Source: Nitrososphaerota archaeon (GTDB taxonomy: Archaea > Thermoproteota > Nitrososphaeria > Nitrososphaerales > Nitrosopumilaceae). Taken from it: 64,000 bases of DNA. Under the pieces are notes generated by a model. It saw only the letters and a program-made list of their open reading frames with translations. It had not been told where the DNA came from and searched no databases. Positions 1 through 64,000 of the stretch are shown piece by piece. The stretch's first letter is position 1. Each line of letters begins with the position of its first letter. The DNA lies in contig JAGWHF010000010.1 in the NCBI GenBank assembly GCA_028866895.1, positions 1 to 64,000 of the forward strand. Reading direction: 5' to 3'. The position numbers were made by a program, and so were the translations under genes.

Positions 1-91
1 GGTGACATGGATTTTCCAAAAGCCTACTTGTAGGACTATTGCCATCTGTAAAAACATCACTGGCACAATACTTCATTGAATATGCAGCCAT
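1..91 (-). CDS. partial hypothetical protein running off the window start
   Basis: Reading the minus strand from an ATG at 91 gives 30 codons without a stop to the window edge (starts MAAYSMKYCASDVFTDG). Composition looks protein-like and no other strong frame competes, but only the N-terminus is visible and no clear TATA box at the leaderless distance was found. The frame is closed by a stop nine codons upstream of the ATG. Family unknown. Confidence 0.3.
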   Translation of the reverse strand, partial: MAAYSMKYCASDVFTDGNSPTSRLLENPCH

Positions 92-258
92 CTGTTCAAT
101 TACGCGAAGTTCCTTTCTCGTTCAGTCAAAAAGTATTCTGCTCTGATAGGGATCTTCGGATTAGAAGTTCACCCAAATCCACCGTTTTGTTATCTATTCA
201 AGCAGATCTTGAACATTTCAAGTTAATACTTTAGTATCAAGTAAGTCAAACTTTAACT

Positions 259-912
259 GTGGTACAAAAGACCCTGCAAATAGCTACGTTTGGTCAAGAC
301 AAAGAGGGAATTTTGGCAGGACTACGCAACTTTCCAATTCACAAACTCGTATTGCTTCACTATAAAGATGATGCAAAGTTAGCAGAAGAATTTGCAGGAA
401 ACCTTCGTTCTACATTGGGCGTCTCAATCACTCTGAAGGAAATTGTTCAACCTGATATCATTCGAAGTGCGATGGAGCATGTTTCTCAGATCATAAGAGA
501 CGAAGGTACAAACTACGAACAAATTCTCATAAACGTAAGTGCGGGCGACAAAATGATAGGGTGTGCCGCACTTTCTTGTGCTTTTGTAAATGGAATCAAG
601 GCTTTTGGCATTGACATGGAAGGAAACCCGATGCTTTTGCCAATACTGAAGCTAAGTTACAACGAGATAATCTCGGATGCAAAGATCAAGATCTTACAGG
701 CACTAGACAAGGCAGGTGGTTCTGTAGAGAGTCTGGACAATCTTACTAGGCACTGTGAATTTGGCAAGCCACTGCTAAGCTATCACATACAGGGGAGTGC
801 AGAAGCAAAAGGCTTGGTACAGCTTGGCTTGGTAGACGTAGAAAGATTAGAACGGGGAAGAACCAAAATTACACTTAACACTCTAGGTAGGATGCTTATT
901 TCTACGAAATAG
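259..912 (+). CDS. CARF-like/winged-helix transcriptional regulator (HFX_2341/Csa3-type)
   Basis: 217-residue protein. The N-terminal half is a Rossmann-like alpha/beta domain with the glycine-containing loop NVSAGDKMIG at about residues 92-101, resembling the ligand-binding loop of CARF domains in Csa3-like and HFX_2341-type (DUF6293) regulators. The C-terminal 70 residues (about 140-217) look like a winged helix, so it is probably a ligand-responsive DNA-binding protein in the cytoplasm. Start is a GTG at 259. No cas gene or repeat array is nearby, so a CRISPR role is not implied. Its 3' end overlaps the convergent small zinc-finger gene by 30 bp. The fold is inferred from pattern, not from a search. 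Confidence 0.6.
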   Translation: MVQKTLQIATFGQDKEGILAGLRNFPIHKLVLLHYKDDAKLAEEFAGNLRSTLGVSITLKEIVQPDIIRSAMEHVSQIIRDEGTNYEQILINVSAGDKMIGCAALSCAFVNGIKAFGIDMEGNPMLLPILKLSYNEIISDAKIKILQALDKAGGSVESLDNLTRHCEFGKPLLSYHIQGSAEAKGLVQLGLVDVERLERGRTKITLNTLGRMLISTK

Positions 913-1065
913 TTTCGATAACCCGCGTATTGCCATGTCTATAGGACAGGTATCACAATATACAGCAGAGTGATTTGACTGATGTTCATCTAACTTTTCT
1001 TTTGATTCAAATTCCATATTACATTCTGCACATCTGATCTTGTTCTCTTTTCTTAGGTTATCCAT
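883..1065 (-). CDS. small C2H2-type zinc-finger protein
   Basis: 60-residue protein with a single classic zinc-finger pattern: CAECNMEF near residues 12-19, then an H-x3-H pair in DEHQSNH. A further CDTC pair follows, so it may bind a second metal. The C-terminal tail is basic (FRRNKHPT). Such one-finger proteins are frequent in Nitrososphaerota and are assumed to bind nucleic acid or protein; the target is unknown. The gene converges on and overlaps the CARF-like regulator. Confidence 0.6.
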   Translation of the reverse strand: MDNLRKENKIRCAECNMEFESKEKLDEHQSNHSAVYCDTCPIDMAIRGLSKLFRRNKHPT

Positions 1066-1173
1066 GAATTACATTATTCCAAGTACAATAAAAATAAACT
1101 CTTTAACAGTTCAATTTTTAATTCGACAATTTGGAAAAATCTATTTAACGTATGGTTTGTAACTGTTCAAATC

Positions 1174-1899
1174 ATGACAATGGAGTCTATTCTGTATCCA
1201 AAGAAAATTGCACTGGGAGCTGGAATAGTAGGCGGAATTGCAGGCGGGGCTGTAATGTATGGAATAATGAGTATGGTGATGACACAGATAGGAATGGTGG
1301 CAAATTGTTTTGCTATTATAATGGGTCTCATCACAGGTCAGTCCTATGAAAATGCACTAGGTCCGGGAATTACAGCACACTTTCTTACAAGCGTTGCAAT
1401 AGGCGTAGCATTTGGTGCAGTAATTACAACCAAAAAACTACAGATCCGAGGATTTGGCAAGGGAATAGGTTTAGGAGTTGCTACTGGCGTTATTGCCTAT
1501 GTCGTAATCTTTCTACCAATTGCAATGACAGCTCTTCCACCACACATGATGGACATAATGAAGATGATGCCTATGGGAAACATGGAAGGCAATATGCAAA
1601 GTAATTCCATGAATGAACAATCCCAGATGCAAGGTAATTCAATGAGTCATGGACAAATGAGTAATAATTCAGAGATGAATCAACAAGGAACAATGGCAGG
1701 AAATACCATACAAGGCAAAGGCACCATGGACAAAAAGATGAAGATGGAACAAATGGACAAGATGATTACAGAACAGACTCAAAAACTATTTCCAATGATC
1801 TTGGCAGGATCGCTCGTATCTCATATTGCTTTTGGTGCTGTGCTTGGAACAGCAGTCACTCCAATAGTGAAAAGAGCAGCACAAAGATCTGGAAGATGA
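1174..1899 (+). CDS. methionine-rich multi-pass membrane protein
   Basis: 241 residues. Glycine-rich hydrophobic segments at about 10-33, 38-55, 65-82 and 95-115 are followed by a roughly 85-residue soluble stretch packed with Met, Asn and Gln (many MxxM and MxM patterns, about residues 118-200) and a last hydrophobic segment near 205-230. Met-rich loops of this kind bind Cu(I) or Ag(I) in other proteins, so a copper-handling role is a reasonable guess given the neighbouring thiol and HxlR genes, but no family was recognised. A TATA-like element (TATTTAA at about 1142-1148) lies near 29 nt upstream of the ATG, consistent with a leaderless start. Confidence 0.6.
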   Translation: MTMESILYPKKIALGAGIVGGIAGGAVMYGIMSMVMTQIGMVANCFAIIMGLITGQSYENALGPGITAHFLTSVAIGVAFGAVITTKKLQIRGFGKGIGLGVATGVIAYVVIFLPIAMTALPPHMMDIMKMMPMGNMEGNMQSNSMNEQSQMQGNSMSHGQMSNNSEMNQQGTMAGNTIQGKGTMDKKMKMEQMDKMITEQTQKLFPMILAGSLVSHIAFGAVLGTAVTPIVKRAAQRSGR

Positions 1900-1913
1900 A
1901 AATCACGCAGATT

Positions 1914-2270
1914 TTATCGCTTTGCCTTGCATGAGCATTCCGTAACTACTGCACCTCTTCTTGATGCAGCCCACTGTAATAATGGAATGATCAAATGATA
2001 TAGTCTGTCCCCTTCATCAGTAAGCCTGTATTCAGTTCTTGGAAGTTTTTCGTCAAAGATCTTTCTATTTATCAACCAATTTGACTGCAATTCGTTTAGG
2101 GTATTTGTAAGAGATTTTGCCGTGATACCTTTCAGCTCTCTTCTTAATTCGTTGAATCTGATGCTTTTGTGATTGCCGATCTCGTTTATCACAAGCAAAG
2201 ACCATTTTTTACTGATTATGTCAATGACTCCTTGTAGGGGACAGAATAGAACGATGCTTTCCTTTTTCAT
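1914..2270 (-). CDS. HxlR-family transcriptional regulator
   Basis: 118-residue winged-helix protein of the HxlR (MarR-like) family: CPLQGVIDIISKKWSLLVI near the N-terminus, then helix-turn-helix FNELRRELKGITAKSL and wing PRTEYRLTDEG. HxlR proteins respond to thiol-reactive or redox signals. This one has an N-terminal Cys before Pro-Leu and a C-terminal ECSCK tail, so a pair of cysteine sites is available for metal or redox sensing. It lies divergently from the thioredoxin-like gene at 2328 with only about 57 bp between, so it likely controls that promoter. A paralogue with the same Cys pattern is at 4241. Confidence 0.85.
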   Translation of the reverse strand: MKKESIVLFCPLQGVIDIISKKWSLLVINEIGNHKSIRFNELRRELKGITAKSLTNTLNELQSNWLINRKIFDEKLPRTEYRLTDEGDRLYHLIIPLLQWAASRRGAVVTECSCKAKR

Positions 2271-2327
2271 ACTAGTATCATTGAATATACTTTACAACTT
2301 AAGTAGTTTCTTTTGTATACTAATAAC

Positions 2328-2597
2328 ATGACAGAAAAACATACATTTGAGATATTCTCTGCAAACTGTTCGTTGTGCAGAAATATTGAGATTAGAAAAC
2401 ATGAAGGATGCAACCAGACAACCTATAATGTGAACAACATGACTGCAGAAATCAGGGAAAAGATGGAAAAGTACGGCATAAAGGCTGTTCCTACCACCAT
2501 TATAGACGGCAAGTACAAGATAGTTGGATTACCTGATTTTCCTCTAGTATGCGGCGAAGATTTGTTCAAAAAGCTTCAAAAAGAATATTCTATATGA
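2328..2597 (+). CDS. small thioredoxin/glutaredoxin-fold protein
   Basis: About 89 residues from the ATG at 2328 (a TTG at 2313 would add five residues). The N-terminal strand is followed by a CxxC pair in SANCSLCRN, a third Cys in KHEGC, a cis-Pro loop in KAVPTTIIDGKY and a last Cys in LVCGEDL. This is the layout of the short thioredoxins that sit beside mercury and other metal transport proteins in bacteria and archaea. Probably a cytoplasmic thiol reductase or metal-thiol carrier. It is followed within 36 bp by a Cys-containing membrane protein in the same direction, likely one transcript. Confidence 0.7.
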   Translation: MTEKHTFEIFSANCSLCRNIEIRKHEGCNQTTYNVNNMTAEIREKMEKYGIKAVPTTIIDGKYKIVGLPDFPLVCGEDLFKKLQKEYSI

Positions 2598-2632
2598 CTG
2601 TTGGAATATGAGATGGAGGATCTGATGCCATC

Positions 2633-3061
2633 TTGAGAAACTTTCGAAGTACATGTGCTTGTGCTTCTGGTGGAATAGGAATATGTCTTTGTACAATTTT
2701 CATGAGCTTTAGTATAGTTGGTTCCTCTGTTATAGGAATAACAAAGACTGCTAATACCATGCACAATATGGGAAATATGGCTGGCATGACTACGGCATCA
2801 CAGAATATCATGATATCATTCTTCTCTGGTTTTTGGGGAGAAGTGATTTTGCTGCTTTCATTTGGTGCAATGTTTGCTGGAATGTGGCTTAGTGGCAACA
2901 GAAAGATCCTGCCAGTTTCAGTTGTTGGTGCTATGATACTATATGTTAGCATGTATGCATATTTTTCAATTAGTCTAGAAATTATTGGCGGTATAGTGAT
3001 GGCTTTTGCATTTGCATCAGCTTACAGTGACAGAGTTGCAAGGACACTGAAACTAGCATAA
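2633..3061 (+). CDS. Cys-containing four-helix membrane protein (possible metal transporter)
   Basis: About 142 residues from a TTG at 2633; there is no ATG or GTG between the upstream in-frame stop and this point, and a strong GGAGG lies 15 nt before it. The N-terminus is RSTCACASGGIGICLC, i.e. paired cysteines leading into the first membrane helix, reminiscent of MerT-like proteins. Three more hydrophobic helices follow, and the loop between helix 1 and 2 is Met/Asn/His rich (NTMHNMGNMAGM). Together with the upstream thioredoxin it suggests metal or thiol-metal handling. Not a confident MerT; family unassigned. Confidence 0.55.
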   Translation: MRNFRSTCACASGGIGICLCTIFMSFSIVGSSVIGITKTANTMHNMGNMAGMTTASQNIMISFFSGFWGEVILLLSFGAMFAGMWLSGNRKILPVSVVGAMILYVSMYAYFSISLEIIGGIVMAFAFASAYSDRVARTLKLA

Positions 3062-3100
3062 GTTTCAAAATTATTTAGTTAAGGCAACCTTTAGACATGA

Positions 3101-3196
3101 ATGGAAACTGAACAATATTGTCAGACTTGTAGGATTCATTTCTTGTCATGTCAGCTGATTATTCTACATTTTACATGCGATCTTGACATTCTTTGA
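3101..3196 (+). CDS. possible 31-residue Cys-rich micro-protein or gene remnant
   Basis: ATG at 3101 starts METEQYCQTCRIHF and runs 31 codons to TGA, overlapping the end of the minus-strand gene at 3164. The opening YCQTC resembles one zinc knuckle of the small zinc-finger proteins nearby, and an AT-rich TATA-like element (TTATTTAG at about 3071) sits 27 nt upstream, the spacing of a leaderless start. It may equally be the truncated head of a lost zinc-finger gene. Confidence 0.25.
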   Translation: METEQYCQTCRIHFLSCQLIILHFTCDLDIL

Positions 3197-3646
3197 GGTA
3201 TAATACAATGAAATTCCCAAGGCAACAATTGCAGCTAACTTTAGTTCTAATCCATGAAACGGAAATAATGCCAATGCCCCGCTCAAACCAAAGACACCAA
3301 GAAAAGGGGCAGTACAAACAGGACATCCTGATGCTACTACACCAGTGAATGCACTACATGCACTAGAGTCTGCTCCCTTTTTGAAACCCAGACTCCCTGT
3401 CATTTGTTTTCTGCAAAGAATCAATGCTGTGTTCAATCCTGTTAGTATTGCTATGATAAATCCCATGGTAACAGTAGTGACAGTGAAGGGTACACCGTAC
3501 ATCTGGATGTATTTTGGCAATGGAGTTGGTGTAAAATTAAACGTAAGCGACCAAAAGAGTGCACCCAGTGATATCGAAATTATGACCGCAGTAATGGCAT
3601 CGGTTGGTCTTTTCAAAACTTGCCCAACAGGACTCATGTTACTCAT
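3164..3646 (-). CDS. Cys-containing multi-pass membrane protein
   Basis: 160 residues with about five hydrophobic segments. The central stretch SSACSAFTGVVASGCPVC (about residues 93-110) places four cysteines at and within a membrane helix, followed by a conserved-looking APFLGVFGLSGAL. The cysteines suggest metal transport or thiol-disulfide exchange across the membrane. The gene overlaps the end of the thioredoxin gene by 4 bp and forms an operon with it and with the small Cys-rich protein at 4021-4182, all divergent from the HxlR regulator at 4241. No named family recognised. Confidence 0.6.
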   Translation of the reverse strand: MSNMSPVGQVLKRPTDAITAVIISISLGALFWSLTFNFTPTPLPKYIQMYGVPFTVTTVTMGFIIAILTGLNTALILCRKQMTGSLGFKKGADSSACSAFTGVVASGCPVCTAPFLGVFGLSGALALFPFHGLELKLAAIVALGISLYYTSKNVKIACKM

Positions 3647-4020
3647 TTTGACGATACCTCATGTGATAGTGATGAACTCTGTGAAAGGCAGTTAGGAATT
3701 ATACCAAGCATTTTATCAAGTTCTGAGACAAGTTTTTCCTTTGTCATGCATCCGACAAGTTCTCCTACGTTTCTACCGTCACAAAACATCTTAAGAACTG
3801 GAATGCCCATTACACCATTTGCCTGTGCAATGTCCTCACGTTCTTCAACATTTACCTTGGCAAAGACCAACTTTCCTTCATATTGTTTTGAAACTTCTTC
3901 AAATACTGGCATTAATTTCATGCACCAAGGGCACCAAGGAGCCCAGAAATCAACTATTACAGGGTTCTTTGATGATGTTACTTTGTCCTGCCAGTCATCT
4001 GAAATATCAATTGTTGTCAT
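3643..4020 (-). CDS. thioredoxin
   Basis: 125 residues with a full thioredoxin fold: FWAPWCPWCMKLMP active site (WCPWC, about residues 29-33) and the cis-Pro loop GVMGIPVLKMF. A protein disulfide reductase in the cytoplasm; the C-terminal 20 residues after the fold (NCLSQSSSLSHEVSSK) are an extension. It starts one base after the stop of the upstream Cys-rich protein and overlaps the next membrane gene, so the three are probably translated from one mRNA. The Pro-Trp in CPWC is less usual than CGPC and may shift the redox potential. Confidence 0.9.
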   Translation of the reverse strand: MTTIDISDDWQDKVTSSKNPVIVDFWAPWCPWCMKLMPVFEEVSKQYEGKLVFAKVNVEEREDIAQANGVMGIPVLKMFCDGRNVGELVGCMTKEKLVSELDKMLGIIPNCLSQSSSLSHEVSSK

Positions 4021-4182
4021 TTAGCAACACCCCACAGCATGTTTTGTAATCTCTCTTGAGCAGCTCTGATGTTTGTTGCAGTAATCCTCGCATTGCTGTG
4101 CTAATTTAGGATCCTTGTATCTAAAACCACATGCATCACAAAAATACAATTTCTGATCTGACTCTGTTAGTTCTTTTACCAT
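4021..4182 (-). CDS. small Cys-rich zinc-binding protein
   Basis: About 53 residues from the ATG at 4182. Cysteine pairs in YFCDACGFRY, then QQCEDYC, HQSC and a terminal VGCC make at least one zinc site likely. A TATA-like TTTAAA element at about 4205-4212 lies about 25 nt before the ATG, so I use the ATG rather than the TTG at 4218; the mRNA would be leaderless. It is the first gene of the operon with thioredoxin and the Cys membrane protein. Function unknown. Confidence 0.6.
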   Translation of the reverse strand: MVKELTESDQKLYFCDACGFRYKDPKLAQQCEDYCNKHQSCSREITKHAVGCC

Positions 4183-4240
4183 GTTATCACTATGAAATTC
4201 AAAGTATTTAAAATACAAAGTTCGTAGTATAATAGTTACT

Positions 4241-4600
4241 ATGAAAAACCAAAGTAACGCAATTTGTTTGTGTCCACTGGACGGTGTAATAGATACAATT
4301 GGAAAAAAATGGGGTTTATTGATAATAAACGAGATCGGTAATCATGGAAAGCTTAGATACAACAAATTGATGTCAGAGCTGAAAGGTATCAGCCCTTCAA
4401 CACTTGCTTCAATGCTAAAGGATTTGGAAAAAGAAGATCTTATCCTAAAAGAGGTTTTCAGAGAGATTCCTCCAAGAGTAGAATATTCGTTGTCAAGCAG
4501 GGGCAGGGAACTCAGAGAAGCAATCATTCCTTTACTAAAATGGGCAACAAAAAAGGGCAATTATACAGTACACTGCACTTGCAGCCTTGTTAAAAGATAA
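4241..4600 (+). CDS. HxlR-family transcriptional regulator
   Basis: 119 residues, same family and architecture as the protein at 1914: CLCPLDGVIDTIGKKWGLLII at the N-terminus, recognition helix region in ELKGISPSTLASML, wing PRVEYSLSSRG, and a C-terminal HCTCSLVKR. The N-terminal CxC and C-terminal CxC are suited to redox or metal sensing. It is divergent from the zinc-protein/thioredoxin/membrane operon, with overlapping promoters in the roughly 58 bp between starts, so it is the likely regulator of that operon. Confidence 0.85.
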   Translation: MKNQSNAICLCPLDGVIDTIGKKWGLLIINEIGNHGKLRYNKLMSELKGISPSTLASMLKDLEKEDLILKEVFREIPPRVEYSLSSRGRELREAIIPLLKWATKKGNYTVHCTCSLVKR

Positions 4601-4677
4601 TATACTCTGATCGGAAATCCAAGTTAATTTTTCAAGATATCTAGTAATTGTAATGAAAATATAATTTGATATTAAAA

Positions 4678-5552
4678 CTAGTACCCTCGTCTGTCAAGCC
4701 AGTCTGACACAATTTTGTTTGCAAGCTCATTTGGGTGCAGATCTTGGCGGTGTGATTGTACCAATAGTCCACGCGTCTTTCTCTTTGATAACCTTAATGA
4801 AACATTCTGTTGTAATGCCAGTGATCTTGCCTTTTTCATTATCTTTTTGTGGGACAAATTTGGGCTGGATCCTAAAACCTTGAGATACCGCTTTTTTGTC
4901 TGCGTTTCAAGTTCTGATATTTGATGTGCAATTTTAACTGCTTTTGATACATCTGGAATGACTTGATGCAGCTTTGTTGCATCATCCCTTGAGATTGTCT
5001 TTGGTACAAGCTCTTTTAGCTTGTCTGGCACTCCTGCAAAACCGTGGTATTTCTGAAACGTTTGAATCGAGAGTCCGAGTGACTGGGCAGCCTTTGACTT
5101 GCCCATCTGTTCTGCCAAAAACGCACATGCATCAGCCATATCCTTTACGTTCATGTTTTTGCGGTGAATGTTCTCAATAACCGAAGCCGCCTTGGCATCC
5201 GGTGTATCATATTCCGTTTTTCTTGTCAAGACCAAGACAGGAATTTTTTTTGCACCCAGCCTTTTCAGTGCAGCAAGTCTCCGTTGTCCTGACATCAAGA
5301 GATACCGATTTCCATCTTTTTGCACCATTGGTGGATTTTGCAGTCCCTCGGTCTTGATTGACTTTGCCAGCTCTGAAATTCCCTCTAGGTCAAGTTTTCT
5401 TGCCTGGGCCTCTTTCCAGACCCGAATCTGCTTTATTGGAATCTCCTTTAAGCGATAGGAAACCCTTGACGTGTATCTTCTTTTTCTAACAGCCCGCCTT
5501 TTGGCGATTCACCTGGCTTTCTTTTTGGCCTTTGCCAACTATATGGATTCAT
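4678..5552 (-). pseudogene. ParB-like protein with a disrupted or unusual 5' end
   Basis: The clear frame (stop at 4678) encodes a ParB/Spo0J-type domain: KEIPIKQIRVW, then LAKSIKTEGLQNPP, RYLLMSGQRRLAALKRLG and IENIHRKNMNVKDMADA, followed by a helix-turn-helix (KSKAAQSLGLSIQTFQKY). The first ATG of that frame (5328) cuts the domain in half, and no ATG, GTG or TTG exists between it and the in-frame stop at 5509-5511. In the next frame an ATG at 5552 starts MNPYSWQRPKRKPGESPK, which joins the ParB frame if one base is added in the TTTT run at 5499-5502. So it is a frameshifted gene, a -1 recoding site, a sequencing error or a non-canonical start. ParB binds DNA and segregates plasmids or chromosomes. 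Confidence 0.6.
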
Positions 5553-5702
5553 TTGAATTTTGTAAAAGGGAGTTGGTTGAATCGGATTCGCTTGTGTGTG
5601 ATGAATAATTAGGTAATGAAAGATCCATCTTTTGGTTCAAAGACCATATGATCCGCTACTTCCTACATGTTCTACTTTTTAAGATACACTTCATTTCAAA
5701 CC

Positions 5703-8174
5703 ATGATCTCTGGAAGATCAAATCTTACTGTACTTGGGTTTGACGACAATGGCAAGGCAGTAGGCATACCAAGAGAAGAGCAGATACACACGGGAATCTT
5801 CGGCGAAGTAGGATCTGGAAAGAGCACAGTCGATACAATCATGATAAACCAGAACATAAACCGGGAAGAAGGTTTTCTTGTACTTGATCCACACGGCTCA
5901 CTTGCCCAGGACGTCTTGCGGATGATTCCTGATTCCAAAAAGGATCGTGTAATCTACATAAGTCTTGATGCTGTAAGACAGTGGGGCAAAACTGTAAAGA
6001 TAAACCCTCTTGAGGTCAAGGGAGACGACCGGTACGTTGTTGTAATGAACCTTGTAAATGCGCTTAGAAACATTTACCGAGATTCCTGGGGTCCGCAGCT
6101 TGAGGCATTGCTAAGAAATGGTGCAAACGCACTGGTTGAGATTGAAGGTTCCACCCTCCGAGACCTAGTAAAGATAATAACAGATGACAGGATGCGCTCT
6201 ATTTTTCTTGCCAAGGTTGCAAACCGTGACGTGAGACACTTTTGGAGCGTTCTCTTTCCGCAGCAGTACCAGAGAGATGCAGGTCGCTCGGCATACAACA
6301 AGCTTGACAAGATACTGTCAACCCCGCAGGTTGCAGCGATGCTGGACACATCCAAGTCTACGATTGACTTTGCTGATATAATGGAATCTGGCAAGTGGGT
6401 GATAATTGATTTATCAAACGGCGGCTCCGACGACGTGATATCGTTTGTTGGAACCATACTTATCAACATGGTCTACGTGGAAGCAAAAAAGAGATTTAGC
6501 AGGACTGATTGTATCCCAAAACCATTTTTCATGTATATAGACGAGGCCCATCTCTTTGCCCCGTTTGCCCTCCGCGAGCTGCTAAATACGATGAGGAAGG
6601 CAAACGTCAAGGTTACCATCACGTCACAGACAATCAACACGTTTCCAAGAGAGTTTGCAAAGGAGATATCGGCACTTGTACGTACCATTATCTGCTTCAA
6701 GGTTGATACGGAGACTGCAAGCATGTTCAAGACCGTGATGCCAGTACCGGTAGAGACCCTGACATCGATGACCCATGGCAGGTTTGCATTTTACTCACAG
6801 GGACAAACACCGCTGTCAGGCCTTCTCAGGGTATTTCCAATAGTTGACAGGAAGAGAGACTGGATGGGGCTTGCAAGATACAGCGTAAAAAAGTACGGCG
6901 AGCCGACATCGCTTGAAAAATACATCATGCCAACAAAGACAAGGGGCGAGACACCTCAGGTATCGCCGCTTGAAGCTGCAATCCTGCTTCTTTTGTACAA
7001 CGAGGGCAGGGACATGACAAGGGACGAGATCTGTGATTTTATTTCCAAAATGTTTCATATGCAAAGAAAGGAGATACTTGAAAAGCTTGACGATATTTTG
7101 GTAAACAAACTCAGGCTGGTCGAGCGCAAAAATGCCTCTACAGGTGACGGCGATGAGAACCGTGCCACGCGTTATGTGCTTGCACCTATTGCATACAACA
7201 GCTATTTCTCAAACGCTGCCACGGGGAGGCGCGCAGGCTCTGACCTCCACCTTGGTACCATATTTATGATAATGAGGATGCAGCAAAAGGCCTTCAAGTT
7301 CTGCATTCCAGACCTTGGAGACAGGGCAGCCCAGAGGCCGGACCTTTTGATATTTGAGCCAGAACGTATACAGAATTCCGGCAATGCAACATCATACGAT
7401 CCTCTTTACTGGTCTGAGAAGACAATCGCAGTCGAAGTCGAGACAGACCCTACAAAGCACGAATCCCAGGTGGTTGAAAATTTCAGGAAGAACTTTGATC
7501 TTGGATACTATATCTGGTTTGTTGTGTTCTCTCAAAAGCACAAACAGTACATCGCAGACGCAATGATCAAAAACAGAATTGATGAACAGTTCTATGATAT
7601 TGTAATCATCAGGCCGGAATCAGTAGAGCGTCTCTCTAACATACAGAACGGCTCTGTAGCACACCTGACACCGGAGGAGCTTGAAGTATACAACGTACTG
7701 CGAGAGGGAGGTGGAACAGGCCAGTGGATTGCAGAAAGGACAAATCTCTCATCATATGATGTCATGGGAATACTGTGGAGGCTTGAACAAAAAGGTATAG
7801 CAGAGCGGGGATATGCCGAGACAAAGAGTACGGAGGTTTCAGGACAGGGAAGAAAGGTTACCGAGACCAAAAGGCAGGAATATTTTGTACCAACAGAACA
7901 AGGCAGGAAACTTGAATCTTCACCTGCAGCAAATGCAGGCAGTAAAATGGAAATGGTTGAGAAAAAGATGGCATCAGATAAACACGATGACAAAAATGTT
8001 CAGGAAGAGTATGTCTTCAAGGAAGGTTTTGACTTTACTGCACTCAGTGACCGGGCGCTAAAGGATCTGGTGACGCATCAAAAGTATGGCATCTATGCAA
8101 AGAAGCTTCTTGAGAATAGGGGATATTACGTATCGGTAAAAAATGGAGAGGCAGAATCGAGGAGAAAGTATTGA
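5703..8174 (+). CDS. HerA/TraG/VirD4-like P-loop ATPase with C-terminal winged helix
   Basis: About 823 residues. Walker A GEVGSGKST at about 34-42, Walker B FFMYIDEAH at about 275-283 and a following ITSQT motif place it with FtsK/HerA-type hexameric motor ATPases used in DNA transfer (type IV coupling proteins, DUF87/TraG type). The C-terminal 350 residues contain winged-helix segments (EVYNVLREGGGTGQWIAE) and a restriction-fold-like DLLIFEP...AVEVETDPTKHESQVVENF stretch. I start it at the ATG at 5703 because a TTTTTAAG box at about 5675-5682 sits 25 nt before it; an ATG at 5667 would be upstream of the promoter. Divergent from the ParB-like gene. Likely moves or resolves DNA of the element. 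Confidence 0.7.
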   Translation: MISGRSNLTVLGFDDNGKAVGIPREEQIHTGIFGEVGSGKSTVDTIMINQNINREEGFLVLDPHGSLAQDVLRMIPDSKKDRVIYISLDAVRQWGKTVKINPLEVKGDDRYVVVMNLVNALRNIYRDSWGPQLEALLRNGANALVEIEGSTLRDLVKIITDDRMRSIFLAKVANRDVRHFWSVLFPQQYQRDAGRSAYNKLDKILSTPQVAAMLDTSKSTIDFADIMESGKWVIIDLSNGGSDDVISFVGTILINMVYVEAKKRFSRTDCIPKPFFMYIDEAHLFAPFALRELLNTMRKANVKVTITSQTINTFPREFAKEISALVRTIICFKVDTETASMFKTVMPVPVETLTSMTHGRFAFYSQGQTPLSGLLRVFPIVDRKRDWMGLARYSVKKYGEPTSLEKYIMPTKTRGETPQVSPLEAAILLLLYNEGRDMTRDEICDFISKMFHMQRKEILEKLDDILVNKLRLVERKNASTGDGDENRATRYVLAPIAYNSYFSNAATGRRAGSDLHLGTIFMIMRMQQKAFKFCIPDLGDRAAQRPDLLIFEPERIQNSGNATSYDPLYWSEKTIAVEVETDPTKHESQVVENFRKNFDLGYYIWFVVFSQKHKQYIADAMIKNRIDEQFYDIVIIRPESVERLSNIQNGSVAHLTPEELEVYNVLREGGGTGQWIAERTNLSSYDVMGILWRLEQKGIAERGYAETKSTEVSGQGRKVTETKRQEYFVPTEQGRKLESSPAANAGSKMEMVEKKMASDKHDDKNVQEEYVFKEGFDFTALSDRALKDLVTHQKYGIYAKKLLENRGYYVSVKNGEAESRRKY

Positions 8175-8325
8175 CTGGACAGGCCAAGCAATACGAACCC
8201 CTTAAATTATTTTCATTTCTTGCAAGTTATGATAATATATCAAGACATATTTGCTGTGTACATTTCGTTGGTGTCATCTCAGGTACCGTACTTGATTAAA
8301 AAATGAGATGAGGTGACGAATACCT

Positions 8326-8478
8326 ATGGTAAAATGTAAATCATGTGGGGTGGACTCTGACCTGATTCGTGAGCAAATAATGAAGATTATCTCGGAAGTG
8401 CGTTCAATAAAAGGTTCAGCTTCTCCTCTATTGCAGAAAGACGGGCCTCGTTTGCATCATCAATCTTCAGTGCAGTAG
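8326..8478 (+). CDS. possible 50-residue zinc-ribbon mini-protein
   Basis: ATG at 8326 opens MVKCKSCGVDSDLIREQIMK, with one CxxC knuckle, and runs 50 codons to TAG at 8476, overlapping the last 90 bp of the convergent recombinase gene. A GAGGTGA element lies about 12 nt before the ATG. The N-terminal half looks protein-like; the part within the recombinase gene (RLHHQSSVQ) may be accidental. Low confidence. Confidence 0.3.
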   Translation: MVKCKSCGVDSDLIREQIMKIISEVRSIKGSASPLLQKDGPRLHHQSSVQ

Positions 8479-9592
8479 TAAGATCAAGCGGCCTGCCGCA
8501 TCTTGAACATGTTTGAGAGCAAGCAGGGTTTGGCCTGTCGCAGACATGACACCTGCGAGGAATCTTTGCAGGTCCCTCCTCTTTGCTCTTGGCTATTCCG
8601 TAATGCTCAAAGATTGCCTCATCAACATCTGCACTAACCAAGTGTACGTATCTTCCCGGCATCTTGGAGTCTTTTGACCACCCATGTCTTTGTTTCATCT
8701 GAGCCTCTGTCATGAACTTGGCCAATTCGGTAGCCTCACTATGCCTGAATAGATTGAGAAAGACGCGTTTTGAAATATGTGCAATCTGACATCTTCTGAT
8801 TACCATCTGTCTTGTACCGGCATATGTGAGTGGCTGACCGTATCCTTGCTTGTCAATCCTTATCCATAACGGAGCTTCAGCAATATCTCTGAAGGGATGG
8901 ACTGCAAGCCATGATGCAAGTGAAGGGGTTGATCTCACAAGCCTTACTGGCCTTGCCCCTGTCTTTCCATCCACATGCAAGACCGCTCCATAGTTGTCAA
9001 ATTTTACATGTTTTATCAGCAAGTTGAGAATCTCGCCGGGTCTTGTTCCGGCTTCTAGATGGCAATCAAGAAGTGCCCTGTCTCTTGCATTCTCGCCACA
9101 CGCGTGCAAAAGTCTTGTTTTTTCATCTTCTGTGAGCAGATCCTCACGCACTATCTTGTCCCTTACTTTTTTCATCTTGACTGATTTGGTCTCCGGAGGA
9201 TCTCCCACCTCTACGAATTCTCTGGAACCAAGCTTGAACCACCTGAAAAATATCTTTAGGATCTTTTTGTGGTCATACGAGGTATTAGTCTCCTGACCAA
9301 CATCGCCAGCATACTGTCCCATTATTCTAAACACCAGCTCCTCAATGTCTGGCTTTGTAACATCTTTCCAGTCCTTGTTTAACAATCTTGTAATGCTCTG
9401 CAGTGTCTTCAGATGTGTAAGCCTGGTTGACTTGGCTATTGAGAGCCTGACAAGTTCCTTATCATACTTTTCAATCAGCTCAAAGTTTTCCTCTGAAAAC
9501 TCCCGCCTCATTGTACTATAGACAGACTTGATGTGTAAATCGTACTTGTGTATCTCGATTCTCTTGTTTTTGAAACTCTGCTGTTGGCTCAA
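8387..9592 (-). CDS. tyrosine recombinase/integrase with C-terminal zinc ribbon
   Basis: 401 residues. Phage-integrase/XerD family: N-terminal SAM-like core-binding domain (about 40-130), first catalytic Arg in EAGTRPGEILNL (about 183), the HxxR region represented by NLFRHSEATELA (about 280), and the nucleophile in GRYVHL (about 314). After the catalytic domain comes CHVCDRPNPACSQTCSRC (about 347-365), a four-Cys zinc ribbon, then a short coiled coil. Start is a TTG at 9592 with GGTTTAAAACC about 30 nt upstream. Its position directly behind the tRNA-Met 3' end suggests it uses that tRNA as attachment site. It lacks the usual H at the HxxR start, having F-R-H-S. Confidence 0.85.
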   Translation of the reverse strand: MSQQQSFKNKRIEIHKYDLHIKSVYSTMRREFSEENFELIEKYDKELVRLSIAKSTRLTHLKTLQSITRLLNKDWKDVTKPDIEELVFRIMGQYAGDVGQETNTSYDHKKILKIFFRWFKLGSREFVEVGDPPETKSVKMKKVRDKIVREDLLTEDEKTRLLHACGENARDRALLDCHLEAGTRPGEILNLLIKHVKFDNYGAVLHVDGKTGARPVRLVRSTPSLASWLAVHPFRDIAEAPLWIRIDKQGYGQPLTYAGTRQMVIRRCQIAHISKRVFLNLFRHSEATELAKFMTEAQMKQRHGWSKDSKMPGRYVHLVSADVDEAIFEHYGIAKSKEEGPAKIPRRCHVCDRPNPACSQTCSRCGRPLDLTTALKIDDANEARLSAIEEKLNLLLNALPR

Positions 9593-9636
9593 ACCTGTTA
9601 TAATATGGCGAGGTGGGTTTTAAACCGAATTAGGTA

Positions 9637-9665
9637 TACCGGGGGTGGGTTTCGAACCCACGACC
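9637..9665. other. putative attachment (att) site: 3' half of tRNA-Met
   Basis: The T arm and acceptor 3' strand of the tRNA border the recombinase gene. tRNA 3' ends are the preferred targets of archaeal tyrosine recombinases. The acceptor end reads CCCCCGGTA, giving a G1-U72 wobble, which could mark replacement of the original end by element-borne sequence. No matching second copy was noticed in the window. Confidence 0.3.
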
Positions 9666-9729
9666 TCCAGATTATGAGTATTACCCTTTCTGTGGACTGG
9701 CACTCTAGGCCAGGCTGAGCTACCCCGGC
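9637..9729 (-). tRNA. tRNA-Met (CAU, elongator type) with a non-canonical 17-nt intron
   Basis: Acceptor GCCGGGG pairs with CCCCGGT (G1-U72 wobble), D arm GCTC...GAGT, T arm GTGGG-TTCGAAA-CCCAC. The anticodon loop CTCATAA is followed by TCTGG, whose 5' partner CCAGA is interrupted: CCAG is followed by 17 extra bases (TCCACAGAAAGGGTAAT) before A-CTCATAA. Removing them gives a standard 76-nt elongator tRNA-Met with the usual CCAGA/TCTGG stem. The intron thus lies between positions 30 and 31, not the canonical 37/38. CCA is not encoded. Confidence 0.85.
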
Positions 9730-9996
9730 ATGTGAGGGTAGCTAGGTAGATGTGTAATAACTCTTTATTTTTGCGCGTTACCTTGCCGTTTGGCAGAATT
9801 TCGGCAAACAGCCATCTTTTAGGCTTCAAGACGGTTGCACACCTGCAAGATGCCCCTGAAACGATATTCGGGATCTTTTCACAAAAAGATCAAGGTTGAA
9901 CCAAAATGCATTTGCATGCGGCCTCCTAATAATGCCCATCAGTCAGCATCAAGCATTGCCTGGAGTTTGAACTGTCCTGAGAATAAACCTTACAAA

Positions 9997-11562
9997 TCAT
10001 GCCTGCGCCATTTCCTTCCAGTCCATCTTCTCCTTTGTGACCCAGTGGAATTTCTTCTGCAGTGCTGTGGTGTAAAGTTTTTCCCATTCAAGTCCAACTT
10101 CGTCAGACCATGCCTTGACAACCCTTGGATCGATGTAGTTGCGAAGGGAGGTACCAAGATTGTAATCCCTCGTCTTTTCTATTAATTCGATTGTCAACTT
10201 CATCTTCTCCTCGCGCAACTTCTTCTTTTCCGCCTGTTTTTCGGTCTTTGTCTGCGTCTCCTTGATCTTCTTGAGTGCCTCCTTCTTTTTATTGAGTGAT
10301 TCTTCAAAGTTCTTGGGTATTGTTCTCTTGTGGTTACAGGTTATGGCTGCCTCGAGATTCGCCATCCTGGCATGGTAAACTTTTATGTTCTCTGATTTTG
10401 AGTCTAGGCCTCCGACTTTCTTAAGGTACGTCCTTACAACGTTTGTTGCCAGGTATGTCCTGAAGACTTTGGCAGTCAGCCCCTTAACTATCCCGCCCAA
10501 GAACTCGTTTACATGCCTTGAAGTAATGTCATTGAAGATCTGCTCGCTTGGAGACTTTTTTTCGGTAAGCCTCTTGAGGTTCTCATAAAATACGCTGTCT
10601 TGTTCCCCTACCTGCAGAGGTTTCTGCCATCTCACACTGTCTTTTCCCAAAAAATCAAACTCGATTACTCCCGGTTTTAGTTTGATGTGCTCTACACGCA
10701 AAGTGGTTGCACCCACCGTGTCCGCCTCATCTGCATCCTTCTCATCTCCCACCCTCATGGCAGTCTTGTAAATGAGGTAGGTTACCGTGGCCACCTTTCT
10801 TGTCCGCTCGTCTTTGTCGGACATCTTCTTGACAATATTTTCCAAAACCTTCCCAATATGTTCTGAGAGTTTGGTGGCCTTCTCATACTTCATCTTGTCG
10901 CGTTCCTGTTTCAGGTCAGATGTATCAGAAAGCCATACGTATTTTCTCTTGCCAGTAAGCTTATCCTCCCAGCTAGCAAGCCACATGAAGTCCTGCTCAT
11001 GGATTATCTCGCCCCACTTGCCTGGGGGAACCTTGGCCTCTTTTCCAAGGTTGAGGGTTACATCCTTCTCGGTAATTCTGGGCTTCCATTTCCCCCTAAG
11101 GGGGTGATCTCCACGTCCTATGAAAAGGCCAGGTGGCTCGGCCATCCAGTTGGCCACGTCCACATCCTTGCCGTCCATTATTGCCTTTCCGTACGTCGAC
11201 TTCATTTTCTCCCTCAATTCCTTTCTAGTAAGGGCGATCTTCTTCTTCTCCTCCTTGGTTATGGTAATTTTCGCATCCTTTTCAATATCGACAACCTTGA
11301 AGGCTTCAGAAAAATCAATATCCGAGATTGGTATCTTCCTAAACTTCTCCGGCAAGACCTTTACAAAGTCTGCAAGAAAGTTTTTCTGGAAAACAATGTC
11401 CTTGACATACGGCGTATCCTTCTTTTTTGCCCACTGGTAGGCCATCTCCTCGGCTTCAAGACTGAGGGGCACCTTTTCTCCCCTTATCTTGATTGTTACG
11501 CCCTTTGTTTCAAACGTTGGGGGGAATGCTATGCCATTATGTTGCAGGGTCTTCCATTTCAT
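9997..11562 (-). CDS. topIB: DNA topoisomerase IB (eukaryote-like)
   Basis: 521 residues, similar in domain order to the conserved core and C-terminal domain of eukaryotic Top1: core domain with PPGLFIGRGDHPLRGKWK, catalytic region YKTAMRVGDEKDADEADTVG (Arg near 269), a Lys/Glu coiled-coil linker (about 420-460) and the C-terminal SLRNYIDPRVVKAW carrying the nucleophilic Tyr near residue 475. It relaxes supercoils by single-strand nicking and rejoining. Topoisomerase IB of this type is a hallmark of Nitrososphaerota among archaea, and its presence supports the taxonomic call. Monocistronic, behind an AT-rich spacer. Confidence 0.95.
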   Translation of the reverse strand: MKWKTLQHNGIAFPPTFETKGVTIKIRGEKVPLSLEAEEMAYQWAKKKDTPYVKDIVFQKNFLADFVKVLPEKFRKIPISDIDFSEAFKVVDIEKDAKITITKEEKKKIALTRKELREKMKSTYGKAIMDGKDVDVANWMAEPPGLFIGRGDHPLRGKWKPRITEKDVTLNLGKEAKVPPGKWGEIIHEQDFMWLASWEDKLTGKRKYVWLSDTSDLKQERDKMKYEKATKLSEHIGKVLENIVKKMSDKDERTRKVATVTYLIYKTAMRVGDEKDADEADTVGATTLRVEHIKLKPGVIEFDFLGKDSVRWQKPLQVGEQDSVFYENLKRLTEKKSPSEQIFNDITSRHVNEFLGGIVKGLTAKVFRTYLATNVVRTYLKKVGGLDSKSENIKVYHARMANLEAAITCNHKRTIPKNFEESLNKKKEALKKIKETQTKTEKQAEKKKLREEKMKLTIELIEKTRDYNLGTSLRNYIDPRVVKAWSDEVGLEWEKLYTTALQKKFHWVTKEKMDWKEMAQA

Positions 11563-11670
11563 CTTCGATATTCCTCTATTTTTGACCTAAATCTGTTGAC
11601 TTTGACAAAAATTGACTTTCCGACTTATATCAATCTATTCATAAATAATGAAAAATTCTTTCAAAATTTT

Positions 11671-11704
11671 TAAAAAAAATTGAATGACTTTTAACCAAAG
11701 TCAT
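11671..11704 (-). terminator. hairpin plus oligo-T terminator after the SDR gene
   Basis: An exact 8-bp inverted repeat, ATGACTTT/AAAGTCAT with a 5-nt loop (11684-11704), lies 15 nt behind the SDR stop on the minus strand and is followed in that direction by eight T residues and a further AT-rich run. This has the form of an intrinsic terminator; in archaea the T-run alone can suffice. Confidence 0.5.
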
Positions 11705-11719
11705 GCTAGCGGATAGAAT

Positions 11720-12553
11720 TTAGTCGTAAAGTTCCTTTTTAATATAATTTTCAAACTCCAAATCAGTCTTTGACTTTTTTGCCTCTAGGAACATCACTGC
11801 ATCATTGCCTACAGGATAGCGCGGCTGTGGGTTTTCACTCCTTATTGCATTGATAATGGTTCTTGCCACCTCTTGTGGCGGGGTGCCCATCTGGGACATC
11901 ATGGTGAGCCCCTGCATTACTTTCTCGGTTATTTCCTGGTAGGGGGAATCCGCCCTTGTGGCCTTCTTGAGGGATGAAAACAGGTTGGTCTTGACAACGC
12001 CTGGTTCTATGATTATGGTCCTGATGCCAAAGGGTGCAAGCTCATATCTCATTGACTCGCTGAGGCCTTCAAGCGCAAATTTCGAGCTAATGTATGCGGG
12101 AGTGACTGGAAAACCAATCCTGCCAGCAACGGAGCTGATGTTGACGATGGTGCCAGACTTTTGTTTGCGCATGACTGGGAGGACGTGCTGCACCATCCTG
12201 ACGATCCCGAAAAAATTGGTCTCAAACTGCGCCTTCATCTCGTCCAGTGTGATGTCTTCTAGGCAGCCCACGAGGAAGTACCCGGCGTTGTTGACAAGCA
12301 CATCTATCCTGTTCTTGTCGCTAGTTATCCTTCCGATGCCATCTCTGACGGTTTCTTCCCTGTCTACGTCAAGTGCGAGTACCTCTAAGTTTAGATTTTC
12401 TTTTTTTGCCAATTCGAGCATCCTCCCTCCCTTTTTCGTGTCCCGCATGGTGGCATAGGTGTGGTATCCTTCCCTGGCAAGCGCCAGTGCTGTCTCAAAT
12501 CCTATCCCGCTAGAACTTCCGGTAACGATTGCAGTCTTTTCCACAGTTACCAT
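11720..12553 (-). CDS. short-chain dehydrogenase/reductase (SDR)
   Basis: 277 residues, classical SDR: cofactor loop TGSSSGIG (about 11-18), NNAG (about 88-91), catalytic Ser in NISSVAGRIG (about 139) and YISSK (Tyr about 152, Lys about 156). The PG motif EPGVVKTNL follows. An NAD(P)-dependent oxidoreductase of unknown substrate; the MRDTKKGGRM stretch after strand 2 suggests NADP preference by the basic residues. It is transcribed alone, with a terminator-like hairpin behind it. Confidence 0.85.
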   Translation of the reverse strand: MVTVEKTAIVTGSSSGIGFETALALAREGYHTYATMRDTKKGGRMLELAKKENLNLEVLALDVDREETVRDGIGRITSDKNRIDVLVNNAGYFLVGCLEDITLDEMKAQFETNFFGIVRMVQHVLPVMRKQKSGTIVNISSVAGRIGFPVTPAYISSKFALEGLSESMRYELAPFGIRTIIIEPGVVKTNLFSSLKKATRADSPYQEITEKVMQGLTMMSQMGTPPQEVARTIINAIRSENPQPRYPVGNDAVMFLEAKKSKTDLEFENYIKKELYD

Positions 12554-12613
12554 TCCAAAAAGGCATTAATAATTTCTATTATTTGTGGCCGGAATCCCTG
12601 ATCTTCCAACGCC

Positions 12614-15121
12614 CTATACAAGAGGCCTGTCATCCTCTGAGGGCTCGCTCAGGATTGTGGCCTCTCCTCCTGTAATTCTCTTTAGGATCTCAGAGGCTGC
12701 CTTCTTGTGTAGGTACTCATTGTTATTGCCGCACCTGTAGGAAAATGTGCAGCGCGGGCAGCCTGCCTCGCTGGCGCACGGGCATTCCATTACTATGTCG
12801 AGACTGCGGTCAAACGCCTTTTCGAGTCTGTCGTACAGCGCCCTGCTTGCCCCGTTTCCGCCAATCGCCGAATCATAGACAAATATGAGGCCAGAAGTGC
12901 CAAGGGATATACCTCCTAGGTCTTGAGATACTCCGCCTGTTATCATGTTGCTCCCTTCTATGACTAGGTGTTCGGTTGCATGATATCCGCTTGCCTCTGT
13001 GTAATCGCCGTTTTCAGATCCCTCAGCTTCATCGATTGGTCTTGGGGCCTTGAATACTAGGCCCTTTGTTATGAAATCATAGTCAAGAGGACTTTCGAGC
13101 AGGACCTTCTGGCCCTGTGTTACGTCGTGCCCAAGTTCGATATTGGCATATCCGTAAACGCGTTTTTGTATGTGCATCTTGCAGAATGCAACTTCTATCC
13201 CATTGACGCGACGTTTTTCATAGGTGTGCTCAATTGTAGGCCATTCCTCAGTAAGCGCCTTCGTATAATACGGATAATCACGTGGGAGCGTTTCCAACCT
13301 TGCTGTGAGGCTCTGTGGATAGCCGAGTTCCTTGACGCGGTATCTTGTCCCCGCAAGAAAGTAAACTGCCGACGGGTGGAGTTCTTCCAAGGCGATGGGC
13401 AGAACCCTCTCACCCACCTTTTTACCGTTGAAAAAAATGTCCACAGATCTGCCTATCCCCCTTATGCTATAGCTTTCAAGAAGATCTTTTGCATGCTCCA
13501 TGTTGGGGACGTACCGGTTCTCAAGCTGGACCAGGTTTCCTGCCGCAAGGTGCCTGCTTATCACCTCAGAGTGTTCACCGAGCTCATGCTTTGCAACAGG
13601 CTTGTCGCATGCCATGGCAAGTACTTGGAACTCTTCAACGAAGGGATTTTTTGGGTCGATGTAGACCTGTTCGATGTCCTCGAAATAGTCTCCGGGATGA
13701 TTCTTGTAGTACTGTGATATGGGATCATTTCCCAGTACCAAGAAGGCGTATCCGTCCTGGCCCTTTCTTGCAGCCCGCCCGATCCTCTGGACCAGCCGGT
13801 TTACCGGGATTGTAGAAGAGATCACGCCGTCCACGTTACCTACATCAATCCCAAGCTCTAGCGTGGGAGTGGCTGAAATTGATGAAAGCTTGCCGCTTTT
13901 GAACAGGGATTCTACCGACTTCCTGTAGTTTGCCATCAGGCCTGCCCTGTGCACCTTGATGTCTATCTTTCTTCGTCTTGCTTGTAGGGCCAGCAGCTCT
14001 GAATTGAGATGGGAGTTGCTAAAGACCAGTGTTTTGTGATTCCGGGAGGTCAGGTTCTTCAGGATGTCCACCATCAATGCACGCTGACCAACAAGAGAAG
14101 GGAACAGCATGCTAAACTCTATCTTCCCCCTCTTTCCAGACCCTGCAATCTGTGCCATCTCCACTCCAAAGAGGTCCTGGCAGAATGTTAGGGCGTTTTC
14201 AAGGGTGGCCGATGAGGCTACAAATTGGAGGCGGGGGCAGATTCTTTTCATTCTCTTGATGATGTAGTGGACGTTAGAGCCAAAGATTCCGGAATACACG
14301 TGGGCCTCGTCCACCGCCATGAACCTAACGGAACTTAGCAATGACGCAAATCTTGTCCTGTGCCATAGGTGGTAATGCAGTACATCAAAGTTTGTAATCA
14401 GGATCTCGGGGGGCTCATCTACGATCCTCCTCCGTTCATCCTCCTTGGTATCGCCATCAAAAACTGCGGTTTGCAGGCCGACTTTTTTTGACATGTCCAT
14501 TATCTTGGGATGTTGGTCGCGGGACAGTGACTTGGTGGGGTAGACAAAGAGAGCTTGAATCTTGTCGCGGTGCGAGGAATCAGATATTTTCTGGAGAATT
14601 GGTATGACAAAGGCCTCTGTCTTCCCCGAGGCAGTGGGGGCAGTTATGACAACGTTTCTGCCAAGCATGATCTCCCTTATGGCGTCCTCCTGGAATTTGT
14701 AAAAATTTGAAATTCCTTTTTCCACCAGGGTAGAGCACAGGCGGTCGTCAAGCCCTGATTCATCGACTGCAACCCCCATCTCGGGCTCGGGGTCTTCTAT
14801 AATCCTAAAGTTCGAGACAAAGTGCCTCTTGGAAAACAAGACTGACCTTGTAATCTCTGAGATTTTCTTCTTTCCGATCATCTTCCTGATTTCCTCCTCG
14901 CTCCGGACCAGCCCCTCCTTTTGCAGGTGGTCGTGGGACTCGTTGCAGGTGGGGATGTTTCCACCGTCAAACTTTAACAGGAACTCAAGGTATGCCTCGT
15001 CAAGATTCTTCCTGTAGTCTATTAGGTCTTCTATCTTGCACTTGGTGCAACTGAACAGGATTTTCTGATTGAAAGTCTTTTGAACCTCTATCTTAGACTT
15101 GCACTTGGGGCATGTTTGCAA
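12614..15121 (-). CDS. DEAD/DEAH-box helicase of the MrfA/Hrq1 type with zinc sites at both ends
   Basis: 835 residues. N-terminal zinc ribbon (CPKCKSK...CTKC), then superfamily 2 helicase motifs: APTASGKTEA (motif I, about 160), VYPTKSLSRDQ (Ia), AVDEAH (II), SSATL (III), TPTLELGIDVGNVDGV and RIGRAARKGQDG (V/VI). The C-terminal region ends in a four-Cys cluster CPCASEAGCPRCTFSYRC, the mark of the DUF1998/MrfA-like domain. MrfA and Hrq1 relatives act in repair of bulky or crosslinked DNA. The N-terminal ribbon is an addition not found in all members. Cytoplasmic, probably monocistronic. Confidence 0.9.
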   Translation of the reverse strand: MQTCPKCKSKIEVQKTFNQKILFSCTKCKIEDLIDYRKNLDEAYLEFLLKFDGGNIPTCNESHDHLQKEGLVRSEEEIRKMIGKKKISEITRSVLFSKRHFVSNFRIIEDPEPEMGVAVDESGLDDRLCSTLVEKGISNFYKFQEDAIREIMLGRNVVITAPTASGKTEAFVIPILQKISDSSHRDKIQALFVYPTKSLSRDQHPKIMDMSKKVGLQTAVFDGDTKEDERRRIVDEPPEILITNFDVLHYHLWHRTRFASLLSSVRFMAVDEAHVYSGIFGSNVHYIIKRMKRICPRLQFVASSATLENALTFCQDLFGVEMAQIAGSGKRGKIEFSMLFPSLVGQRALMVDILKNLTSRNHKTLVFSNSHLNSELLALQARRRKIDIKVHRAGLMANYRKSVESLFKSGKLSSISATPTLELGIDVGNVDGVISSTIPVNRLVQRIGRAARKGQDGYAFLVLGNDPISQYYKNHPGDYFEDIEQVYIDPKNPFVEEFQVLAMACDKPVAKHELGEHSEVISRHLAAGNLVQLENRYVPNMEHAKDLLESYSIRGIGRSVDIFFNGKKVGERVLPIALEELHPSAVYFLAGTRYRVKELGYPQSLTARLETLPRDYPYYTKALTEEWPTIEHTYEKRRVNGIEVAFCKMHIQKRVYGYANIELGHDVTQGQKVLLESPLDYDFITKGLVFKAPRPIDEAEGSENGDYTEASGYHATEHLVIEGSNMITGGVSQDLGGISLGTSGLIFVYDSAIGGNGASRALYDRLEKAFDRSLDIVMECPCASEAGCPRCTFSYRCGNNNEYLHKKAASEILKRITGGEATILSEPSEDDRPLV

Positions 15122-15214
15122 TGGAAAAAGGTGGGGAGTAGGCTGATTTAATTTTTAATCGTAACCAAGATAAGAGCCGAGGTCAAACCTTTATGTGGGA
15201 AAATTACAACTTCT

Positions 15215-16108
15215 ATGTTGGAAGTACTGGTAACGGGTGCGGGCGGATTTATCGGTGGGAGGCTTGTTGGCAGGCTTGTTCAAAGAGATGACTCGGTTAG
15301 CGCCCTTTTGAGGGGGAAGGAAGGGTACGAAATGGGGGCAAGAATGGTGAAGGGAGATCTTACCATTCCGGATTTTGAGTTAAAGGACGTCCCCTGTGAA
15401 GTTGTATATCATCTGGCTGCGGTCTGGCCTGGCGAAAAGAACAAGAAAATCCAGAGGAGAATAAACTACGACGGCACGGTAAACCTTTTCAGCAAGATAA
15501 GGGACAAGGCAAAGTTTTTGGTATATGTATCAGGACTTGGCGTCTTTGGGGACACGAAGGGCAAAATGATTGACGAGGATACTCCGCTAAATCCGGGGAC
15601 CGAGTATGCTAGAATCAGGCTTGAAGCGCAGGAATTCCTTAAGGAGAACTGCAGTAAGTGCGGGATTTCCTTCTCAGTTGCGTATCTTGGAGATGTATAT
15701 GGAAATGGTGGTTGGTTCAGGTCCATGATGGTGGAGAGGATAATGAGAAACTCGTTTAGAATTCTGGGAGATGGGAAATACTACCGTAGCTTCATACATG
15801 TGGAGGATGCCGTATCCGCGCTAATCTCGATTGCAGAAAAGAATCAGAAAGGCCAGTCCTTTGTCTTGACTGATTCTAATCCTGTCGCTTTTTCAGAATT
15901 CGTAAATTTTGTGTGTTCCAGGTTGGGCAAGGATGTGCCGGGAACAATACCGGCATTTATTGCAAGACCGTCTCTTGGATCAGACTTTGTGACACTGCTT
16001 ACGACATCGACAAGGGCCTCAAACTCCAAGATGCTGAAAATGACCTCATTATCCTTCCCATCATACACGGACGGTGTGGAATCGGTCATGGCGGAGATGC
16101 GTCCCTGA
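15215..16108 (+). CDS. NAD-dependent epimerase/dehydratase family protein (extended SDR)
   Basis: 297 residues. Nucleotide-binding loop VTGAGGFIGGRL at the N-terminus, YHLAAVW near 75, and the active-site segment YVSGLGVFGDTKG followed by EYARIRLEAQ. The usual YxxxK catalytic pair appears here as YxxxR, so catalysis may be altered. The C-terminal half is SDR-epimerase like (SFIHVEDAVSALISIAEK). Substrate unknown; nucleotide sugar or sterol-like oxidoreduction are typical for the family. A TATA-like CTTTATG lies about 25 nt before the ATG at 15215. Confidence 0.8.
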   Translation: MLEVLVTGAGGFIGGRLVGRLVQRDDSVSALLRGKEGYEMGARMVKGDLTIPDFELKDVPCEVVYHLAAVWPGEKNKKIQRRINYDGTVNLFSKIRDKAKFLVYVSGLGVFGDTKGKMIDEDTPLNPGTEYARIRLEAQEFLKENCSKCGISFSVAYLGDVYGNGGWFRSMMVERIMRNSFRILGDGKYYRSFIHVEDAVSALISIAEKNQKGQSFVLTDSNPVAFSEFVNFVCSRLGKDVPGTIPAFIARPSLGSDFVTLLTTSTRASNSKMLKMTSLSFPSYTDGVESVMAEMRP

Positions 16109-16146
16109 TTGGAAACCGATGCTTCCTAGTATGTTGAAAATCCAAG

Positions 16147-16332
16147 TTACTCTGCCTCCGTTGACTTTGATGAGTGATCTTCTTCCCATCTCGCCTGCTG
16201 CCTAAAAATGGCAAGTAATTGTATCATTATGCGGGATTGCTCAAGCATGAGACCGAGGGCTTTCTTCCGCTCTGATTCTTTTGGAACGATGATCGTCTGA
16301 CTAGGAACAGTGTCGAATATAATATGCGCCAT
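16147..16332 (-). CDS. small hypothetical protein
   Basis: 61 residues from ATG at 16332: a short beta-like start (HIIFDTVPSQTIIVPKE), a basic amphipathic helix and an acidic Ser-rich tail. It occupies the gap between the epimerase and the methyltransferase and its start overlaps the promoter region of the latter. No family recognised and no good TATA box at the right distance; it may be a real small ORF or chance. Confidence 0.35.
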   Translation of the reverse strand: MAHIIFDTVPSQTIIVPKESERKKALGLMLEQSRIMIQLLAIFRQQARWEEDHSSKSTEAE

Positions 16333-16345
16333 TTCCTACCTTTTT

Positions 16346-17041
16346 GTGGGACTTGGAAGCACTTGGGGTCAGGTACTTGACGTTCTTGAAGATATAATCC
16401 CTGTTTACGACCGTGTCAATTCGTTCATCTCCCTAGGAAAGGACTTGGAATTTAGGGAACGCGGGATTCGAGGAAGGGTGCACAGGGGAGACAAGATCCT
16501 TGACGCAGGTTCTGGTTTTGGTAATATGTCAAAGACGGCAATGAGGATGTGTGAGGACGACCTGAGTGTGACACTTTACGATCCTCTCCAACCCATGTTG
16601 AAAAATACCGGAAGGCTGTTTGCAAAGGCTCCAGATTTGTCCTGCGGAGTCTTTGAACATATGCCATTTAGGGATGATACGTTTGATGCTGTTCTTTGCG
16701 GGTATTCTCTCCGGGACGCAATCAGCCTTCGCATAGCGATAAGCGAGGTACATAGGGTCTTAAAACCGGGAGGCAGGTTTGTGATCGTCGACTTGGGAAA
16801 GCCGGATGATGTTCTTATCAGGGCGGGGGTATCATTCTACCTTCGTACTTTGCTGCCTGTTATAGCCATGGTTGCAGGTGGAAAATTGGGCCTGAAATTT
16901 GCCGCTCTCTATGATACATACAAGCTTTGGCCGCAAAACGGTGATCTGAAGGCGCTTTTGCTTGAAAAATTTTCGCGCGTGGAATTTGATACGGGGTTGC
17001 TTGGCGGTGCCGCCATTGTTGCCTGCTACAAGCGGGTCTAA
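16346..17041 (+). CDS. class I SAM-dependent methyltransferase, UbiE/MenG-like
   Basis: About 231 residues from the GTG at 16346. Motifs of the UbiE/COQ5 family: PVYDRVNSFISLGKD, SAM-binding DAGSGFGNMSK (motif I), FRDDTFDAVLCGYSLRDA and HRVLKPGGRFVIVDL. Methylates a small lipid-like substrate, perhaps a quinone precursor. I prefer 16346 because an AATATAATA box (about 16315-16323) sits about 26 nt before it; the GTG at 16310 would lie before that box. C-terminus LLGGAAIVACYK is typical of the fold. Possibly followed by tatA in the same transcript. Confidence 0.85.
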   Translation: MGLGSTWGQVLDVLEDIIPVYDRVNSFISLGKDLEFRERGIRGRVHRGDKILDAGSGFGNMSKTAMRMCEDDLSVTLYDPLQPMLKNTGRLFAKAPDLSCGVFEHMPFRDDTFDAVLCGYSLRDAISLRIAISEVHRVLKPGGRFVIVDLGKPDDVLIRAGVSFYLRTLLPVIAMVAGGKLGLKFAALYDTYKLWPQNGDLKALLLEKFSRVEFDTGLLGGAAIVACYKRV

Positions 17042-17098
17042 AGCTTTAATTTCGGAAACTGCCAAAATGAGGCATTGATTGAATACTCTCTTACCATT

Positions 17099-17431
17099 AT
17101 GGGCAACGATTGGATAGTGATAGCATTCGTAGCCCTATTGATGCTGCTTGGGACAAAGCGGATGCCGGAGGCTTCCAGAAAGATCGGCAAGATAGTGGGG
17201 GAATTTAACAGGACAAAAAATACGGTGCACAATGAGATTCAGAGGGCAAAAGGCGAGTTTAGCATCCCAATAGAGGGTCCTGCCGCCTCGGAAAGGCAGA
17301 AACTCGAGTTTTTGGCAAAAAACCTCGGAATAGATTGCGTAAATAAAACAGACGAGGATCTGAGAAATCAAATTTCTTCAAAGCTCGGAGGGAACGATGT
17401 GGGGCAAAATACGGGTCAGTCTGCGAAATAA
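17099..17431 (+). CDS. tatA: twin-arginine translocase subunit TatA/TatB-like
   Basis: About 110 residues from ATG at 17099. One N-terminal membrane helix (WIVIAFVALLMLLG) followed by the hinge TKRMPEASRKIGKIVGEFNR, the signature of TatA/TatB, then a charged tail ending in a small helical domain. Part of the Sec-independent export pore for folded proteins. The longer TTG start at 17075 adds eight residues before the helix and is less likely. The C-terminal tail (about 65-110) is longer than in minimal TatA and contains a single Cys. Confidence 0.85.
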   Translation: MGNDWIVIAFVALLMLLGTKRMPEASRKIGKIVGEFNRTKNTVHNEIQRAKGEFSIPIEGPAASERQKLEFLAKNLGIDCVNKTDEDLRNQISSKLGGNDVGQNTGQSAK

Positions 17432-17491
17432 GTTGGAGATCAAATCTCAACAAATTTAAATACAATAGCTAGAGAGACATATGGATAGGGT

Positions 17492-18739
17492 TTGACCAAG
17501 ATAGATCCGTGGCAGAATGCGCTCAAACAGCTTGCATCTGCCGCAAAAATTTTGAAACTTGATCCGGGCATCCATGAGATGCTCGCAAGCCCGAAAAAAG
17601 TTCTGACGGTTTCTCTTCCCGTGAAGATGGATGATGGAAGGATAAGGGTTTTCACAGGTTTTAGGTCGCAGCACAATGATTTCAGGGGTCCCTTTAAGGG
17701 TGGGATAAGATACCACCCTGACGTCACAATCGAGGAAGTAAAGGCACTGTCCATGTGGATGACGTGGAAGTGTTCCATAGTTGATGTCCCATTTGGGGGA
17801 GGCAAGGGAGGGATTATTTGTGATCCGAAGAGGCTCTCAGCAGGAGAAAAGGAAAGACTCACACGAAGATACGCATATGCTATATCGGAGGTAATCGGAC
17901 CTGGAAAGGACATTCCTGCTCCTGATGTCTACACCACGGGGAAGGAGATGGCGGAGATTATGGATGTCTACAGCGTGATGCACGGCCAAGCTGAGCCTGC
18001 TGTAATCACTGGAAAGCCGATACCCATTGGTGGGTCCCAGGCAAGGAATGTTGCGACTGGGCTTGGCGTATCTTACTGCGTACGGGAGGCTGCCAAGAAA
18101 CTTGGACTGAAGCTCAAGGGCGCAAGGGTTGTTATTCAGGGATACGGCAACGCTGGGACGTTTGCGGCCGAGTACATTGAGAAGATGGGCGCAAAGATAA
18201 TTGCGGTAAGCGACTCAAAGGGATCGATTATAAACACAAAGGGACTTGGTGCAAAGAAGGTTCTTGATTACAAGGCAAAGGCTGGAACCGTGGTTGGATA
18301 TCCGGGAAGCAGGAAGATATCGACTGAGGAACTTCTCACCACTCCATGTGACGTACTGGTTCCGGCCGCGCTGGAGAACCAAATCACGCCGCAGATTGCT
18401 AAAAATGTCGATTGCAAGGTTGTTGCAGAGGCTGCAAACGGGCCTACGACACCCGAGGCAGACGAGATTTTACATAAGAACAAGATAATGGTAGTTCCAG
18501 ACATACTGGCAAATTCGGGAGGTGTGTGCATATCGTATCTGGAGTGGGTGCAGAACCTGCAGAGATACTACTGGACTTTTGACGAAGTGGCAGGCAAGAT
18601 GGAGCATCATATAGTCAAGGGATTCAATGATACCTATGCACTCTCGAAGAAGCATGATGTTGACATGAGGAAGGCAAGCATGGTTCTTGCTGTCGGGCGG
18701 GTTCTTGAGGCATACGAAGCCCGCGGCCTTTGGCCTTAG
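17492..18739 (+). CDS. gdhA: glutamate dehydrogenase
   Basis: 415 residues, standard length for archaeal hexameric Glu/Leu/Phe/Val dehydrogenase. Substrate-binding KGGIRYHPDVT, catalytic Lys in GGGKGGI, D in PAPDVYT, and Rossmann loop QGYGNAGTFAAEY (about 210-222). Interconverts 2-oxoglutarate plus ammonium and glutamate, the main ammonium assimilation route when no GOGAT is present. Start is a TTG at 17492 with a TTTAAATAC box near 17453-17461. A short inverted repeat (AGATcaaATCT, near 17438) sits between tatA and gdhA. Confidence 0.95.
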   Translation: MTKIDPWQNALKQLASAAKILKLDPGIHEMLASPKKVLTVSLPVKMDDGRIRVFTGFRSQHNDFRGPFKGGIRYHPDVTIEEVKALSMWMTWKCSIVDVPFGGGKGGIICDPKRLSAGEKERLTRRYAYAISEVIGPGKDIPAPDVYTTGKEMAEIMDVYSVMHGQAEPAVITGKPIPIGGSQARNVATGLGVSYCVREAAKKLGLKLKGARVVIQGYGNAGTFAAEYIEKMGAKIIAVSDSKGSIINTKGLGAKKVLDYKAKAGTVVGYPGSRKISTEELLTTPCDVLVPAALENQITPQIAKNVDCKVVAEAANGPTTPEADEILHKNKIMVVPDILANSGGVCISYLEWVQNLQRYYWTFDEVAGKMEHHIVKGFNDTYALSKKHDVDMRKASMVLAVGRVLEAYEARGLWP

Positions 18740-18879
18740 TGACTAGTCGGTACCCAATATCGTGATTTGAATGGATTTACTGCAAACATGCGGATAATCC
18801 TGGAAGCGAACTTTTCGGTGGCATTATTGTTGTACAGTTAAAACTAATCTGGAATTAAAAATAAGAGTGGAGCGTAAAT

Positions 18880-19230
18880 CTAAGAGGTACTAAATGAGTG
18901 ACCGCAGGAGCACGATTTGGTTACGTTTGGATTGTTTATCTTAAACCCTGCGCCCATGAGGCTCTCAATGTAGTCGATGCTTGCACCCTTGAGGTAATCT
19001 GCACTGTAGCTGTCTACGAGCATCTTTACGCCGTTTTCCTCAATTACCAGATCGTCCTCTTCGGCCTTTTTCTCAAAGCCCATTCCGTAGGACAATCCTG
19101 AGCATCCGCCTCCCTGCACGTAGACTCGCAGAAACTCTGGCTTTTCTGCCTCCTCCTTCATGAAAGAAGCGACCTTCTCTGCAGCCTTGGGCGTGATTGT
19201 TATCGGTTTTGTTGTCTGAGTATTGCTCAT
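18880..19230 (-). CDS. IscA/HesB-type iron-sulfur cluster assembly or carrier protein
   Basis: 116 residues, A-type Fe-S carrier: GGGCSGLSYGMGF (Cys about 43) and the terminal SCSCGHSF pair provide the three conserved cysteines. It receives Fe-S clusters and passes them to apoproteins. The 3HP/4HB cycle and radical SAM enzymes in this organism need such carriers. Monocistronic, convergent with the region behind gdhA. Confidence 0.9.
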   Translation of the reverse strand: MSNTQTTKPITITPKAAEKVASFMKEEAEKPEFLRVYVQGGGCSGLSYGMGFEKKAEEDDLVIEENGVKMLVDSYSADYLKGASIDYIESLMGAGFKINNPNVTKSCSCGHSFSTS

Positions 19231-19313
19231 GGGTGTATTTTCTCCCTTAAATTATAATAATCTTTTCATCTCAGGCATACTAGGAAGCGAGTGGAAGCGG
19301 CTGGAAGGATCTG

Positions 19314-20075
19314 CTATTTCTTTGACTTGTTGACAAAAGCGGTCATTCTTTCCGACCTGTCTGGGTGGGTGAAGCATAGACCCCACGTGTAAAGCTCCAG
19401 TGCAAGTCCGGTATCAATGTCCGCATTCCTGCCCTTGTTTATCGCAACCTTGGACATGCGTACTGCCATTCCTGAATTCTGCGCAATCATCTTGGCGACA
19501 TTTGTCGCCTCCTCGCCTAGTCTTGCCAGCTCGACAACCTTGTTTACCAGGCCCATCTCCTTTGCCTCGTCGGCCTTTACCATTCTTCCTGTAAATATTA
19601 GGTCCTTTGCCCTTGAAATTCCGATTATTCTTTGCAGCCTCTGTGTGCCTCCCCAGCCGGGACACACTCCGATTGTTACCTCGGGCTGGCCTAACTTTGC
19701 GCTGTCTGCAGCTATGCGCATGTCGCAGGCAAGTGCAAGCTCGCAACCTCCGCCTAGGGCGAATCCGTTGATTGCGGCGATGGTGGGCTTGGAACAGCTC
19801 TCGACAGTTTGCGTCAGCAGATGGCCGACCTTTGCGTATGATTCCGCCTCAATCGGCGTGATTGTGGACATGTATGCAATGTCGGCACCGGCGGAAAATG
19901 CCTTGTCTCCCTCTCCAGTTATGATTACAACCTTGACCGACTCGTCAGTCTCGATCTCCTTGAATGTTTTGATTATCTCGTTTGCAACGTCGATGTTCAT
20001 GGCATTGAGCTTGTCGGGTCTGTTTATCTTCATTGTGCAAACGCCGTCGGATTTTGATACGATGACTAGGGACAT
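19314..20075 (-). CDS. 3-hydroxypropionyl-CoA dehydratase/crotonyl-CoA hydratase (enoyl-CoA hydratase family)
   Basis: About 253 residues from ATG at 20075 ([19 protein letters not shown]). The longer frame to 20177 runs inside the upstream synthetase gene and is not needed. Crotonase fold: oxyanion loop [11 protein letters not shown] and [19 protein letters not shown] with the catalytic Glu pair region [18 protein letters not shown]. It follows the 3-hydroxypropionyl-CoA synthetase by 25 bp, the same order as Nmar_1309-Nmar_1308 in Nitrosopumilus maritimus, whose hydratase serves both the 3-HP and 4-HB halves of the 3HP/4HB cycle. Role by that synteny; the family call itself is firm. Confidence 0.88.
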
Positions 20076-20100
20076 GCTGAGACTCCGAATTCTGAGGGAA

Positions 20101-22224
20101 TTAAACTTTGTCAGGTTTGTGCTTTCCCCAGCGGTGAAGTGCAGCCCCGGCAGCAACCCAGTTTCTAATGTCGTCATAAACTGGTACCTGGTGCTTCTCT
20201 ATGAGCGCAGATATTTTTTGAGTGTAGGGGCCGCCATTCCCGCCCACGAGAAGGGGCTTCTTTCCCTGTTTTGAGAACTCGCCGAGATGATCAATTATCG
20301 TCTCCTCTAGAGGATCATCCTGGAATACGAACCATGGCATGACGATGTCTATGTTCGGATCGTCCATGAATTTTTGGATTGCGTACTTGTAGTCATCGGC
20401 ATTGGCACCGCCTGTGACATCCACTGGGTTTCCGGTGCCGATGACGTATGTTGCCGGGTAGTGTTCCTTCATCTCCTTCAGTGTAGCTTCAGTGACCCTG
20501 CCAAGTTCAAGCCCGAACTTTTCAAACTGGTCTATTGCGCCTATCATTGGACCTGCACCGTTGCTTACCAGTCCTACTCTTGGGCCTTTGGCGGCCGGCT
20601 GCCATGCCAAGGCCTTTGCTACTGATGCGAGTTCCTGATAGCTGTCAACCGAGATAATCCCTGCCTGCCTGAAGGCGCCCATGATTATGGCGTTCGATCC
20701 TCCGAGTGAGCCGGTGTGGGAGGCAGCCTGCTTGGCACCCAAAGTTGTCCTTCCACTCTTCCATATGACTATGGGTTTTTTCTTCTCAGACATCACGCGT
20801 TTTGCTGTTTCGATGAACTTACGTCCGTCTCCAAAGCCTTCAACGTAAAGTGCGATGACCTTTGTTTGAGGATCATTTGCCAGATACCAGATCATGTCTG
20901 CTTCATCCACGTCGGATCTGTTTCCATAGCTTATCATCTTGGAAAGACCGAATGTATCTGCGGTCTCAAGAAAACTGATGCCCATGGTGCCGCTCTGGGA
21001 CAGCAGTGCTACCGGGCCTTGCTTTGCGCGGACCATTCTTGCCTGTCCTTGAAATGCACAGTCAAGGCGGTTTGCGGCGTTGAACATGCCGATACAGTTT
21101 GGACCGATTATCCTTATCCTGTGTTGTTCTGAAAGGCGTTTGATCTCTGCCTCAAATCCTGCCCTTTCTCCTCCAAGCTCCTTCCCTCCGCCTGATACTA
21201 TGACCACATTGTGGATTCCCTTCTTTGCACATGTTTCAAGTATCGGGGGCGTGACTGAAAGGTCCACGCATACAACAACCAAGTCTACTGGTTCTTGTAT
21301 GGACTCTAGACTTGGATAGCACTTTAACCCTAGGATCTCCTCAGCCTTGGGATTGATGGGGTAGACCTTGCCCTTGTAATCGTGTTTTGCTATGCTGTCA
21401 AGGACGGAATTTCCAACCTTTCCAGGTGTTGCAGAGGCCCCAACAAGGGCTACCGAATTGGGGGTGAAGAAGGTCTCCATGAATTCAATGTTGGGCTGGG
21501 ACTTGGAGATTGCATCCTTCTTTTTCTCAGTTCTTAGGATTATTTTTGCATCCACGACGTAGTATGATTTCGGGTAAACGACTATGGGGTTGAAATCAAC
21601 GCTGTCAAAGTATTCGGCATTATCAACACCTATCTTTCCAATCTGGACAAGGGCTCTTGCAAGCATGTTGATGTCAATAGGCTTGCTGCCTCTGTATCCG
21701 TGGAGGATTTTGGAGCCTTTCAGTTCCGCAAGCATGGACTTTGCGTCATCAATGTTGATTGGCAGCATTCGAAATGCTACATCTTTGAATATCTCGGTCA
21801 GTACTCCTCCGAGCCCAACCATTATGACTGGTCCGAACTGGGGATCGTTCTGCAGGCCGACAATAAGTTCGATTCCCTGCGGTACCATCTTTTCTAACAG
21901 TATGCCCTTGAGGTGCACTCCCTTTTTTTTGGAGAGCCTCGAATGCATTTCTGTGAAGGCTTTCTTTACCTCCTTCTCATTCTGCAGGCCGACTTTTACT
22001 CCTCCAACATCCGTCTTGTGAAGTATTTGTGGTGATACTACTTTCATTACTAGGGGGAAGCCGAGTTTTTTGGCGGATCTTGTTGCCTCCTTGGCATTAT
22101 TTACAAGGGCGTATCCTGGCACCTTGATTCCATATTTCTTCAAGACTGCCTTTGACAGATCTTCGGTGATTACCTTGTGATCGGTCGAAATTGTTTGTTC
22201 GAAAATTTTAGTAACTGTACTCAT
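20101..22224 (-). CDS. 3-hydroxypropionyl-CoA synthetase (ADP-forming)
   Basis: 707 residues. NDP-forming acyl-CoA synthetase with beta-alpha order: N-terminal ATP-grasp domain (about 20-230, [20 protein letters not shown]), then the CoA-binding domain ([20 protein letters not shown], from about 250) and the ligase domain with the phosphorylated His in [12 protein letters not shown]. It activates an organic acid with CoA, spending one ATP to ADP plus phosphate, a trait that makes the thaumarchaeal 3HP/4HB cycle energy efficient. The pairing with the hydratase gene argues for 3-hydroxypropionate rather than 4-hydroxybutyrate as substrate; specificity itself is not visible in the sequence. Confidence 0.88.
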
Positions 22225-22317
22225 AACGAGATCCGAGTCTTGGTATCATTATATTAAACTTTTGTGGCATGATTGGATTGGGAGGGCTGGGCTTCAAACA
22301 CTTGTCTTAAACTCTCG

Positions 22318-23007
22318 TCATAGATCAAACTCTGCCTTTAGGTTTCGGTAAAAAGTTTGCATCGTTTCTTGTACTGACGTAATGTACTTTGGAATGGCCT
22401 TGATTATCTCGTCAGTATGTATGTAGGGTACGCTTGCTAACTCGCTTGCCGCATTCTCGAGCCAGGATCTTATCGACTGCTCCTCAACCTCCAGGTGAAA
22501 CTGGACTCCGACTGCACTGCCAATCTTTATCGCTTGGTTCTGGTACTCCCTTGAATGTGCCAGTCTGATCGCATTCTCGGGGAGATCGAAGGTATCGCCG
22601 TGCCAGTGAAAAACCGTTGCAGGACTTTGAATCCCATGGAAGATCTTGGACTTGGCGGTATTGTCAAACTCCACATCGGTGTAGAAACCGATCTCCTTTA
22701 TTCTGCCCTTGTAGACGCTTGCTCCAAACGCCTTGGCAATAATCTGAGAGCCGAGGCATATTCCGAGAACCGGCACGTTGTTCTTTACTGACTGCCTTAC
22801 AATGTCCATCTCTTTTCTCAAGTATTCAAGATCATCATTTGCACTCTCTGGAGCACCAAGTATTACAATGGCTTTGTGGTCTTGCATGGGGATGGGCTCC
22901 CTTTTGGCAAGGACTGGCCTCAGCCTAAAGCCGTCCTCCTCAAATAATCTCCCGAGGGTGCCGATTCCCTCGTTTTTCGCGTTCTGGATGACTAGTATTT
23001 CCGACAT
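22318..23007 (-). CDS. class I glutamine amidotransferase-like protein
   Basis: 229 residues. Triad of a class I GATase: nucleophile Cys in LGICLGSQI (about 83), His in VGVQFHLEVEE (about 171) with the following Glu. Resembles stand-alone GMP-synthase-like amidotransferases of unknown substrate (YLR126C/GuaA-like), not the GuaA or CarA subunit itself. It lies divergent from the Toprim protein with 47 bp between. Acceptor unknown. Confidence 0.8.
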   Translation of the reverse strand: MSEILVIQNAKNEGIGTLGRLFEEDGFRLRPVLAKREPIPMQDHKAIVILGAPESANDDLEYLRKEMDIVRQSVKNNVPVLGICLGSQIIAKAFGASVYKGRIKEIGFYTDVEFDNTAKSKIFHGIQSPATVFHWHGDTFDLPENAIRLAHSREYQNQAIKIGSAVGVQFHLEVEEQSIRSWLENAASELASVPYIHTDEIIKAIPKYITSVQETMQTFYRNLKAEFDL

Positions 23008-23054
23008 GGGGGATCTTTAAAAATTCATTAATATTTTTAATTCTAGCGAAGGCA

Positions 23055-23429
23055 ATGGAATATTCGGAATCGGAAGCATCTGATCTCAAGGATTTCGTGA
23101 GGGCACTAAATTCAAAAAAGGACAGCATGGTAGTGGTGGAGGGACGCAAGGATGAGGAGGCGCTCAAGCTCTTGGGCTTTTCGGGTAAGATCTGCCAGTT
23201 TCATAGCTTCAAGGGCTTGGCAAGGTTTGTGGACTCGGTGACGGGGTACAAAAGCCTGATTTTGCTCTTGGATTCTGATAGGAAGGGCGCTTACCTTACC
23301 AGAAGGATATGCTCCCAACTCGAGCACCGCTTGACAGTCGATCTCTCCTTCAGGAGGAGGCTTAACGGCATAACTAGGGGCAAGGCCCGACATATCGAGG
23401 ATCTTAGGCTCTATGTGGAGGATCAGTAG
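23055..23429 (+). CDS. stand-alone Toprim-domain protein
   Basis: 124 residues consisting of one Toprim domain: VVVEGRKDEEAL (catalytic Glu near 34) and LILLLDSDRKG (DxD near 77-79), as in RNase M5, small primase-like and topoisomerase catalytic cores. Mg-dependent nucleotidyl transfer or hydrolysis is expected. It sits 67 bp before dnaG, a second Toprim protein, on the same strand. A C-terminal basic segment (RRRLNGITRGKARHIED) could bind RNA. Substrate unknown. Confidence 0.8.
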   Translation: MEYSESEASDLKDFVRALNSKKDSMVVVEGRKDEEALKLLGFSGKICQFHSFKGLARFVDSVTGYKSLILLLDSDRKGAYLTRRICSQLEHRLTVDLSFRRRLNGITRGKARHIEDLRLYVEDQ

Positions 23430-23496
23430 ATGACAATAAGCACTTATATCTGCCCCTTTGGAACCTAAATTGATCAAAAATTAAGAGGTTAATGAT

Positions 23497-24642
23497 TTGC
23501 CATATACAGGAATTGTCAAGTATCACGTTAAGCTCAGCTTTGACGTTGATGGACTCGTCGAGAAAGCCGATATTATAGGCGCAATTTTTGGCCAAACAGA
23601 AGGACTGCTTGGGCCAGAGATGAACCTAAATGAACTTCAGAAAGTCTCGAAAGTGGGGAGGATAGAGGTCAACGCTACGAGCACGACTAATCAGACAAGG
23701 GGGGACGCTTTGATTCCTATGAGTACTGATATCAACACAGCAGCTCTGATAGCGGCCGCGATCGAGAGCATAGACAAGGTAGGCCCGTTCCAGGCTCATT
23801 TCAAATTGGAGGCTATTGAGGATGTGCGTTCTGCAAAGAAGAAGGAGATAGTTGACAGGGCCAAGCAGATAGTGCAGAAATGGTCCACAAAGACGATAAG
23901 CGAGGGCGAGGAGATGCTAAAGGACGTCCAGGAGGTCACCTCATCTGGCAAGCTTACGACGTTTGGCAGGGAGAAACTTGCGTGCGGCTCGGGAGTCTTC
24001 GATTCGCCTTGGGTTATACTGGTGGAAGGAAGGGCGGATGTTATCAATTTGTTGAGGGCTGGGTTTGACAACGCACTTGCGATAGAGGGGGCAAGGATAG
24101 ATGAGTCGATAAAGTCTCTCTGCGAATCAAAGCAAAAAGTGGTTGCATTTCTTGATGGCGACAGGGCAGGAGGATTCATACTGAAAGAATTGAAATCGCT
24201 AGTCCACATTGATGTTGTCCATCGCGCGCCGGAAGGAGTTGAGGTAGAGGAGCTGACGCCGATGCAAATTGCAGAAATTCTCAAAGATACAGCTGAAGAG
24301 ATGAAAAAGGAGACCGCCAAGCCGAAACTCCAGAACCCCAAGGACGAACCCATAGCAAACGTTGCAAAAAAAGTCTTTCCTGACCTGAACGAATCTCTGG
24401 AGGCAGTCGCGCTTGATGAGGGACTGAACAGCGTCTTCAAGGTGCCGGTAAGCGAAGTAGTTTCAAAGCTTTCCCCAGGATCTGGTATCAAGTACCTTGT
24501 TTTGGACGGGATAATAACACAGCGGCTGATTGATTCTGCAAAACAGGCCGGGATAGAATACGTAATAGGGCACAGGATGGCAAACTTAAAGTCGACCGAT
24601 GGGATGACGCTGAAGACATTCGCAGAGCTTGGTATTGCGTAA
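23497..24642 (+). CDS. dnaG: archaeal DnaG primase-like protein
   Basis: 381 residues, full-length archaeal DnaG: N-terminal RNA-binding region (KADIIGAIFGQTEGLLG), a Toprim core with ILVEGRADVINLLRAG (about 172-187) and VVAFLDGDRAGG (about 210), and a C-terminal region with ELTPMQIAEIL. Archaeal DnaG associates with the exosome as an RNA-binding, poly(A)-recruiting subunit and can act as a primase. Start is TTG at 23497 with GAGG eight bases before. It is followed by ribK after 5 bp. Confidence 0.93.
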   Translation: MPYTGIVKYHVKLSFDVDGLVEKADIIGAIFGQTEGLLGPEMNLNELQKVSKVGRIEVNATSTTNQTRGDALIPMSTDINTAALIAAAIESIDKVGPFQAHFKLEAIEDVRSAKKKEIVDRAKQIVQKWSTKTISEGEEMLKDVQEVTSSGKLTTFGREKLACGSGVFDSPWVILVEGRADVINLLRAGFDNALAIEGARIDESIKSLCESKQKVVAFLDGDRAGGFILKELKSLVHIDVVHRAPEGVEVEELTPMQIAEILKDTAEEMKKETAKPKLQNPKDEPIANVAKKVFPDLNESLEAVALDEGLNSVFKVPVSEVVSKLSPGSGIKYLVLDGIITQRLIDSAKQAGIEYVIGHRMANLKSTDGMTLKTFAELGIA

Positions 24643-24647
24643 TCCAA

Positions 24648-25340
24648 ATGCCGGAATTAAAACTACAGCATTTGTTGACTCTTGCAGAACTTTTCTCAAA
24701 AGGCGCAAGGTATAATTTTATTCCAATTACGACATCGTCTCTTGGAAGAAGCATCCGCAAGTCCCAGCAGGCAGCCTCTAAGCATCTTCTTGAGCTGGAA
24801 TCGGATGGATATGTGGAAAGAATAAGATCCGGTACGAGGGTTTCAGTGAGAATTACGACAAAGGGGCAGGCGGAAATGACAAAAATTTTCTCAGTCCTAA
24901 AGTCAAGCCTCGAGACCTCCCCGTCATACGTGGAATTCAGGGGGTCGATAGTGTCCGGCATGGGGGAGGGCGCCTATTACATGTCATTGAAGGGATATGC
25001 CAAGCAGTTCAAGTCAAAACTTGGGTACATTCCATTTCCGGGCACCTTGAATGTGAAGTTGAAGGACAAGGAATTCATCGAGGCAAAGAGGTCACTTGAG
25101 GCCTATCCTGCGATAATGGTTAACGGATTTTCAGATGACAGGCGTACCTATGGATGGGTAAAATGCTATCCTGCAAGAATAAACAACAAGGTGGATGCTG
25201 CACTGATACTTCTTGAGAGAACGCATCATGACGATTCGGTCATTGAGCTTATTTCAAAGGAGAGCATAAAAAAGACGTTACGTCTGTCAGCAGGATCGCA
25301 GGTAACAATCCGGGTAAATGTAAAGCCCAAGTCCGGTTAG
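24648..25340 (+). CDS. ribK: CTP-dependent riboflavin kinase with N-terminal winged helix
   Basis: 230 residues. Residues 1-90 form a winged helix (SLGRSIRKSQQAASKHLLELESDGYV); residues 100-230 are the archaeal RibK domain (GMGEGAYYMSLKGY, GYIPFPGTLNVKL, DRRTYGWVKCYPARI). Converts riboflavin to FMN using CTP. The fused DNA-binding domain suggests self- or flavin-linked gene control, a known architecture in archaea. It converges on ribL (14 bp apart), the next step of the pathway. Confidence 0.93.
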   Translation: MPELKLQHLLTLAELFSKGARYNFIPITTSSLGRSIRKSQQAASKHLLELESDGYVERIRSGTRVSVRITTKGQAEMTKIFSVLKSSLETSPSYVEFRGSIVSGMGEGAYYMSLKGYAKQFKSKLGYIPFPGTLNVKLKDKEFIEAKRSLEAYPAIMVNGFSDDRRTYGWVKCYPARINNKVDAALILLERTHHDDSVIELISKESIKKTLRLSAGSQVTIRVNVKPKSG

Positions 25341-25354
25341 TTTTGCACCTCCAG

Positions 25355-25981
25355 TCAGAGCCCGTGGATGGATTTTCCATAATCGTTTTCTATCTTGGAA
25401 CTCTTGATGTCGGGCACGGGGGATTGGAGTCTTGCAATCGATACATCGACACCGATTTTTTTGCATCCGTCGATGATGAATTTTTCTTGGTGTATCTGAT
25501 CATATCCTAGGGCAATGATGTTTGGCCTAACGTGCAATACTGTCTTGAAGATGTCTCCCTCGCGTCCTACCATGGCATGGTCGACCATAGCCAGAGATTT
25601 TACTAGGTCCCTGCGCAGTTCCATGTTGTGTAGGGGTATGCGGTTTTTCATCTTTTGTGCAGTCCTGTCGGTTGCGACCACTACGACCAAGACATTTCCC
25701 AGCGCCTTGGCGCCCCTTAGGGTATGTATGTGGCCTGGGTGGATGATGTCAAAAACACCACCTGCTAGTACGATTCTGATGGATCCCCTCCCGATCTCGG
25801 TAAGAGTCTCCCCATCCTTTTCTACGAATCCGTGTGCTGCAAGATAGTCAATTCTCTCGGAGATGTAATCTGCTCCCAGCGGCAGTTTTCTCCTTATGAT
25901 TTCCACGGGCTTCTCGCCAGAAAGCGAGGCCACGTAACAAGCAGAAATTAATTCCTTGTCAAAGGCATCCAATTGTATCAA
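25355..25981 (-). CDS. ribL: FAD synthetase (cytidylyltransferase family)
   Basis: 208 residues. The C-terminal two thirds is a HxGH nucleotidyltransferase: VLAGGVFDIIHPGHIHTL (HPGH near 80) and the KMSKS-like end IKSSKIENDYG. RibL converts FMN plus ATP to FAD in archaea. The N-terminal 65 residues look like a helical or winged domain. Pairing with ribK supports FAD synthetase over glycerol-3-phosphate or other cytidylyltransferase roles. Confidence 0.88.
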   Translation of the reverse strand: MIQLDAFDKELISACYVASLSGEKPVEIIRRKLPLGADYISERIDYLAAHGFVEKDGETLTEIGRGSIRIVLAGGVFDIIHPGHIHTLRGAKALGNVLVVVVATDRTAQKMKNRIPLHNMELRRDLVKSLAMVDHAMVGREGDIFKTVLHVRPNIIALGYDQIHQEKFIIDGCKKIGVDVSIARLQSPVPDIKSSKIENDYGKSIHGL

Positions 25982-26010
25982 AAGAAGTGGGATATTACCA
26001 CTTGATTAAG

Positions 26011-27045
26011 CTATGTCCAAGGATCTATGCCCTTTGAGAGGCGGAGCGCGTCGAGGAGACCTTCCGCGTAACCTATGCTCAGTATTGCAAGCTCCTCCTT
26101 GCCCTCCCCTTGGAATTTTTCTGCATCGTCTAGGTACAATTGGGCGTTCTGGATTATCGGCTGCATTGTTCCGTCGTTCCTGAAGGCGTTGGCCACCCAC
26201 TCCAAAGCCTTTCTTGCTTTGGGGATATATTTCTCAAGCATCTGGTCTGATATCTTCTTGACATGTGAATTGCTTGCCGGTTCGTCAACGCACGTTGCAA
26301 AGGCCTTTAGCGCGTCGGTTTCTGTAAAATGCATCCTACCAGGTATTATTATGGTATGCGGCGGTCTTCCAAAGTCCATCTTTGCAAGGCTGGAGAGCCT
26401 GCCGCCAACTATGCCCTGATTTTTGGCTCCTATTCTGGAAGCTACTATCGCAAACGTCGATCCACCGATGACATTTCTTCGCTGTTCCTCCTCGGCAGAC
26501 AGGAGGCCTGATATCGCCTCCTTTGGGTCAAGGAAAAACCCTGCATCTTCATTGTATTCCAGAATGAGTACACTGTGCATGCCCCTTACCAAGTTGTCGT
26601 AAATCGTAAAATAGACCGTGTTCCAGGACTGTCTTTCCCTCATTACGGTTACGGGCCGTCCAATCTTGTAGTACTGCAGGCCGCACTCGCCTATGAGGGA
26701 GGGAATCGCCGAGGCGGCGTGGACGGTCCTCGTCCTGATGTTATCAAGTTCGGCGCGCGTCCTCAGTTCTATATGTGTGGTTGCGATGTAGGGATCGCCG
26801 TATGTGAGCATGACGACCTTCTTTTTTTTGGCCTCTGCAAGAATTGTCTTGCCATCCTCGACTAGCCACCGTGGGGCGGCCTTCAACCTCTTGCCTGCCA
26901 CCGCTCTTATCTCGGAATGATACTTCCTTGGGATGGGGCTGGTGAAAGTTTCAAGATATACGATGTCTGCATTTTTGATGATCTTCCGGGTGTTGGGGCT
27001 AATCTCGCTTGGCCCTGAAATTCCTAGGCCTATGAACCATAACAT
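26011..27045 (-). CDS. dphB: diphthine synthase with C-terminal DUF357-like domain
   Basis: 344 residues. Residues 1-260 are a DphB-type methyltransferase (MLWFIGLGISGPSEIS start, YGDPYIATTHIELR, GECGLQYYKIGRP), which methylates the diphthamide precursor on His of elongation factor 2. The last 80 residues (from about 265) match the pattern of archaeal DUF357 helices (NAQLYLDDAEKFQGEGKEE then SIGYAEGLLDALRL). DUF357 is normally separate, so this is a fusion. Length exceeds the usual 260-270 for DphB accordingly. Confidence 0.88.
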   Translation of the reverse strand: MLWFIGLGISGPSEISPNTRKIIKNADIVYLETFTSPIPRKYHSEIRAVAGKRLKAAPRWLVEDGKTILAEAKKKKVVMLTYGDPYIATTHIELRTRAELDNIRTRTVHAASAIPSLIGECGLQYYKIGRPVTVMRERQSWNTVYFTIYDNLVRGMHSVLILEYNEDAGFFLDPKEAISGLLSAEEEQRRNVIGGSTFAIVASRIGAKNQGIVGGRLSSLAKMDFGRPPHTIIIPGRMHFTETDALKAFATCVDEPASNSHVKKISDQMLEKYIPKARKALEWVANAFRNDGTMQPIIQNAQLYLDDAEKFQGEGKEELAILSIGYAEGLLDALRLSKGIDPWT

Positions 27046-27087
27046 GAGGACGGTCCTTCTCCATTCTATTTTGGTGTTAGGTTTTGA

Positions 27088-28218
27088 CTATGCTTTCTTT
27101 TGGCCGTCGTGGAGCCGTTTGAGGTGGTAGAGCATTCTCTTGAATACCTCTATGCTTCGCAGGTATTCGTCTGTTGAGACATGCTCGTCAATTGTATGGG
27201 AGGCGTGGGGATCACCGGGTCCGTATGTCACCACCGGTATGTTCAGGGTATTTCCGATTATGTTCATGTCTCCTGTTCCAGTCTTTCTGATGAGCTGGGG
27301 TCTGGCCTTTTCTACGTCGAGTATCCCCAAGGTCAGGGCCCTGACTAGGGGGGAACTGTGCGGGGCCTCAAAGGGCTCCGTCTCATCCAGGATAGAGTAG
27401 AACGCATTCACGCCCTGTCTTTTTGCAACCTCCTGCACTGTGGTCGCAATCTTCTCGCCGACCATCTTGCAGTTCATGTCAACGGGAATTCTGATGTCCA
27501 TTACTGCGTCGCATTCTACCGCAGTTACGTTGTGACTAGTACCTCCCTTTATCTCGGTGAGTGCTGCTGTCAGCATCATGCTTTTGGGCTTGTTTTCCTG
27601 TCCTTTCTCAAGCTCATCCCTGATTGTCTTTGTAAACACAAATGACTCCTCGATGGCGTTTTTTGCAAGCCATGGAGCGCTGGCATGGGCACTATCACCT
27701 ACGTTTACCTTCAGGTTTATTGCAATCCTTCCCTTGTAGGCGATGGTGATGTTGCGTATGCTGCTTGGCTCCCCGAAGATGGCATAGTCGATATCCAACT
27801 TTTGCTTCACTAGGCTCTTGATACCTGTTGCGTTCCCCTCCTCATCCACCACTGCTGCAAAAACCACAGTTCCGTTGTTGTTCTGAAGCGAGGCGGCCGC
27901 AAGAAGCATGGCCATGAGGGGCGCCTTTGCATCCGAGGCGCCTCTGCCATATATGTGGCCGTTCTCGTTCCTCACCTTGATCTTTCCTGGAACAGTATCC
28001 ATGTGTCCGCATAGGAGTATCTTCGGGGATCCGGAACCTTTCGTTGCAATGAGGTTGCCCACCTCGTCTATTCGGATGTTCTCAAACCCCAGATCGTCGC
28101 ACTTGTCTGCAAGAAATTCCGCAAGCTGCCTTTCCGACAGGGAGGGGGTGTAAAGCCTTAGAGCCTTCTCTAGCATCTTTACAGAATACCTTGGTGTTAT
28201 TGTGATTGAGGAGTCCAA
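27088..28218 (-). CDS. lysK: [LysW]-lysine/[LysW]-ornithine hydrolase
   Basis: 376 residues, M20-family zinc peptidase: LCGHMDTVPG, YGRGASDAKAP, VDEEGNATG and the final PGDPHASHTIDEHVS carry the metal-binding His/Asp/Glu set. LysK releases lysine (or ornithine) from its amide bond to the LysW carrier in the last step of carrier-bound lysine or arginine synthesis. It starts with TTG at 28218, three bases behind lysX, and ends the homocitrate synthase-lysW-lysX-lysK run. One LysK probably serves both pathways since only one is present here. Confidence 0.9.
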   Translation of the reverse strand: MDSSITITPRYSVKMLEKALRLYTPSLSERQLAEFLADKCDDLGFENIRIDEVGNLIATKGSGSPKILLCGHMDTVPGKIKVRNENGHIYGRGASDAKAPLMAMLLAAASLQNNNGTVVFAAVVDEEGNATGIKSLVKQKLDIDYAIFGEPSSIRNITIAYKGRIAINLKVNVGDSAHASAPWLAKNAIEESFVFTKTIRDELEKGQENKPKSMMLTAALTEIKGGTSHNVTAVECDAVMDIRIPVDMNCKMVGEKIATTVQEVAKRQGVNAFYSILDETEPFEAPHSSPLVRALTLGILDVEKARPQLIRKTGTGDMNIIGNTLNIPVVTYGPGDPHASHTIDEHVSTDEYLRSIEVFKRMLYHLKRLHDGQKKA

Positions 28219-28221
28219 TTC

Positions 28222-29070
28222 TTATTTTCTCGATTGTAGGGCGTAGTCTATCATCAATGCCGGTATATCTACGCCAGTAACCCTCACGGTATTTTTGTAT
28301 TCCGTCGTGTTGTTAATCTCGTGGACAACGAGGCCGTTTTCCTCGCTTTCCATCAGGTCTATGCCCACTATCTGTCCTTGTACTGCATTTTTTGCCTTGA
28401 TGCAGATGTCTTCCATCTCCTTTGTTACCTTGAATGGCTCGGCCTTGCCGCCAAGTGCCATGTTTGTCTTCCACTGGCCCTCGCCGGAGTATCGATAAAT
28501 AGCGGCTACAACCGTGTCGCCTACCATGATTGCCCTGATGTCGCGGGGAGGACGGTTGACAAGCTCCTCCAGGTAGTAGACTTGGTATATCGGATACATC
28601 TTTTCACGCGTCTCCATTATTCCCTCGGCAGAGTCGCGGTCCTTTAGGAGTGATATCATCCTTCCCCAGCTTCCTACTGTTGGTTTTAGGACCATGGGGT
28701 ATCCTCGCTTTTCCAAATAATTCAGTGCGGCATCCTCTGAAAAAGCAACCGTACTGAAGGGAGTACGAATCCCGTGCTTGAGCAGGAGCATGTGGGTGAA
28801 AAGCTTGTTGCCTGCGTAAATGCTGGTGTTTAAGCTGTTTATCACGTCGACCCCCTTTCCCTCAAGCGCTGCTGTCGAATGCAGGCTGCGATAATAGCTG
28901 ACGCATCTCTGTATTGTGGTGCCAAACTCTTCGACGGTACTGTCTAGGTTGATTGCGAGGCCCCTGCAGTCGACCATCCTAATGTCTACTCCCTTTTTCT
29001 TGCCTGCCTCAAAGAGAGCCTTTTCTTCCCACCTGATGGTATCGTAAAGTATCGATATGCTTGAGCTCAC
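28222..29070 (-). CDS. lysX: alpha-aminoadipate-LysW ligase (LysX)
   Basis: 282 residues, RimK-like ATP-grasp ligase: YPMVLKPTVGSWGRMISLL (ATP lid), PPRDIRAIMVGD, and metal-binding VGIDLMESEENGLVVHEINN. LysX joins alpha-aminoadipate to the carrier LysW. The GTG start overlaps the lysW stop by three bases (the GTGA junction), so the two are translationally coupled. Placement behind homocitrate synthase favours the lysine branch; its paralogue at 34040 lies in the arginine run. Confidence 0.88.
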   Translation of the reverse strand: MSSSISILYDTIRWEEKALFEAGKKKGVDIRMVDCRGLAINLDSTVEEFGTTIQRCVSYYRSLHSTAALEGKGVDVINSLNTSIYAGNKLFTHMLLLKHGIRTPFSTVAFSEDAALNYLEKRGYPMVLKPTVGSWGRMISLLKDRDSAEGIMETREKMYPIYQVYYLEELVNRPPRDIRAIMVGDTVVAAIYRYSGEGQWKTNMALGGKAEPFKVTKEMEDICIKAKNAVQGQIVGIDLMESEENGLVVHEINNTTEYKNTVRVTGVDIPALMIDYALQSRK

Positions 29071-29231
29071 TGGCCCCAGTCCTCACCAACAGTTTGTGCT
29101 GGTTTTAACTCGAAGCCTGAAGGTCCCTTCACTAGCTCGAAACTTGCACCGCAATCCGGGCAGGTGATTATCTCACCCTCCATGGAATCTTTGGGAGGGT
29201 TGATGTTCGCATCACATTCTAAACATTTCAT
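29067..29231 (-). CDS. lysW: carrier protein LysW, variant ending in EDWGQ
   Basis: 54 residues, too short for most ORF lists. Two Cys pairs (CLEC, CPDC) form the zinc ribbon, and the acidic tail ends GEDWGQ. In characterised LysW the last residue is Glu in EDWGE, and its gamma-carboxyl is where the substrate amino group is attached. Here the final codon reads CAG (Gln), followed by TGA. The homocitrate synthase stop lies one base before the ATG, and lysX overlaps the stop. The other LysW of this window (34898) keeps Glu. Confidence 0.92.
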   Translation of the reverse strand: MKCLECDANINPPKDSMEGEIITCPDCGASFELVKGPSGFELKPAQTVGEDWGQ

Positions 29232-29232
29232 G

Positions 29233-30423
29233 TTATTTACCTGTCTTTACCTTCATTTGGGTGTCATTAATTATCTTTCTTTCAAGCCTGTCATCCAGGG
29301 GGATCTCGAGCAGGTCGCCCATCCTTAGGTTCTTCAGGCCGGCAGCCACCTTCTTTGCGTGTTCCTCATCCTGATCAAGCCCGAGAAGCGACATGAGGTA
29401 TGCTGCACCGTTCTTGCCTGCCAGTTCCCCAAAGACTATCTTCCGGCGGTTTCCAACCACCTTTGGTTCGATGGGTTCGTAAGCTGCGGGGTTTCTCAGG
29501 ATGGCGGCAAGGTGGGTTCCTGCCTTGTGCTTGTATGCTGTAGGGCCTACGATTGGCTTTGAGTCATAGGGGACGATCCCGGTGTATTGCTCAATGAGCC
29601 TGGAAAGATCCATCAGCATGTCGAGCCTGAAATTATTTGGAGATTTGTAGAGGTAGGTGAGTGCAACGGCAGTCTCAGCCAGAGCAGGTATTCCTGTCCT
29701 CTCGCCTACGCCATCTATGGTGGTGTGGATCTGGTCGGCTCCTGCATCGCATCCTGCCAGCGCGTTTGCCAGGGCAAGACCTATGTCATTGTGACAATGT
29801 ACGTCAAGCGGCGTCTTGACGTTGTCCTTGACGATTTTGACCAGGTTGTACATACCTATCGGCCTCATTATACCAACTGTATCTGGTATGCTTATCCTAT
29901 CCACGCCGGCATCGGATATCTCCTTGCAAATCTTGATGAGGAATTCCGGGTCAGCCCTGCTGCCGTCCTCAACGGTGAATCTCATCTTGAGGCCGTGGGA
30001 CTTGGCGTACTCTACGGTCTCTATGGCCCTCCGCATGGCCTCCTCTCTTGTTATTCTTAACTTGTCTTTCATATGTATGTCTGAAATGCCCAGATAGGTT
30101 GCCATCCATGAGGCATCGCACTCCAATGCTATGTCGACATCTTCTTTTAATGCCCGCACGTGGGCAACAATGTCGGCCTTTAGACCCTGCTTGAGGATGG
30201 TCTTGGTAGCTTCCTTGTGGTCGGGTGATACTACTGGCGAAATTTCGATCTGATCAACACCGAAATAGTCAAGCATCCATGCAATCTGGATCCTCTGCTT
30301 GTTTGAGAATGTAACTCCGGGATGCTGCTCGCCTTCCCGGAGGGTGCTGTCCAATATCTTGATCTTCTTTGGCTTTGTACCGTTCTCGTTATGCTTGTAA
30401 GCATAGTAATTCGGATCATCCAT
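29233..30423 (-). CDS. homocitrate synthase
   Basis: About 396 residues from ATG at 30423 (MDDPNYYAYK). DRE-TIM aldolase-type acyltransferase: STLREGEQHPGVTFS, substrate-binding ECDASWM, VHCHNDIGLALANALAG (metal His pair) and GVGERTGIPALAE. Carries out acetyl-CoA plus 2-oxoglutarate to homocitrate, the first step of alpha-aminoadipate lysine synthesis. Isopropylmalate synthases are longer and have a regulatory domain that is absent here. A GTTTATATT box at about 30450-30459 is 27-36 nt before this ATG and overlaps a palindrome, suggesting a regulated promoter of its own. Confidence 0.9.
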   Translation of the reverse strand: MDDPNYYAYKHNENGTKPKKIKILDSTLREGEQHPGVTFSNKQRIQIAWMLDYFGVDQIEISPVVSPDHKEATKTILKQGLKADIVAHVRALKEDVDIALECDASWMATYLGISDIHMKDKLRITREEAMRRAIETVEYAKSHGLKMRFTVEDGSRADPEFLIKICKEISDAGVDRISIPDTVGIMRPIGMYNLVKIVKDNVKTPLDVHCHNDIGLALANALAGCDAGADQIHTTIDGVGERTGIPALAETAVALTYLYKSPNNFRLDMLMDLSRLIEQYTGIVPYDSKPIVGPTAYKHKAGTHLAAILRNPAAYEPIEPKVVGNRRKIVFGELAGKNGAAYLMSLLGLDQDEEHAKKVAAGLKNLRMGDLLEIPLDDRLERKIINDTQMKVKTGK

Positions 30424-30445
30424 TGCTACTTTAGTAACAAAATTT

Positions 30446-30508
30446 ACGAATATAAACATATTTGTACAGAATTCGTCTGAATTTGTATTTTTTGTAACGA
30501 ATTTCGTT
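30446..30508 (-). promoter_or_regulatory. operator-like palindromes at the homocitrate synthase promoter
   Basis: Between the Lrp stop and the homocitrate synthase start are two inverted repeats: ACGAATAT-aaac-ATATTTGT (30446-30465, one mismatch, overlapping the TATA box) and AACGAA-T-TTCGTT (30496-30508, perfect). AT-rich palindromes of this kind are the usual targets of Lrp/AsnC regulators. The regulator gene is directly upstream (30539-30958), and a homologue (LysM) controls lysine genes in Sulfolobus. Function is inferred. Confidence 0.55.
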
Positions 30509-30538
30509 CCAAACAGTAGTGTGGAGCCGAACTTCGCC

Positions 30539-30958
30539 TTATGAGACAGTCCGTAGTATTATGACTGTATTCGTATCAAAAACGCCTGGCACCTTTCTTA
30601 ATGCGTCTATGCAGGCGTTTATCTCGGTAATGTTTGGTGCGCGAATGACCGTAGCTATGTCGTACTGTCCTGTGATCTCGTATACTGTGTGGACGCCATG
30701 CAGTTTGGAAAGCCTTGCCGAGACCTTGGAGGTGTCGGTGGAGGAGTCGACGGATATCAGAATTATGGCGCTTGTTGAATTGCTATCGCCGGTTTCAATG
30801 GTGAATTTCTTGATGACGCCGCTATCAAGGAGGTTTTTTACCCTTCTCCTCACCGCAGATTCGGAAAGCCCGAGCCTCTGGCCTATCTCAACAAAAGACT
30901 GCCTCGAGTCCTTCTTTAGCATCTCCATTATCGTCTCGTCTGTTTTGTCCCTAGACAT
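30539..30958 (-). CDS. Lrp/AsnC-family transcriptional regulator (LysM-like)
   Basis: 139 residues: N-terminal winged helix (DKTDETIMEMLKKDSRQSFV, GLSESAVRRRVKNLL) and C-terminal RAM ligand-binding domain (SARLSKLHGVHTVYEITGQY). By position, directly behind lysJ (8-bp overlap) and before the homocitrate synthase promoter palindromes, it is the likely amino-acid-sensing regulator of the lysine/arginine genes, comparable to LysM of Sulfolobus. Lysine or arginine as ligand is inferred from context only. Confidence 0.88.
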   Translation of the reverse strand: MSRDKTDETIMEMLKKDSRQSFVEIGQRLGLSESAVRRRVKNLLDSGVIKKFTIETGDSNSTSAIILISVDSSTDTSKVSARLSKLHGVHTVYEITGQYDIATVIRAPNITEINACIDALRKVPGVFDTNTVIILRTVS

Positions 30959-32126
30959 TTCGTCTCTGCTCCTCCTTTGTCATTATCATATCCAAAGTTT
31001 CTAAACTTTTGTTAATGTCGAACTCTGAGATTACCAGGGGCGGAAGCAACCGCAGGATGTTCTTTCCTGAATATAGCAAGAGAAGATTGTTGGCAATGCC
31101 GTCAAACAAAATATCCCTTACTTCAAACTTCATCTCTACGCCAATCATTAGTCCCTTGCCGCGAACCTCGCGGATTATTTTGTGCCTCTCCTTTAGCCGG
31201 ATCAATCCCTCGATGAACAGTCTTCCCATTTTTGAAGCGTTTTCCACCAAGCCGTCTTCGGTAAGGGCCTGGATGGTGGCAACTCCTGCTGCGCACGATA
31301 GCGGGTTTCCTCCAAATGTAGACGACTGTTCGCCTTTTCCTATGCACGCAAGAATATCGGGCTTGACCAGGGTGGCGCCCATTGGAACCCCTCCAGCGAT
31401 CCCTTTTGCAAGGCACATTATGTCTGGTGTAGTTTCCCAGTGCTGACCGGCCCATAGCTTACCTGTCCTCCCAAGGCCGGCTTGAATTTCGTCGAAAATC
31501 AGTACGACCCCGTTCTGGTCACACAACTTTCTTACCTGCTGCAGAAAGCCGTCGGGGGCCACGTGGATTCCGCTTTCTCCCTGTATGGGTTCGAGTATGA
31601 TTAGGGCCGTATCGGAGTCTATTGCAGATTTTAGTGCCTCGATGTCTCCAAACGGGGTAAATGCGACATCGGAAAGTAGGGGCTCAAAGGGCTTGCGGTA
31701 TTTTTGATTGAATGTTACTGATAGGGAACCGAAAGACTTTCCATGGTATGAACCGTTCATAGCTATCATTTTCTTCTTTCCTGTAAACTTGCGTGCAAAC
31801 TTCAGGGCGGCCTCCACGGCCTCGGTACCGCTGTTGTTCAGGTATATCTGGCTGAGGCCTTTGGGGGCGGCTTTCATGAATCTATCAAGGAATTCCTCTC
31901 TGGTCTTGTTGTAAAGGGAACTGTGTACTGTGATTATCTTTTCTGCCTGCTCTCTTATCGCCTTGACCACCCGGGGATTGCAGTGGCCTACGAGCGCGAC
32001 TCCGTAGCCTCCCATGCAGTCGATATACTCCTTGCCGTTGACATCCCATACGTGGGACCCAAGTCCGCGTTCTATGGTCACTGGAAACCTCTGGTAGATA
32101 TTTCCCATGAATTGATCTTCTGTCAT
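30951..32126 (-). CDS. lysJ: [LysW]-aminoadipate semialdehyde/glutamate semialdehyde aminotransferase
   Basis: 391 residues, class III PLP aminotransferase: NNSGTEAVEAALKFAR, GSYHGKSFGSLS, LIFDEIQAGLGRTG and the PLP Lys in CLAKGIAGGVPMG (about 255). Uses glutamate to aminate the carrier-bound semialdehyde. Single copy in the cluster, hence probably acts on both the lysine and the ornithine intermediates, as LysJ does in Sulfolobus. Overlaps lysZ upstream by four bases and the Lrp gene downstream by eight. Confidence 0.92.
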   Translation of the reverse strand: MTEDQFMGNIYQRFPVTIERGLGSHVWDVNGKEYIDCMGGYGVALVGHCNPRVVKAIREQAEKIITVHSSLYNKTREEFLDRFMKAAPKGLSQIYLNNSGTEAVEAALKFARKFTGKKKMIAMNGSYHGKSFGSLSVTFNQKYRKPFEPLLSDVAFTPFGDIEALKSAIDSDTALIILEPIQGESGIHVAPDGFLQQVRKLCDQNGVVLIFDEIQAGLGRTGKLWAGQHWETTPDIMCLAKGIAGGVPMGATLVKPDILACIGKGEQSSTFGGNPLSCAAGVATIQALTEDGLVENASKMGRLFIEGLIRLKERHKIIREVRGKGLMIGVEMKFEVRDILFDGIANNLLLLYSGKNILRLLPPLVISEFDINKSLETLDMIMTKEEQRRNV

Positions 32127-32923
32127 CTTGATATCACCGTACAGTTGTCGTTAGAAATTGCTTTGGATATTGGGTTTTCCCTTTGGCCGTTTGCAACAAG
32201 GGCCTGTTTTACCCCCATTTCTATGGCTTCGGTTGCCGCAAGTATCTTCTTTTCCATTCCGAAACCTATCTTGGGAATGATGGCTTTGGCCTCGTCAAGG
32301 GAGAGTTTTGTTACGAGCTTGTCGTCCATGAGTAGGCCATCAACGTTGGTGAGGAACAGGATCTTGTCCGATTGCATCTTGCCTGCTACGTAGGCAGCGG
32401 CTCTGTCTCCGTCAACGTTGAGGAAATCTGACTCTTCGCTTATGGCAATGGGTGAGATTACTGGGACGTAGCCGTTATTGAGGATAATCTCTATGAGGTT
32501 GGAATTGACATCATGAATTTTACCGGTATATCCGCCGTCTATTATCATCTTTCGGCCCTTCTCATTCATTACGATTAATTTTTTTTTCCTTTCGGCTTGG
32601 ATTATCCTGCCGTCTATTCCTGATAAACCCACCGCATTAATGCCGTTCTTTTGGAGCATGCCAACTATCATTTTGTTTATCTTTCCTGACATGACCATGG
32701 TAAAAATCTCAGCGGTCTCCTTGTCTGTGTACCTGCTTTTGATGCCCCCGGGTGATACTATGAATTTCTGTTCCTTGCCAAGCGCCTCGGATATCCGGGT
32801 GACTTCTTTTCCTCCCCCGTGGACCAAAATTACCTTTTCCTGTTCGGCGACTTTTTTTAGATCTGAGATTGTCGAGGGATGGAGGCCGTCTACCACACTT
32901 CCGCCTATCTTTATTGTTATCAT
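32123..32923 (-). CDS. lysZ: [LysW]-aminoadipate/[LysW]-glutamate kinase
   Basis: About 266 residues from ATG at 32923 (MITIKIGGSVVDG); the longer frame overlaps lysY. Amino-acid kinase family: KIGGSV, LVHGGGKEVTRI, VNAVGLSG-like NAVGLSGIDGRI, LNVDGDRAAAYVA and VDGLL. Phosphorylates the gamma or delta carboxyl of the carrier-bound amino acid. In this cluster only one kinase exists, so it is taken as bifunctional for lysine and arginine synthesis. Confidence 0.92.
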   Translation of the reverse strand: MITIKIGGSVVDGLHPSTISDLKKVAEQEKVILVHGGGKEVTRISEALGKEQKFIVSPGGIKSRYTDKETAEIFTMVMSGKINKMIVGMLQKNGINAVGLSGIDGRIIQAERKKKLIVMNEKGRKMIIDGGYTGKIHDVNSNLIEIILNNGYVPVISPIAISEESDFLNVDGDRAAAYVAGKMQSDKILFLTNVDGLLMDDKLVTKLSLDEAKAIIPKIGFGMEKKILAATEAIEMGVKQALVANGQRENPISKAISNDNCTVISR

Positions 32924-32927
32924 CTCT

Positions 32928-33980
32928 TTACACTGGAGTGAGGGGAGAATATGTGAGGCCATCCATCTCGTTAAAGCCGGCCATGACGTTCATGTTTTGT
33001 ATGGCAGAGCCTGCAGCACCCTTCATGAGGTTGTCTGAGGCTGAAAGTACTACCAGTCTGTTGTTATCTTCGTCAATGTCGAACCCGACATCGCAAAAGT
33101 TTGACCCTACGACGAACTTTGGATCCGGGAACTTGTAGAATCCTTTCTTGTCGCGGATAAGTCTGATGAATTTCTCATTCTGGTATTGTTCACGATACAT
33201 TTTCCATAGATCCATCTCGGTTACTTCCTTTGTAAGAAACGTATGGTTCGTGCAGAGGATACCTCTGACAATGTCCACCGCATGGGGACTCATTGAAACC
33301 TTTATCTTCTTGCCCGCAGCTTGGCTTAGTTCCTGCTCTATTTCTCCCGTATGCCTGTGTTTTGCAGGCTTGTAGGGCCTGATGACTCCTGACCTCATGG
33401 CATGATGGGTGCCGGCTTCTGAGCCTGCTCCAGCTCCCGAAGATCCTATCTTGGAATCAACGATGATGTGTTCGGTATCGATGATTCCCTTCTTTACAAG
33501 CGGATAGAGGGCAAGTATTGAAGTGACTGCCATGCATCCGGGACAGGACACAAGCTGTGATTTCTTTATCTCCTCTCTATGCAGTTCCGGTACTCCGAAG
33601 ACTGACTTTGGGAGGTAGTCTGGATGGGTGTGGTGCCAGCCGTACCATTTGTCGTAGTCTGACGCATTATGTAGCCGGTAGTCCGCACTCAAATCTATTA
33701 TCTTCATGCCCCTGTCATATAGCTCTTTTACTATCTCTACTGCGGTACCATGGGGTACGGAGGTAAATACCAAGTCGCACTTGTCAGACAACCTGTCATA
33801 GTTTAACTCCGAAAAGGTGAGATCAGTAAAACCCTTAAGGCTTGGCTGAACTCGTGAGATGTATTCCCCGACATACTGTCTAGAGGTGACGGCGGAAATT
33901 TCCACCTTGGGGTGACTAACAAGCAGACGGAGGATCTCTCCACCCACATAACCTGACGCGCCAATTACTCCTATCCTCAT
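32928..33980 (-). CDS. lysY: [LysW]-aminoadipyl/glutamyl phosphate reductase
   Basis: 350 residues: NADPH loop GVIGASGYVGGEILRLL, catalytic Cys in VSCPGCMAV (about 147-155), and His in SPHAVDIVRGI. Homologue of ArgC/LysY, reducing the acyl phosphate to a semialdehyde while the substrate remains on LysW. Ends four bases before lysZ. A 59-bp gap separates it from argX, the largest gap inside the arginine run. Confidence 0.92.
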   Translation of the reverse strand: MRIGVIGASGYVGGEILRLLVSHPKVEISAVTSRQYVGEYISRVQPSLKGFTDLTFSELNYDRLSDKCDLVFTSVPHGTAVEIVKELYDRGMKIIDLSADYRLHNASDYDKWYGWHHTHPDYLPKSVFGVPELHREEIKKSQLVSCPGCMAVTSILALYPLVKKGIIDTEHIIVDSKIGSSGAGAGSEAGTHHAMRSGVIRPYKPAKHRHTGEIEQELSQAAGKKIKVSMSPHAVDIVRGILCTNHTFLTKEVTEMDLWKMYREQYQNEKFIRLIRDKKGFYKFPDPKFVVGSNFCDVGFDIDEDNNRLVVLSASDNLMKGAAGSAIQNMNVMAGFNEMDGLTYSPLTPV

Positions 33981-34039
33981 AAGTGATCTCCTAGCATATG
34001 GTAGTATAATTTAAACTCTAAAAAATTCTATCTGCAATC

Positions 34040-34897
34040 TTACCTTGAGGAAGACCTTACTGCAAACTCTATCATTTCTTTTGGAATGTCTTTCTTTGCA
34101 ACCCTTGCAAGTCCTTTGAATTCCACGGTATTGTTTATCTCATGTACTACGAGGCCATTTTTTTCATCCTCCATCAAATCTATCCCCAGGATGCCTCCTC
34201 CCACAGCCTTTGATGCACTCATGCAGACATCCTCAAGTTCTTTGGTAATCTCGCAGAGGATGGGCTCACCTCCGAGCGCGATGTTTGTCTTGAACCCTCC
34301 AGATGAGACCCGGTACATGGCTGCCACGACCTGATCTCCAACGGCGATTGCCCGTATGTCCCTTGGCGGGCGCTTGATTGCCTCCTGGAGGTAGTAAATC
34401 CTATCCAGAGGGCCGTCGCTTAGCTCTCTTACCTCTATTATGGCATCAGCCGTATCCCTGTCTTTTAGCAGTATTACGCCCCTCCCCCAACTGCCAATTA
34501 CTGGCTTGATCACAAGGGGGTATCCTACCTTTTCAAGCACGCCCTCGGCAGACTCGGATGAGAACGAGAAATAGGTCTTGGGTGTGGGGACATTGTGTTT
34601 TTTTAGCAATAAGGATGTCAGCATCTTGTTGCCACAGTTGTTTGCAACGTCGAGCCTGTTGAAAACTGGGATATCGAGAAATTCCAGGCAGGCGGTAAAG
34701 TGGAGCCCCCGGAAGTAACTCACACACCTCTCTAATACGACGTCGCCAAAGTCAAAATCACCTTTCTTGCTTTCAGTGCTGATGTTGGTTGTCTTCGCAT
34801 CTATCATTTTGGTATCGTGCCCGAGTTCTATGGATTTCTCCTCGAGCATCTTCTCCTCTAGTCTCACTCTATCGAACAAGATGCGTACTTTGGGCAT
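34040..34897 (-). CDS. argX: glutamate-LysW ligase (ArgX)
   Basis: 285 residues, paralogue of the ligase at 28222 with the same ATP-grasp elements (YPLVIKPVIGSWGRGVILL, PPRDIRAIAVGDQ, LGIDLMEDEKNGLVVHEINN). It directly follows a LysW with the normal EDWGE end and lies in the argG run, so I assign it to arginine (glutamate as substrate). The alternative, that roles of the two ligases are swapped, is not excluded from sequence alone. Confidence 0.82.
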   Translation of the reverse strand: MPKVRILFDRVRLEEKMLEEKSIELGHDTKMIDAKTTNISTESKKGDFDFGDVVLERCVSYFRGLHFTACLEFLDIPVFNRLDVANNCGNKMLTSLLLKKHNVPTPKTYFSFSSESAEGVLEKVGYPLVIKPVIGSWGRGVILLKDRDTADAIIEVRELSDGPLDRIYYLQEAIKRPPRDIRAIAVGDQVVAAMYRVSSGGFKTNIALGGEPILCEITKELEDVCMSASKAVGGGILGIDLMEDEKNGLVVHEINNTVEFKGLARVAKKDIPKEMIEFAVRSSSR

Positions 34898-35065
34898 TTA
34901 CTCTCCCCAATCTTCGCCTACTTTCTCAGCATGTTTCAATTCGTATGTGGTGCCGTTCTTGGAGGCAATTTCGAAGTCTGCCCCGCAATCAGGACATGAT
35001 ACTATCTCTCCAACACTTGCGTCGTCTGGAATTTTTAATTTTGCATCACATTCTGGACAATTCAT
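34898..35065 (-). CDS. lysW: carrier protein LysW (EDWGE end)
   Basis: 55 residues from ATG at 35065 (the upstream TTG-type extension overlaps argG and is not needed). CPEC and CPDC zinc pairs, acidic strand, and the terminal GEDWGE whose Glu is the attachment point for the substrate. Sits between argG and argX, both adjacent without gap (stop of lysW is followed at once by the argX ATG). Differs from the LysW at 29067 in its last residue. Confidence 0.93.
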   Translation of the reverse strand: MNCPECDAKLKIPDDASVGEIVSCPDCGADFEIASKNGTTYELKHAEKVGEDWGE

Positions 35066-35076
35066 TCTTTGATCTC

Positions 35077-36264
35077 TCACCTCTTTCTTAGTAATTTATT
35101 AGCTTCTGTTGACTGGAGGCCCCATAATTCTACAAATCCCTTTGCCAGGGTCTGGTCGAACGTAGAGCCTGCGCCATATGTTGCTAAATCATGACTGTAC
35201 AGCGAATATTCCGACTTCCTTCCAACTACTCTTAGACTTCCCTTGAACATTTTTAGTTTGACGGTTCCGCTAACTCTCTTTTGAGACGCATTGATAAACA
35301 TATCTAAATCAGTTCGTAGAGGATCCTGCCATAGCCCGGAATATGCAAGCCATGCCCATTCGGAATCCACCATGGCCTTGAATCTTAGCTCGTGTTTTGT
35401 GAGGACCATCTTCTCAAGGTCTGTATGGGCCTCGATCAGGCATGACGCGGCAGGCGTCTCGTAAACTTCCCTGGATTTTATTCCTACAACTCTGTCCTCG
35501 ATGTGATCGATTATCCCTACGCCGGAAGCCCCCGCCTTTTTGTTAAGATGCGCAATAAGATCTACCGGCTTCATGGGCTTGCCGTCCGCCTCGATTGGAA
35601 CTCCCTGAATGAACTTTATGGTGACGTACTGAGGCCTGTCGGGCAGATTCCTTGTCCTGACCCAGATAAAGGCGTCATCGGGAGGCTCTTCAAAGGCATC
35701 CTCCAACTCGCCGCCTTCTATGGCCCTACCCCATAGGTTTTGGTCGATGCTGAACCTCTTGGCAGCCGTTTCTATGGGAATTCCATGCTCTTTTGCAAAC
35801 TTTATCTCTACATCCCGGGTGAGATTTAGGTCGCGTATTGGTGCAATTATCGGGAGGCCGGAGCCTGATCGCATTGTAACATCGAATCTTACCTGATCGT
35901 TTCCCTTGCCGGTGCAGCCATGTGCAAGTGCTTGGGCGTTTTCCTTTTTGGATATCTCCACGATCTTTTGGGCTATGAGGGGACGTGCAAGAGCTGTCGC
36001 AAGGCAGTATTTTTTTTGATAGAGGGCGTTTGCCTTGATGGCTGGTAGTACAAAGTTATCGGCAAACTCCTTCTTGGCATCTATATTGTAATGCCTTACG
36101 ACGCCAAGTTTCTTTGCCTTTCGGGAAATTTTTTCTAGGTCGTCTCCCTGCCCGACATCTACCGTGACGGTAACTACATCCAAGCCGTGCTTCTCTTGCA
36201 GGTATTTTATTACAACTGATGTATCCAATCCTCCAGAGAAAGCCAAAACTGCCTTTCCATTCAT
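35077..36264 (-). CDS. argG: argininosuccinate synthase
   Basis: 395 residues. ATP pyrophosphatase loop AFSGGLDTSVVI at the N-terminus, VDVGQGDD, HGCTGKGNDQVRFD and the citrulline/aspartate binding core (FSIDQNLWGRAIEGG). Condenses citrulline and aspartate to argininosuccinate. First gene of the argG-lysW-argX-lysY-lysZ-lysJ-lrp run. An AT-rich box CATAAAAGA is about 30 nt upstream, and an inverted repeat lies between it and the ATG. Confidence 0.95.
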   Translation of the reverse strand: MNGKAVLAFSGGLDTSVVIKYLQEKHGLDVVTVTVDVGQGDDLEKISRKAKKLGVVRHYNIDAKKEFADNFVLPAIKANALYQKKYCLATALARPLIAQKIVEISKKENAQALAHGCTGKGNDQVRFDVTMRSGSGLPIIAPIRDLNLTRDVEIKFAKEHGIPIETAAKRFSIDQNLWGRAIEGGELEDAFEEPPDDAFIWVRTRNLPDRPQYVTIKFIQGVPIEADGKPMKPVDLIAHLNKKAGASGVGIIDHIEDRVVGIKSREVYETPAASCLIEAHTDLEKMVLTKHELRFKAMVDSEWAWLAYSGLWQDPLRTDLDMFINASQKRVSGTVKLKMFKGSLRVVGRKSEYSLYSHDLATYGAGSTFDQTLAKGFVELWGLQSTEANKLLRKR

Positions 36265-36271
36265 TGAGGTT

Positions 36272-36285
36272 TTCTGTGATCAGAA
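36272..36285 (-). promoter_or_regulatory. inverted repeat at the argG transcription start
   Basis: TTCTG-TGAT-CAGAA, a perfect 5-4-5 inverted repeat, lies 8-21 bp before the argG ATG and downstream of a TATA-like CATAAAAGA (about 36294-36303). Position near the expected transcription start suits a repressor operator. It does not share the sequence of the homocitrate synthase palindromes except for AT-richness. Confidence 0.35.
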
Positions 36286-36402
36286 TTTACCATTTATCTT
36301 TTATGCTTGAAATTTGTTGGAAAAAATCCGGAGCGGCAAACTAATTTCCGGTCACCTTGTGTTAGTCCAAGCTAAAATTCGAACAATATTTAACCGCTAT
36401 AT

Positions 36403-36417
36403 TATAACGCTGTTATA
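36403..36417 (+). promoter_or_regulatory. palindrome in the ABC-transporter promoter
   Basis: TATAAC-GCT-GTTATA is a perfect 6-3-6 inverted repeat inside an AT-rich TATA-like region (ATTTAACCGCTATATTATAAC), 68-82 bp before the ATP-binding gene. It overlaps where RNA polymerase would bind and so resembles an operator. Right behind it an ATG at 36417 opens a 20-codon frame ending at 36479, five bases before the transporter ATG, which could be a leader peptide or chance. Confidence 0.4.
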
Positions 36418-36484
36418 TGAAATTTGCGTGCGGGGTAACCAAGGTTTTGTATTTGATGTATTTGCAAGCGACGGTGTAGTTTAG

Positions 36485-37258
36485 ATGACCAAACTTCAGG
36501 CAAGAAACATCGTAAAACACTTTGATCACAACGGCACACCAATCCTTGCGCTTGACGGCGTAAATCTTGATGTGGAGGAGGGCGACTTTGTTTGCCTTGT
36601 TGGCCCGTCTGGATGCGGAAAATCGACCTTTCTAAACATAATTGCGGGGCTAGAAAAGCCGGATTCCGGGGAGATCCTGCTCAATGGCAAGTTAATTGAC
36701 ACTCCGGGGCCTGACAGGACGATGGTCTTTCAGGAAGGGGCGCTCTTTCCTTGGTTAAAGGTGGTGGATAACGTGGAATTCGGTTTGAAGATTGCCGGCA
36801 TTCCAAAGGAAGAACGGAGGCAGATCTCAAAGCGCTACTTGGACATGATGCAACTTGAGAAGTTTTCAGAATCCTATACCTACCAGCTATCAACTGGAAT
36901 GAAGCAGAGAGTTGCAATCGCAAGGGCTCTTGCCATGGATCCGGAAATACTCTTGATGGATGAGCCGTTTGCGGCCCTTGATTCGCAGACAAGAGATCTG
37001 CTGTTTGTAGAGTTGCAACTAATTTGGGAGAGGACGAAAAAAACAATCATTTTTGTGACTCATAATATAGCGGAATCGGTGGTATTGGGAAGCAAGGTGG
37101 CCATATTCAAGCATAGGCCATCGAGAATTAAAAAGGAGATCGTGATTGACTATAGGAGGCCTAGACTGGCTGAGGATGAGAACCTGCTGAAATACCAACA
37201 TGCAATAATTCAGGAATTAAAGAATGAGGTAATAGAACAGAAGAAGTCAGGTGATTAG
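36485..37258 (+). CDS. ABC transporter ATP-binding protein (nitrate/sulfonate/taurine type)
   Basis: 257 residues. Walker A VGPSGCGKST (about 40-49), Q-loop VFQEGALFPW, signature STGMKQRVAIARAL (the LSGGQ position reads LSTGM), Walker B LLMDEPFAALD and H-loop FVTHN. Closest to SsuB/TauB/NrtD ATPases of oxyanion or organosulfur import. It overlaps the permease gene by eight bases. No substrate-binding protein gene is adjacent, so the substrate is undetermined. Confidence 0.9.
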   Translation: MTKLQARNIVKHFDHNGTPILALDGVNLDVEEGDFVCLVGPSGCGKSTFLNIIAGLEKPDSGEILLNGKLIDTPGPDRTMVFQEGALFPWLKVVDNVEFGLKIAGIPKEERRQISKRYLDMMQLEKFSESYTYQLSTGMKQRVAIARALAMDPEILLMDEPFAALDSQTRDLLFVELQLIWERTKKTIIFVTHNIAESVVLGSKVAIFKHRPSRIKKEIVIDYRRPRLAEDENLLKYQHAIIQELKNEVIEQKKSGD

Positions 37259-38021
37259 GTTGGGGGGAAAAATAATTGCCAGAAGAGTTGTCTTCTATGT
37301 CGGAATCATAGCTGCATGGCAGATTGTTTTTTCGTTGCATCTGGCTCCTCAAACTGTTATACCTTCCCCATCTGATGTAGGGCAAGCCCTGGCAAAGGGA
37401 GTTTATGACGGAAGCCTGCTTTATGGGATTGGGACGAGTCTTTTGAGATTGTCGGCTGGCCTTGTGATCGCCATTGCAGCTGGGATTGCCTTGGGTATTT
37501 TTATCGCGAGGTTCGAGACTATGAACCAGATAATCGGTCCCTTTCTGCTCGGCCTGCAGTCCATCCCATCCGTTGCTTGGGTACCTCTGGCATTTTTGTG
37601 GTTCGGGAGGACGGATGGGGGAATAATATTCGTGACGGTGATAGGGGCACTGTTTGCAGTGGCAATAAACACGCATTCAGCTATCAGGGCAGTGCCTCCG
37701 ACGCTTGTAGCAGCAGGACGGAACATGGGGGCAAATGGAATACAGCTGATAAAGGATGTCATAATTCCAGCATCGTTTCCGCAGATGATCGCAGGTTTCA
37801 AACAAGGGTGGTCTTACGCCTGGCGTGGCGTGATATCTGCCGAGGTAATATTTTCAGTCTTGGGCCTAGGTTCGCTGCTGAACTCTGGCACAAAGAACAA
37901 TCAGATAGCGGAGGTCATCTCGGTTTTAATAATAATAATGATAATTGGAGTATTGGTGGACGGACTTGTTTTCAAGCGGTTGGAACGGACAGTCCTGTCT
38001 AGGTGGGGACCAGTGAAATAG
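37251..38021 (+). CDS. ABC transporter permease (SsuC/TauC type)
   Basis: 256 residues with about six membrane helices. The cytoplasmic coupling loop reads AAGRNMGANGIQLIKDVIIP followed by ASFPQMIAGFKQGW, the EAA motif of the BPD_transp_1 family. Partner of the upstream ATPase, with which it overlaps. Start is GTG at 37251. The binding protein expected for this family is not in the immediate neighbourhood. Confidence 0.9.
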   Translation: MIRLGGKIIARRVVFYVGIIAAWQIVFSLHLAPQTVIPSPSDVGQALAKGVYDGSLLYGIGTSLLRLSAGLVIAIAAGIALGIFIARFETMNQIIGPFLLGLQSIPSVAWVPLAFLWFGRTDGGIIFVTVIGALFAVAINTHSAIRAVPPTLVAAGRNMGANGIQLIKDVIIPASFPQMIAGFKQGWSYAWRGVISAEVIFSVLGLGSLLNSGTKNNQIAEVISVLIIIMIIGVLVDGLVFKRLERTVLSRWGPVK

Positions 38022-38027
38022 GAGGAC

Positions 38028-38786
38028 CTATTGTTTTAGGCTGTTTAGTACGGAAAGGGCACTTTTGAAGTCGTTTGGAGAACTGATTAAGACATCTCCG
38101 GCCACATTGTGGACTTGTTTTATGAATCCTACCACATCATTGCTGTAGGCAGACCAGTCGAGATTGAGCATGCTTGCAGACTTTCTGTTCAGCTCTGATG
38201 CCAAAAGTACGCAGGGTATTATCCTAAAGCCGTGGGGCTTTAGCCTGTCGACTATTCTGACGACCTGGTCTACGGAACTTATTACCTGGGTTACAAACCC
38301 CTTGGGTTCTGCCTCTATTTTTTTTTGAATTTTCTCAAAGTCGGGGTTGCTGGAAATCGAGAGGTACAGATCAATCTTTTCGCCAAAACCCTGTTCATTG
38401 AACTGTTTTACAACCTGGCTTGGGACCAGCCTTGAATCCTTCGGCCCCGTGGGCGGGGCATCGCCCTTGATGATGAGGACGCCGTTCAGATTTAGCAAGA
38501 TTGCGTCGCAAATTGTCTGGGTCATGGAGGTGTGGTTTCTATCTCTTACCCTGACGCTGGCAGAAATGCTGATTTTGTTATTGGAATTCTTGATAAAAAA
38601 TCCGGCCGTTATGGGGGAGATTCGGGGAATGCCAAGTACCGAGTCCGTTACGTGTATGTTTTCGCAAAGCCGGCCTATCTCAACCGATTTCGCCCTGAAT
38701 TTGTCCAGCGAATCTTGGAGTTCCTTGCGTGAGAGGACAGTATTCTGAATTACTTTGGGGGGATTTAGCTCATAGATTACCGTCAT
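38028..38786 (-). CDS. methylenetetrahydrofolate reductase-like protein
   Basis: 252 residues, a TIM-barrel with the pattern of the MTHFR/FAD-dependent family: YELNPPKV at the start, SISASVRVRDRNHTSMTQ and GVLIIKGDAPPTG (the GDxP loop). Supplies methyl groups on a tetrahydrofolate or tetrahydromethanopterin-like C1 carrier. It is divergent from the two-part cobalamin-dependent methionine synthase, which uses that methyl group, so a joint role in methionine synthesis is likely. Shorter than typical MetF (about 290). Confidence 0.75.
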   Translation of the reverse strand: MTVIYELNPPKVIQNTVLSRKELQDSLDKFRAKSVEIGRLCENIHVTDSVLGIPRISPITAGFFIKNSNNKISISASVRVRDRNHTSMTQTICDAILLNLNGVLIIKGDAPPTGPKDSRLVPSQVVKQFNEQGFGEKIDLYLSISSNPDFEKIQKKIEAEPKGFVTQVISSVDQVVRIVDRLKPHGFRIIPCVLLASELNRKSASMLNLDWSAYSNDVVGFIKQVHNVAGDVLISSPNDFKSALSVLNSLKQ

Positions 38787-38880
38787 AATTGAGGGTGTTT
38801 ATTACTTTGTTATAACCTTTGAAGGACCTTGTATTCACATGCAAAAGAAAAATAATCCGTCAAACTAGGACAAGTTGTAA

Positions 38881-39843
38881 TTGGCCCAAAAAATCCCGCT
38901 TGGTGAGTTGATAAAACAAAAAATTGTGCTGTTTGACGGTGCAATGGGGACGGAAATCCAGAAACTAAATCCAAAACCCGAGGACTTTCCGGACGGCAAG
39001 GACGGGTTCAATGACGGACTGTCCTTCACAAGGCCTGAATGGATAAAAAATATTCATAGAAACTACCTTAGGGCCGGTGCGGATTGTATAGAGACTAATA
39101 CATTCGGCTCAAATAAGATCAAACTTGAGGAATACGGCTACGGAGACAAGACTGTCGAGTTTAATAAAAAAATTGCAGAGCTGGCAGTGGGGGTAGCAAA
39201 TGAATTTACGGATAGGCCAAGGTATGTCATAGGCTCGATGGGGCCGACAGGGTTCCTGCCAAGCTCAAACGATCCTTCACTGGGACAAATGCCTCTGGAC
39301 AAGATAAGGGAGGCCTTTGAATTGCAGGCGGAGGGGCTGCTAGCTGGAGGGGTTGATGCCATACTGATTGAAACGAGCCAGGACATCTTGGAGGTAAAAC
39401 TGGCAATAGAGGGATGCCAAACTGCTATGGGGAAAACTGGGAGGAAAGTTCCAATAATCTCCAATGTTACACTCGACAAGTACGGAAAAATGCTGCTTGG
39501 GACAACAGTCCAGGCTGCATATACCACCGTGTCTAGAATGGGAATTGATGCATTCGGGCTGAACTGTTCGACTGGACCAAGCGAGATGATGCCAAGCGTA
39601 CAGTGGTTAAATGAACAGGAGGATCTTCCTTTACTTGTGGTTCCAAATGCGGGGATGCCTGAAAACCAGGGGGGGAAGGCAATTTACAAGATGGCCCCGG
39701 AGGATATGGCGGGGGTTATGAAAGACTTTCTGGGGCAGTACGGGAAGGTAAGGATCATAGGCGGTTGCTGCGGCACAAATCCGGAACATATAGCACTTTT
39801 GAGAAAAATAATCGATGAAAAACAGTCTGGAAATAACCGTTAG
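38881..39843 (+). CDS. homocysteine S-methyltransferase domain protein (MetH N-terminal part)
   Basis: 320 residues. Zinc-dependent homocysteine-binding barrel: FDGAMGTEIQKL, ETNTFGSNKIKL, GLNCSTGP (first zinc Cys) and GGCCGTNPEHI (second and third). Corresponds to domain 1 of bacterial MetH. The remaining MetH domains are a separate gene 26 bp downstream, so methionine synthase is split between homocysteine and folate/B12 domains. Start is TTG at 38881. Both encoded proteins must act together. Confidence 0.9.
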   Translation: MAQKIPLGELIKQKIVLFDGAMGTEIQKLNPKPEDFPDGKDGFNDGLSFTRPEWIKNIHRNYLRAGADCIETNTFGSNKIKLEEYGYGDKTVEFNKKIAELAVGVANEFTDRPRYVIGSMGPTGFLPSSNDPSLGQMPLDKIREAFELQAEGLLAGGVDAILIETSQDILEVKLAIEGCQTAMGKTGRKVPIISNVTLDKYGKMLLGTTVQAAYTTVSRMGIDAFGLNCSTGPSEMMPSVQWLNEQEDLPLLVVPNAGMPENQGGKAIYKMAPEDMAGVMKDFLGQYGKVRIIGGCCGTNPEHIALLRKIIDEKQSGNNR

Positions 39844-39869
39844 GTATTTAGAAAAAGAAATGGACAGGG

Positions 39870-42374
39870 TTGGTGTTGAAACCTTTTCGGGTCAGTTCGG
39901 CATTAAAGGCTGTGGATTTGAGGCAGGATCCTCCTCCGTTAATCATAGGGGAGAGGCTTAATGCCCAAGGGTCAAAAAAAGCAAAGGAATTCGTCCTGCA
40001 TGACAATTTTGAAGAACTTGTGAGGATTGCAAAAGACCAGGTGGAGGATGGGGCTCATTGTCTGGATGTCTGTGTGGCTACGACAGAACGGTCCGATGAG
40101 CTTGAATTCATGAAAAAACTGGTCAAGATGTTAAGCCTCGAGATTGACGCCCCCCTTGTCATAGACTCGACGGAACCCAAAGTGATAGCCGCTGCTCTTG
40201 AGCAGATCCCTGGCAGGCCGATCATAAACTCAATAAATCTTGAGGGCGACGGCAGCAGATTCAGTGCACTTGCCCCTCTGATGATAAAATACGGGACCCC
40301 TGCCATTGCTATGTGTATTGGGCCAAAGGGCATGGCAAAAACTCCGCGGGAAAAGCTTGAGACTGCAGAACTCTTAGTTGAGACCGGGAGAAAATATGGC
40401 CTTGATGAGGGACATTTTATCTTTGATGTCCTTACATTTACCTTGGCTACGGGCGAGGCAGAATTTCTTGAGGCGGGAAAAAATACTCTGGAAGGAATAA
40501 GCCTGGTCAAAAAAAGATTTCCAAACTCCTACACCACGTTGGGTTTAAGCAACGTAAGCTTCGGTCTTGCTCCTAGGGCAAGGAAGATCCTAAATGCAGT
40601 ATTCCTTTACCACGCCGTAAAGGCGGGATTGGATACAGTCATAATCAACCCGAAGGATGTCATACCGTATGCCGAGGTGGATGAGAAGGAACGAAACCTT
40701 GCAGAGGGTCTCATATTCAACAGGCATCAAAACGCACTTGCGGATTTCATATCTTATTTTGAAAAGTCAAAGTCCACCTTGGGGCCTTCTGAGAGGAAGA
40801 CGCAGGTTGATCCTACCTGGCCTGCCGGCAAGAGATGTAATTTCAGGATAGTAAATAGAGTCAGGGACGGCATTGAGGATGATGTCATAAGCGCAATCTC
40901 TCAGCGGATTCCGGATTGCAAGTTGTTGGAAAATGGTGCTAGTCTGAGGATTGATGCGCCCAGGGAGCTGACGCACAAGGCGGCAATACAGACATTAAAT
41001 GAAGACCTGCTTCCGGCAATGAAGGAAGTCGGCGACAAGTTCGGGGCAGGAGAGCTGATATTGCCATTTGTATTAAAGTCTGCCGAGTGCATGAAGGCGG
41101 CGGTTGCCGAACTTGAGAAGTACCTTCTCAAAGAGGAGGGGAGCACGAAAGGAAAGCTTGTGCTTGGCACCGTGTATGGCGACGTACATGATATTGGAAA
41201 GAATCTCGTCAAGACAATCTTTGAAAACAATGGGTATACCGTATATGATCTGGGAAAGCAAGTGCCGCTGCAAAAATTCCTGGACAAGATCGAGGAGGTA
41301 AAGGCGGATGCCGTAGGGCTGTCGGCGCTTTTGGTCTCGACCTCAAAACAGATGCAGGTCTTTGTGGAACATGCAAGGAAAAACAGGTTGCAGGTACCGG
41401 TCTTATGTGGGGGTGCCGCAATCAACAGCAACTACATAAACAGGATTGCCAAGGAGGGAGGAATTTATCAGCCGGGAGTTTTCTACTGCAAGACCATGTT
41501 TGACGGGCTCAAGACCATGGACAAACTGGTATCAGAACAGAAAGGGACATTTGTCAGGGAGTGGAATGAGCGGATGGAAAAATGGGCAGAGACTACCGTG
41601 GAGAGGACTCCGGAGGGGGTTATGGAGAGGAGCTTGATAAAACCTGTCGCGGCACCAAACCCGCCGCACGTCAATAGGATAATCCGTCTGGGACCAAAGG
41701 AGGTAGACCTGAATGAGATATGGGGGTTTCTGGACTTGAAATCGCTCTTTGTTTTGTCATGGGGCCTGAGAGGCAAGTCAGCAAAAGATTCGGAAGAGGA
41801 ACACAAGGCCCTGCTTGAGGAATGGAAGCGACGGATTCTTGCTGAAAAACTATTCGAGCCTTCTGCCGTGTATGGATACTTTAGATGCCACGGCAGGGAT
41901 GGGATCTTGATTGTCGATAGCCCCAACGGGGAATCGCTGACGTTCGAATTCCCACGATCATCAAGATCAAAGCATTTGTGCCTTGCAGATTATTTCGGTG
42001 AAGATGATATCGTGGCGTTTCAGGCAGTTACTGTGGGCACCAAGGTCTCAGAGATGATTGAACAGTGGAACAAGGAAGGCAGGTATACCGATGCCTATTA
42101 TCTGCACGGTATTGCAGTGGAGACGGCGGAAGCCATGGCGGCTTGGATTAACCAGAAGGTAAGGGACGACTTCGGGATTGGGAAAAACCGTGGCCTTCGG
42201 TACAGCTGGGGATACCCAAGCTGTCCAGACGTCTCGCAGCATTTTATGGTCTGGAAGCTATTGGAACCGGAGAGATCGGGAATGACACTTACTGAATCGG
42301 GGCAGATAATACCCGAACAATCGACTGCTGCCATAGTGGTGCACCATCCGGAGGCAGAGTATTTTGCATTGTGA
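39870..42374 (+). CDS. metH: cobalamin-dependent methionine synthase, pterin/B12/activation part
   Basis: 834 residues: pterin-binding barrel (IIGERLNAQGSKKAKEF, VIDSTEPKVIAAALEQ), B12 cap, B12-binding Rossmann domain with the ligand motif YGDVHDIGKNLV (DxHxxG, about residue 440) and VGLSALLVSTSKQM, then the C-terminal SAM-binding reactivation domain (GLRYSWGYPSCPD, RSGMTLTESG). Transfers methyl groups to homocysteine via cob(I)alamin. The homocysteine domain is in the preceding gene. The activation domain shows that it can be rescued by SAM and a reductant. Confidence 0.93.
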   Translation: MVLKPFRVSSALKAVDLRQDPPPLIIGERLNAQGSKKAKEFVLHDNFEELVRIAKDQVEDGAHCLDVCVATTERSDELEFMKKLVKMLSLEIDAPLVIDSTEPKVIAAALEQIPGRPIINSINLEGDGSRFSALAPLMIKYGTPAIAMCIGPKGMAKTPREKLETAELLVETGRKYGLDEGHFIFDVLTFTLATGEAEFLEAGKNTLEGISLVKKRFPNSYTTLGLSNVSFGLAPRARKILNAVFLYHAVKAGLDTVIINPKDVIPYAEVDEKERNLAEGLIFNRHQNALADFISYFEKSKSTLGPSERKTQVDPTWPAGKRCNFRIVNRVRDGIEDDVISAISQRIPDCKLLENGASLRIDAPRELTHKAAIQTLNEDLLPAMKEVGDKFGAGELILPFVLKSAECMKAAVAELEKYLLKEEGSTKGKLVLGTVYGDVHDIGKNLVKTIFENNGYTVYDLGKQVPLQKFLDKIEEVKADAVGLSALLVSTSKQMQVFVEHARKNRLQVPVLCGGAAINSNYINRIAKEGGIYQPGVFYCKTMFDGLKTMDKLVSEQKGTFVREWNERMEKWAETTVERTPEGVMERSLIKPVAAPNPPHVNRIIRLGPKEVDLNEIWGFLDLKSLFVLSWGLRGKSAKDSEEEHKALLEEWKRRILAEKLFEPSAVYGYFRCHGRDGILIVDSPNGESLTFEFPRSSRSKHLCLADYFGEDDIVAFQAVTVGTKVSEMIEQWNKEGRYTDAYYLHGIAVETAEAMAAWINQKVRDDFGIGKNRGLRYSWGYPSCPDVSQHFMVWKLLEPERSGMTLTESGQIIPEQSTAAIVVHHPEAEYFAL

Positions 42375-42406
42375 GGCAGTCATGAATATGTCGGTCTTGA
42401 AACCCT

Positions 42407-42970
42407 ATGCCTGAACTAGGAAGATTAAAGGAGATTCTTTCAGGCCCGGTAGTGGATCCTTCAAGAAGGCCCGAAGGAACAAAACTTGCCTCGGTTCTTG
42501 TCATAATTTATGGGCAGGGTCCATACGTCATAATGACGGAAAGGCCAAAGACCATGAACAATCATGCAGGTGAGGTATCATTTCCAGGCGGAAGTTGGCA
42601 AGGCAGGGACGTTGATCTCTTATCTACCGCGCTGAGGGAGACGAGGGAGGAACTAGGGTTTGCCATTTCTCCCTCCGATGTTATAGGGCAACTAGAATCT
42701 GTCACCACGCTGAATTCTGGTTTTACGATATTTCCATTCATAGCGATAGTCGAAAAAATTCCCGAGATGAAACCTAATGCCGAGATTGAATCCGTCCTGA
42801 AAATACCTCTCATTCCGCTCCTCCATACGATGGGAACTGACCAGAATCCGGCCCATCGCTCAATCCGTGAGATGTACACTTTTCAGTTTCAGGACTATCT
42901 GATTTGGGGAGCATCTGCAAGGATAATGCGGCAGATATACGTCAGGCTATCAGCAGGAAAGATGATCTAG
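42407..42970 (+). CDS. NUDIX hydrolase, CoA pyrophosphatase-like
   Basis: 187 residues. NUDIX box G-x5-D-x7-RETREELGF (about residues 65-87): the first acidic position is Asp instead of Glu. The preceding MNNHAGEVSFPGG matches the upstream part of CoA/8-oxo-dGTP-type members (HxGEVxFPGG of NudL), so coenzyme A pyrophosphatase is most likely. Cleaves a pyrophosphate bond with Mg2+. Stop is 49 bp before the L39e gene. Confidence 0.85.
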   Translation: MPELGRLKEILSGPVVDPSRRPEGTKLASVLVIIYGQGPYVIMTERPKTMNNHAGEVSFPGGSWQGRDVDLLSTALRETREELGFAISPSDVIGQLESVTTLNSGFTIFPFIAIVEKIPEMKPNAEIESVLKIPLIPLLHTMGTDQNPAHRSIREMYTFQFQDYLIWGASARIMRQIYVRLSAGKMI

Positions 42971-42990
42971 GCCAGCCCGTGAGATTCATT

Positions 42991-43000
42991 TAAAAAGAGG
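42991..43000 (+). promoter_or_regulatory. TATA box of the L39e-L31e operon
   Basis: TTTAAAAAG (around 42989-42997) lies 26-28 nt before the L39e ATG at 43020, matching a leaderless archaeal transcript. No Shine-Dalgarno is needed for that start. Confidence 0.5.
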
Positions 43001-43019
43001 TCTGGATTCTCAAAATTTC

Positions 43020-43178
43020 ATGGCTGCCCGCAAGTCAACTCCAAGAAAAGTGAGGCTCATGAGCAAAGTTAAGCAGAATTCTGCAGTCCCAGCGTGGGTT
43101 ATAGTCAAGACAAAGAGGAGGGTCAGAACTAACCCGAAGAGGAGACAGTGGCGCAGGACAGATGTGAGGGTCGGATAA
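43020..43178 (+). CDS. rpl39e: 50S ribosomal protein L39e
   Basis: 52 residues, highly basic and Trp-containing as in eL39: MAARKSTPRKVRLMSKVKQN at the start, AVPAWVIVKTKRRVRTNPKR and QWRRTDVRVG at the end. Lines the exit tunnel of the large subunit. Too short to be caught by many ORF finders. The TAA is followed at once by the ATG of L31e, with which it forms the usual archaeal L39e-L31e pair. Confidence 0.95.
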   Translation: MAARKSTPRKVRLMSKVKQNSAVPAWVIVKTKRRVRTNPKRRQWRRTDVRVG

Positions 43179-43742
43179 ATGTCAGAAGAAACTACGGAGA
43201 GGATTTATACTATAAACTTGGGAAAGGTGATGCTCTCACCAACTAACCAAAGAGCAAAGAGAGCGATAAACATGATCCGGACCTTTGCCTCAAAGCACAT
43301 GAAATCTGAAAGTGTAAAGATTGAGGAAGAGATAAGTCATCTTGTATGGGAGAGGGGCATAAGGCATCCGCCTAGAAAAATAAGGGTCAAACTCTCAAAG
43401 GATGATGACGGAAACATACTGGTCTCAAAATATCAAGAGGAGAGAAAGGCAGGCGAGGAAAAGCCGAAAAAAGATGCCAAGAAGACTGAAGAAAAGAAGG
43501 CTGCCGAAGAAAAGCCGAAGGAGGAAAAGAAGGCCGAGGAAAAGCCAAAGCCGGAAGTGACGGCTGAGGAAAAGCCGAAAAAAGATGCCAAGAAGACTGA
43601 AGAAAAGAAGGCTGCCGAAGAAAAGCCGAAGGAGGAAAAGAAGGCCGAGGAAAAGCCAAAGCCGGAAGGCAAGAAGGCTGAAGAGAAAAGTACTAAAGAA
43701 GAGAAGAAACCTGAGAAGGCAGCAAAGAAGCCTAAAGAGTAA
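43179..43742 (+). CDS. rpl31e: 50S ribosomal protein L31e with a long Lys/Glu-rich tail
   Basis: 187 residues, of which about 1-88 are the eL31 fold (ERIYTINLGKVMLSPTNQRA, MIRTFASKHMKSESVKIEEE, RGIRHPPRKIRVKLSKD). Residues 90-187 are an unusual extension almost only of K, E, A and P, encoded by an exact 102-bp duplication (see repeat). Normal archaeal L31e is about 85-100 residues, so the protein is roughly doubled. The tail is predicted disordered and highly charged; it may be solvent-exposed. eL31 sits at the tunnel exit. Confidence 0.93.
   Translation: MSEETTERIYTINLGKVMLSPTNQRAKRAINMIRTFASKHMKSESVKIEEEISHLVWERGIRHPPRKIRVKLSKDDDGNILVSKYQEERKAGEEKPKKDAKKTEEKKAAEEKPKEEKKAEEKPKPEVTAEEKPKKDAKKTEEKKAAEEKPKEEKKAEEKPKPEGKKAEEKSTKEEKKPEKAAKKPKE
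43455..43667 (+). repeat. two perfect 102-bp direct repeats in L31e (period 111 bp)
   Basis: 43455-43556 and 43566-43667 are identical over 102 bases, separated by nine bases; each codes for 34 residues starting EEKPKKDAKKTEEKK. Identity at silent positions shows a recent duplication or gene conversion, or copy-number variation by slippage. Confidence 0.93.
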
Positions 43743-44696
43743 TTATTCTATCTGCTCTAATTCCAAGTCGATTTTTACACTGGCCTCTGGCTCATCCCAG
43801 TCAAGAGTATTTTCTTTTGGAATGATTCCCAAGGGATCATATCTGTCAAATCGGGTCTCACCATCGACGGAGCTGAGCAAAACCACTTTTGATTTTTCAC
43901 CATTTGCAACCGACATACTGACGCGGGTGCTGTCATTGCTGAATATTCCGCTGATGGTGTTTACCATTGAATTTAGAGTGCCTATTGGCACTTTTTTTCC
44001 TCCCATTACATATAGGAGGGCGCTCTTGATGTTCTTTGGTGGGACATCCTCATACAACATCTTCAGGGAATCCCTCAGGGAGTCCTCGATGTCTGGAATG
44101 TCCTTGCTTGTGGAAAGTATGTTGGTCCTTAGAGGCAACGCTGAATTCTTCAGGGTTGAAACTACATGCATGAGTGCGGCATTTGTGATGACGTTGCAGG
44201 CGTCGGGGGTAAGATCGGGATTACTGTCGAGTAGGGCATCGTTGTCTATGATTATGGTGCAGTCTGAATTTGCCTTTAGTCGCTTCAATGAGACGCCTGA
44301 GAAGAATATCCTGTCCTTCTCGAACTTGAACGGCATGATTCCAAAGGAAAGTACGTTCTTTCCAAGCTCCTGGGCTATCTGCGATACGACTGGGGCCAGC
44401 GCGGCGCCAGATTTTCCAGCCAGGTTTGCTACTATGATTACGGTCGAATACGGCTCTATCTTCTCGACAAGTGATTTTTCAGCCCCTAACGAAACGCCTC
44501 TTATGAGATAGGCTGAAGGGTTGATGATGGGGCTTGTATTTATCAGGATTCTGGATGATTTTCCTGCAAGGTCTTTCGGGTCATGGCTGATGACCAGGCT
44601 GTCCGATCCGAGTTCTTCCTTTATGCCCGTGGCTATCCTGCTTCCTGCCCCGCCTAGTCCAATTACTAGGATTGGCTCTTGGATTTGGAACTCCAT
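43743..44696 (-). CDS. highly divergent FtsZ/tubulin-like protein
   Basis: 317 residues. N-terminal VIGLGGAGSRIATGIKEE resembles the T1 loop of FtsZ, but the tubulin signature GGGTGTG is replaced by NLAGKSGAALAPVV (about 112-125) and the T7 loop region (TPDACNVITNAALM) lacks the NxDxxD of canonical FtsZ. Nucleotide binding may persist, but GTP hydrolysis on polymerisation is doubtful. Thaumarchaea divide with Cdv proteins, so this divergent form probably has another role. It converges on the L31e gene. Confidence 0.75.
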   Translation of the reverse strand: MEFQIQEPILVIGLGGAGSRIATGIKEELGSDSLVISHDPKDLAGKSSRILINTSPIINPSAYLIRGVSLGAEKSLVEKIEPYSTVIIVANLAGKSGAALAPVVSQIAQELGKNVLSFGIMPFKFEKDRIFFSGVSLKRLKANSDCTIIIDNDALLDSNPDLTPDACNVITNAALMHVVSTLKNSALPLRTNILSTSKDIPDIEDSLRDSLKMLYEDVPPKNIKSALLYVMGGKKVPIGTLNSMVNTISGIFSNDSTRVSMSVANGEKSKVVLLSSVDGETRFDRYDPLGIIPKENTLDWDEPEASVKIDLELEQIE

Positions 44697-44770
44697 GACT
44701 CTCTCTTGCTTATAAAAAAGGTTAAAAAACTTTGTTGCTTAGTTTTAGTCCTAACTTCGATCTAAAAAAT

Positions 44771-46039
44771 TTAGCTCGTGATTTGGCCTCGCAGGCCGTG
44801 CGTTGAAGATTCTGTAATTCTTACCATTCTCTTTTCGCCTATTTTTGCGCCCTCGTCAACAGATACGGCCTTGTAGGCAAAGTTCCGCCCCCTTACTCCG
44901 TCCTCTGACGTCTCATCGAATATGATCTCGCCTTTCCAACCGACCCATTCGAGATTCCGCTCATATGAGATCCTGTTCTTTAAATCAAAAACTTCCCTGC
45001 TCCTTCTCATCACTTCGGAGACTGGAATTAGGGGCATCTGTGCAGCCTCAGTTCCGCGTCGTGCGCTGTATCGTGAGAGGTTGACTATGTCGGGCCTTGT
45101 TTCCTCCAGCAAGTCCAAGGTCCTTTCAAAATCTTCCCTCGTTTCCGTGGGAAATCCCACGATGATATCTGTAGAAACCGTGAATTTCTCAAACTTTTTT
45201 CTGAATAAATCGCTTGTTTTTTTAAATGTCTCAGCGGTGTGTCCGCGCTTCATGTCGTTGAGGACCTTGTTGCTACCGCTTTGGACGGGTATGTGGAGGA
45301 ACTTGAAAACCTTGGGCGACTCGAACGACTTGAGAAGGCCGTCCCTTATTCTTGGCATGTACATGGGATTTAGCATCCCTATCCTGGCCATAAAGTCTCT
45401 ATCGATCTCCGTGACCGCCCTTACGAGTGAGGGAAGGTCAGTGCCAATGTCAAATCCGTAACAACCATTGTCGGTAGAAGTCAACCAAACTTCCAGACAT
45501 CCCTCGCTGATCTCCTGTCTTACCTGCCTGACAATGTCGCCTACCCTGAAACTCTGAAGCTCTCCCTTTGCTAGCTTTGTCTGGCAAAAAGTACACTCGC
45601 TGAGGCAGCCGGTGGCTATCTCTACTATGCCTACAGCGGAGTTCAGCCTTACCTTTGGAAGTCCGACTTTTGAGATGTCAGAGTCATCGACCTGAACCGT
45701 CCTGTCGCCCATCAGTGTAGATCTGACCACCTCGAGGGTCTTGCCTATGGAATTTGGGCCAAGAAGGGATGCCGTTGGCCCAAACTTCTCTACGGTCTCC
45801 CTTTCAGTTTTTGGCAGGCAGCCTGCCACCACCAAGGGTTTGCTTTTCAACTTTTTTATCCGGTTGATCATCTTGTTGGCGGTGGCATCCTTTACTGCGC
45901 ACGTCACTATGAGGTTGAGGTCTGCATCCGCAGGATCTTCTGCGAGCGTGTGCCCACCGTTGACAACAAGCCCCGTTATCATCTCAGAATCTGCAAAACT
46001 CGCAGAGCAGCCGTAAGCTTCAATCCAGATCTTAGCCAT
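44771..46039 (-). CDS. tRNA methylthiotransferase (MiaB/e-MtaB family)
   Basis: 422 residues. Three domains: N-terminal UPF0004 with Cys residues in EAYGCSASFADS, VTCAVKD and VAGCLPK (second [4Fe-4S]), radical SAM core with CLSECTFC (CxxxCxxC, about 148-155), and a C-terminal TRAM-like beta domain (about 360-422). Adds a methylthio group to t6A37 of ANN-decoding tRNA (archaeal e-MtaB/CDKAL1 type). Convergent to nothing immediate; the FtsZ-like gene follows after 74 bp. Confidence 0.92.
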   Translation of the reverse strand: MAKIWIEAYGCSASFADSEMITGLVVNGGHTLAEDPADADLNLIVTCAVKDATANKMINRIKKLKSKPLVVAGCLPKTERETVEKFGPTASLLGPNSIGKTLEVVRSTLMGDRTVQVDDSDISKVGLPKVRLNSAVGIVEIATGCLSECTFCQTKLAKGELQSFRVGDIVRQVRQEISEGCLEVWLTSTDNGCYGFDIGTDLPSLVRAVTEIDRDFMARIGMLNPMYMPRIRDGLLKSFESPKVFKFLHIPVQSGSNKVLNDMKRGHTAETFKKTSDLFRKKFEKFTVSTDIIVGFPTETREDFERTLDLLEETRPDIVNLSRYSARRGTEAAQMPLIPVSEVMRRSREVFDLKNRISYERNLEWVGWKGEIIFDETSEDGVRGRNFAYKAVSVDEGAKIGEKRMVRITESSTHGLRGQITS

Positions 46040-46040
46040 G

Positions 46041-47402
46041 CTACTTCAATAATGCGTCTACTTCCTTCTCGCTCATCAATCCCTTTGAGACTACCAGGTG
46101 GCGTATTGTCTTGCCAGTCTTAAGGGATTCCTTGTAGAGGTCTGCCGAAACAAGATATCCGAGTTTGGGCGAGAGCAGAGTTACTATGACGGGGCTGTTT
46201 TCAATATACTGGCGAAGCTTGTCCCTGTTTGCGCTCAATCCTGAGACTAGGTTACGGGAGAATATTGGCACAAAGTTCTTCAACATGTCTGTCGATTCCA
46301 GAACGGACTTTAGCATTACCGGCAGCATTACGTTAAGCTCGAATTGTCCTGATTGGGCTGCAAGGGAAACCGTCAGGTCGTTGCCTATTATGTTAAAGCA
46401 AACCATGTTCATGCACTCTGCAAGTGAAGGGTTGACCTTGCCAGGCATTATAGATGACCCTGCATGGACTGCGGGAATTCCAATCTCTGCAAGACCTGCT
46501 ACTGGGCCGGATGCCATCAGTCTGATATCGTTTGAAAATCTGCCCATCTCAAGTGCCAGATTTCTGAGAGTGGAGGACAGATAAGCCACCGCAAACCTGC
46601 TCTGCAGTCCGAACTGCATGTCTGATTGCGGCCTTAGTGGGAGCCCGGAAATCTTTGCCAACTCTGATATCGCTGTCGCCCTGTACCCCTTGGGAGTGTT
46701 GGCACCAGTGCCTACGGCGGTCCCTCCTAGGGCAACATATTCTAGTTCTTTCTTTGCTACTGCGATTGCATCGCGGGCCTTCGCCAAGGCTGTTGCATAT
46801 GCGCCAAACTCTCCGCCAAGGGTTACAGGAAGGGCATCCATGAGGTGGGTTCTGCCAATTTTTTGATAACTTGAAAACTCTCTTGCTTTTTTTGTAATTG
46901 TTTTTATCAGGCCATCCAGAGCTGGAAGGACTTCCCTTATGTTGAAAAGAATGGCCATGTGCATGGCTGTAGGAAAGGTGTCATTGCTTGACTGTGACAT
47001 GTTCACGTGATCATTTGAATGGATGACTTTGGCATTCCCTTTTTTTTCTCCGAGAATCTCGAGTGCGACGTTGGCTATGACCTCGTTGGAATTCATGTTG
47101 AAGGCCGTGCCTGCGCCCGAGTTGATGGGCTCGACAAGGAACTGGTCGAGGTACTTGCCCGAGATTATCCTGTCACATGCCTTTGTGATGGCATTTCCAC
47201 GCCTCTGGTCGATTGCCCCTGCCTTCATGTTGGCTATGGCCGCCGACCGTTTAATCATCACAAACGCAATGATCAAATTCGTATGTGGTTTTAGTCCGGT
47301 TACATGGTATTGCTGGATTGCCCTTGAGGTGAAGGCGCCATAATATGCTTCAATTGGAATCCTTACGTCCCCGAGGGAGTCCCTCTCGATTCTATATTCC
47401 AC
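46041..47402 (-). CDS. fumarase/aspartate ammonia-lyase superfamily enzyme
   Basis: 453 residues. Signature GSSIMPGKVNPSLAE (about 318-332), SQSSNDTFPTAMHMA (about 133) and NSGAGTAFNMNSNEVIAN (about 95). The SSNDTFPTA motif is fumarase-like, while the GAGT...NMNSNE stretch is closer to aspartase, so fumarase (class II) or aspartase cannot be settled by eye. Homotetramer in the cytosol; fumarate to malate or to aspartate. Start is GTG at 47402. Stop is two bases before the methylthiotransferase gene. Confidence 0.85.
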   Translation of the reverse strand: MEYRIERDSLGDVRIPIEAYYGAFTSRAIQQYHVTGLKPHTNLIIAFVMIKRSAAIANMKAGAIDQRRGNAITKACDRIISGKYLDQFLVEPINSGAGTAFNMNSNEVIANVALEILGEKKGNAKVIHSNDHVNMSQSSNDTFPTAMHMAILFNIREVLPALDGLIKTITKKAREFSSYQKIGRTHLMDALPVTLGGEFGAYATALAKARDAIAVAKKELEYVALGGTAVGTGANTPKGYRATAISELAKISGLPLRPQSDMQFGLQSRFAVAYLSSTLRNLALEMGRFSNDIRLMASGPVAGLAEIGIPAVHAGSSIMPGKVNPSLAECMNMVCFNIIGNDLTVSLAAQSGQFELNVMLPVMLKSVLESTDMLKNFVPIFSRNLVSGLSANRDKLRQYIENSPVIVTLLSPKLGYLVSADLYKESLKTGKTIRHLVVSKGLMSEKEVDALLK

Positions 47403-47509
47403 GGCAACCTACCAGTAAAATTCCTAATATTCATTCCCATTTGAAAAATTACAAAAATACCAAGCGAGATCTGATATCTTTCACTTATTTTGGTCCCAAA
47501 ACCCAATAG

Positions 47510-47540
47510 ATTAATATACTTATAATAAAGATTCGAGGTG
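47510..47540 (+). promoter_or_regulatory. nirK promoter
   Basis: TTAATATACTTATAATAAAG (about 47509-47528) supplies a TATA box centred near 47515, about 26 nt before the ATG at 47541. GAGGTG immediately before the ATG resembles a ribosome site but is too close, favouring a leaderless start. Confidence 0.45.
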
Positions 47541-48842
47541 ATGAATAAACGATACAGTATACTGTCTATTGTTGCAGTAGCAGCAGTGACAGGAATTCTG
47601 TTCGGTAGCACATATTCAAACACACAGGCAGCTGGTAACGCAATGGGCGTAACACCAGAAACAATTGACAAAGTCACTCCAGCGACAATCGATTCTGTGA
47701 CAGCAAACGAAGTACAGAAGATGGGTGGTCTGGAATTCCGTATGTTCGGAGCGAGTGCAATACCGCTAGACCAGGTTGCGGCGCTACAAGCAGCAGGTCG
47801 AACCGTCCATAAGGTAACCCTCACCGCCGAAAGCGTCGATCTTCCAATTCCTGGCGGAAAGATGTATCACGCAATGACCTATGATGGTCAAGTACCTGGC
47901 CCGACAATAAGGGTAACACAGGGAGATGTCATCGAGGTCACCTTGAATGTACCATCGAGCGAATTGACCGGTCACAGTCTTGACATGCACGCTTCAGCGA
48001 TGGGAGCACTACCATACTTTGGTCCTGTGATGCCTGGGCATTCCAATACGTATGCATTCGTTGCAAACTATCCTGGTGCCTTCAAGTATCACTGTGAGGG
48101 AGTAGGTGTAATAGGGATGGACCAACATGTTCTTTCCGGCATGTACGGAATGGTCATTGTTGATCCGCTCAACGGATACCACAAACTCCTAATCCAGAGG
48201 ACAGCGACTGTAGATGGTAAAGTGGTGTTGAACAACACACTAGTTGATCCAGCAGCGTACGAGTACGTACTGGAGTACAACCAGCTATACCTTAATGCAG
48301 ACGGATCTTACAACCAGCCAGCAATGTTCTTGCACAATACGACATGGACCGTGGTTAATGGCAAACCATTCGGCTACGACCCAGTCGTAACAAAGGTGTG
48401 GAACAATGCTCCAGATGCTCATGACAAGGCTGCACCGATAATCGTACCCGTTGGCAAACACGTACGATTATTCGTATTGAACCAAGGTAACATGCCAGTA
48501 TTCTTCCACATTGTGGGAGGACAGATGGACAGAGTTACACAGGGTAACGTCGTGCAGGCAATGGGCACCCAATCGTGGTTGATAGGAGGTTCACAAGACG
48601 CAATAATTGATGTGGTCTTTGACGAACCAGGAGCGTACGTTGCAGTCAACCATGACTATGCTGCAATCTTCACGGGAGCAGCTACAGTCATGCTGGCACA
48701 GGATAACATGGCTCCAAACCCATCCGATGCAGTAGCACCACCGTCAAGCCTACCTGACACGAGCATTCCACAGCAGACTTTCGTCCACTGTGAGTGCACA
48801 AACGAGCGTGCTGCCCAACTGGCAAACATGACTGGACAGTAA
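47541..48842 (+). CDS. nirK: copper-containing nitrite reductase (AOA type NirK)
   Basis: About 433 residues: signal peptide MNKRYSILSIVAVAAVTGIL to about residue 30, then two cupredoxin domains. Copper ligands are visible: GHSLDMHA (type 1 and type 2 His, with active-site Asp), FKYHCEGVGVIGMDQHVLSGM (type 2 His, type 1 Cys, His and Met), catalytic His in FFHIVGGQ and the third type 2 His in YVAVNHDYA. Extracytoplasmic; reduces nitrite to NO in ammonia oxidisers. The C-terminal 50 residues are a Pro/Ser-rich extension ending FVHCECTNERAAQLANMTGQ, with a CxC pair. The gene is highly conserved in this lineage. Confidence 0.95.
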   Translation: MNKRYSILSIVAVAAVTGILFGSTYSNTQAAGNAMGVTPETIDKVTPATIDSVTANEVQKMGGLEFRMFGASAIPLDQVAALQAAGRTVHKVTLTAESVDLPIPGGKMYHAMTYDGQVPGPTIRVTQGDVIEVTLNVPSSELTGHSLDMHASAMGALPYFGPVMPGHSNTYAFVANYPGAFKYHCEGVGVIGMDQHVLSGMYGMVIVDPLNGYHKLLIQRTATVDGKVVLNNTLVDPAAYEYVLEYNQLYLNADGSYNQPAMFLHNTTWTVVNGKPFGYDPVVTKVWNNAPDAHDKAAPIIVPVGKHVRLFVLNQGNMPVFFHIVGGQMDRVTQGNVVQAMGTQSWLIGGSQDAIIDVVFDEPGAYVAVNHDYAAIFTGAATVMLAQDNMAPNPSDAVAPPSSLPDTSIPQQTFVHCECTNERAAQLANMTGQ

Positions 48843-48880
48843 GTCCATTTTCCCTCTTTTTCCTTTTTTATCTTTTTACG
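48843..48880 (+). terminator. oligo-T terminator behind nirK
   Basis: Four successive T-rich tracts (TTTTCCCTCTTTTTCC, TTTTTTATCTTTTT) start directly after the nirK TAA. Clustered T runs are the main archaeal termination signal; the next gene has its own TATA box right behind. Confidence 0.5.
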
Positions 48881-48917
48881 CACAATGAATATATTTTGTC
48901 CCAGCGGCTCACCTTTC

Positions 48918-49850
48918 ATGAGCTTCAATCAAACAGTCTTAATCTGTGATCAGGTAGATAAAATTCTAACAGAGATATTGCAAAAAAACGGGCTAAAAAT
49001 AACGTATGAACCAGAAATTACACCTGAACAGCTAAGGGAGACAATAGGAAGATATGAGATTGTTATTGTAAGGAGCAGGACCAAGTTAACAAGAGATTTG
49101 GTAGAAAGGGCCGACTTGTGCAAGATTATTGCCAGGGTGGGCGTCGGCCTGGATAATGTTGACGTTGATGCCGCAAAGACAAAAGGGATACGTGTCATTA
49201 ACGCCGTGGAGGGTGCAATGAACGCGGTAGCGGAACTTGTCTTGGGCCTCATGCTTTCTCTTGCAAGAGAGATTCCACGTGCAGACAGGGAGGTACGGAA
49301 CGGCAAGTGGCTGAAGAAGGAACTGATGGGAAGCGAGCTTTCTGGAAAGTATCTGGGCATTGTAGGCTTGGGAAATATAGGTAAAAAACTTGCGCGCCAC
49401 GCAAGGTCGCTTAACATGAATGTTATTGGGTATGACGTAACGTCTATACCGGACGATTTTTCAAGGGAGGTGGGCCTTGTTAAGGCTGACCTTGACACGC
49501 TCTTGTCAAGCGCAGACTATGTGTCATTTCACGTTCCGTTCACCCCGGAAACACGTCATCTGGTCAACGCCCAGAGGCTTGCAAGGATGAAAAAGACCGT
49601 TTACATCATAAACACCTCGAGGGGAGAGATTATCGACGAAGATGCGTTGTATGAGGCATTAAAGGAGGGGAGGATTGGAGGTGCGGCACTGGATGTCTTT
49701 GAGAAGGAGCCTGCCGTCGGAAACAAGCTAACCACGCTTCCTAATGTAATATGCACTCCTCACATAGGAGCACAGACAAGAGAAGCTCAGGCTTTAGCTG
49801 CAAATGTTATAGCAGAAAAGATAATAATGATTCTTCGTGGCGTAATTTAG
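48918..49850 (+). CDS. D-3-phosphoglycerate dehydrogenase-like 2-hydroxyacid dehydrogenase
   Basis: About 310 residues from ATG at 48918. NAD-binding LGIVGLGNIGKKLARHARSL (about 145-165), catalytic Arg in INTSRGEIIDEDAL, Glu in DVFEKEPAV and His in TPHIGAQT. Length matches the short SerA form without the regulatory domain. Converts 3-phosphoglycerate to phosphohydroxypyruvate in serine synthesis. GAATATATTTT (about 48887-48897) is about 26 nt before the ATG, hence not the ATG at 48885. Confidence 0.85.
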   Translation: MSFNQTVLICDQVDKILTEILQKNGLKITYEPEITPEQLRETIGRYEIVIVRSRTKLTRDLVERADLCKIIARVGVGLDNVDVDAAKTKGIRVINAVEGAMNAVAELVLGLMLSLAREIPRADREVRNGKWLKKELMGSELSGKYLGIVGLGNIGKKLARHARSLNMNVIGYDVTSIPDDFSREVGLVKADLDTLLSSADYVSFHVPFTPETRHLVNAQRLARMKKTVYIINTSRGEIIDEDALYEALKEGRIGGAALDVFEKEPAVGNKLTTLPNVICTPHIGAQTREAQALAANVIAEKIIMILRGVI

Positions 49851-49852
49851 CC

Positions 49853-50620
49853 GTGGCAAAACCAGTAGTTGCAATTTCGTTGGCCATACTGGCCTCGATT
49901 TGCGTCATCCCTGCCTTTGCTGGATCGGGTACCGTGGCGGTCGTTTCAGGAAAAACTTTCCAGGTTAATTACACTTCCAACGGGGTAACGGTTCAGGACA
50001 TTGAGACAAATCCTACGTATGACGAGCTTGTCCTGACCGTGCAGGTTTCTGGTCCTAACGCGTTTCTTCAACTTACAATACCGCGTGCCCTGCTAGACTC
50101 TAAACAGGGCAACCAGGACATTCCATTTATCGGTGTGGTTGACGGGACGCTGGCAAACATACAGGAAACAAACCCTGCGCAGCTCTCAAGGACCATATCG
50201 TTTTCCCTCGAGCCTGGAAATAAACAAATTGAGATAATAGGGACGTATGTTGCGATGCCGGGATCCTCTGCGGCGGTACCGGGGGGAGGATCGGCACCTT
50301 CTACCTTGCAGCAACCGGAGGGGGGGTCACACACAACATCCACCCCATCACCGACGTTGCAAAACCAAACAGCCCCTGCACCGAAAACCGCCAGTACTGC
50401 TCCAGCACCGAGCAAGCACATCATGGAGGCAAGCGCACCGCCAGCACCAGTTGCAAGTCAAAACATTACGACCATCGGGGCCCTTAAGATACCATACCTT
50501 CAAAATACCGGCATCAATTTGAGCGCGGTGGATCTATCCGTAGTTGGAGCGATATCCGTCATCGTGATAATTGTGGTAGCGAGTACTGCAAGGAAGAAGG
50601 CTGCCAAGATTGGAAAGTGA
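49853..50620 (+). CDS. exported, membrane-anchored surface protein
   Basis: About 255 residues from GTG at 49853. N-terminal signal (VAISLAILASICVIPAFAGS), a beta-rich domain (about 25-125), a Pro/Ala/Ser/Thr-rich stalk (about 130-205; PGGGSAPSTLQQP, TPSPTLQNQTAPAPK) and a C-terminal membrane helix (VGAISVIVIIVVAS) with basic tail KKAAKIGK. Architecture of an S-layer-associated or pseudoperiplasmic protein. Starts three bases after the dehydrogenase stop, so may share its mRNA. Function unknown. Confidence 0.7.
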   Translation: MAKPVVAISLAILASICVIPAFAGSGTVAVVSGKTFQVNYTSNGVTVQDIETNPTYDELVLTVQVSGPNAFLQLTIPRALLDSKQGNQDIPFIGVVDGTLANIQETNPAQLSRTISFSLEPGNKQIEIIGTYVAMPGSSAAVPGGGSAPSTLQQPEGGSHTTSTPSPTLQNQTAPAPKTASTAPAPSKHIMEASAPPAPVASQNITTIGALKIPYLQNTGINLSAVDLSVVGAISVIVIIVVASTARKKAAKIGK

Positions 50621-50822
50621 TTGTTTTTCTTAAACGATTTTTTGCAAGGGGAGGAGTTGCCGCCAATCAAAAAAAAGGCCTTTTGAGACTAGTTTCCGGC
50701 GCAAGGTTTCCTGCCCAAATTGCTGCAGGGGATTCAATATCTGGAATTGGGAGCATTACCTCAAACTTGTTCCAACTTCCTTGTAACAGAATATTAAGGG
50801 GTAACTTGGTAGTGCGGGGTAT

Positions 50823-51281
50823 ATGACCAGTCATCAAGAGCAGGTCTGGCTTAGGATGTGGAAGGAAAACTCTACTGAGCTTAGGGCCAAGGCTGTGGAA
50901 TGGAGGAAACAGCATGCACTTGAAAGAATTGAGAGGCCAAGCAGGCTTTTCAAGGCAAGGCAGCTTGGCTACAAGGCAAAACAGGGGGTCGTAGTTGTGA
51001 GGATGCGCGTTGGAAGGGGCAACATGCGCAAAAAGAGGCCCGTTGCAGGAAGGAGACCCAAACATCTTGGTGTGCTGCGGATAAAGCCTGCACTTAGCAT
51101 GCAACGTGTGGCAGAGCGCAGGGTACTGGAGAGATTTCCAAACTTGAAACTACTTGGTTCGTACTATCTTTATCAAGACGGTGTATATCTTTGGTATGAG
51201 GTGATAATGGCGGATCCCTCACATCCTAGCATATCTAAGGACAGAGAGATGCGCGGAAAGATTGCCGGCCTGAAGAATTGA
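50823..51281 (+). CDS. rpl15e: 50S ribosomal protein L15e
   Basis: 152 residues: RAKAVEWRKQHALERIERPS, ARQLGYKAKQGVVVVRMRVG, GRGNMRKKRPVAGRRPKHLG and LGSYYLYQDGVYLWYEV, the standard eL15 core. Binds 23S rRNA. The preceding 200 bp hold no convincing gene. The next gene, an exported protein, overlaps its stop. Confidence 0.95.
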   Translation: MTSHQEQVWLRMWKENSTELRAKAVEWRKQHALERIERPSRLFKARQLGYKAKQGVVVVRMRVGRGNMRKKRPVAGRRPKHLGVLRIKPALSMQRVAERRVLERFPNLKLLGSYYLYQDGVYLWYEVIMADPSHPSISKDREMRGKIAGLKN

Positions 51282-51781
51282 GATCAGGACTTTTAATTGC
51301 CCTATCTGTGATCATTGCAGCATCTTTGATGATCTCTTCTCCCGCCTTTGCGCAAATTCACATCAAGGGATTGCACCATCCGGGCATAAGATGGGCATGG
51401 CCAATCAAGGCTGATCAATATACCTTTACAGTCAATACGACGTCCAATTATGACATGGAAAACGTGACGTTTGACAAGGATGCCAAGACTCTGACATTCC
51501 TTGGAAACAGCTCACATGCGGGAAATATTGCGGAGATTGAGATACCATCCAACCTAATCGGGGGAAATTACACTGTATTCCAGGAGGGACAGGAAATACA
51601 CCCGATTGTACTTAGGAATGGCAATCTTACAACGGTCATATTAAAATTCAATGACTCTGGAGATGTAAAAACAGACATATCGGGGACAACCTACTTGCCG
51701 GAGTTTTCCGGCATTGTTCCTCTAGTGATGGCGGCCTCGTTTGGATTGCTGTTCCTTGCGCCACGGCTGCGCAGGTTCTAG
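51278..51781 (+). CDS. exported protein with PEFG-CTERM-like sorting tail
   Basis: 167 residues. N-terminal signal LLIALSVIIAASLMISSPAFAQ, an Asn-rich beta domain with several N-x-T/S sites, and a C-terminal tail PEFSGIVPLVMAASFGLL followed by FLAPRLRRF. PEFG followed by a hydrophobic helix and arginines is the archaeosortase-type signal of Nitrososphaerota; here the fourth residue is Ser. It may be cleaved and attached to the cell surface. TTG start overlaps the L15e TGA (TTGA), suggesting translational coupling. Confidence 0.7.
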   Translation: MRSGLLIALSVIIAASLMISSPAFAQIHIKGLHHPGIRWAWPIKADQYTFTVNTTSNYDMENVTFDKDAKTLTFLGNSSHAGNIAEIEIPSNLIGGNYTVFQEGQEIHPIVLRNGNLTTVILKFNDSGDVKTDISGTTYLPEFSGIVPLVMAASFGLLFLAPRLRRF

Positions 51782-52497
51782 TAGTAGCCGTTCACGTAGT
51801 CTTCCCACATGTTGGACCTTGTGGTAAACTTGTTGAGCTGATAGAAAATTCCGCCAACTATTCCTGACTGGTAACATGCGTACAGGTAAACCTGGGAATG
51901 GGTTGGGTCACTATGTGTCAGGCTCAAAGAAATCATCGTAAAGAAAATGTAAGTTCCTAGGAACGTGAAGACCTTGCTGAGAAGCCCGTCCATCCCGACT
52001 ATACGTTTGGTTGCAGCAGCCATCATTGTTATGCTCGATGCTATGAGGAAGGTCAACCCTCCGTTGGCCTTGATGAATTCATTTACCCAGGGGACAAGAC
52101 CCTCTTTTAGAATTGAATTCTGAGGGGGGTGGGCCCCGCCGTGAAGTGCAAACGAGACAGATGTGAATATTGACCCCATCATGAAAATAAAAAGGAAGAT
52201 CTTGATGATGGCCCTCCTTACCGGGCTTCTTGGGGCGGAGGGGGACATTACGCGTTCTGCCATCTTTACTCCGTAGAGCAGGCCTATGAGAAAGGAGGGG
52301 ATAAACATGAGGTCTATAATTATTGGAGATTGTTTTATTGCGTTATCAATATCGGGACCAAACACCAGGGAAACCATGAGAGAAAGGAATGCGGCGGCTA
52401 CAAAGATGCTGATGTCTAACCAGTTTCTACTGTGCCTTATCTCAAATAGGTCAGGTCCCCACTCGTCCAATTTATGATAAAATTCTGGGAGGCGCAT
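51778..52497 (-). CDS. conserved-looking six-helix membrane protein of unknown function
   Basis: 239 residues with about six hydrophobic helices (LDISIFVAAAFLSLMVSLVF, IIIDLMFIPSFLIGLLYG, KIFLFIFMMGSIFTSVSFAL, LTFLIASSITMMAAA, VFTFLGTYIFFTMISLSL and one short). A His-rich loop LHGGAHPP and SLTHSDPTHS between helices could bind a metal. Cytoplasmic ends carry basic residues. No family recognised. It converges on the PEFG-like gene with a 4-bp overlap. Confidence 0.65.
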   Translation of the reverse strand: MRLPEFYHKLDEWGPDLFEIRHSRNWLDISIFVAAAFLSLMVSLVFGPDIDNAIKQSPIIIDLMFIPSFLIGLLYGVKMAERVMSPSAPRSPVRRAIIKIFLFIFMMGSIFTSVSFALHGGAHPPQNSILKEGLVPWVNEFIKANGGLTFLIASSITMMAAATKRIVGMDGLLSKVFTFLGTYIFFTMISLSLTHSDPTHSQVYLYACYQSGIVGGIFYQLNKFTTRSNMWEDYVNGYY

Positions 52498-52574
52498 TAA
52501 AGAAAGAAATCCAAATGATTTTGCCTAATTTATCAACTCATTTTGCCTTTATTTTGCGTCGTGGCAATCATTGC

Positions 52575-52787
52575 ATGCGGCGGGGCCTCCTGCTAATCGC
52601 CATAGGGGCGGTAATCCTATCCTTTGGAACTCTGTTCTTCCTGCAGGGCAACTCGGTGGTGGGACCTACCTCGTCGTTTATGTATTCCAACCCCAAGTGG
52701 ATAAACTATGGGGAATCAATAATCGCAATGGGGCTTGCGATCATGGCGATCGGGTTTGGCATCAGCTTACGATGCCCAGGGTCATAG
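52575..52787 (+). CDS. small two-helix membrane protein
   Basis: About 70 residues from ATG at 52575 (RRGLLLIAIGAVILSFGTLF, then IIAMGLAIMAIGFGISLR). A TTTATTTTG box lies 25 nt before this ATG, so the longer TTG-type frame from 52515 is not used. Small membrane protein of unknown role, convergent with and overlapping (26 bp) the stand-alone RAM-domain gene. Confidence 0.6.
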   Translation: MRRGLLLIAIGAVILSFGTLFFLQGNSVVGPTSSFMYSNPKWINYGESIIAMGLAIMAIGFGISLRCPGS

Positions 52788-52992
52788 TGGACCTTACCTT
52801 CTCCATCTTTCTTATCTTGTTTGTAATGAGGTTGTCAAGTTGCTTGTCTGTGCCTGCCTCGGCTTCGACGACAATATCGTAATCCCCGTATACCACCCTT
52901 GCATCCTTGACTCTGTCCATTCGCCTTAGTTTCTCTGCTATTTCGGACTCGGCCCCAAGTTCGCACCCTATCAGTATGTACGCTTTTTCCAT
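52762..52992 (-). CDS. stand-alone Lrp/AsnC RAM (ligand-binding) domain protein
   Basis: 76 residues that form only the RAM domain of Lrp-type regulators (ILIGCELGAESEIAEKLRRM, ARVVYGDYDIVVEAEAGTD), without the helix-turn-helix. Such proteins bind amino acids and can modulate full-length Lrp partners by assembly. Lrp regulators in this window (30539) are possible partners. Confidence 0.85.
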   Translation of the reverse strand: MEKAYILIGCELGAESEIAEKLRRMDRVKDARVVYGDYDIVVEAEAGTDKQLDNLITNKIRKMEKVRSTMTLGIVS

Positions 52993-53117
52993 GGTTTGGT
53001 ATGCTACAACTACCTTAAATTCTTGACCTTAAAGGCTGGGATGGGCTGGAAAAGGGCTTCCGTGGCTGAGAGAGAATGAAATTTTAGCTTTTTAAATGCC
53101 TGCAATTTAGGTTTGAC

Positions 53118-53384
53118 ATGGGATTATTCAGAAAGAACAAGCAAAAAGACGAGAATCTGGAACGGCTAAAGACCATCCTTGATAGGTTTGAATACCAGCA
53201 CCTTGAAAAATTGTGTGCGGACGTCCTGAAAGACTCTCCGCAGATCCCCGGAAGCGAGCTTGTAGAGAGGACGCAGTACCTTGAGTTCATCTGGGAACAG
53301 TACAGGAAGGGCAAGCTAAGTTTTGATCAGGTATTCGAATTTGGCAAAAATCATGGGATTGTTCCTAACGACTTTTTCGATTAG
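53118..53384 (+). CDS. small conserved-type hypothetical protein
   Basis: 88 residues, mostly alpha-helical, charged, with basic N-terminus GLFRKNKQKDENLERLKTIL and an acidic, aromatic C-terminus. Soluble. A TTTTTAAATG box sits about 26 nt before the ATG, supporting a leaderless start and a real gene. Function unknown. Confidence 0.7.
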   Translation: MGLFRKNKQKDENLERLKTILDRFEYQHLEKLCADVLKDSPQIPGSELVERTQYLEFIWEQYRKGKLSFDQVFEFGKNHGIVPNDFFD

Positions 53385-53395
53385 GTTCGGAAATG

Positions 53396-54886
53396 TCAGG
53401 GTGTTATTTCCAGGGTGGACAAAACGTTTGAGCCCGGATGATATACCCTTATCAAATGATTGTTAGTGTCGGCGATGTACAGCCTGCTTTTGTAAAACTT
53501 GACATCACTTGGTTCATAGAGACCAAGGCAGTCGCAGCCTGTACTGTCAACACTGCATACGCCCTGATTGTAGCCTCTTCCAATTATTGTTGAGACGCTG
53601 TTTTTCTGCAGGTTTATTTCTCTGAGGGAAGAGTTGTAGGTGTCAGCCACGAAAATTCTGTCACCTAATGCACAGAGTCCTAGCGGGTGTTGAAACTTTG
53701 CATCCTCTAGCAGACCATCCTTGTGGCCAAAGATGAAAAGATCAGATCCAACGACAGTCCGTACGTGATTGGTTTGCAGGTCTATCTCTCGAATCGATGA
53801 TGTCTCGCTGTCTGTAAAATACAACTTTTCGCCAAATATTGAAAGACCACTTGGCTGCGCAAGCTGAGCATCCATCCGGTTTCCATCTACCAAGTTCTCT
53901 TGCCCGTTTCCTGCGAACGGAAGGGCAAGGCCCTTCCTAGTGTCTAGGGTCCAGATCTGGTGGTTTCCTGCCATTGCTATGAAGACCAGATCGTCCCTTA
54001 CTGCCACGTCCCACGGAGAGGAAAGGGCTACCTCGACTGCTCTTCCTCCTGGAGAGAGCCATCCTCCCTGCCTTCCAGTGCCTGCCAAAGTTACTACTTG
54101 TCCAGTCGTAACGTCTATCATTCGGACAGAATGATTTTCGGTATCTGCAACAAATAGCTCATCGTTTCTCCATGCCACGCCCTGGGGCCGGAAGAATAGC
54201 GCATCCTCGAAATTACCGTCAACAAACCCACGCCGTTTGCCTCCTACGGTGTGCATGATTTTTCCGCTCATGTCAGTGATGATTATCCTATTGTGGTTCG
54301 AGTCAGAGATTGCTATCTTGTCATTTGATATGGCCAATTTGCCGGGGAATGAAAGGGTGTTCTTGCCTTCCGGAACACGACGGCCTGCCTTGACTGGATT
54401 TCTTGCCAGCATCCCCGTCCGAGAATGGGTCTCCAGCAGGACCTCTATGGTATCTTCGATCATCTCCTTCTGTCCCTCGCCTGACCGCCTGTATACTAGA
54501 TTTCCCCTTGGGTCTATGATTACAATCGTGGGCCACCCGGTAATACCATATCTACGCCAGACTGTCATTTTTTCATCAACCAAAACTGGATGTGAAATTT
54601 CATATCTTCTCACAGCCTGCTCTATGTTCTTGCCATCCTGCTCGTTGGAGAACTTGGCTGAATGGATGCCTATGAATATCACGGGCTTGCCTTCAAATTT
54701 TTTTTCAAGCTGGGCAAGCACCGGGAGCGTGTGCATGCAGTTGATGCAACAATATGTCCAAAAGTCGAGCACCACCACGTGTCCTGAAAGCATACCCAGT
54801 GAAAGGGGCCTGTCGGAGTTTATCCACTGAAATTCCGAAGGAAAGTCGGGTGCCTTGAGGACTTCGGTATGGAACCTGTCAAACAC
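53396..54886 (-). CDS. thioredoxin-like plus NHL beta-propeller protein (NHLRC2-like)
   Basis: 496 residues. N-terminal TlpA/thioredoxin domain with FWTYCCINCMHTLPVL (CCINC, about 45-49) and GITGWPTIVI (cis-Pro), followed by six NHL-type repeats (e.g. PQGVAWRNDELFVADTENHS, HPLGLCALGDRIFVADTYNS). Same domain order as NHLRC2. No signal peptide is obvious, so probably cytoplasmic. Start is GTG at 54886. Redox function is inferred; the extra Cys in front of the CxxC pair (CCxxC) is unusual. Confidence 0.85.
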   Translation of the reverse strand: MFDRFHTEVLKAPDFPSEFQWINSDRPLSLGMLSGHVVVLDFWTYCCINCMHTLPVLAQLEKKFEGKPVIFIGIHSAKFSNEQDGKNIEQAVRRYEISHPVLVDEKMTVWRRYGITGWPTIVIIDPRGNLVYRRSGEGQKEMIEDTIEVLLETHSRTGMLARNPVKAGRRVPEGKNTLSFPGKLAISNDKIAISDSNHNRIIITDMSGKIMHTVGGKRRGFVDGNFEDALFFRPQGVAWRNDELFVADTENHSVRMIDVTTGQVVTLAGTGRQGGWLSPGGRAVEVALSSPWDVAVRDDLVFIAMAGNHQIWTLDTRKGLALPFAGNGQENLVDGNRMDAQLAQPSGLSIFGEKLYFTDSETSSIREIDLQTNHVRTVVGSDLFIFGHKDGLLEDAKFQHPLGLCALGDRIFVADTYNSSLREINLQKNSVSTIIGRGYNQGVCSVDSTGCDCLGLYEPSDVKFYKSRLYIADTNNHLIRVYHPGSNVLSTLEITP

Positions 54887-54934
54887 ATCTACTGTTTAAA
54901 TAATTCACAATAAAAGCTCTTACAGCGGGCTTCC

Positions 54935-56131
54935 CTAAAAGCCGGCTGCTATAGGATCAGCGGGCTTCATAATCTCACGCAGCATGATGGTCGCATAGGA
55001 ACCCCGTGAAAGCGTGAAGGCAAGATATGGTTCCTCCACCTCCAATTCCTTGCACTGGATGAGGGACTGCCTAAAGCCTCCCTCACTGCTTGCCTCCTGC
55101 ATCTCCTTTACAAAGAAATCCTTTGGCCTAATCTGTTCTTCCGCAAGGATCCTTGATATCTGGTAATCGAATCTGGTTTTTTTGTAAGAGTAACCGACAA
55201 GCGGTATGGACAGCTTTTGCTCTGGGTCATTCTGGTACATGCCTAGATTGTCATCTCTGTCATAGCATACGTCGCCTTGACGGGCCTGGAACAGATCCTC
55301 GCCCATCTCGTATGCCATGCTGACCGTCTTATTGAAGATGAACGACTGGTATGCCTCCACGAAAAATCGCCGCAGCCAGATTGGTATGGAATGCAGAGCT
55401 CTTTTAGGATCGCCGCGCTCGATCATCTCTTGAACAATCATCCTTTCTATGTCCATCTGTGGAGGTATGTCCTTTGACATCTTGACAAAGTTGTTCCTGT
55501 CTCTCAGTTCGGTTCTTATCTTGGTATTTTCGGGAAGGTCAAACTCGGAGGTGGTTGAAAGGAGAGTCTCAACAGCGCCGTCAAAATCAGCCTGGATGAT
55601 TGACCTTCCGACAAGGTGGGAGATGGGGCGCCTACTTCCAAAACGCTGGTAGCCGTAAAAATTCAATATCTTGTCGTATTTTTCAAAATTTGAAACCCTT
55701 ACAAAATCTGCCCCATCTATCCTTATCCTGAACCTGTTGCCTATCATGTCCTTTTTTGTAAGGGGTTTGTGCAAGTAACCAATTCGTTCAAGCAAGTATC
55801 TGTTTGTAGTTATGTTTTTGTGATCGTGGGAAACGTTCATGTCGCAGACAAACTGTTCGGTATTGGCATTTGCATCCTTCAGTCCCAAAGCCTTGAGCCT
55901 GAGGCCGTGATTTTTAAAAATTTCTGCGAGGGCATGAGTGGTGTCTATCCCGGACTTTTTGAGGGTGTAGACTGCGTATTTGCCGGATGTTCCTATCTTG
56001 TCCAGAGCCTTCCGTCGGAGGACTTCGGAGACTGCAAAGTGCTCAGGAGATATTCTAATCGTGCCGCCAGATCCGGATGATTCCGTACAGTATGTGGAGA
56101 TTCCTATGAGGATGTCTATTTTTGGGACCAC
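54935..56131 (-). CDS. truD: tRNA pseudouridine(13) synthase TruD
   Basis: 398 residues. Catalytic motif GLKDANANTEQFV (about 82-94) and FVKEMQEA, FNFQDLLI-like QSFIFNKTV; TruD-typical NRFRIRIDG. Isomerises U13 in tRNA-Glu and related. Length is near that of archaeal TruD. It starts four bases behind the beta-propeller gene, from a GTG. Confidence 0.9.
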   Translation of the reverse strand: MVPKIDILIGISTYCTESSGSGGTIRISPEHFAVSEVLRRKALDKIGTSGKYAVYTLKKSGIDTTHALAEIFKNHGLRLKALGLKDANANTEQFVCDMNVSHDHKNITTNRYLLERIGYLHKPLTKKDMIGNRFRIRIDGADFVRVSNFEKYDKILNFYGYQRFGSRRPISHLVGRSIIQADFDGAVETLLSTTSEFDLPENTKIRTELRDRNNFVKMSKDIPPQMDIERMIVQEMIERGDPKRALHSIPIWLRRFFVEAYQSFIFNKTVSMAYEMGEDLFQARQGDVCYDRDDNLGMYQNDPEQKLSIPLVGYSYKKTRFDYQISRILAEEQIRPKDFFVKEMQEASSEGGFRQSLIQCKELEVEEPYLAFTLSRGSYATIMLREIMKPADPIAAGF

Positions 56132-56134
56132 TTC

Positions 56135-57679
56135 TTACTGGATTGTTACTGTGATGTATCGGGAGACTGTGATGTCTTGGTACCGTGCGCTTACCAGAAC
56201 CTTGTAGGTGCCGGAGAGTGCAAAGTCGTCAGCCGACAGGTTGACTGATATTGTCTTTGGTTTGTCAAGAATTACCGCCTTACCAGATGTTCGTACTATG
56301 AGGTCTTGGGGGCTTGCAGTCTGTTGTGTGATTATGTCTACTGGACCTGTAAGCGTCTCCTTCGGAGCAAGTGTCAGCGTAACCGTTTCATTCTGGCCAC
56401 GCTGTAGGGTGATCTTGGAGGCTGAGACCACTTCAGAAAATGGAAGGGGCACGGCGGGATTCAGCATACCAATGTTGTTTTCTACCCATTCCGGAAACCA
56501 TACCTTGTCGTGGGCGACGGTAAAGTCAAGTACCTGTGCAACACCGCAATCAGTCTCGGTACCGCAGTCTGACCAGTTGGGGTTCTTTGATGGTACCAGA
56601 TACTCTACAAGGGAGTCGTTTGCAGGATCAAAGACCCCGAGTGTGTTTGCCACCTGTTCGTTAAACCAGAGTCTTCCCTTGTCGTCGAACTGATTCCAAT
56701 ATGGCCTCGTGATGGGGGTCTTTATCAGACCTGAGGCGTTTCCATAGGTCAAGGCTTGGGGCGGGGACGTTATGTACTTGGAAAAGTGCTGGGAATTGGG
56801 GTCAAAACTTACAAACATGCTGCTTGCCGTATCTGTAATCCATAGCTTGCCGTCCCGGTCGATGGAAATTCCGTTGGGTGCCAGTATTCCGGAGGGGAGG
56901 GTATAATTGGAGAACTGCGAGGTCTGCGGGTCGTATTTTACAAGCTCGCCTCCCAATTGGTATGTCCATACAGTATACCATATGTTGCCGCCTGAGTCAA
57001 CTGTCATATCGCTTGTAAAGTTGTAGGCGCCGGGAGAGTTGATGTTGACTGTCTTCAAGTCTGGTCCGGTCTGATTGGTGCTGAAAATGGAAAGCTTCCT
57101 TCCTGTAAAGTCATTTACTATGAGATCTGGGCCGTCAGGCTTGATCATTTGGGGCAGGGATTGCGATTGGTTTGCAGTCTTGGGGAAGATGAAACTGGTG
57201 TAATCCTTTGTCAGGGTGTTGAATCTCCAAATCAGGTTGTGTTGAGAATCAGAAAACCAGATGTTGCCGTCTGGCTCGTAGTATATTCCCCATATCATTG
57301 ATTTTTCGCCGCTTTGCCACGATGGGTTTTGGAATTCTTGAAAAGCGCCCGTGACAGGATCGTACTTTGCGATCTCTCCCGTATTCGTCTCGGCAAACCA
57401 TACGTTACCGGACGGATCGGTGGTAATTGCAAGTGGTTGTGTGCACAGCGTTGGAATCTTTATCTCTGTGATGTACTTGGTGGACTTTGTTCCGTTTTCG
57501 CTCTGGCAGAATGTAGTCCACTTGTCTGGGGGATAATTATCCTCGGGGGTGCCAGTTAGTTGAGCTTGTTGACTCTGGTTGTTGGGCCTGAAATAACCTG
57601 CACCAACTACTGCGATTGTGGATATGACGAATACTGCCATGAATGATATTGCTAAAAGTTTCTTGAAATTCTTTTTCAC
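56135..57679 (-). CDS. exported virginiamycin-lyase-like beta-propeller protein
   Basis: 514 residues. N-terminal signal FKKLLAISFMAVFVISTIAV, then a seven-bladed propeller with repeats such as ITTDPSGNVWFAETNTGEIA, ISIDRDGKLWITDTASSMF and QFDDKGRLWFNEQVA, as in Vgb/SMP-30 type proteins, and a C-terminal beta domain (about 400-514; SKITLQRGQNETVTLTL). Located outside the membrane. Resistance by streptogramin ring opening is not implied; these propellers often bind surface ligands. Confidence 0.8.
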   Translation of the reverse strand: MKKNFKKLLAISFMAVFVISTIAVVGAGYFRPNNQSQQAQLTGTPEDNYPPDKWTTFCQSENGTKSTKYITEIKIPTLCTQPLAITTDPSGNVWFAETNTGEIAKYDPVTGAFQEFQNPSWQSGEKSMIWGIYYEPDGNIWFSDSQHNLIWRFNTLTKDYTSFIFPKTANQSQSLPQMIKPDGPDLIVNDFTGRKLSIFSTNQTGPDLKTVNINSPGAYNFTSDMTVDSGGNIWYTVWTYQLGGELVKYDPQTSQFSNYTLPSGILAPNGISIDRDGKLWITDTASSMFVSFDPNSQHFSKYITSPPQALTYGNASGLIKTPITRPYWNQFDDKGRLWFNEQVANTLGVFDPANDSLVEYLVPSKNPNWSDCGTETDCGVAQVLDFTVAHDKVWFPEWVENNIGMLNPAVPLPFSEVVSASKITLQRGQNETVTLTLAPKETLTGPVDIITQQTASPQDLIVRTSGKAVILDKPKTISVNLSADDFALSGTYKVLVSARYQDITVSRYITVTIQ

Positions 57680-57922
57680 AGAAAAGAGGGAGTTCCTACC
57701 TCGTTATATCTTATATCATTTCAGGCAGCCCTTGAGACTAGCTGATATTTGTATCTTGTCGGCTTGGCGTAATGCTTTGCCCCGGTTGAATGGGACGCAC
57801 CTAATTAAATGAAAATCAATTCGGGTTATCGTGGGATCCTGCATGTTGTCTGGCAATTTTTTTCAATTTGCTCTCTGGTTGGGGTGAATTGGATGTTCGT
57901 GGCATGGATAAACGGTCAGGTT

Positions 57923-58486
57923 TCAAGCTTTATCGTCGGGTAGGGAGAATTGTTTTGAGAGGTCGTCTGCAAGCTTCTCATACTGGTCCCGCGTCTTGCC
58001 TAATTCCTTGAGTTTTTCAGCCTCCACGCTTGAGAGTTGTTGGTTCACCCTGTCGACGTCGTTTCGGAGCGCCATTTCTGCCATCTCGAACAGCCGGTTG
58101 TTCTCCTTCCAAATATGCTGCACTACATGATTGATGTATTCCTGCATGTCTGTAACTAACTGCTTCGAGTCCCCCGTGCTGACGTAGCTCTTTGAGGATT
58201 CTTCCATTCTGGCGGCAAGCTTTCTTGTAAGTTCGTGCTCCATCAACATGATTGCTATTGGGCCTGTGTCCTTTGGCATTCCTTTTTTTTCAAGTTCCGG
58301 AAAGAGCGAGTTTTCCTCCTTTCCGTGGTGGCATACGTCCGTGAAGTTCTTTGTAAAATCGATTACCTGTGAAATTATTGGTTCGGGGATGGTCTTTCCA
58401 CCTTGCAACATGGGTATTGTAGCCCACATTGCTTTTAGCACCTTTTCTATTAGGGCATGATCCCTTCTCAGAGACTCGGTGGACAT
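57923..58486 (-). CDS. hemerythrin-like HHE-domain protein
   Basis: About 187 residues. Helical di-iron binding pattern: RRDHALIEKV, CHHGKEENSLFPEL, LMEHELTRKL and HIWKENNRLFEMAE supply the His/Glu ligands. Binds oxygen or NO, or stores or repairs iron. Such proteins are common in ammonia oxidisers exposed to reactive nitrogen from NirK chemistry. The C-terminal coiled-coil-like tail (about 150-187) extends past the fold. Start ATG at 58486. Confidence 0.85.
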   Translation of the reverse strand: MSTESLRRDHALIEKVLKAMWATIPMLQGGKTIPEPIISQVIDFTKNFTDVCHHGKEENSLFPELEKKGMPKDTGPIAIMLMEHELTRKLAARMEESSKSYVSTGDSKQLVTDMQEYINHVVQHIWKENNRLFEMAEMALRNDVDRVNQQLSSVEAEKLKELGKTRDQYEKLADDLSKQFSLPDDKA

Positions 58487-59058
58487 TATCATTGATCACG
58501 TTTTATGCCAATTTAAGGGTAATTTTGGTTCTCTTTTCCTGCGCTTTGATGCCGCGAATCACCTGTCTTGACCCAGCCCCAGAACGGATGCCTGTCTCTA
58601 CTTCCGTCCGGTGGGCTCAAGTGGGAGCCGTCTGGCAGCAAAACCCTGCCACATCGTCATCATGTTTGCAGGCAACCAGCCCCTCCAATTCTTGTGATTT
58701 GAACCTTGATGGTGCTTTCCATGCGGTATGTGCTGGCGCGCACTGTCCCAAACGTGTGCACAATGTGCGGGACTTGACAACACGCCCGACAAATTATTTC
58801 ATGATAATTATGCTGACATGACTACCATGTGGAGATCTAGGCATACAACTTGGGAATCTGGCATGGCATTACGCCCACGATCATTTGTATCTGATTACAC
58901 AACTACTTGGCAAAGATATTTGCACAAAACACCGCCGATAACCCAAAAAGGTAGCCAAAAGGTGTTGGGAGAGTAGAACCTGGTGCTTTGGAGGTTATAT
59001 TTTGTCATAGGGATGAGTTCCTCTAAAAAGTTAAATTGACACCATTGGAACTAGCACT
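58487..59058. other. long intergenic region without a supported gene
   Basis: About 570 bp. Competing ORFs on both strands are short and do not look like proteins. A GTCCC...GGGAC inverted pair with a 20-nt loop (about 58745-58773) and a GC-rich stretch (58560-58790) stand out from the AT-rich flanks and could be a non-coding RNA, but I could not match it to RNase P, SRP or tRNA. The last 40 bp contain the TATA box (AGTTAAATT, near 59029) of the next gene. Confidence 0.4.
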
Positions 59059-60075
59059 ATGGGAGATCTGCGGAAGGACTACGTTGTTGACAGATTTGTG
59101 ATTGTTTCTCAAAACGGAACAGGTCTTCCGGATTCAAAAAAATGCCCGTATTGTCCAGGAAATGAGTCCATGACAAATCCGTCGTCACTATCGCTTGTTG
59201 CAAAGGACGGGATGCTTCAGAGGCTGCAAGATTCGGAGGATTTTTATGTTCAGGATTGGTCTGTCAGGGTTTTCGAGAGCAAGAACCCTGTTGTTGCCAC
59301 CACGTCGGAGAATTCTTACAGCGACAGGCCTCTTTATAGTGAGCCGGCCTACGGGTATCATTATGTTGTTGTCGCATCCGATAAACACAAGGACTCGCTT
59401 GCCACAATACCGGTTGAGCAGTGGTCTAATGTGCTTGTGGTAATACAGGACAGGCTGAGATGGCTTTACACCCAAAGGGGTGTGACTTATGTTTCGATTT
59501 ACGTAAATTACGGCAAGGAGGCAGGAAGTCCGATAATCCATCCGCATCTTAATGTGGTTACGTTCTCTACAATACCGCCTGTAATTGAGCAGGAAGCGGA
59601 AGCTGCACACAAAATCCTAAATGAGAAGGGTATTTGCCCCATGTGCCAGACCGTCTCGACGGAGACTGGAGGGCCGCGGCAGATATTGCAGACCGAGGGG
59701 TTTATCGCCTTCTGCCCGTGGGCTCCGTCGCATCCCTATGAATTCTGGATATATCCGAAAAAACACACGACTAGTTTTTCAAAGATCACGCAGAAGGAGA
59801 TAAACGATCTCTCGCTCATCTTGCGCGCTACATTGGGCGGTCTTGCAAATACCATGAAAAACGCCTCTTACAACATGGTCTTCCACCTCTCGCCTGAGAA
59901 GAAGAACAATAGGCAAATCCACTGGCACATAGAGGTCTATCCGCAGTCCGATTCGTGGTCCGGCTTGGAAAGGGGGTATGGGGTATTCTTGAATAAAATA
60001 ACCCCAGAAAAGTCTGCAGAGGATCTAGGGGCTTCTTGCAGAAAAGAGCTCGCGGGCCTGGTCGGCATAGTATGA
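59059..60075 (+). CDS. galactose-1-phosphate uridylyltransferase-like protein (HIT superfamily)
   Basis: 338 residues. Zinc knuckle KCPYCPGNE near residue 35 and CPMC near 195 match GalT metal sites, and the catalytic segment reads IIHPHLNVV (about 160) where GalT has HPHxQ; a second HIT-like motif IHWHIEVYP is near 300. Nucleophile His is present but the Gln that holds the uridylyl intermediate is Asn. Nucleotidyl transfer on a sugar phosphate is expected, substrate uncertain. First of a group of sugar-nucleotide genes. Confidence 0.8.
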   Translation: MGDLRKDYVVDRFVIVSQNGTGLPDSKKCPYCPGNESMTNPSSLSLVAKDGMLQRLQDSEDFYVQDWSVRVFESKNPVVATTSENSYSDRPLYSEPAYGYHYVVVASDKHKDSLATIPVEQWSNVLVVIQDRLRWLYTQRGVTYVSIYVNYGKEAGSPIIHPHLNVVTFSTIPPVIEQEAEAAHKILNEKGICPMCQTVSTETGGPRQILQTEGFIAFCPWAPSHPYEFWIYPKKHTTSFSKITQKEINDLSLILRATLGGLANTMKNASYNMVFHLSPEKKNNRQIHWHIEVYPQSDSWSGLERGYGVFLNKITPEKSAEDLGASCRKELAGLVGIV

Positions 60076-60116
60076 CTGACCATTTGATTTATTTATTGAA
60101 CTGAATCAGGACGTTT

Positions 60117-60545
60117 GTGGCAGTAGAACAATGGCTCGCTGGGGCAAGTCTTGCAATGTTTATCCTGTTTACTGCCCAGACGGTAGAGATTTCCATCTTT
60201 CTAAAAAACCCAACGTATGAAATCGACCCGTCGTCTATGACACGTGAGTTTCTCTCCATCACTGCAGGGCCGGCAATGATTCTTGCCGGTACGTCGTACT
60301 TGATGGCAAGGAGGTACGGATCCAGGCTCTGCGGGTCCTTCATACTTGCGGGGGGAATAATAACAATGGCTGGAATGCTTTACGCCAATACGATAATACC
60401 GGGAATACCTGCACAGTTTGCGGTACTGGAAATTAAGCTCATTCCTACAATATTCATAGGGGTCTCGGCTGCCGTGATTGCAGTAGGGGCCATGCTGTTC
60501 AGGGTGAGGCCAAGACCGAAACGAGATTATGTCTTTGACCGATGA
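60117..60545 (+). CDS. four-helix membrane protein of unknown function
   Basis: 142 residues from GTG at 60117, with about four hydrophobic helices (ASLAMFILFTAQTVEISIF, ITAGPAMILAGTSYLMA, GSFILAGGIITMAGMLYA, FIGVSAAVIAVGAMLF) and a basic C-terminal tail RVRPRPKRDYVF. No family recognised. Convergent with and overlapping the acetyltransferase gene by 19 bp. Confidence 0.65.
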   Translation: MAVEQWLAGASLAMFILFTAQTVEISIFLKNPTYEIDPSSMTREFLSITAGPAMILAGTSYLMARRYGSRLCGSFILAGGIITMAGMLYANTIIPGIPAQFAVLEIKLIPTIFIGVSAAVIAVGAMLFRVRPRPKRDYVFDR

Positions 60546-60973
60546 TCAAATCTCATTGCATTGGAGTACTTTTTGAAGCCTAGCTTTTCATAAAAAGGTA
60601 CGAGATCATCCGAGCAGTCCAAAATGGTCTTGTAGCAACCACTCTTCTGGGCATGTTCTATCAAGGCAAGAACCACCTTCTTTCCGATTCCCTTTCCTTG
60701 GAATTCTTTTGCAACCGCAACATCCTCTATGTGCCCTGCCTTGCCTCCGTTGTGGATAAATTTCTGCTCTACGATGATGCTTGCCGCCCCTACGATCTTG
60801 GAATCAACGACCGCCACATAGATTGCCTCGCTTTTGTCAGATGATATCTTGTCAAAAATTGAGGATGCCTTTCTGGGGCTCAGGTCGCTTGCCCTCCTGA
60901 GTGAGTCAAGAGTCTCCAAAAAGCCATTTGCGAGGTCTTTTTTTTGGATCTTGCGGACCTTTATTTCTGCCAT
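60527..60973 (-). CDS. GNA1-like glucosamine-phosphate N-acetyltransferase (GNAT family)
   Basis: 148 residues. GNAT motif A AVAKEFQGKGIGKKVVL (about 87-103), preceded by GHIEDV, and ILDCSDDLVPFYEKLGFKKY, all close to the eukaryotic Gna1 pattern (GHIEDI...YK.ILDC...VPFYEK). Acetylates glucosamine-6-phosphate in eukaryotes as part of UDP-GlcNAc synthesis. It lies nine bases before the nucleotidyltransferase gene (same strand, upstream in transcription of nothing else), so the two probably act in one pathway. Confidence 0.8.
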   Translation of the reverse strand: MAEIKVRKIQKKDLANGFLETLDSLRRASDLSPRKASSIFDKISSDKSEAIYVAVVDSKIVGAASIIVEQKFIHNGGKAGHIEDVAVAKEFQGKGIGKKVVLALIEHAQKSGCYKTILDCSDDLVPFYEKLGFKKYSNAMRFDHRSKT

Positions 60974-60982
60974 GGTTTCCTG

Positions 60983-61684
60983 CTAGATCTGGCCGAGTTT
61001 TTCTAGATAGTGTTGATATGCCCTGCGATAGGATGCCTTGTCGCCGATGTCTATGAATCCGTTCTTGATCGGGTATCCATTGACGCGCTTCTTCTTAACT
61101 AGCGCAGTACGGATGACATTATCCATTCCATAGGGCTTGTTTTCTGGAATAAGGCTGAGAATTCCAGGCTCCATGACGTAGCATCCTATGTTGATGTTCC
61201 CCTTGACATCTGGCTTTTCCTGCCAAGCCTTCACCCTGTTGGTCTTGTCCATCTCTATGAATCCGTATTGGAGCTTTGTCTTGTATTCGACCAATCCCAT
61301 CGTCACAAAGGCGTTTTTTCTTTTATGGTAGTCAATCATGTGCTTTAAGCTGAAATCAAAGATGGAGTCGCCGTATACGCAAACAAAAGTATCATCAAGG
61401 AAACTCTCCGCAGTCTTCAGCTGCCCTGCAGTCGCAAGCGGCCTGTCTGCTACGGCATATTCTATGTTTACTCCAAACCTGCTGCCATCCTCGAAATAAT
61501 CCTGTATTGTCTTCCGGAGGTAGCTTACGCAGAGAACGAAGGAATCCACGTTGTTGTGTTTTATCCATTCTATGAGATGTTCCAGCAGCGGTTTGTCGCC
61601 AAGTGGAAGCATTGCCTTTGGTAAAAACGTGGTATATGGTTGAAGCCTGGTTCCTAGCCCTCCAGCCAAAATCACGGCCTTCAT
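60983..61684 (-). CDS. sugar-phosphate nucleotidyltransferase (GlmU/RmlA-like)
   Basis: 233 residues, one Rossmann-like domain: MKAVILAGGLGTRLQPYT, LPKAMLPLGDKPLLEHLIEW and YGDSIFDFSLKHMI, the signature of sugar-1-phosphate NTP transferases. No left-handed helix C-terminal domain, so it is shorter than GlmU. Sugar specificity is open; the neighbouring GNA1-like gene makes GlcNAc-1-P plausible. Confidence 0.88.
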   Translation of the reverse strand: MKAVILAGGLGTRLQPYTTFLPKAMLPLGDKPLLEHLIEWIKHNNVDSFVLCVSYLRKTIQDYFEDGSRFGVNIEYAVADRPLATAGQLKTAESFLDDTFVCVYGDSIFDFSLKHMIDYHKRKNAFVTMGLVEYKTKLQYGFIEMDKTNRVKAWQEKPDVKGNINIGCYVMEPGILSLIPENKPYGMDNVIRTALVKKKRVNGYPIKNGFIDIGDKASYRRAYQHYLEKLGQI

Positions 61685-61732
61685 AACGGGTAGTTTTGGA
61701 GCGGGGTATTTAATCTGAAGGATGAATTGACT

Positions 61733-63034
61733 TTATGTAATCTTATAGAACTTTGTCAGTACATCCTTTGGATTTCTGCCAAAGATGATTATCATGGACT
61801 CCTTGCCGATGTCGCCAGTATGATAAACCAGGTCGGGAGTCTTCTTTAGTTTGGCAATTGCATTTTTCACACCCCAGGAAACTGACATCCCTTCAGCTTT
61901 CTTTATCGCATCAGGCTCAAAGGCTCTCTCATAATTTGCCACTTGGAGTCGTTTGGCAGCTGCCCTCTCAATTACTCTCTTGTCATACTTTATGTTGATG
62001 GCTGATCTTGTTGCGGGAAATTTCCTTGAAACTTCCAACAGTGCACGTGCGACATGGCGAGAAGCTCCGTATTTCAGCGAGCCGGAGACGAGCACTCCGT
62101 GCCCCGTCCTGACTATTCTGCCCTCGATTCCCAAAATATCGGACAGCCCCATGGGGCCTGCCCTAGAGTAGACAAAGTTGGTCTGGACCTCGGGTATGTG
62201 CATATAGGCTTTTGTAGATGAAACAAACTCTGAAATGGCAATTGCAAGTTCTCTTTCCACGCTGTCTGAATCTTTCTGCACTGCGATGGAAAACCCTCCT
62301 CCTGCCTTTCTTGAGGACTTGATGGACTCGAATGAGATTTTTTGTGCCTCCTTTACAGCTTCGGGAATGCTCATGCCCTTTGCTATGTTTCCGCATAGGG
62401 CCGCGGAGAAAATACATCCTCCTCCATGGGTTTCCCTGGACAGCCTTCTTAGAGAATAGGAATGGAACTTGTTATCCTCGAGAAGCAGGTCCGTGACAAA
62501 TCTTGCATTCATGTGGCCTCCCTTTATCACGACGTTCTTTGCCCCCATCGTCACAATCTTTTTTGCTGCTTTTCTTGCATCCGCCATGGACTTTATCTTG
62601 ATTCCTGATAACTTCTCGGCCTCTGGTACGTTTGGTGTTATGATGTGGGCAAGGGGGATTAGGGATCTTTTAAAGCGATGAAAGCATCCCTCTTGTAGCA
62701 GGGTTCCGCCAGTAGTGGCCCGGAAGACGGGGTCAAGGACTATCGGTATCCTGGTACCTGCAAGTTCGTGTCGGAGGACGTCTATTGTTTCTTCATTGTA
62801 GACCATTCCTATCTTTATGGCCTCAACCCTGAAATCTGACAGGACGGCCCTCAGTTGGCTCCTTATTATCGCGGCTGATGCCGGTTCTGACCTGAAAAAT
62901 CGAGACGAGTTCTGGCTTGTGATCGCAGTAATTACGGTCAAGCCGTATAGTCCCATTGCATTGAATGTCTTTATGTCACCCTGGATTCCAGCACCAGATG
63001 ATGGATCGGAGCCTGCAATGGTCAGGACATTCAT
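61733..63034 (-). CDS. thiD: bifunctional HMP(-P) kinase/thiamine phosphate synthase ThiDN
   Basis: 433 residues. Residues 1-250 are ThiD (GSDPSSGAGIQGDIKTF, DPVFRATTGG, RLSRETHGGGCIFSAAL); residues 260-433 are the archaeal ThiN domain (FVYSRAGPMGLSDILGIEGR, FGRNPKDVLTKFYKI). Phosphorylates hydroxymethylpyrimidine and joins it to the thiazole phosphate. Fusion is typical of archaea. Divergent from thiC, the supplier of HMP-P. Confidence 0.93.
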   Translation of the reverse strand: MNVLTIAGSDPSSGAGIQGDIKTFNAMGLYGLTVITAITSQNSSRFFRSEPASAAIIRSQLRAVLSDFRVEAIKIGMVYNEETIDVLRHELAGTRIPIVLDPVFRATTGGTLLQEGCFHRFKRSLIPLAHIITPNVPEAEKLSGIKIKSMADARKAAKKIVTMGAKNVVIKGGHMNARFVTDLLLEDNKFHSYSLRRLSRETHGGGCIFSAALCGNIAKGMSIPEAVKEAQKISFESIKSSRKAGGGFSIAVQKDSDSVERELAIAISEFVSSTKAYMHIPEVQTNFVYSRAGPMGLSDILGIEGRIVRTGHGVLVSGSLKYGASRHVARALLEVSRKFPATRSAINIKYDKRVIERAAAKRLQVANYERAFEPDAIKKAEGMSVSWGVKNAIAKLKKTPDLVYHTGDIGKESMIIIFGRNPKDVLTKFYKIT

Positions 63035-63139
63035 TTTTTATCTCAGGCAGGATAAGATATAAGAAGCGTTCCTTGGATTCGATTTTTTCCTAGGGGATTT
63101 CCTCACCTTTAAATTCAATTGTTGTCTAAAAAGAGTAAA

Positions 63140-64000
63140 TTGGGAACACAGATGAGTGCGGCCCGAAGGGGCGTTGCAACGGACGAGATGAGAACGGTAG
63201 CTAGGGACGAGGGCGTGACCATTGAATGGCTGATTACTAAGGTGGCAAATGGCTCCATAATAATCCCGCATAATAATGAGCGGCCTCAAAAGATCCATGT
63301 GGTCGGAATCGGCAGGGGCATGAGGACGAAGGTAAATGTCAACATTGGTAACTCGACACTGAATCAAAACCTTGAGGAAGAGGTAAGGAAGGCCAGGGTC
63401 GCAGTAAAATATCACTCTGACACCATCATGGACCTCAGCGACGGCGGAGATGTGGGGATGTTCAGGCGGACACTTCTTGAGGCGGCACCTATCACATTCG
63501 GAACGGTCCCAGTATACGAGGCGTATAACTATGGAGTTGAGAAACACAAGAATCCGCTTGACATCACAGAAGATGACTACCTGAGGGCTTTTGAAAATAA
63601 CATAAAGGATGGCGTGGATTATACCACGATACATTCGGGAATAACAAAGGAGATTGCAAAAAGAATACTTGCAGTAAAAAGACATGGGGGCATAGTTAGC
63701 AAGGGAGGGACCATTACTGCCGCGTGGATGCTAAAGTATGACAAGGAAAATCCGTATTATGAGCATTTTGATTACCTGGTAGAGCTGGCAAGAAAGTATG
63801 ATGTTACTTTCAGCCTGGGAGATGCATTGAGGCCGGGCTCCATACTGGACTCTCATGATGAATTGCAGGTACAAGAGATGATAAACATCTCCAGGCTTAC
63901 CAAGCGGGCACATGAGAAGGATATCCAGGTTATGGTGGAGGGACCGGGGCATGTGCCGTTAAACGAGGTTGCGGCAAACGTGAGGCTCGCAAAGTCCCTC
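63140..64000 (+). CDS. thiC: phosphomethylpyrimidine synthase ThiC (cut by window end)
   Basis: N-terminal 287 codons: TQMSAARRGVATDEMRTVAR, VGIGRGMRTKVNVNIGNS, HSDTIMDLSDGGDVG and VEGPGHVPLNEV, all ThiC motifs; the C-terminal radical SAM Cys cluster lies beyond position 64000. Converts AIR to HMP-P. Start is TTG at 63140 or ATG at 63152; the TATA-like CTTTAAATTC (about 63106-63115) sits 27-30 nt before 63140. In-frame TTGs at 63119 and 63122 are too close to that box. Confidence 0.92.
   Translation, partial: MGTQMSAARRGVATDEMRTVARDEGVTIEWLITKVANGSIIIPHNNERPQKIHVVGIGRGMRTKVNVNIGNSTLNQNLEEEVRKARVAVKYHSDTIMDLSDGGDVGMFRRTLLEAAPITFGTVPVYEAYNYGVEKHKNPLDITEDDYLRAFENNIKDGVDYTTIHSGITKEIAKRILAVKRHGGIVSKGGTITAAWMLKYDKENPYYEHFDYLVELARKYDVTFSLGDALRPGSILDSHDELQVQEMINISRLTKRAHEKDIQVMVEGPGHVPLNEVAANVRLAKSL

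Follow-up and report, generated by a model that had tools for sequence, protein, structure and literature searches.

In most ammonia-oxidising archaea, and repeatedly outside them, the carrier protein LysW ends in Gln rather than in the Glu that is regarded as its defining, reactive residue. One of two things follows: these organisms make lysine and arginine by way of an undescribed deamidation step, an independent parallel to the activation of Pup, or the chemistry of their carrier departs from the accepted one.

Two Carriers with Different Ends in the Lysine/Arginine Cluster

The window, that is, the whole stretch of 64,000 nucleotides that was analysed (contig JAGWHF010000010.1 of assembly GCA_028866895.1, from a Nitrososphaerota archaeon), carries on its minus strand a run of genes read from position 36264 to 27088 in the following order.

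35077-36264, minus: argG, argininosuccinate synthase (name from sequence and place only)
34898-35080, minus: argW, second carrier, ends EDWGE (GAG TAA); NF041070, 89.7 bits
34040-34897, minus: argX, second ATP-grasp ligase (family-library scan)
32928-33980, minus: lysY, reductase (family-library scan)
32123-32962, minus: lysZ, kinase (NF010662)
30951-32126, minus: lysJ, aminotransferase (family-library scan)
30539-30958, minus: Lrp/AsnC-type regulator (name from sequence and place only)
29233-30459, minus: homocitrate synthase, lysS-type (family-library scan)
29067-29231, minus: lysW, alpha-aminoadipate carrier protein, 54 aa, ends EDWGQ (CAG TGA); NCBIfam NF041070, 82.7 bits
28222-29070, minus: lysX, ATP-grasp ligase, GSWGR motif and conserved ATP-grasp residues intact; TIGR02144, 326 bits
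27088-28218, minus: lysK, [LysW]-lysine/ornithine hydrolase (M20 family); best solved relative 5xoy, a [LysW]-lysine hydrolase

A sequence-only reading of the window had pointed out that LysW ends in Gln and ArgW in Glu, and that both are intact zinc-ribbon proteins, and this proved correct on both counts. The 3' end of lysW on the minus strand reads GAG GAC TGG GGC CAG TGA (VGEDWGQ*), with the terminal Gln codon CAG at 29072-29070 and the stop codon TGA at 29069-29067. Both carriers retain the zinc-ribbon cysteines (C3, C6, C24, and C27 in alignment numbering) and exceed the cut-off of 75 bits of the archaeal carrier model NF041070 (carrier_LysW_Arch), and both fall below the cut-off of 53.2 bits of the LysW equivalog TIGR01206 (27.2 bits for LysW and 43 bits for ArgW). 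LysW shows the linkage to lysX, lysZ, lysY, lysJ, and lysK that characterizes the carrier family; in place of the C-terminal EDWGE of that family, in which Glu is the ligation site, it has EDWGQ. When the assembly of the window was searched with LysW, the only carriers found were LysW and ArgW, a third match (E 0.59) lying inside a longer unrelated frame.

In the systems that have been studied, the C-terminal Glu accepts the amine of the substrate at its gamma-carboxyl (PMC10433800). The chemical puzzle raised by the sequence-only reading is thus real, since a gamma-carboxylate is just what Gln lacks. Standard LysW chemistry is assumed in a metabolic model of Nitrosopumilus (PMC6038301), and the string EDWGQ was not found in a text search of the literature, from whose scope subscription papers mostly fall out.

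Conservation of the Terminal Gln Codon

The comparison of the LysW C termini of relatives that the sequence-only reading had called for revealed a Gln conserved in family f1. Among the 80 nearest public loci, which are labelled Nitrosotalea, Nitrosopumilus, Nitrosarchaeum, or less precisely named Thaumarchaeota/Nitrosopumilales and all encode a LysW of the window type, the terminal codon of lysW specifies Gln in 79, always as CAG, and the single Glu-ended lysW is that of a Nitrosopumilus (L061). The idea that the Gln reflects a sequencing or assembly error, or a pseudogene, could appeal to the estimated contamination of the assembly (2.8%), but it is refuted by the recurrence of the codon in closed genomes and in all but one of the 80 independent relatives, and we give it practically no weight.

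The GTG start codon of lysX begins on the final base (29070) of the lysW CAG codon, so that the two genes overlap by 4 bases, as had been noted. We considered that this overlap might force the Gln; the explanation was rejected because relatives with GAG TGA (L061 and G078) keep the identical overlap. The overlap may still account for the choice of codon. CAG makes up 25-37% of the Gln codons in neighbouring genes, and yet it is used for every terminal lysW Gln that overlaps lysX; CAA, commoner nearby, was not observed there, plausibly because the lysX overlap fixes the third base. A CAA codon would turn the lysX start into ATG, and only GTG occurs in the window (29067-29084) and the homologous loci. 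This use of GTG suggests that lysX is selected to have a weak and coupled start.

Distribution of EDWGQ Carriers

Across the 400 genomes of the class, EDWG[E/Q] was detected in 367 and EDWGQ in 263, with a pattern whose stop wobble also accepts TGG, so that single matches can be false; one such case is a second match in G070, which reads CAGTGG and has no stop codon. All 263 EDWGQ genomes belong to families f1, f2, and f3 (290 genomes), and none was found in the 110 genomes of the remaining families of the class. AmoA (PF12942) is present in 249 genomes of the class, distributed over f1, f2, f3, and one f5 genome. Within the class, therefore, EDWGQ lies inside the ammonia-oxidiser families, where Gln is the normal state of LysW and is also taken by ArgW in some members.

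A restriction of EDWGQ to ammonia oxidisers, which held within the class, was rejected by a wider scan of the phylum, in which EDWGQ recurs in families f32, f37, f55, and f58. Apart from one match (G427), these loci are true carriers and mostly adjoin homologues of lysX, lysZ, lysY, and lysK; they include the LysW-Gln of a closed genome of 1,297,538 bp (G517). For Ignicoccus hospitalis, the genome paper describes lysine synthesis by the aminoadipate pathway (PMC2614490).

Natural Exchange of Glu and Gln

Related genomes differ in the combination of the two ends. The arrangement of the window, LysW-Gln with ArgW-Glu, is also that of G082; the swapped one, LysW-Glu with ArgW-Gln, occurs in G115, G343, and G185; both carriers end in Gln in G072, G109, G121, G264, G248, and G328; and both end in Glu in G078, G260, G137, and G112, which likewise belong to ammonia-oxidiser families. 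Family f1 strongly conserves both LysW-Gln and ArgW-Glu, with few exceptions. Two genomes of one f1 genus (G037 and G142; loci L228 and L249) encode a second, unusual carrier that also ends in EDWGQ, so that Gln on both carriers arose in f1 too. Contrasts within a genus were also found in distant Thermoproteota (Gln in G517 versus Glu in G482; Gln in G509 and G529 versus Glu in G455 and G489), together with one between relatives of the same genus or family (Gln in G414 versus Glu in G461). A quick tree of LysY plus LysZ from 43 clusters, in which some forks are open, implied at least six changes of the end residue of LysW and at least two of that of ArgW. As far as their genes tell, Glu and Gln carriers behave as functional alternatives.

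Some closed genomes contain Gln carriers only: G109 has two, and G070 and G093 have a single LysW-Gln, without ArgW, that adjoins both argX and lysX. In soil relatives, either both carriers end in Gln or one Gln carrier is shared. The Gln carriers must therefore function. The sequence-only reading had offered as one option that LysW-Gln is a decoy or regulator and that ArgW-Glu carries both pathways. Sharing of a carrier is possible in principle, given that lysX persists in a closed f1 genome (G133) from which lysW has disappeared, leaving ArgW-Glu as the sole carrier; but genomes with two Gln carriers, or with one shared Gln carrier, hold no Glu carrier at all, which refutes the decoy as a general answer and leaves it highly improbable.

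Loci of family f3 (L174 and L175, from G070 and G093; L187 and L212, from G343 and G202) show that some genomes of the family have lost argW and that argX too is missing from some of the clusters, as in G202, which has one carrier. There, lysine and arginine synthesis would share a single LysW-Gln and perhaps also a single ligase. In G133, the place of lysW between the homocitrate synthase gene and lysX (L209, about 3430-3610) is taken by a GC-rich short repeat that translates as RRRRRAAEGREGGA....

Enzymes Acting on Glu and Gln Carriers

We looked for residues of the pathway enzymes that follow the exchange. The conserved ATP-grasp residues are kept in LysX and ArgX whether the partner ends in Glu or in Gln, and the GSWGR motif is kept in nearly all of these ligases, three ArgX reading GSWGK. 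No conserved LysX position tracks the swap within f1, within f3, or across all ammonia oxidisers, although a few variable positions do; the comparison of ArgX is weaker, its Gln and Glu sets coming largely from different families. The sole strong signal, LysX alignment position 4, was discarded, because it precedes the start codon and reflects the overlapping codon of lysW in the frame of lysX. Co-adaptation of the ligase to Gln was accordingly rejected, and the final substrate presented to the ligase is probably the same with either carrier. No residue at a conserved position of LysK tracked Gln versus Glu, in a comparison whose Glu-only side consisted of four genomes. Between ammonia oxidisers and other families, LysK, LysZ, LysY, and LysJ showed a few fixed differences, none of them in a recognised catalytic motif.

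These results bear on a direct use of the Gln amide, in which LysX would either exchange the amide nitrogen for the amine of the substrate or activate the amide oxygen with ATP to give an amidine, hydrolysis restoring Gln. Such a chemistry would account for the conservation of Gln itself in f1 with no extra enzyme. We know of no LysX that uses a Gln amide directly. Activation of the Gln side chain by ATP has been proposed for Dop with PupQ (PMC8599861). Nevertheless, Glu and Gln carriers pair with ligases that have no distinguishing residue, although the two chemistries would differ, and we consider direct use of the amide quite improbable.

The cluster showed no additional gene with a deamidase-like role, and two known enzymes were dismissed as the general agent: the Dop family (PF03136) had no member in 35 archaeal genomes, mostly closed and nearly all with Gln carriers, and CheD, a known Gln deamidase, was missing from 24 of the 35, including the Gln-only G070 and G093.

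Restriction of the Carrier End to Glu or Gln

Carriers were also collected by profile searches in which the last residue plays no part, in sets of 26, 19, and 80 genomes. Every carrier read in the first two sets ended in Glu or Gln. In the set of 80, a script recorded 61 EDWGE and 4 EDYGE ends, with one locus counted twice, and two more EDWGE were read by hand; the exceptions were a weak relative that ends differently (L321), a weak match that is itself no clear carrier (L320), and an unreadable locus (L265). Hence no ending other than EDWGE, EDYGE, or EDWGQ was seen among the clear carriers of these searches, which covered one phylum. At least eight changes have taken place, and yet the Lys, Ala, Asp, His, or other ends that an unconstrained side chain should have produced are absent from the clear carriers; the terminal side chain thus seems to need a gamma-carbonyl, at least in the sampled phylum.

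This restriction speaks against attachment at the alpha-carboxyl, another option of the sequence-only reading and the main rival of the explanation that we prefer. The C-terminal Gln would use its alpha-carboxyl to form an ordinary peptide bond with the substrate, and LysK would work as a carboxypeptidase. As the alpha-carboxyl is present with Glu and with Gln, a swap without a change in the ligase follows at once, and the interchange is explained equally well. LysX scores strongly with TIGR00768, the model of the RimK family of alpha-L-glutamate ligases, and the M20 relatives of LysK include carboxypeptidases. RimK ligases, which are related to LysX, join glutamate to alpha-carboxyls. With alpha-attachment, however, the side chain should vary freely, and clear carriers end only in Glu or Gln; in species that combine a Gln with a Glu carrier, one set of downstream enzymes, at least within the cluster, would face bonds of two geometries; and the studied systems use the gamma-carboxyl, the E54A exchange in a haloarchaeal ArgW causing arginine auxotrophy (PMC10433800). 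We therefore regard alpha-attachment as unlikely. The broader proposition that Gln is kept and used as such, in an alpha-linked or amidine-linked cycle and with two attachment chemistries coexisting wherever a species has both a Gln and a Glu carrier, is less likely than not.

LysW-Gln as a Putative Pro-carrier

Of the four options offered by the sequence-only reading, error and decoy thus fall, and deamidation and alpha-attachment are left; the comparative evidence favours deamidation. We propose, with about even confidence, that LysW-Gln is a pro-carrier that undergoes one deamidation to Glu and is then used and recycled normally, LysK being the likeliest deamidase. LysW-Gln would be a functional carrier synthesised in an amidated, inactive state, and the side chain of its C-terminal Gln would be hydrolysed once to Glu after translation. 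LysX or ArgX would then join alpha-aminoadipate or glutamate to the gamma-carboxyl, as in the studied LysW systems, the bound amino acid would be processed by LysZ, LysY, and LysJ, and LysK would cleave the gamma-amide, so that lysine or ornithine is freed and LysW-Glu can be charged again. Since this hydrolysis would regenerate LysW-Glu, one deamidation per carrier molecule would be enough. We infer deamidation before charging from the swap without enzyme change, the strict Glu/Gln identity of the end, and the single cluster of downstream enzymes for both carriers. LysK itself is the candidate agent because the gamma-amide that it would hydrolyse at each turn has its smallest counterpart in the side chain of Gln, and, by analogy, because Dop both deamidates Pup and cleaves its conjugates.

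Two observations weigh against the pro-carrier. Quick deamidation would make Gln and Glu nearly neutral and free to drift, and yet f1 keeps each in its place, so that something selects Gln; the amidated form may matter for kinetics or quality control, or LysX and ArgX may discriminate between the carriers. In addition, no LysK signature sets the Gln genomes apart from the small number that are Glu-only; this agrees with a built-in activity but does not positively support it. M20 hydrolases normally release an amino acid rather than ammonia, which also counts against LysK as the deamidase. The Gln-only genomes, the natural swaps, and the close relatives with Glu or Gln make the question directly testable.

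Comparison with Known Carrier Systems

The carriers of the window share with the known ones (LysW of Thermus, Sulfolobus, and Thermococcus; ArgW of Natrinema) the zinc ribbon, the EDWG motif, and the linkage to an ATP-grasp ligase with an intact GSWGR motif, a kinase, a reductase, an aminotransferase, and a hydrolase. In contrast, the known carriers end in Glu, whose gamma-carboxyl is the attachment site, and the LysW of the window ends in Gln. RimK-type alpha-L-glutamate ligases belong to the same ATP-grasp family as LysX (TIGR00768) and, through their use of the alpha-carboxyl, are the model for alpha-attachment.

Contig C95 of the same assembly, which is either archaeal or contamination, encodes two PF03136 homologues of the Pup ligase and Dop (14016-15581 and 16179-18821). 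Between them lies an ORF of 136 aa (15754-16164) that ends in GVGSGQ, a Pup-like arrangement with a C-terminal Gln, and that matched no Pfam family; the pair adjoins genes for a tyrosine recombinase and a plastocyanin-like protein.

The Pup/Dop system differs from LysW in several respects: fold, ligase, and hydrolase are unrelated, Pup tags proteins whereas LysW carries amino acids, and no Dop homologue is present in the 35 archaeal genomes tested. Pup is a precedent in form for the feature at issue. Its gene specifies Gln in some Actinobacteria and Glu in others, and Dop both deamidates Pup and cleaves its gamma-linked conjugates (PMC8599861, PMC8223512). Pup and LysW are both small proteins whose genes encode a C-terminal Gln or Glu according to species, and Pup is ligated through the gamma-carboxyl of Glu; the same alternation of Gln and Glu at the C terminus of homologous carriers is present in LysW and ArgW.
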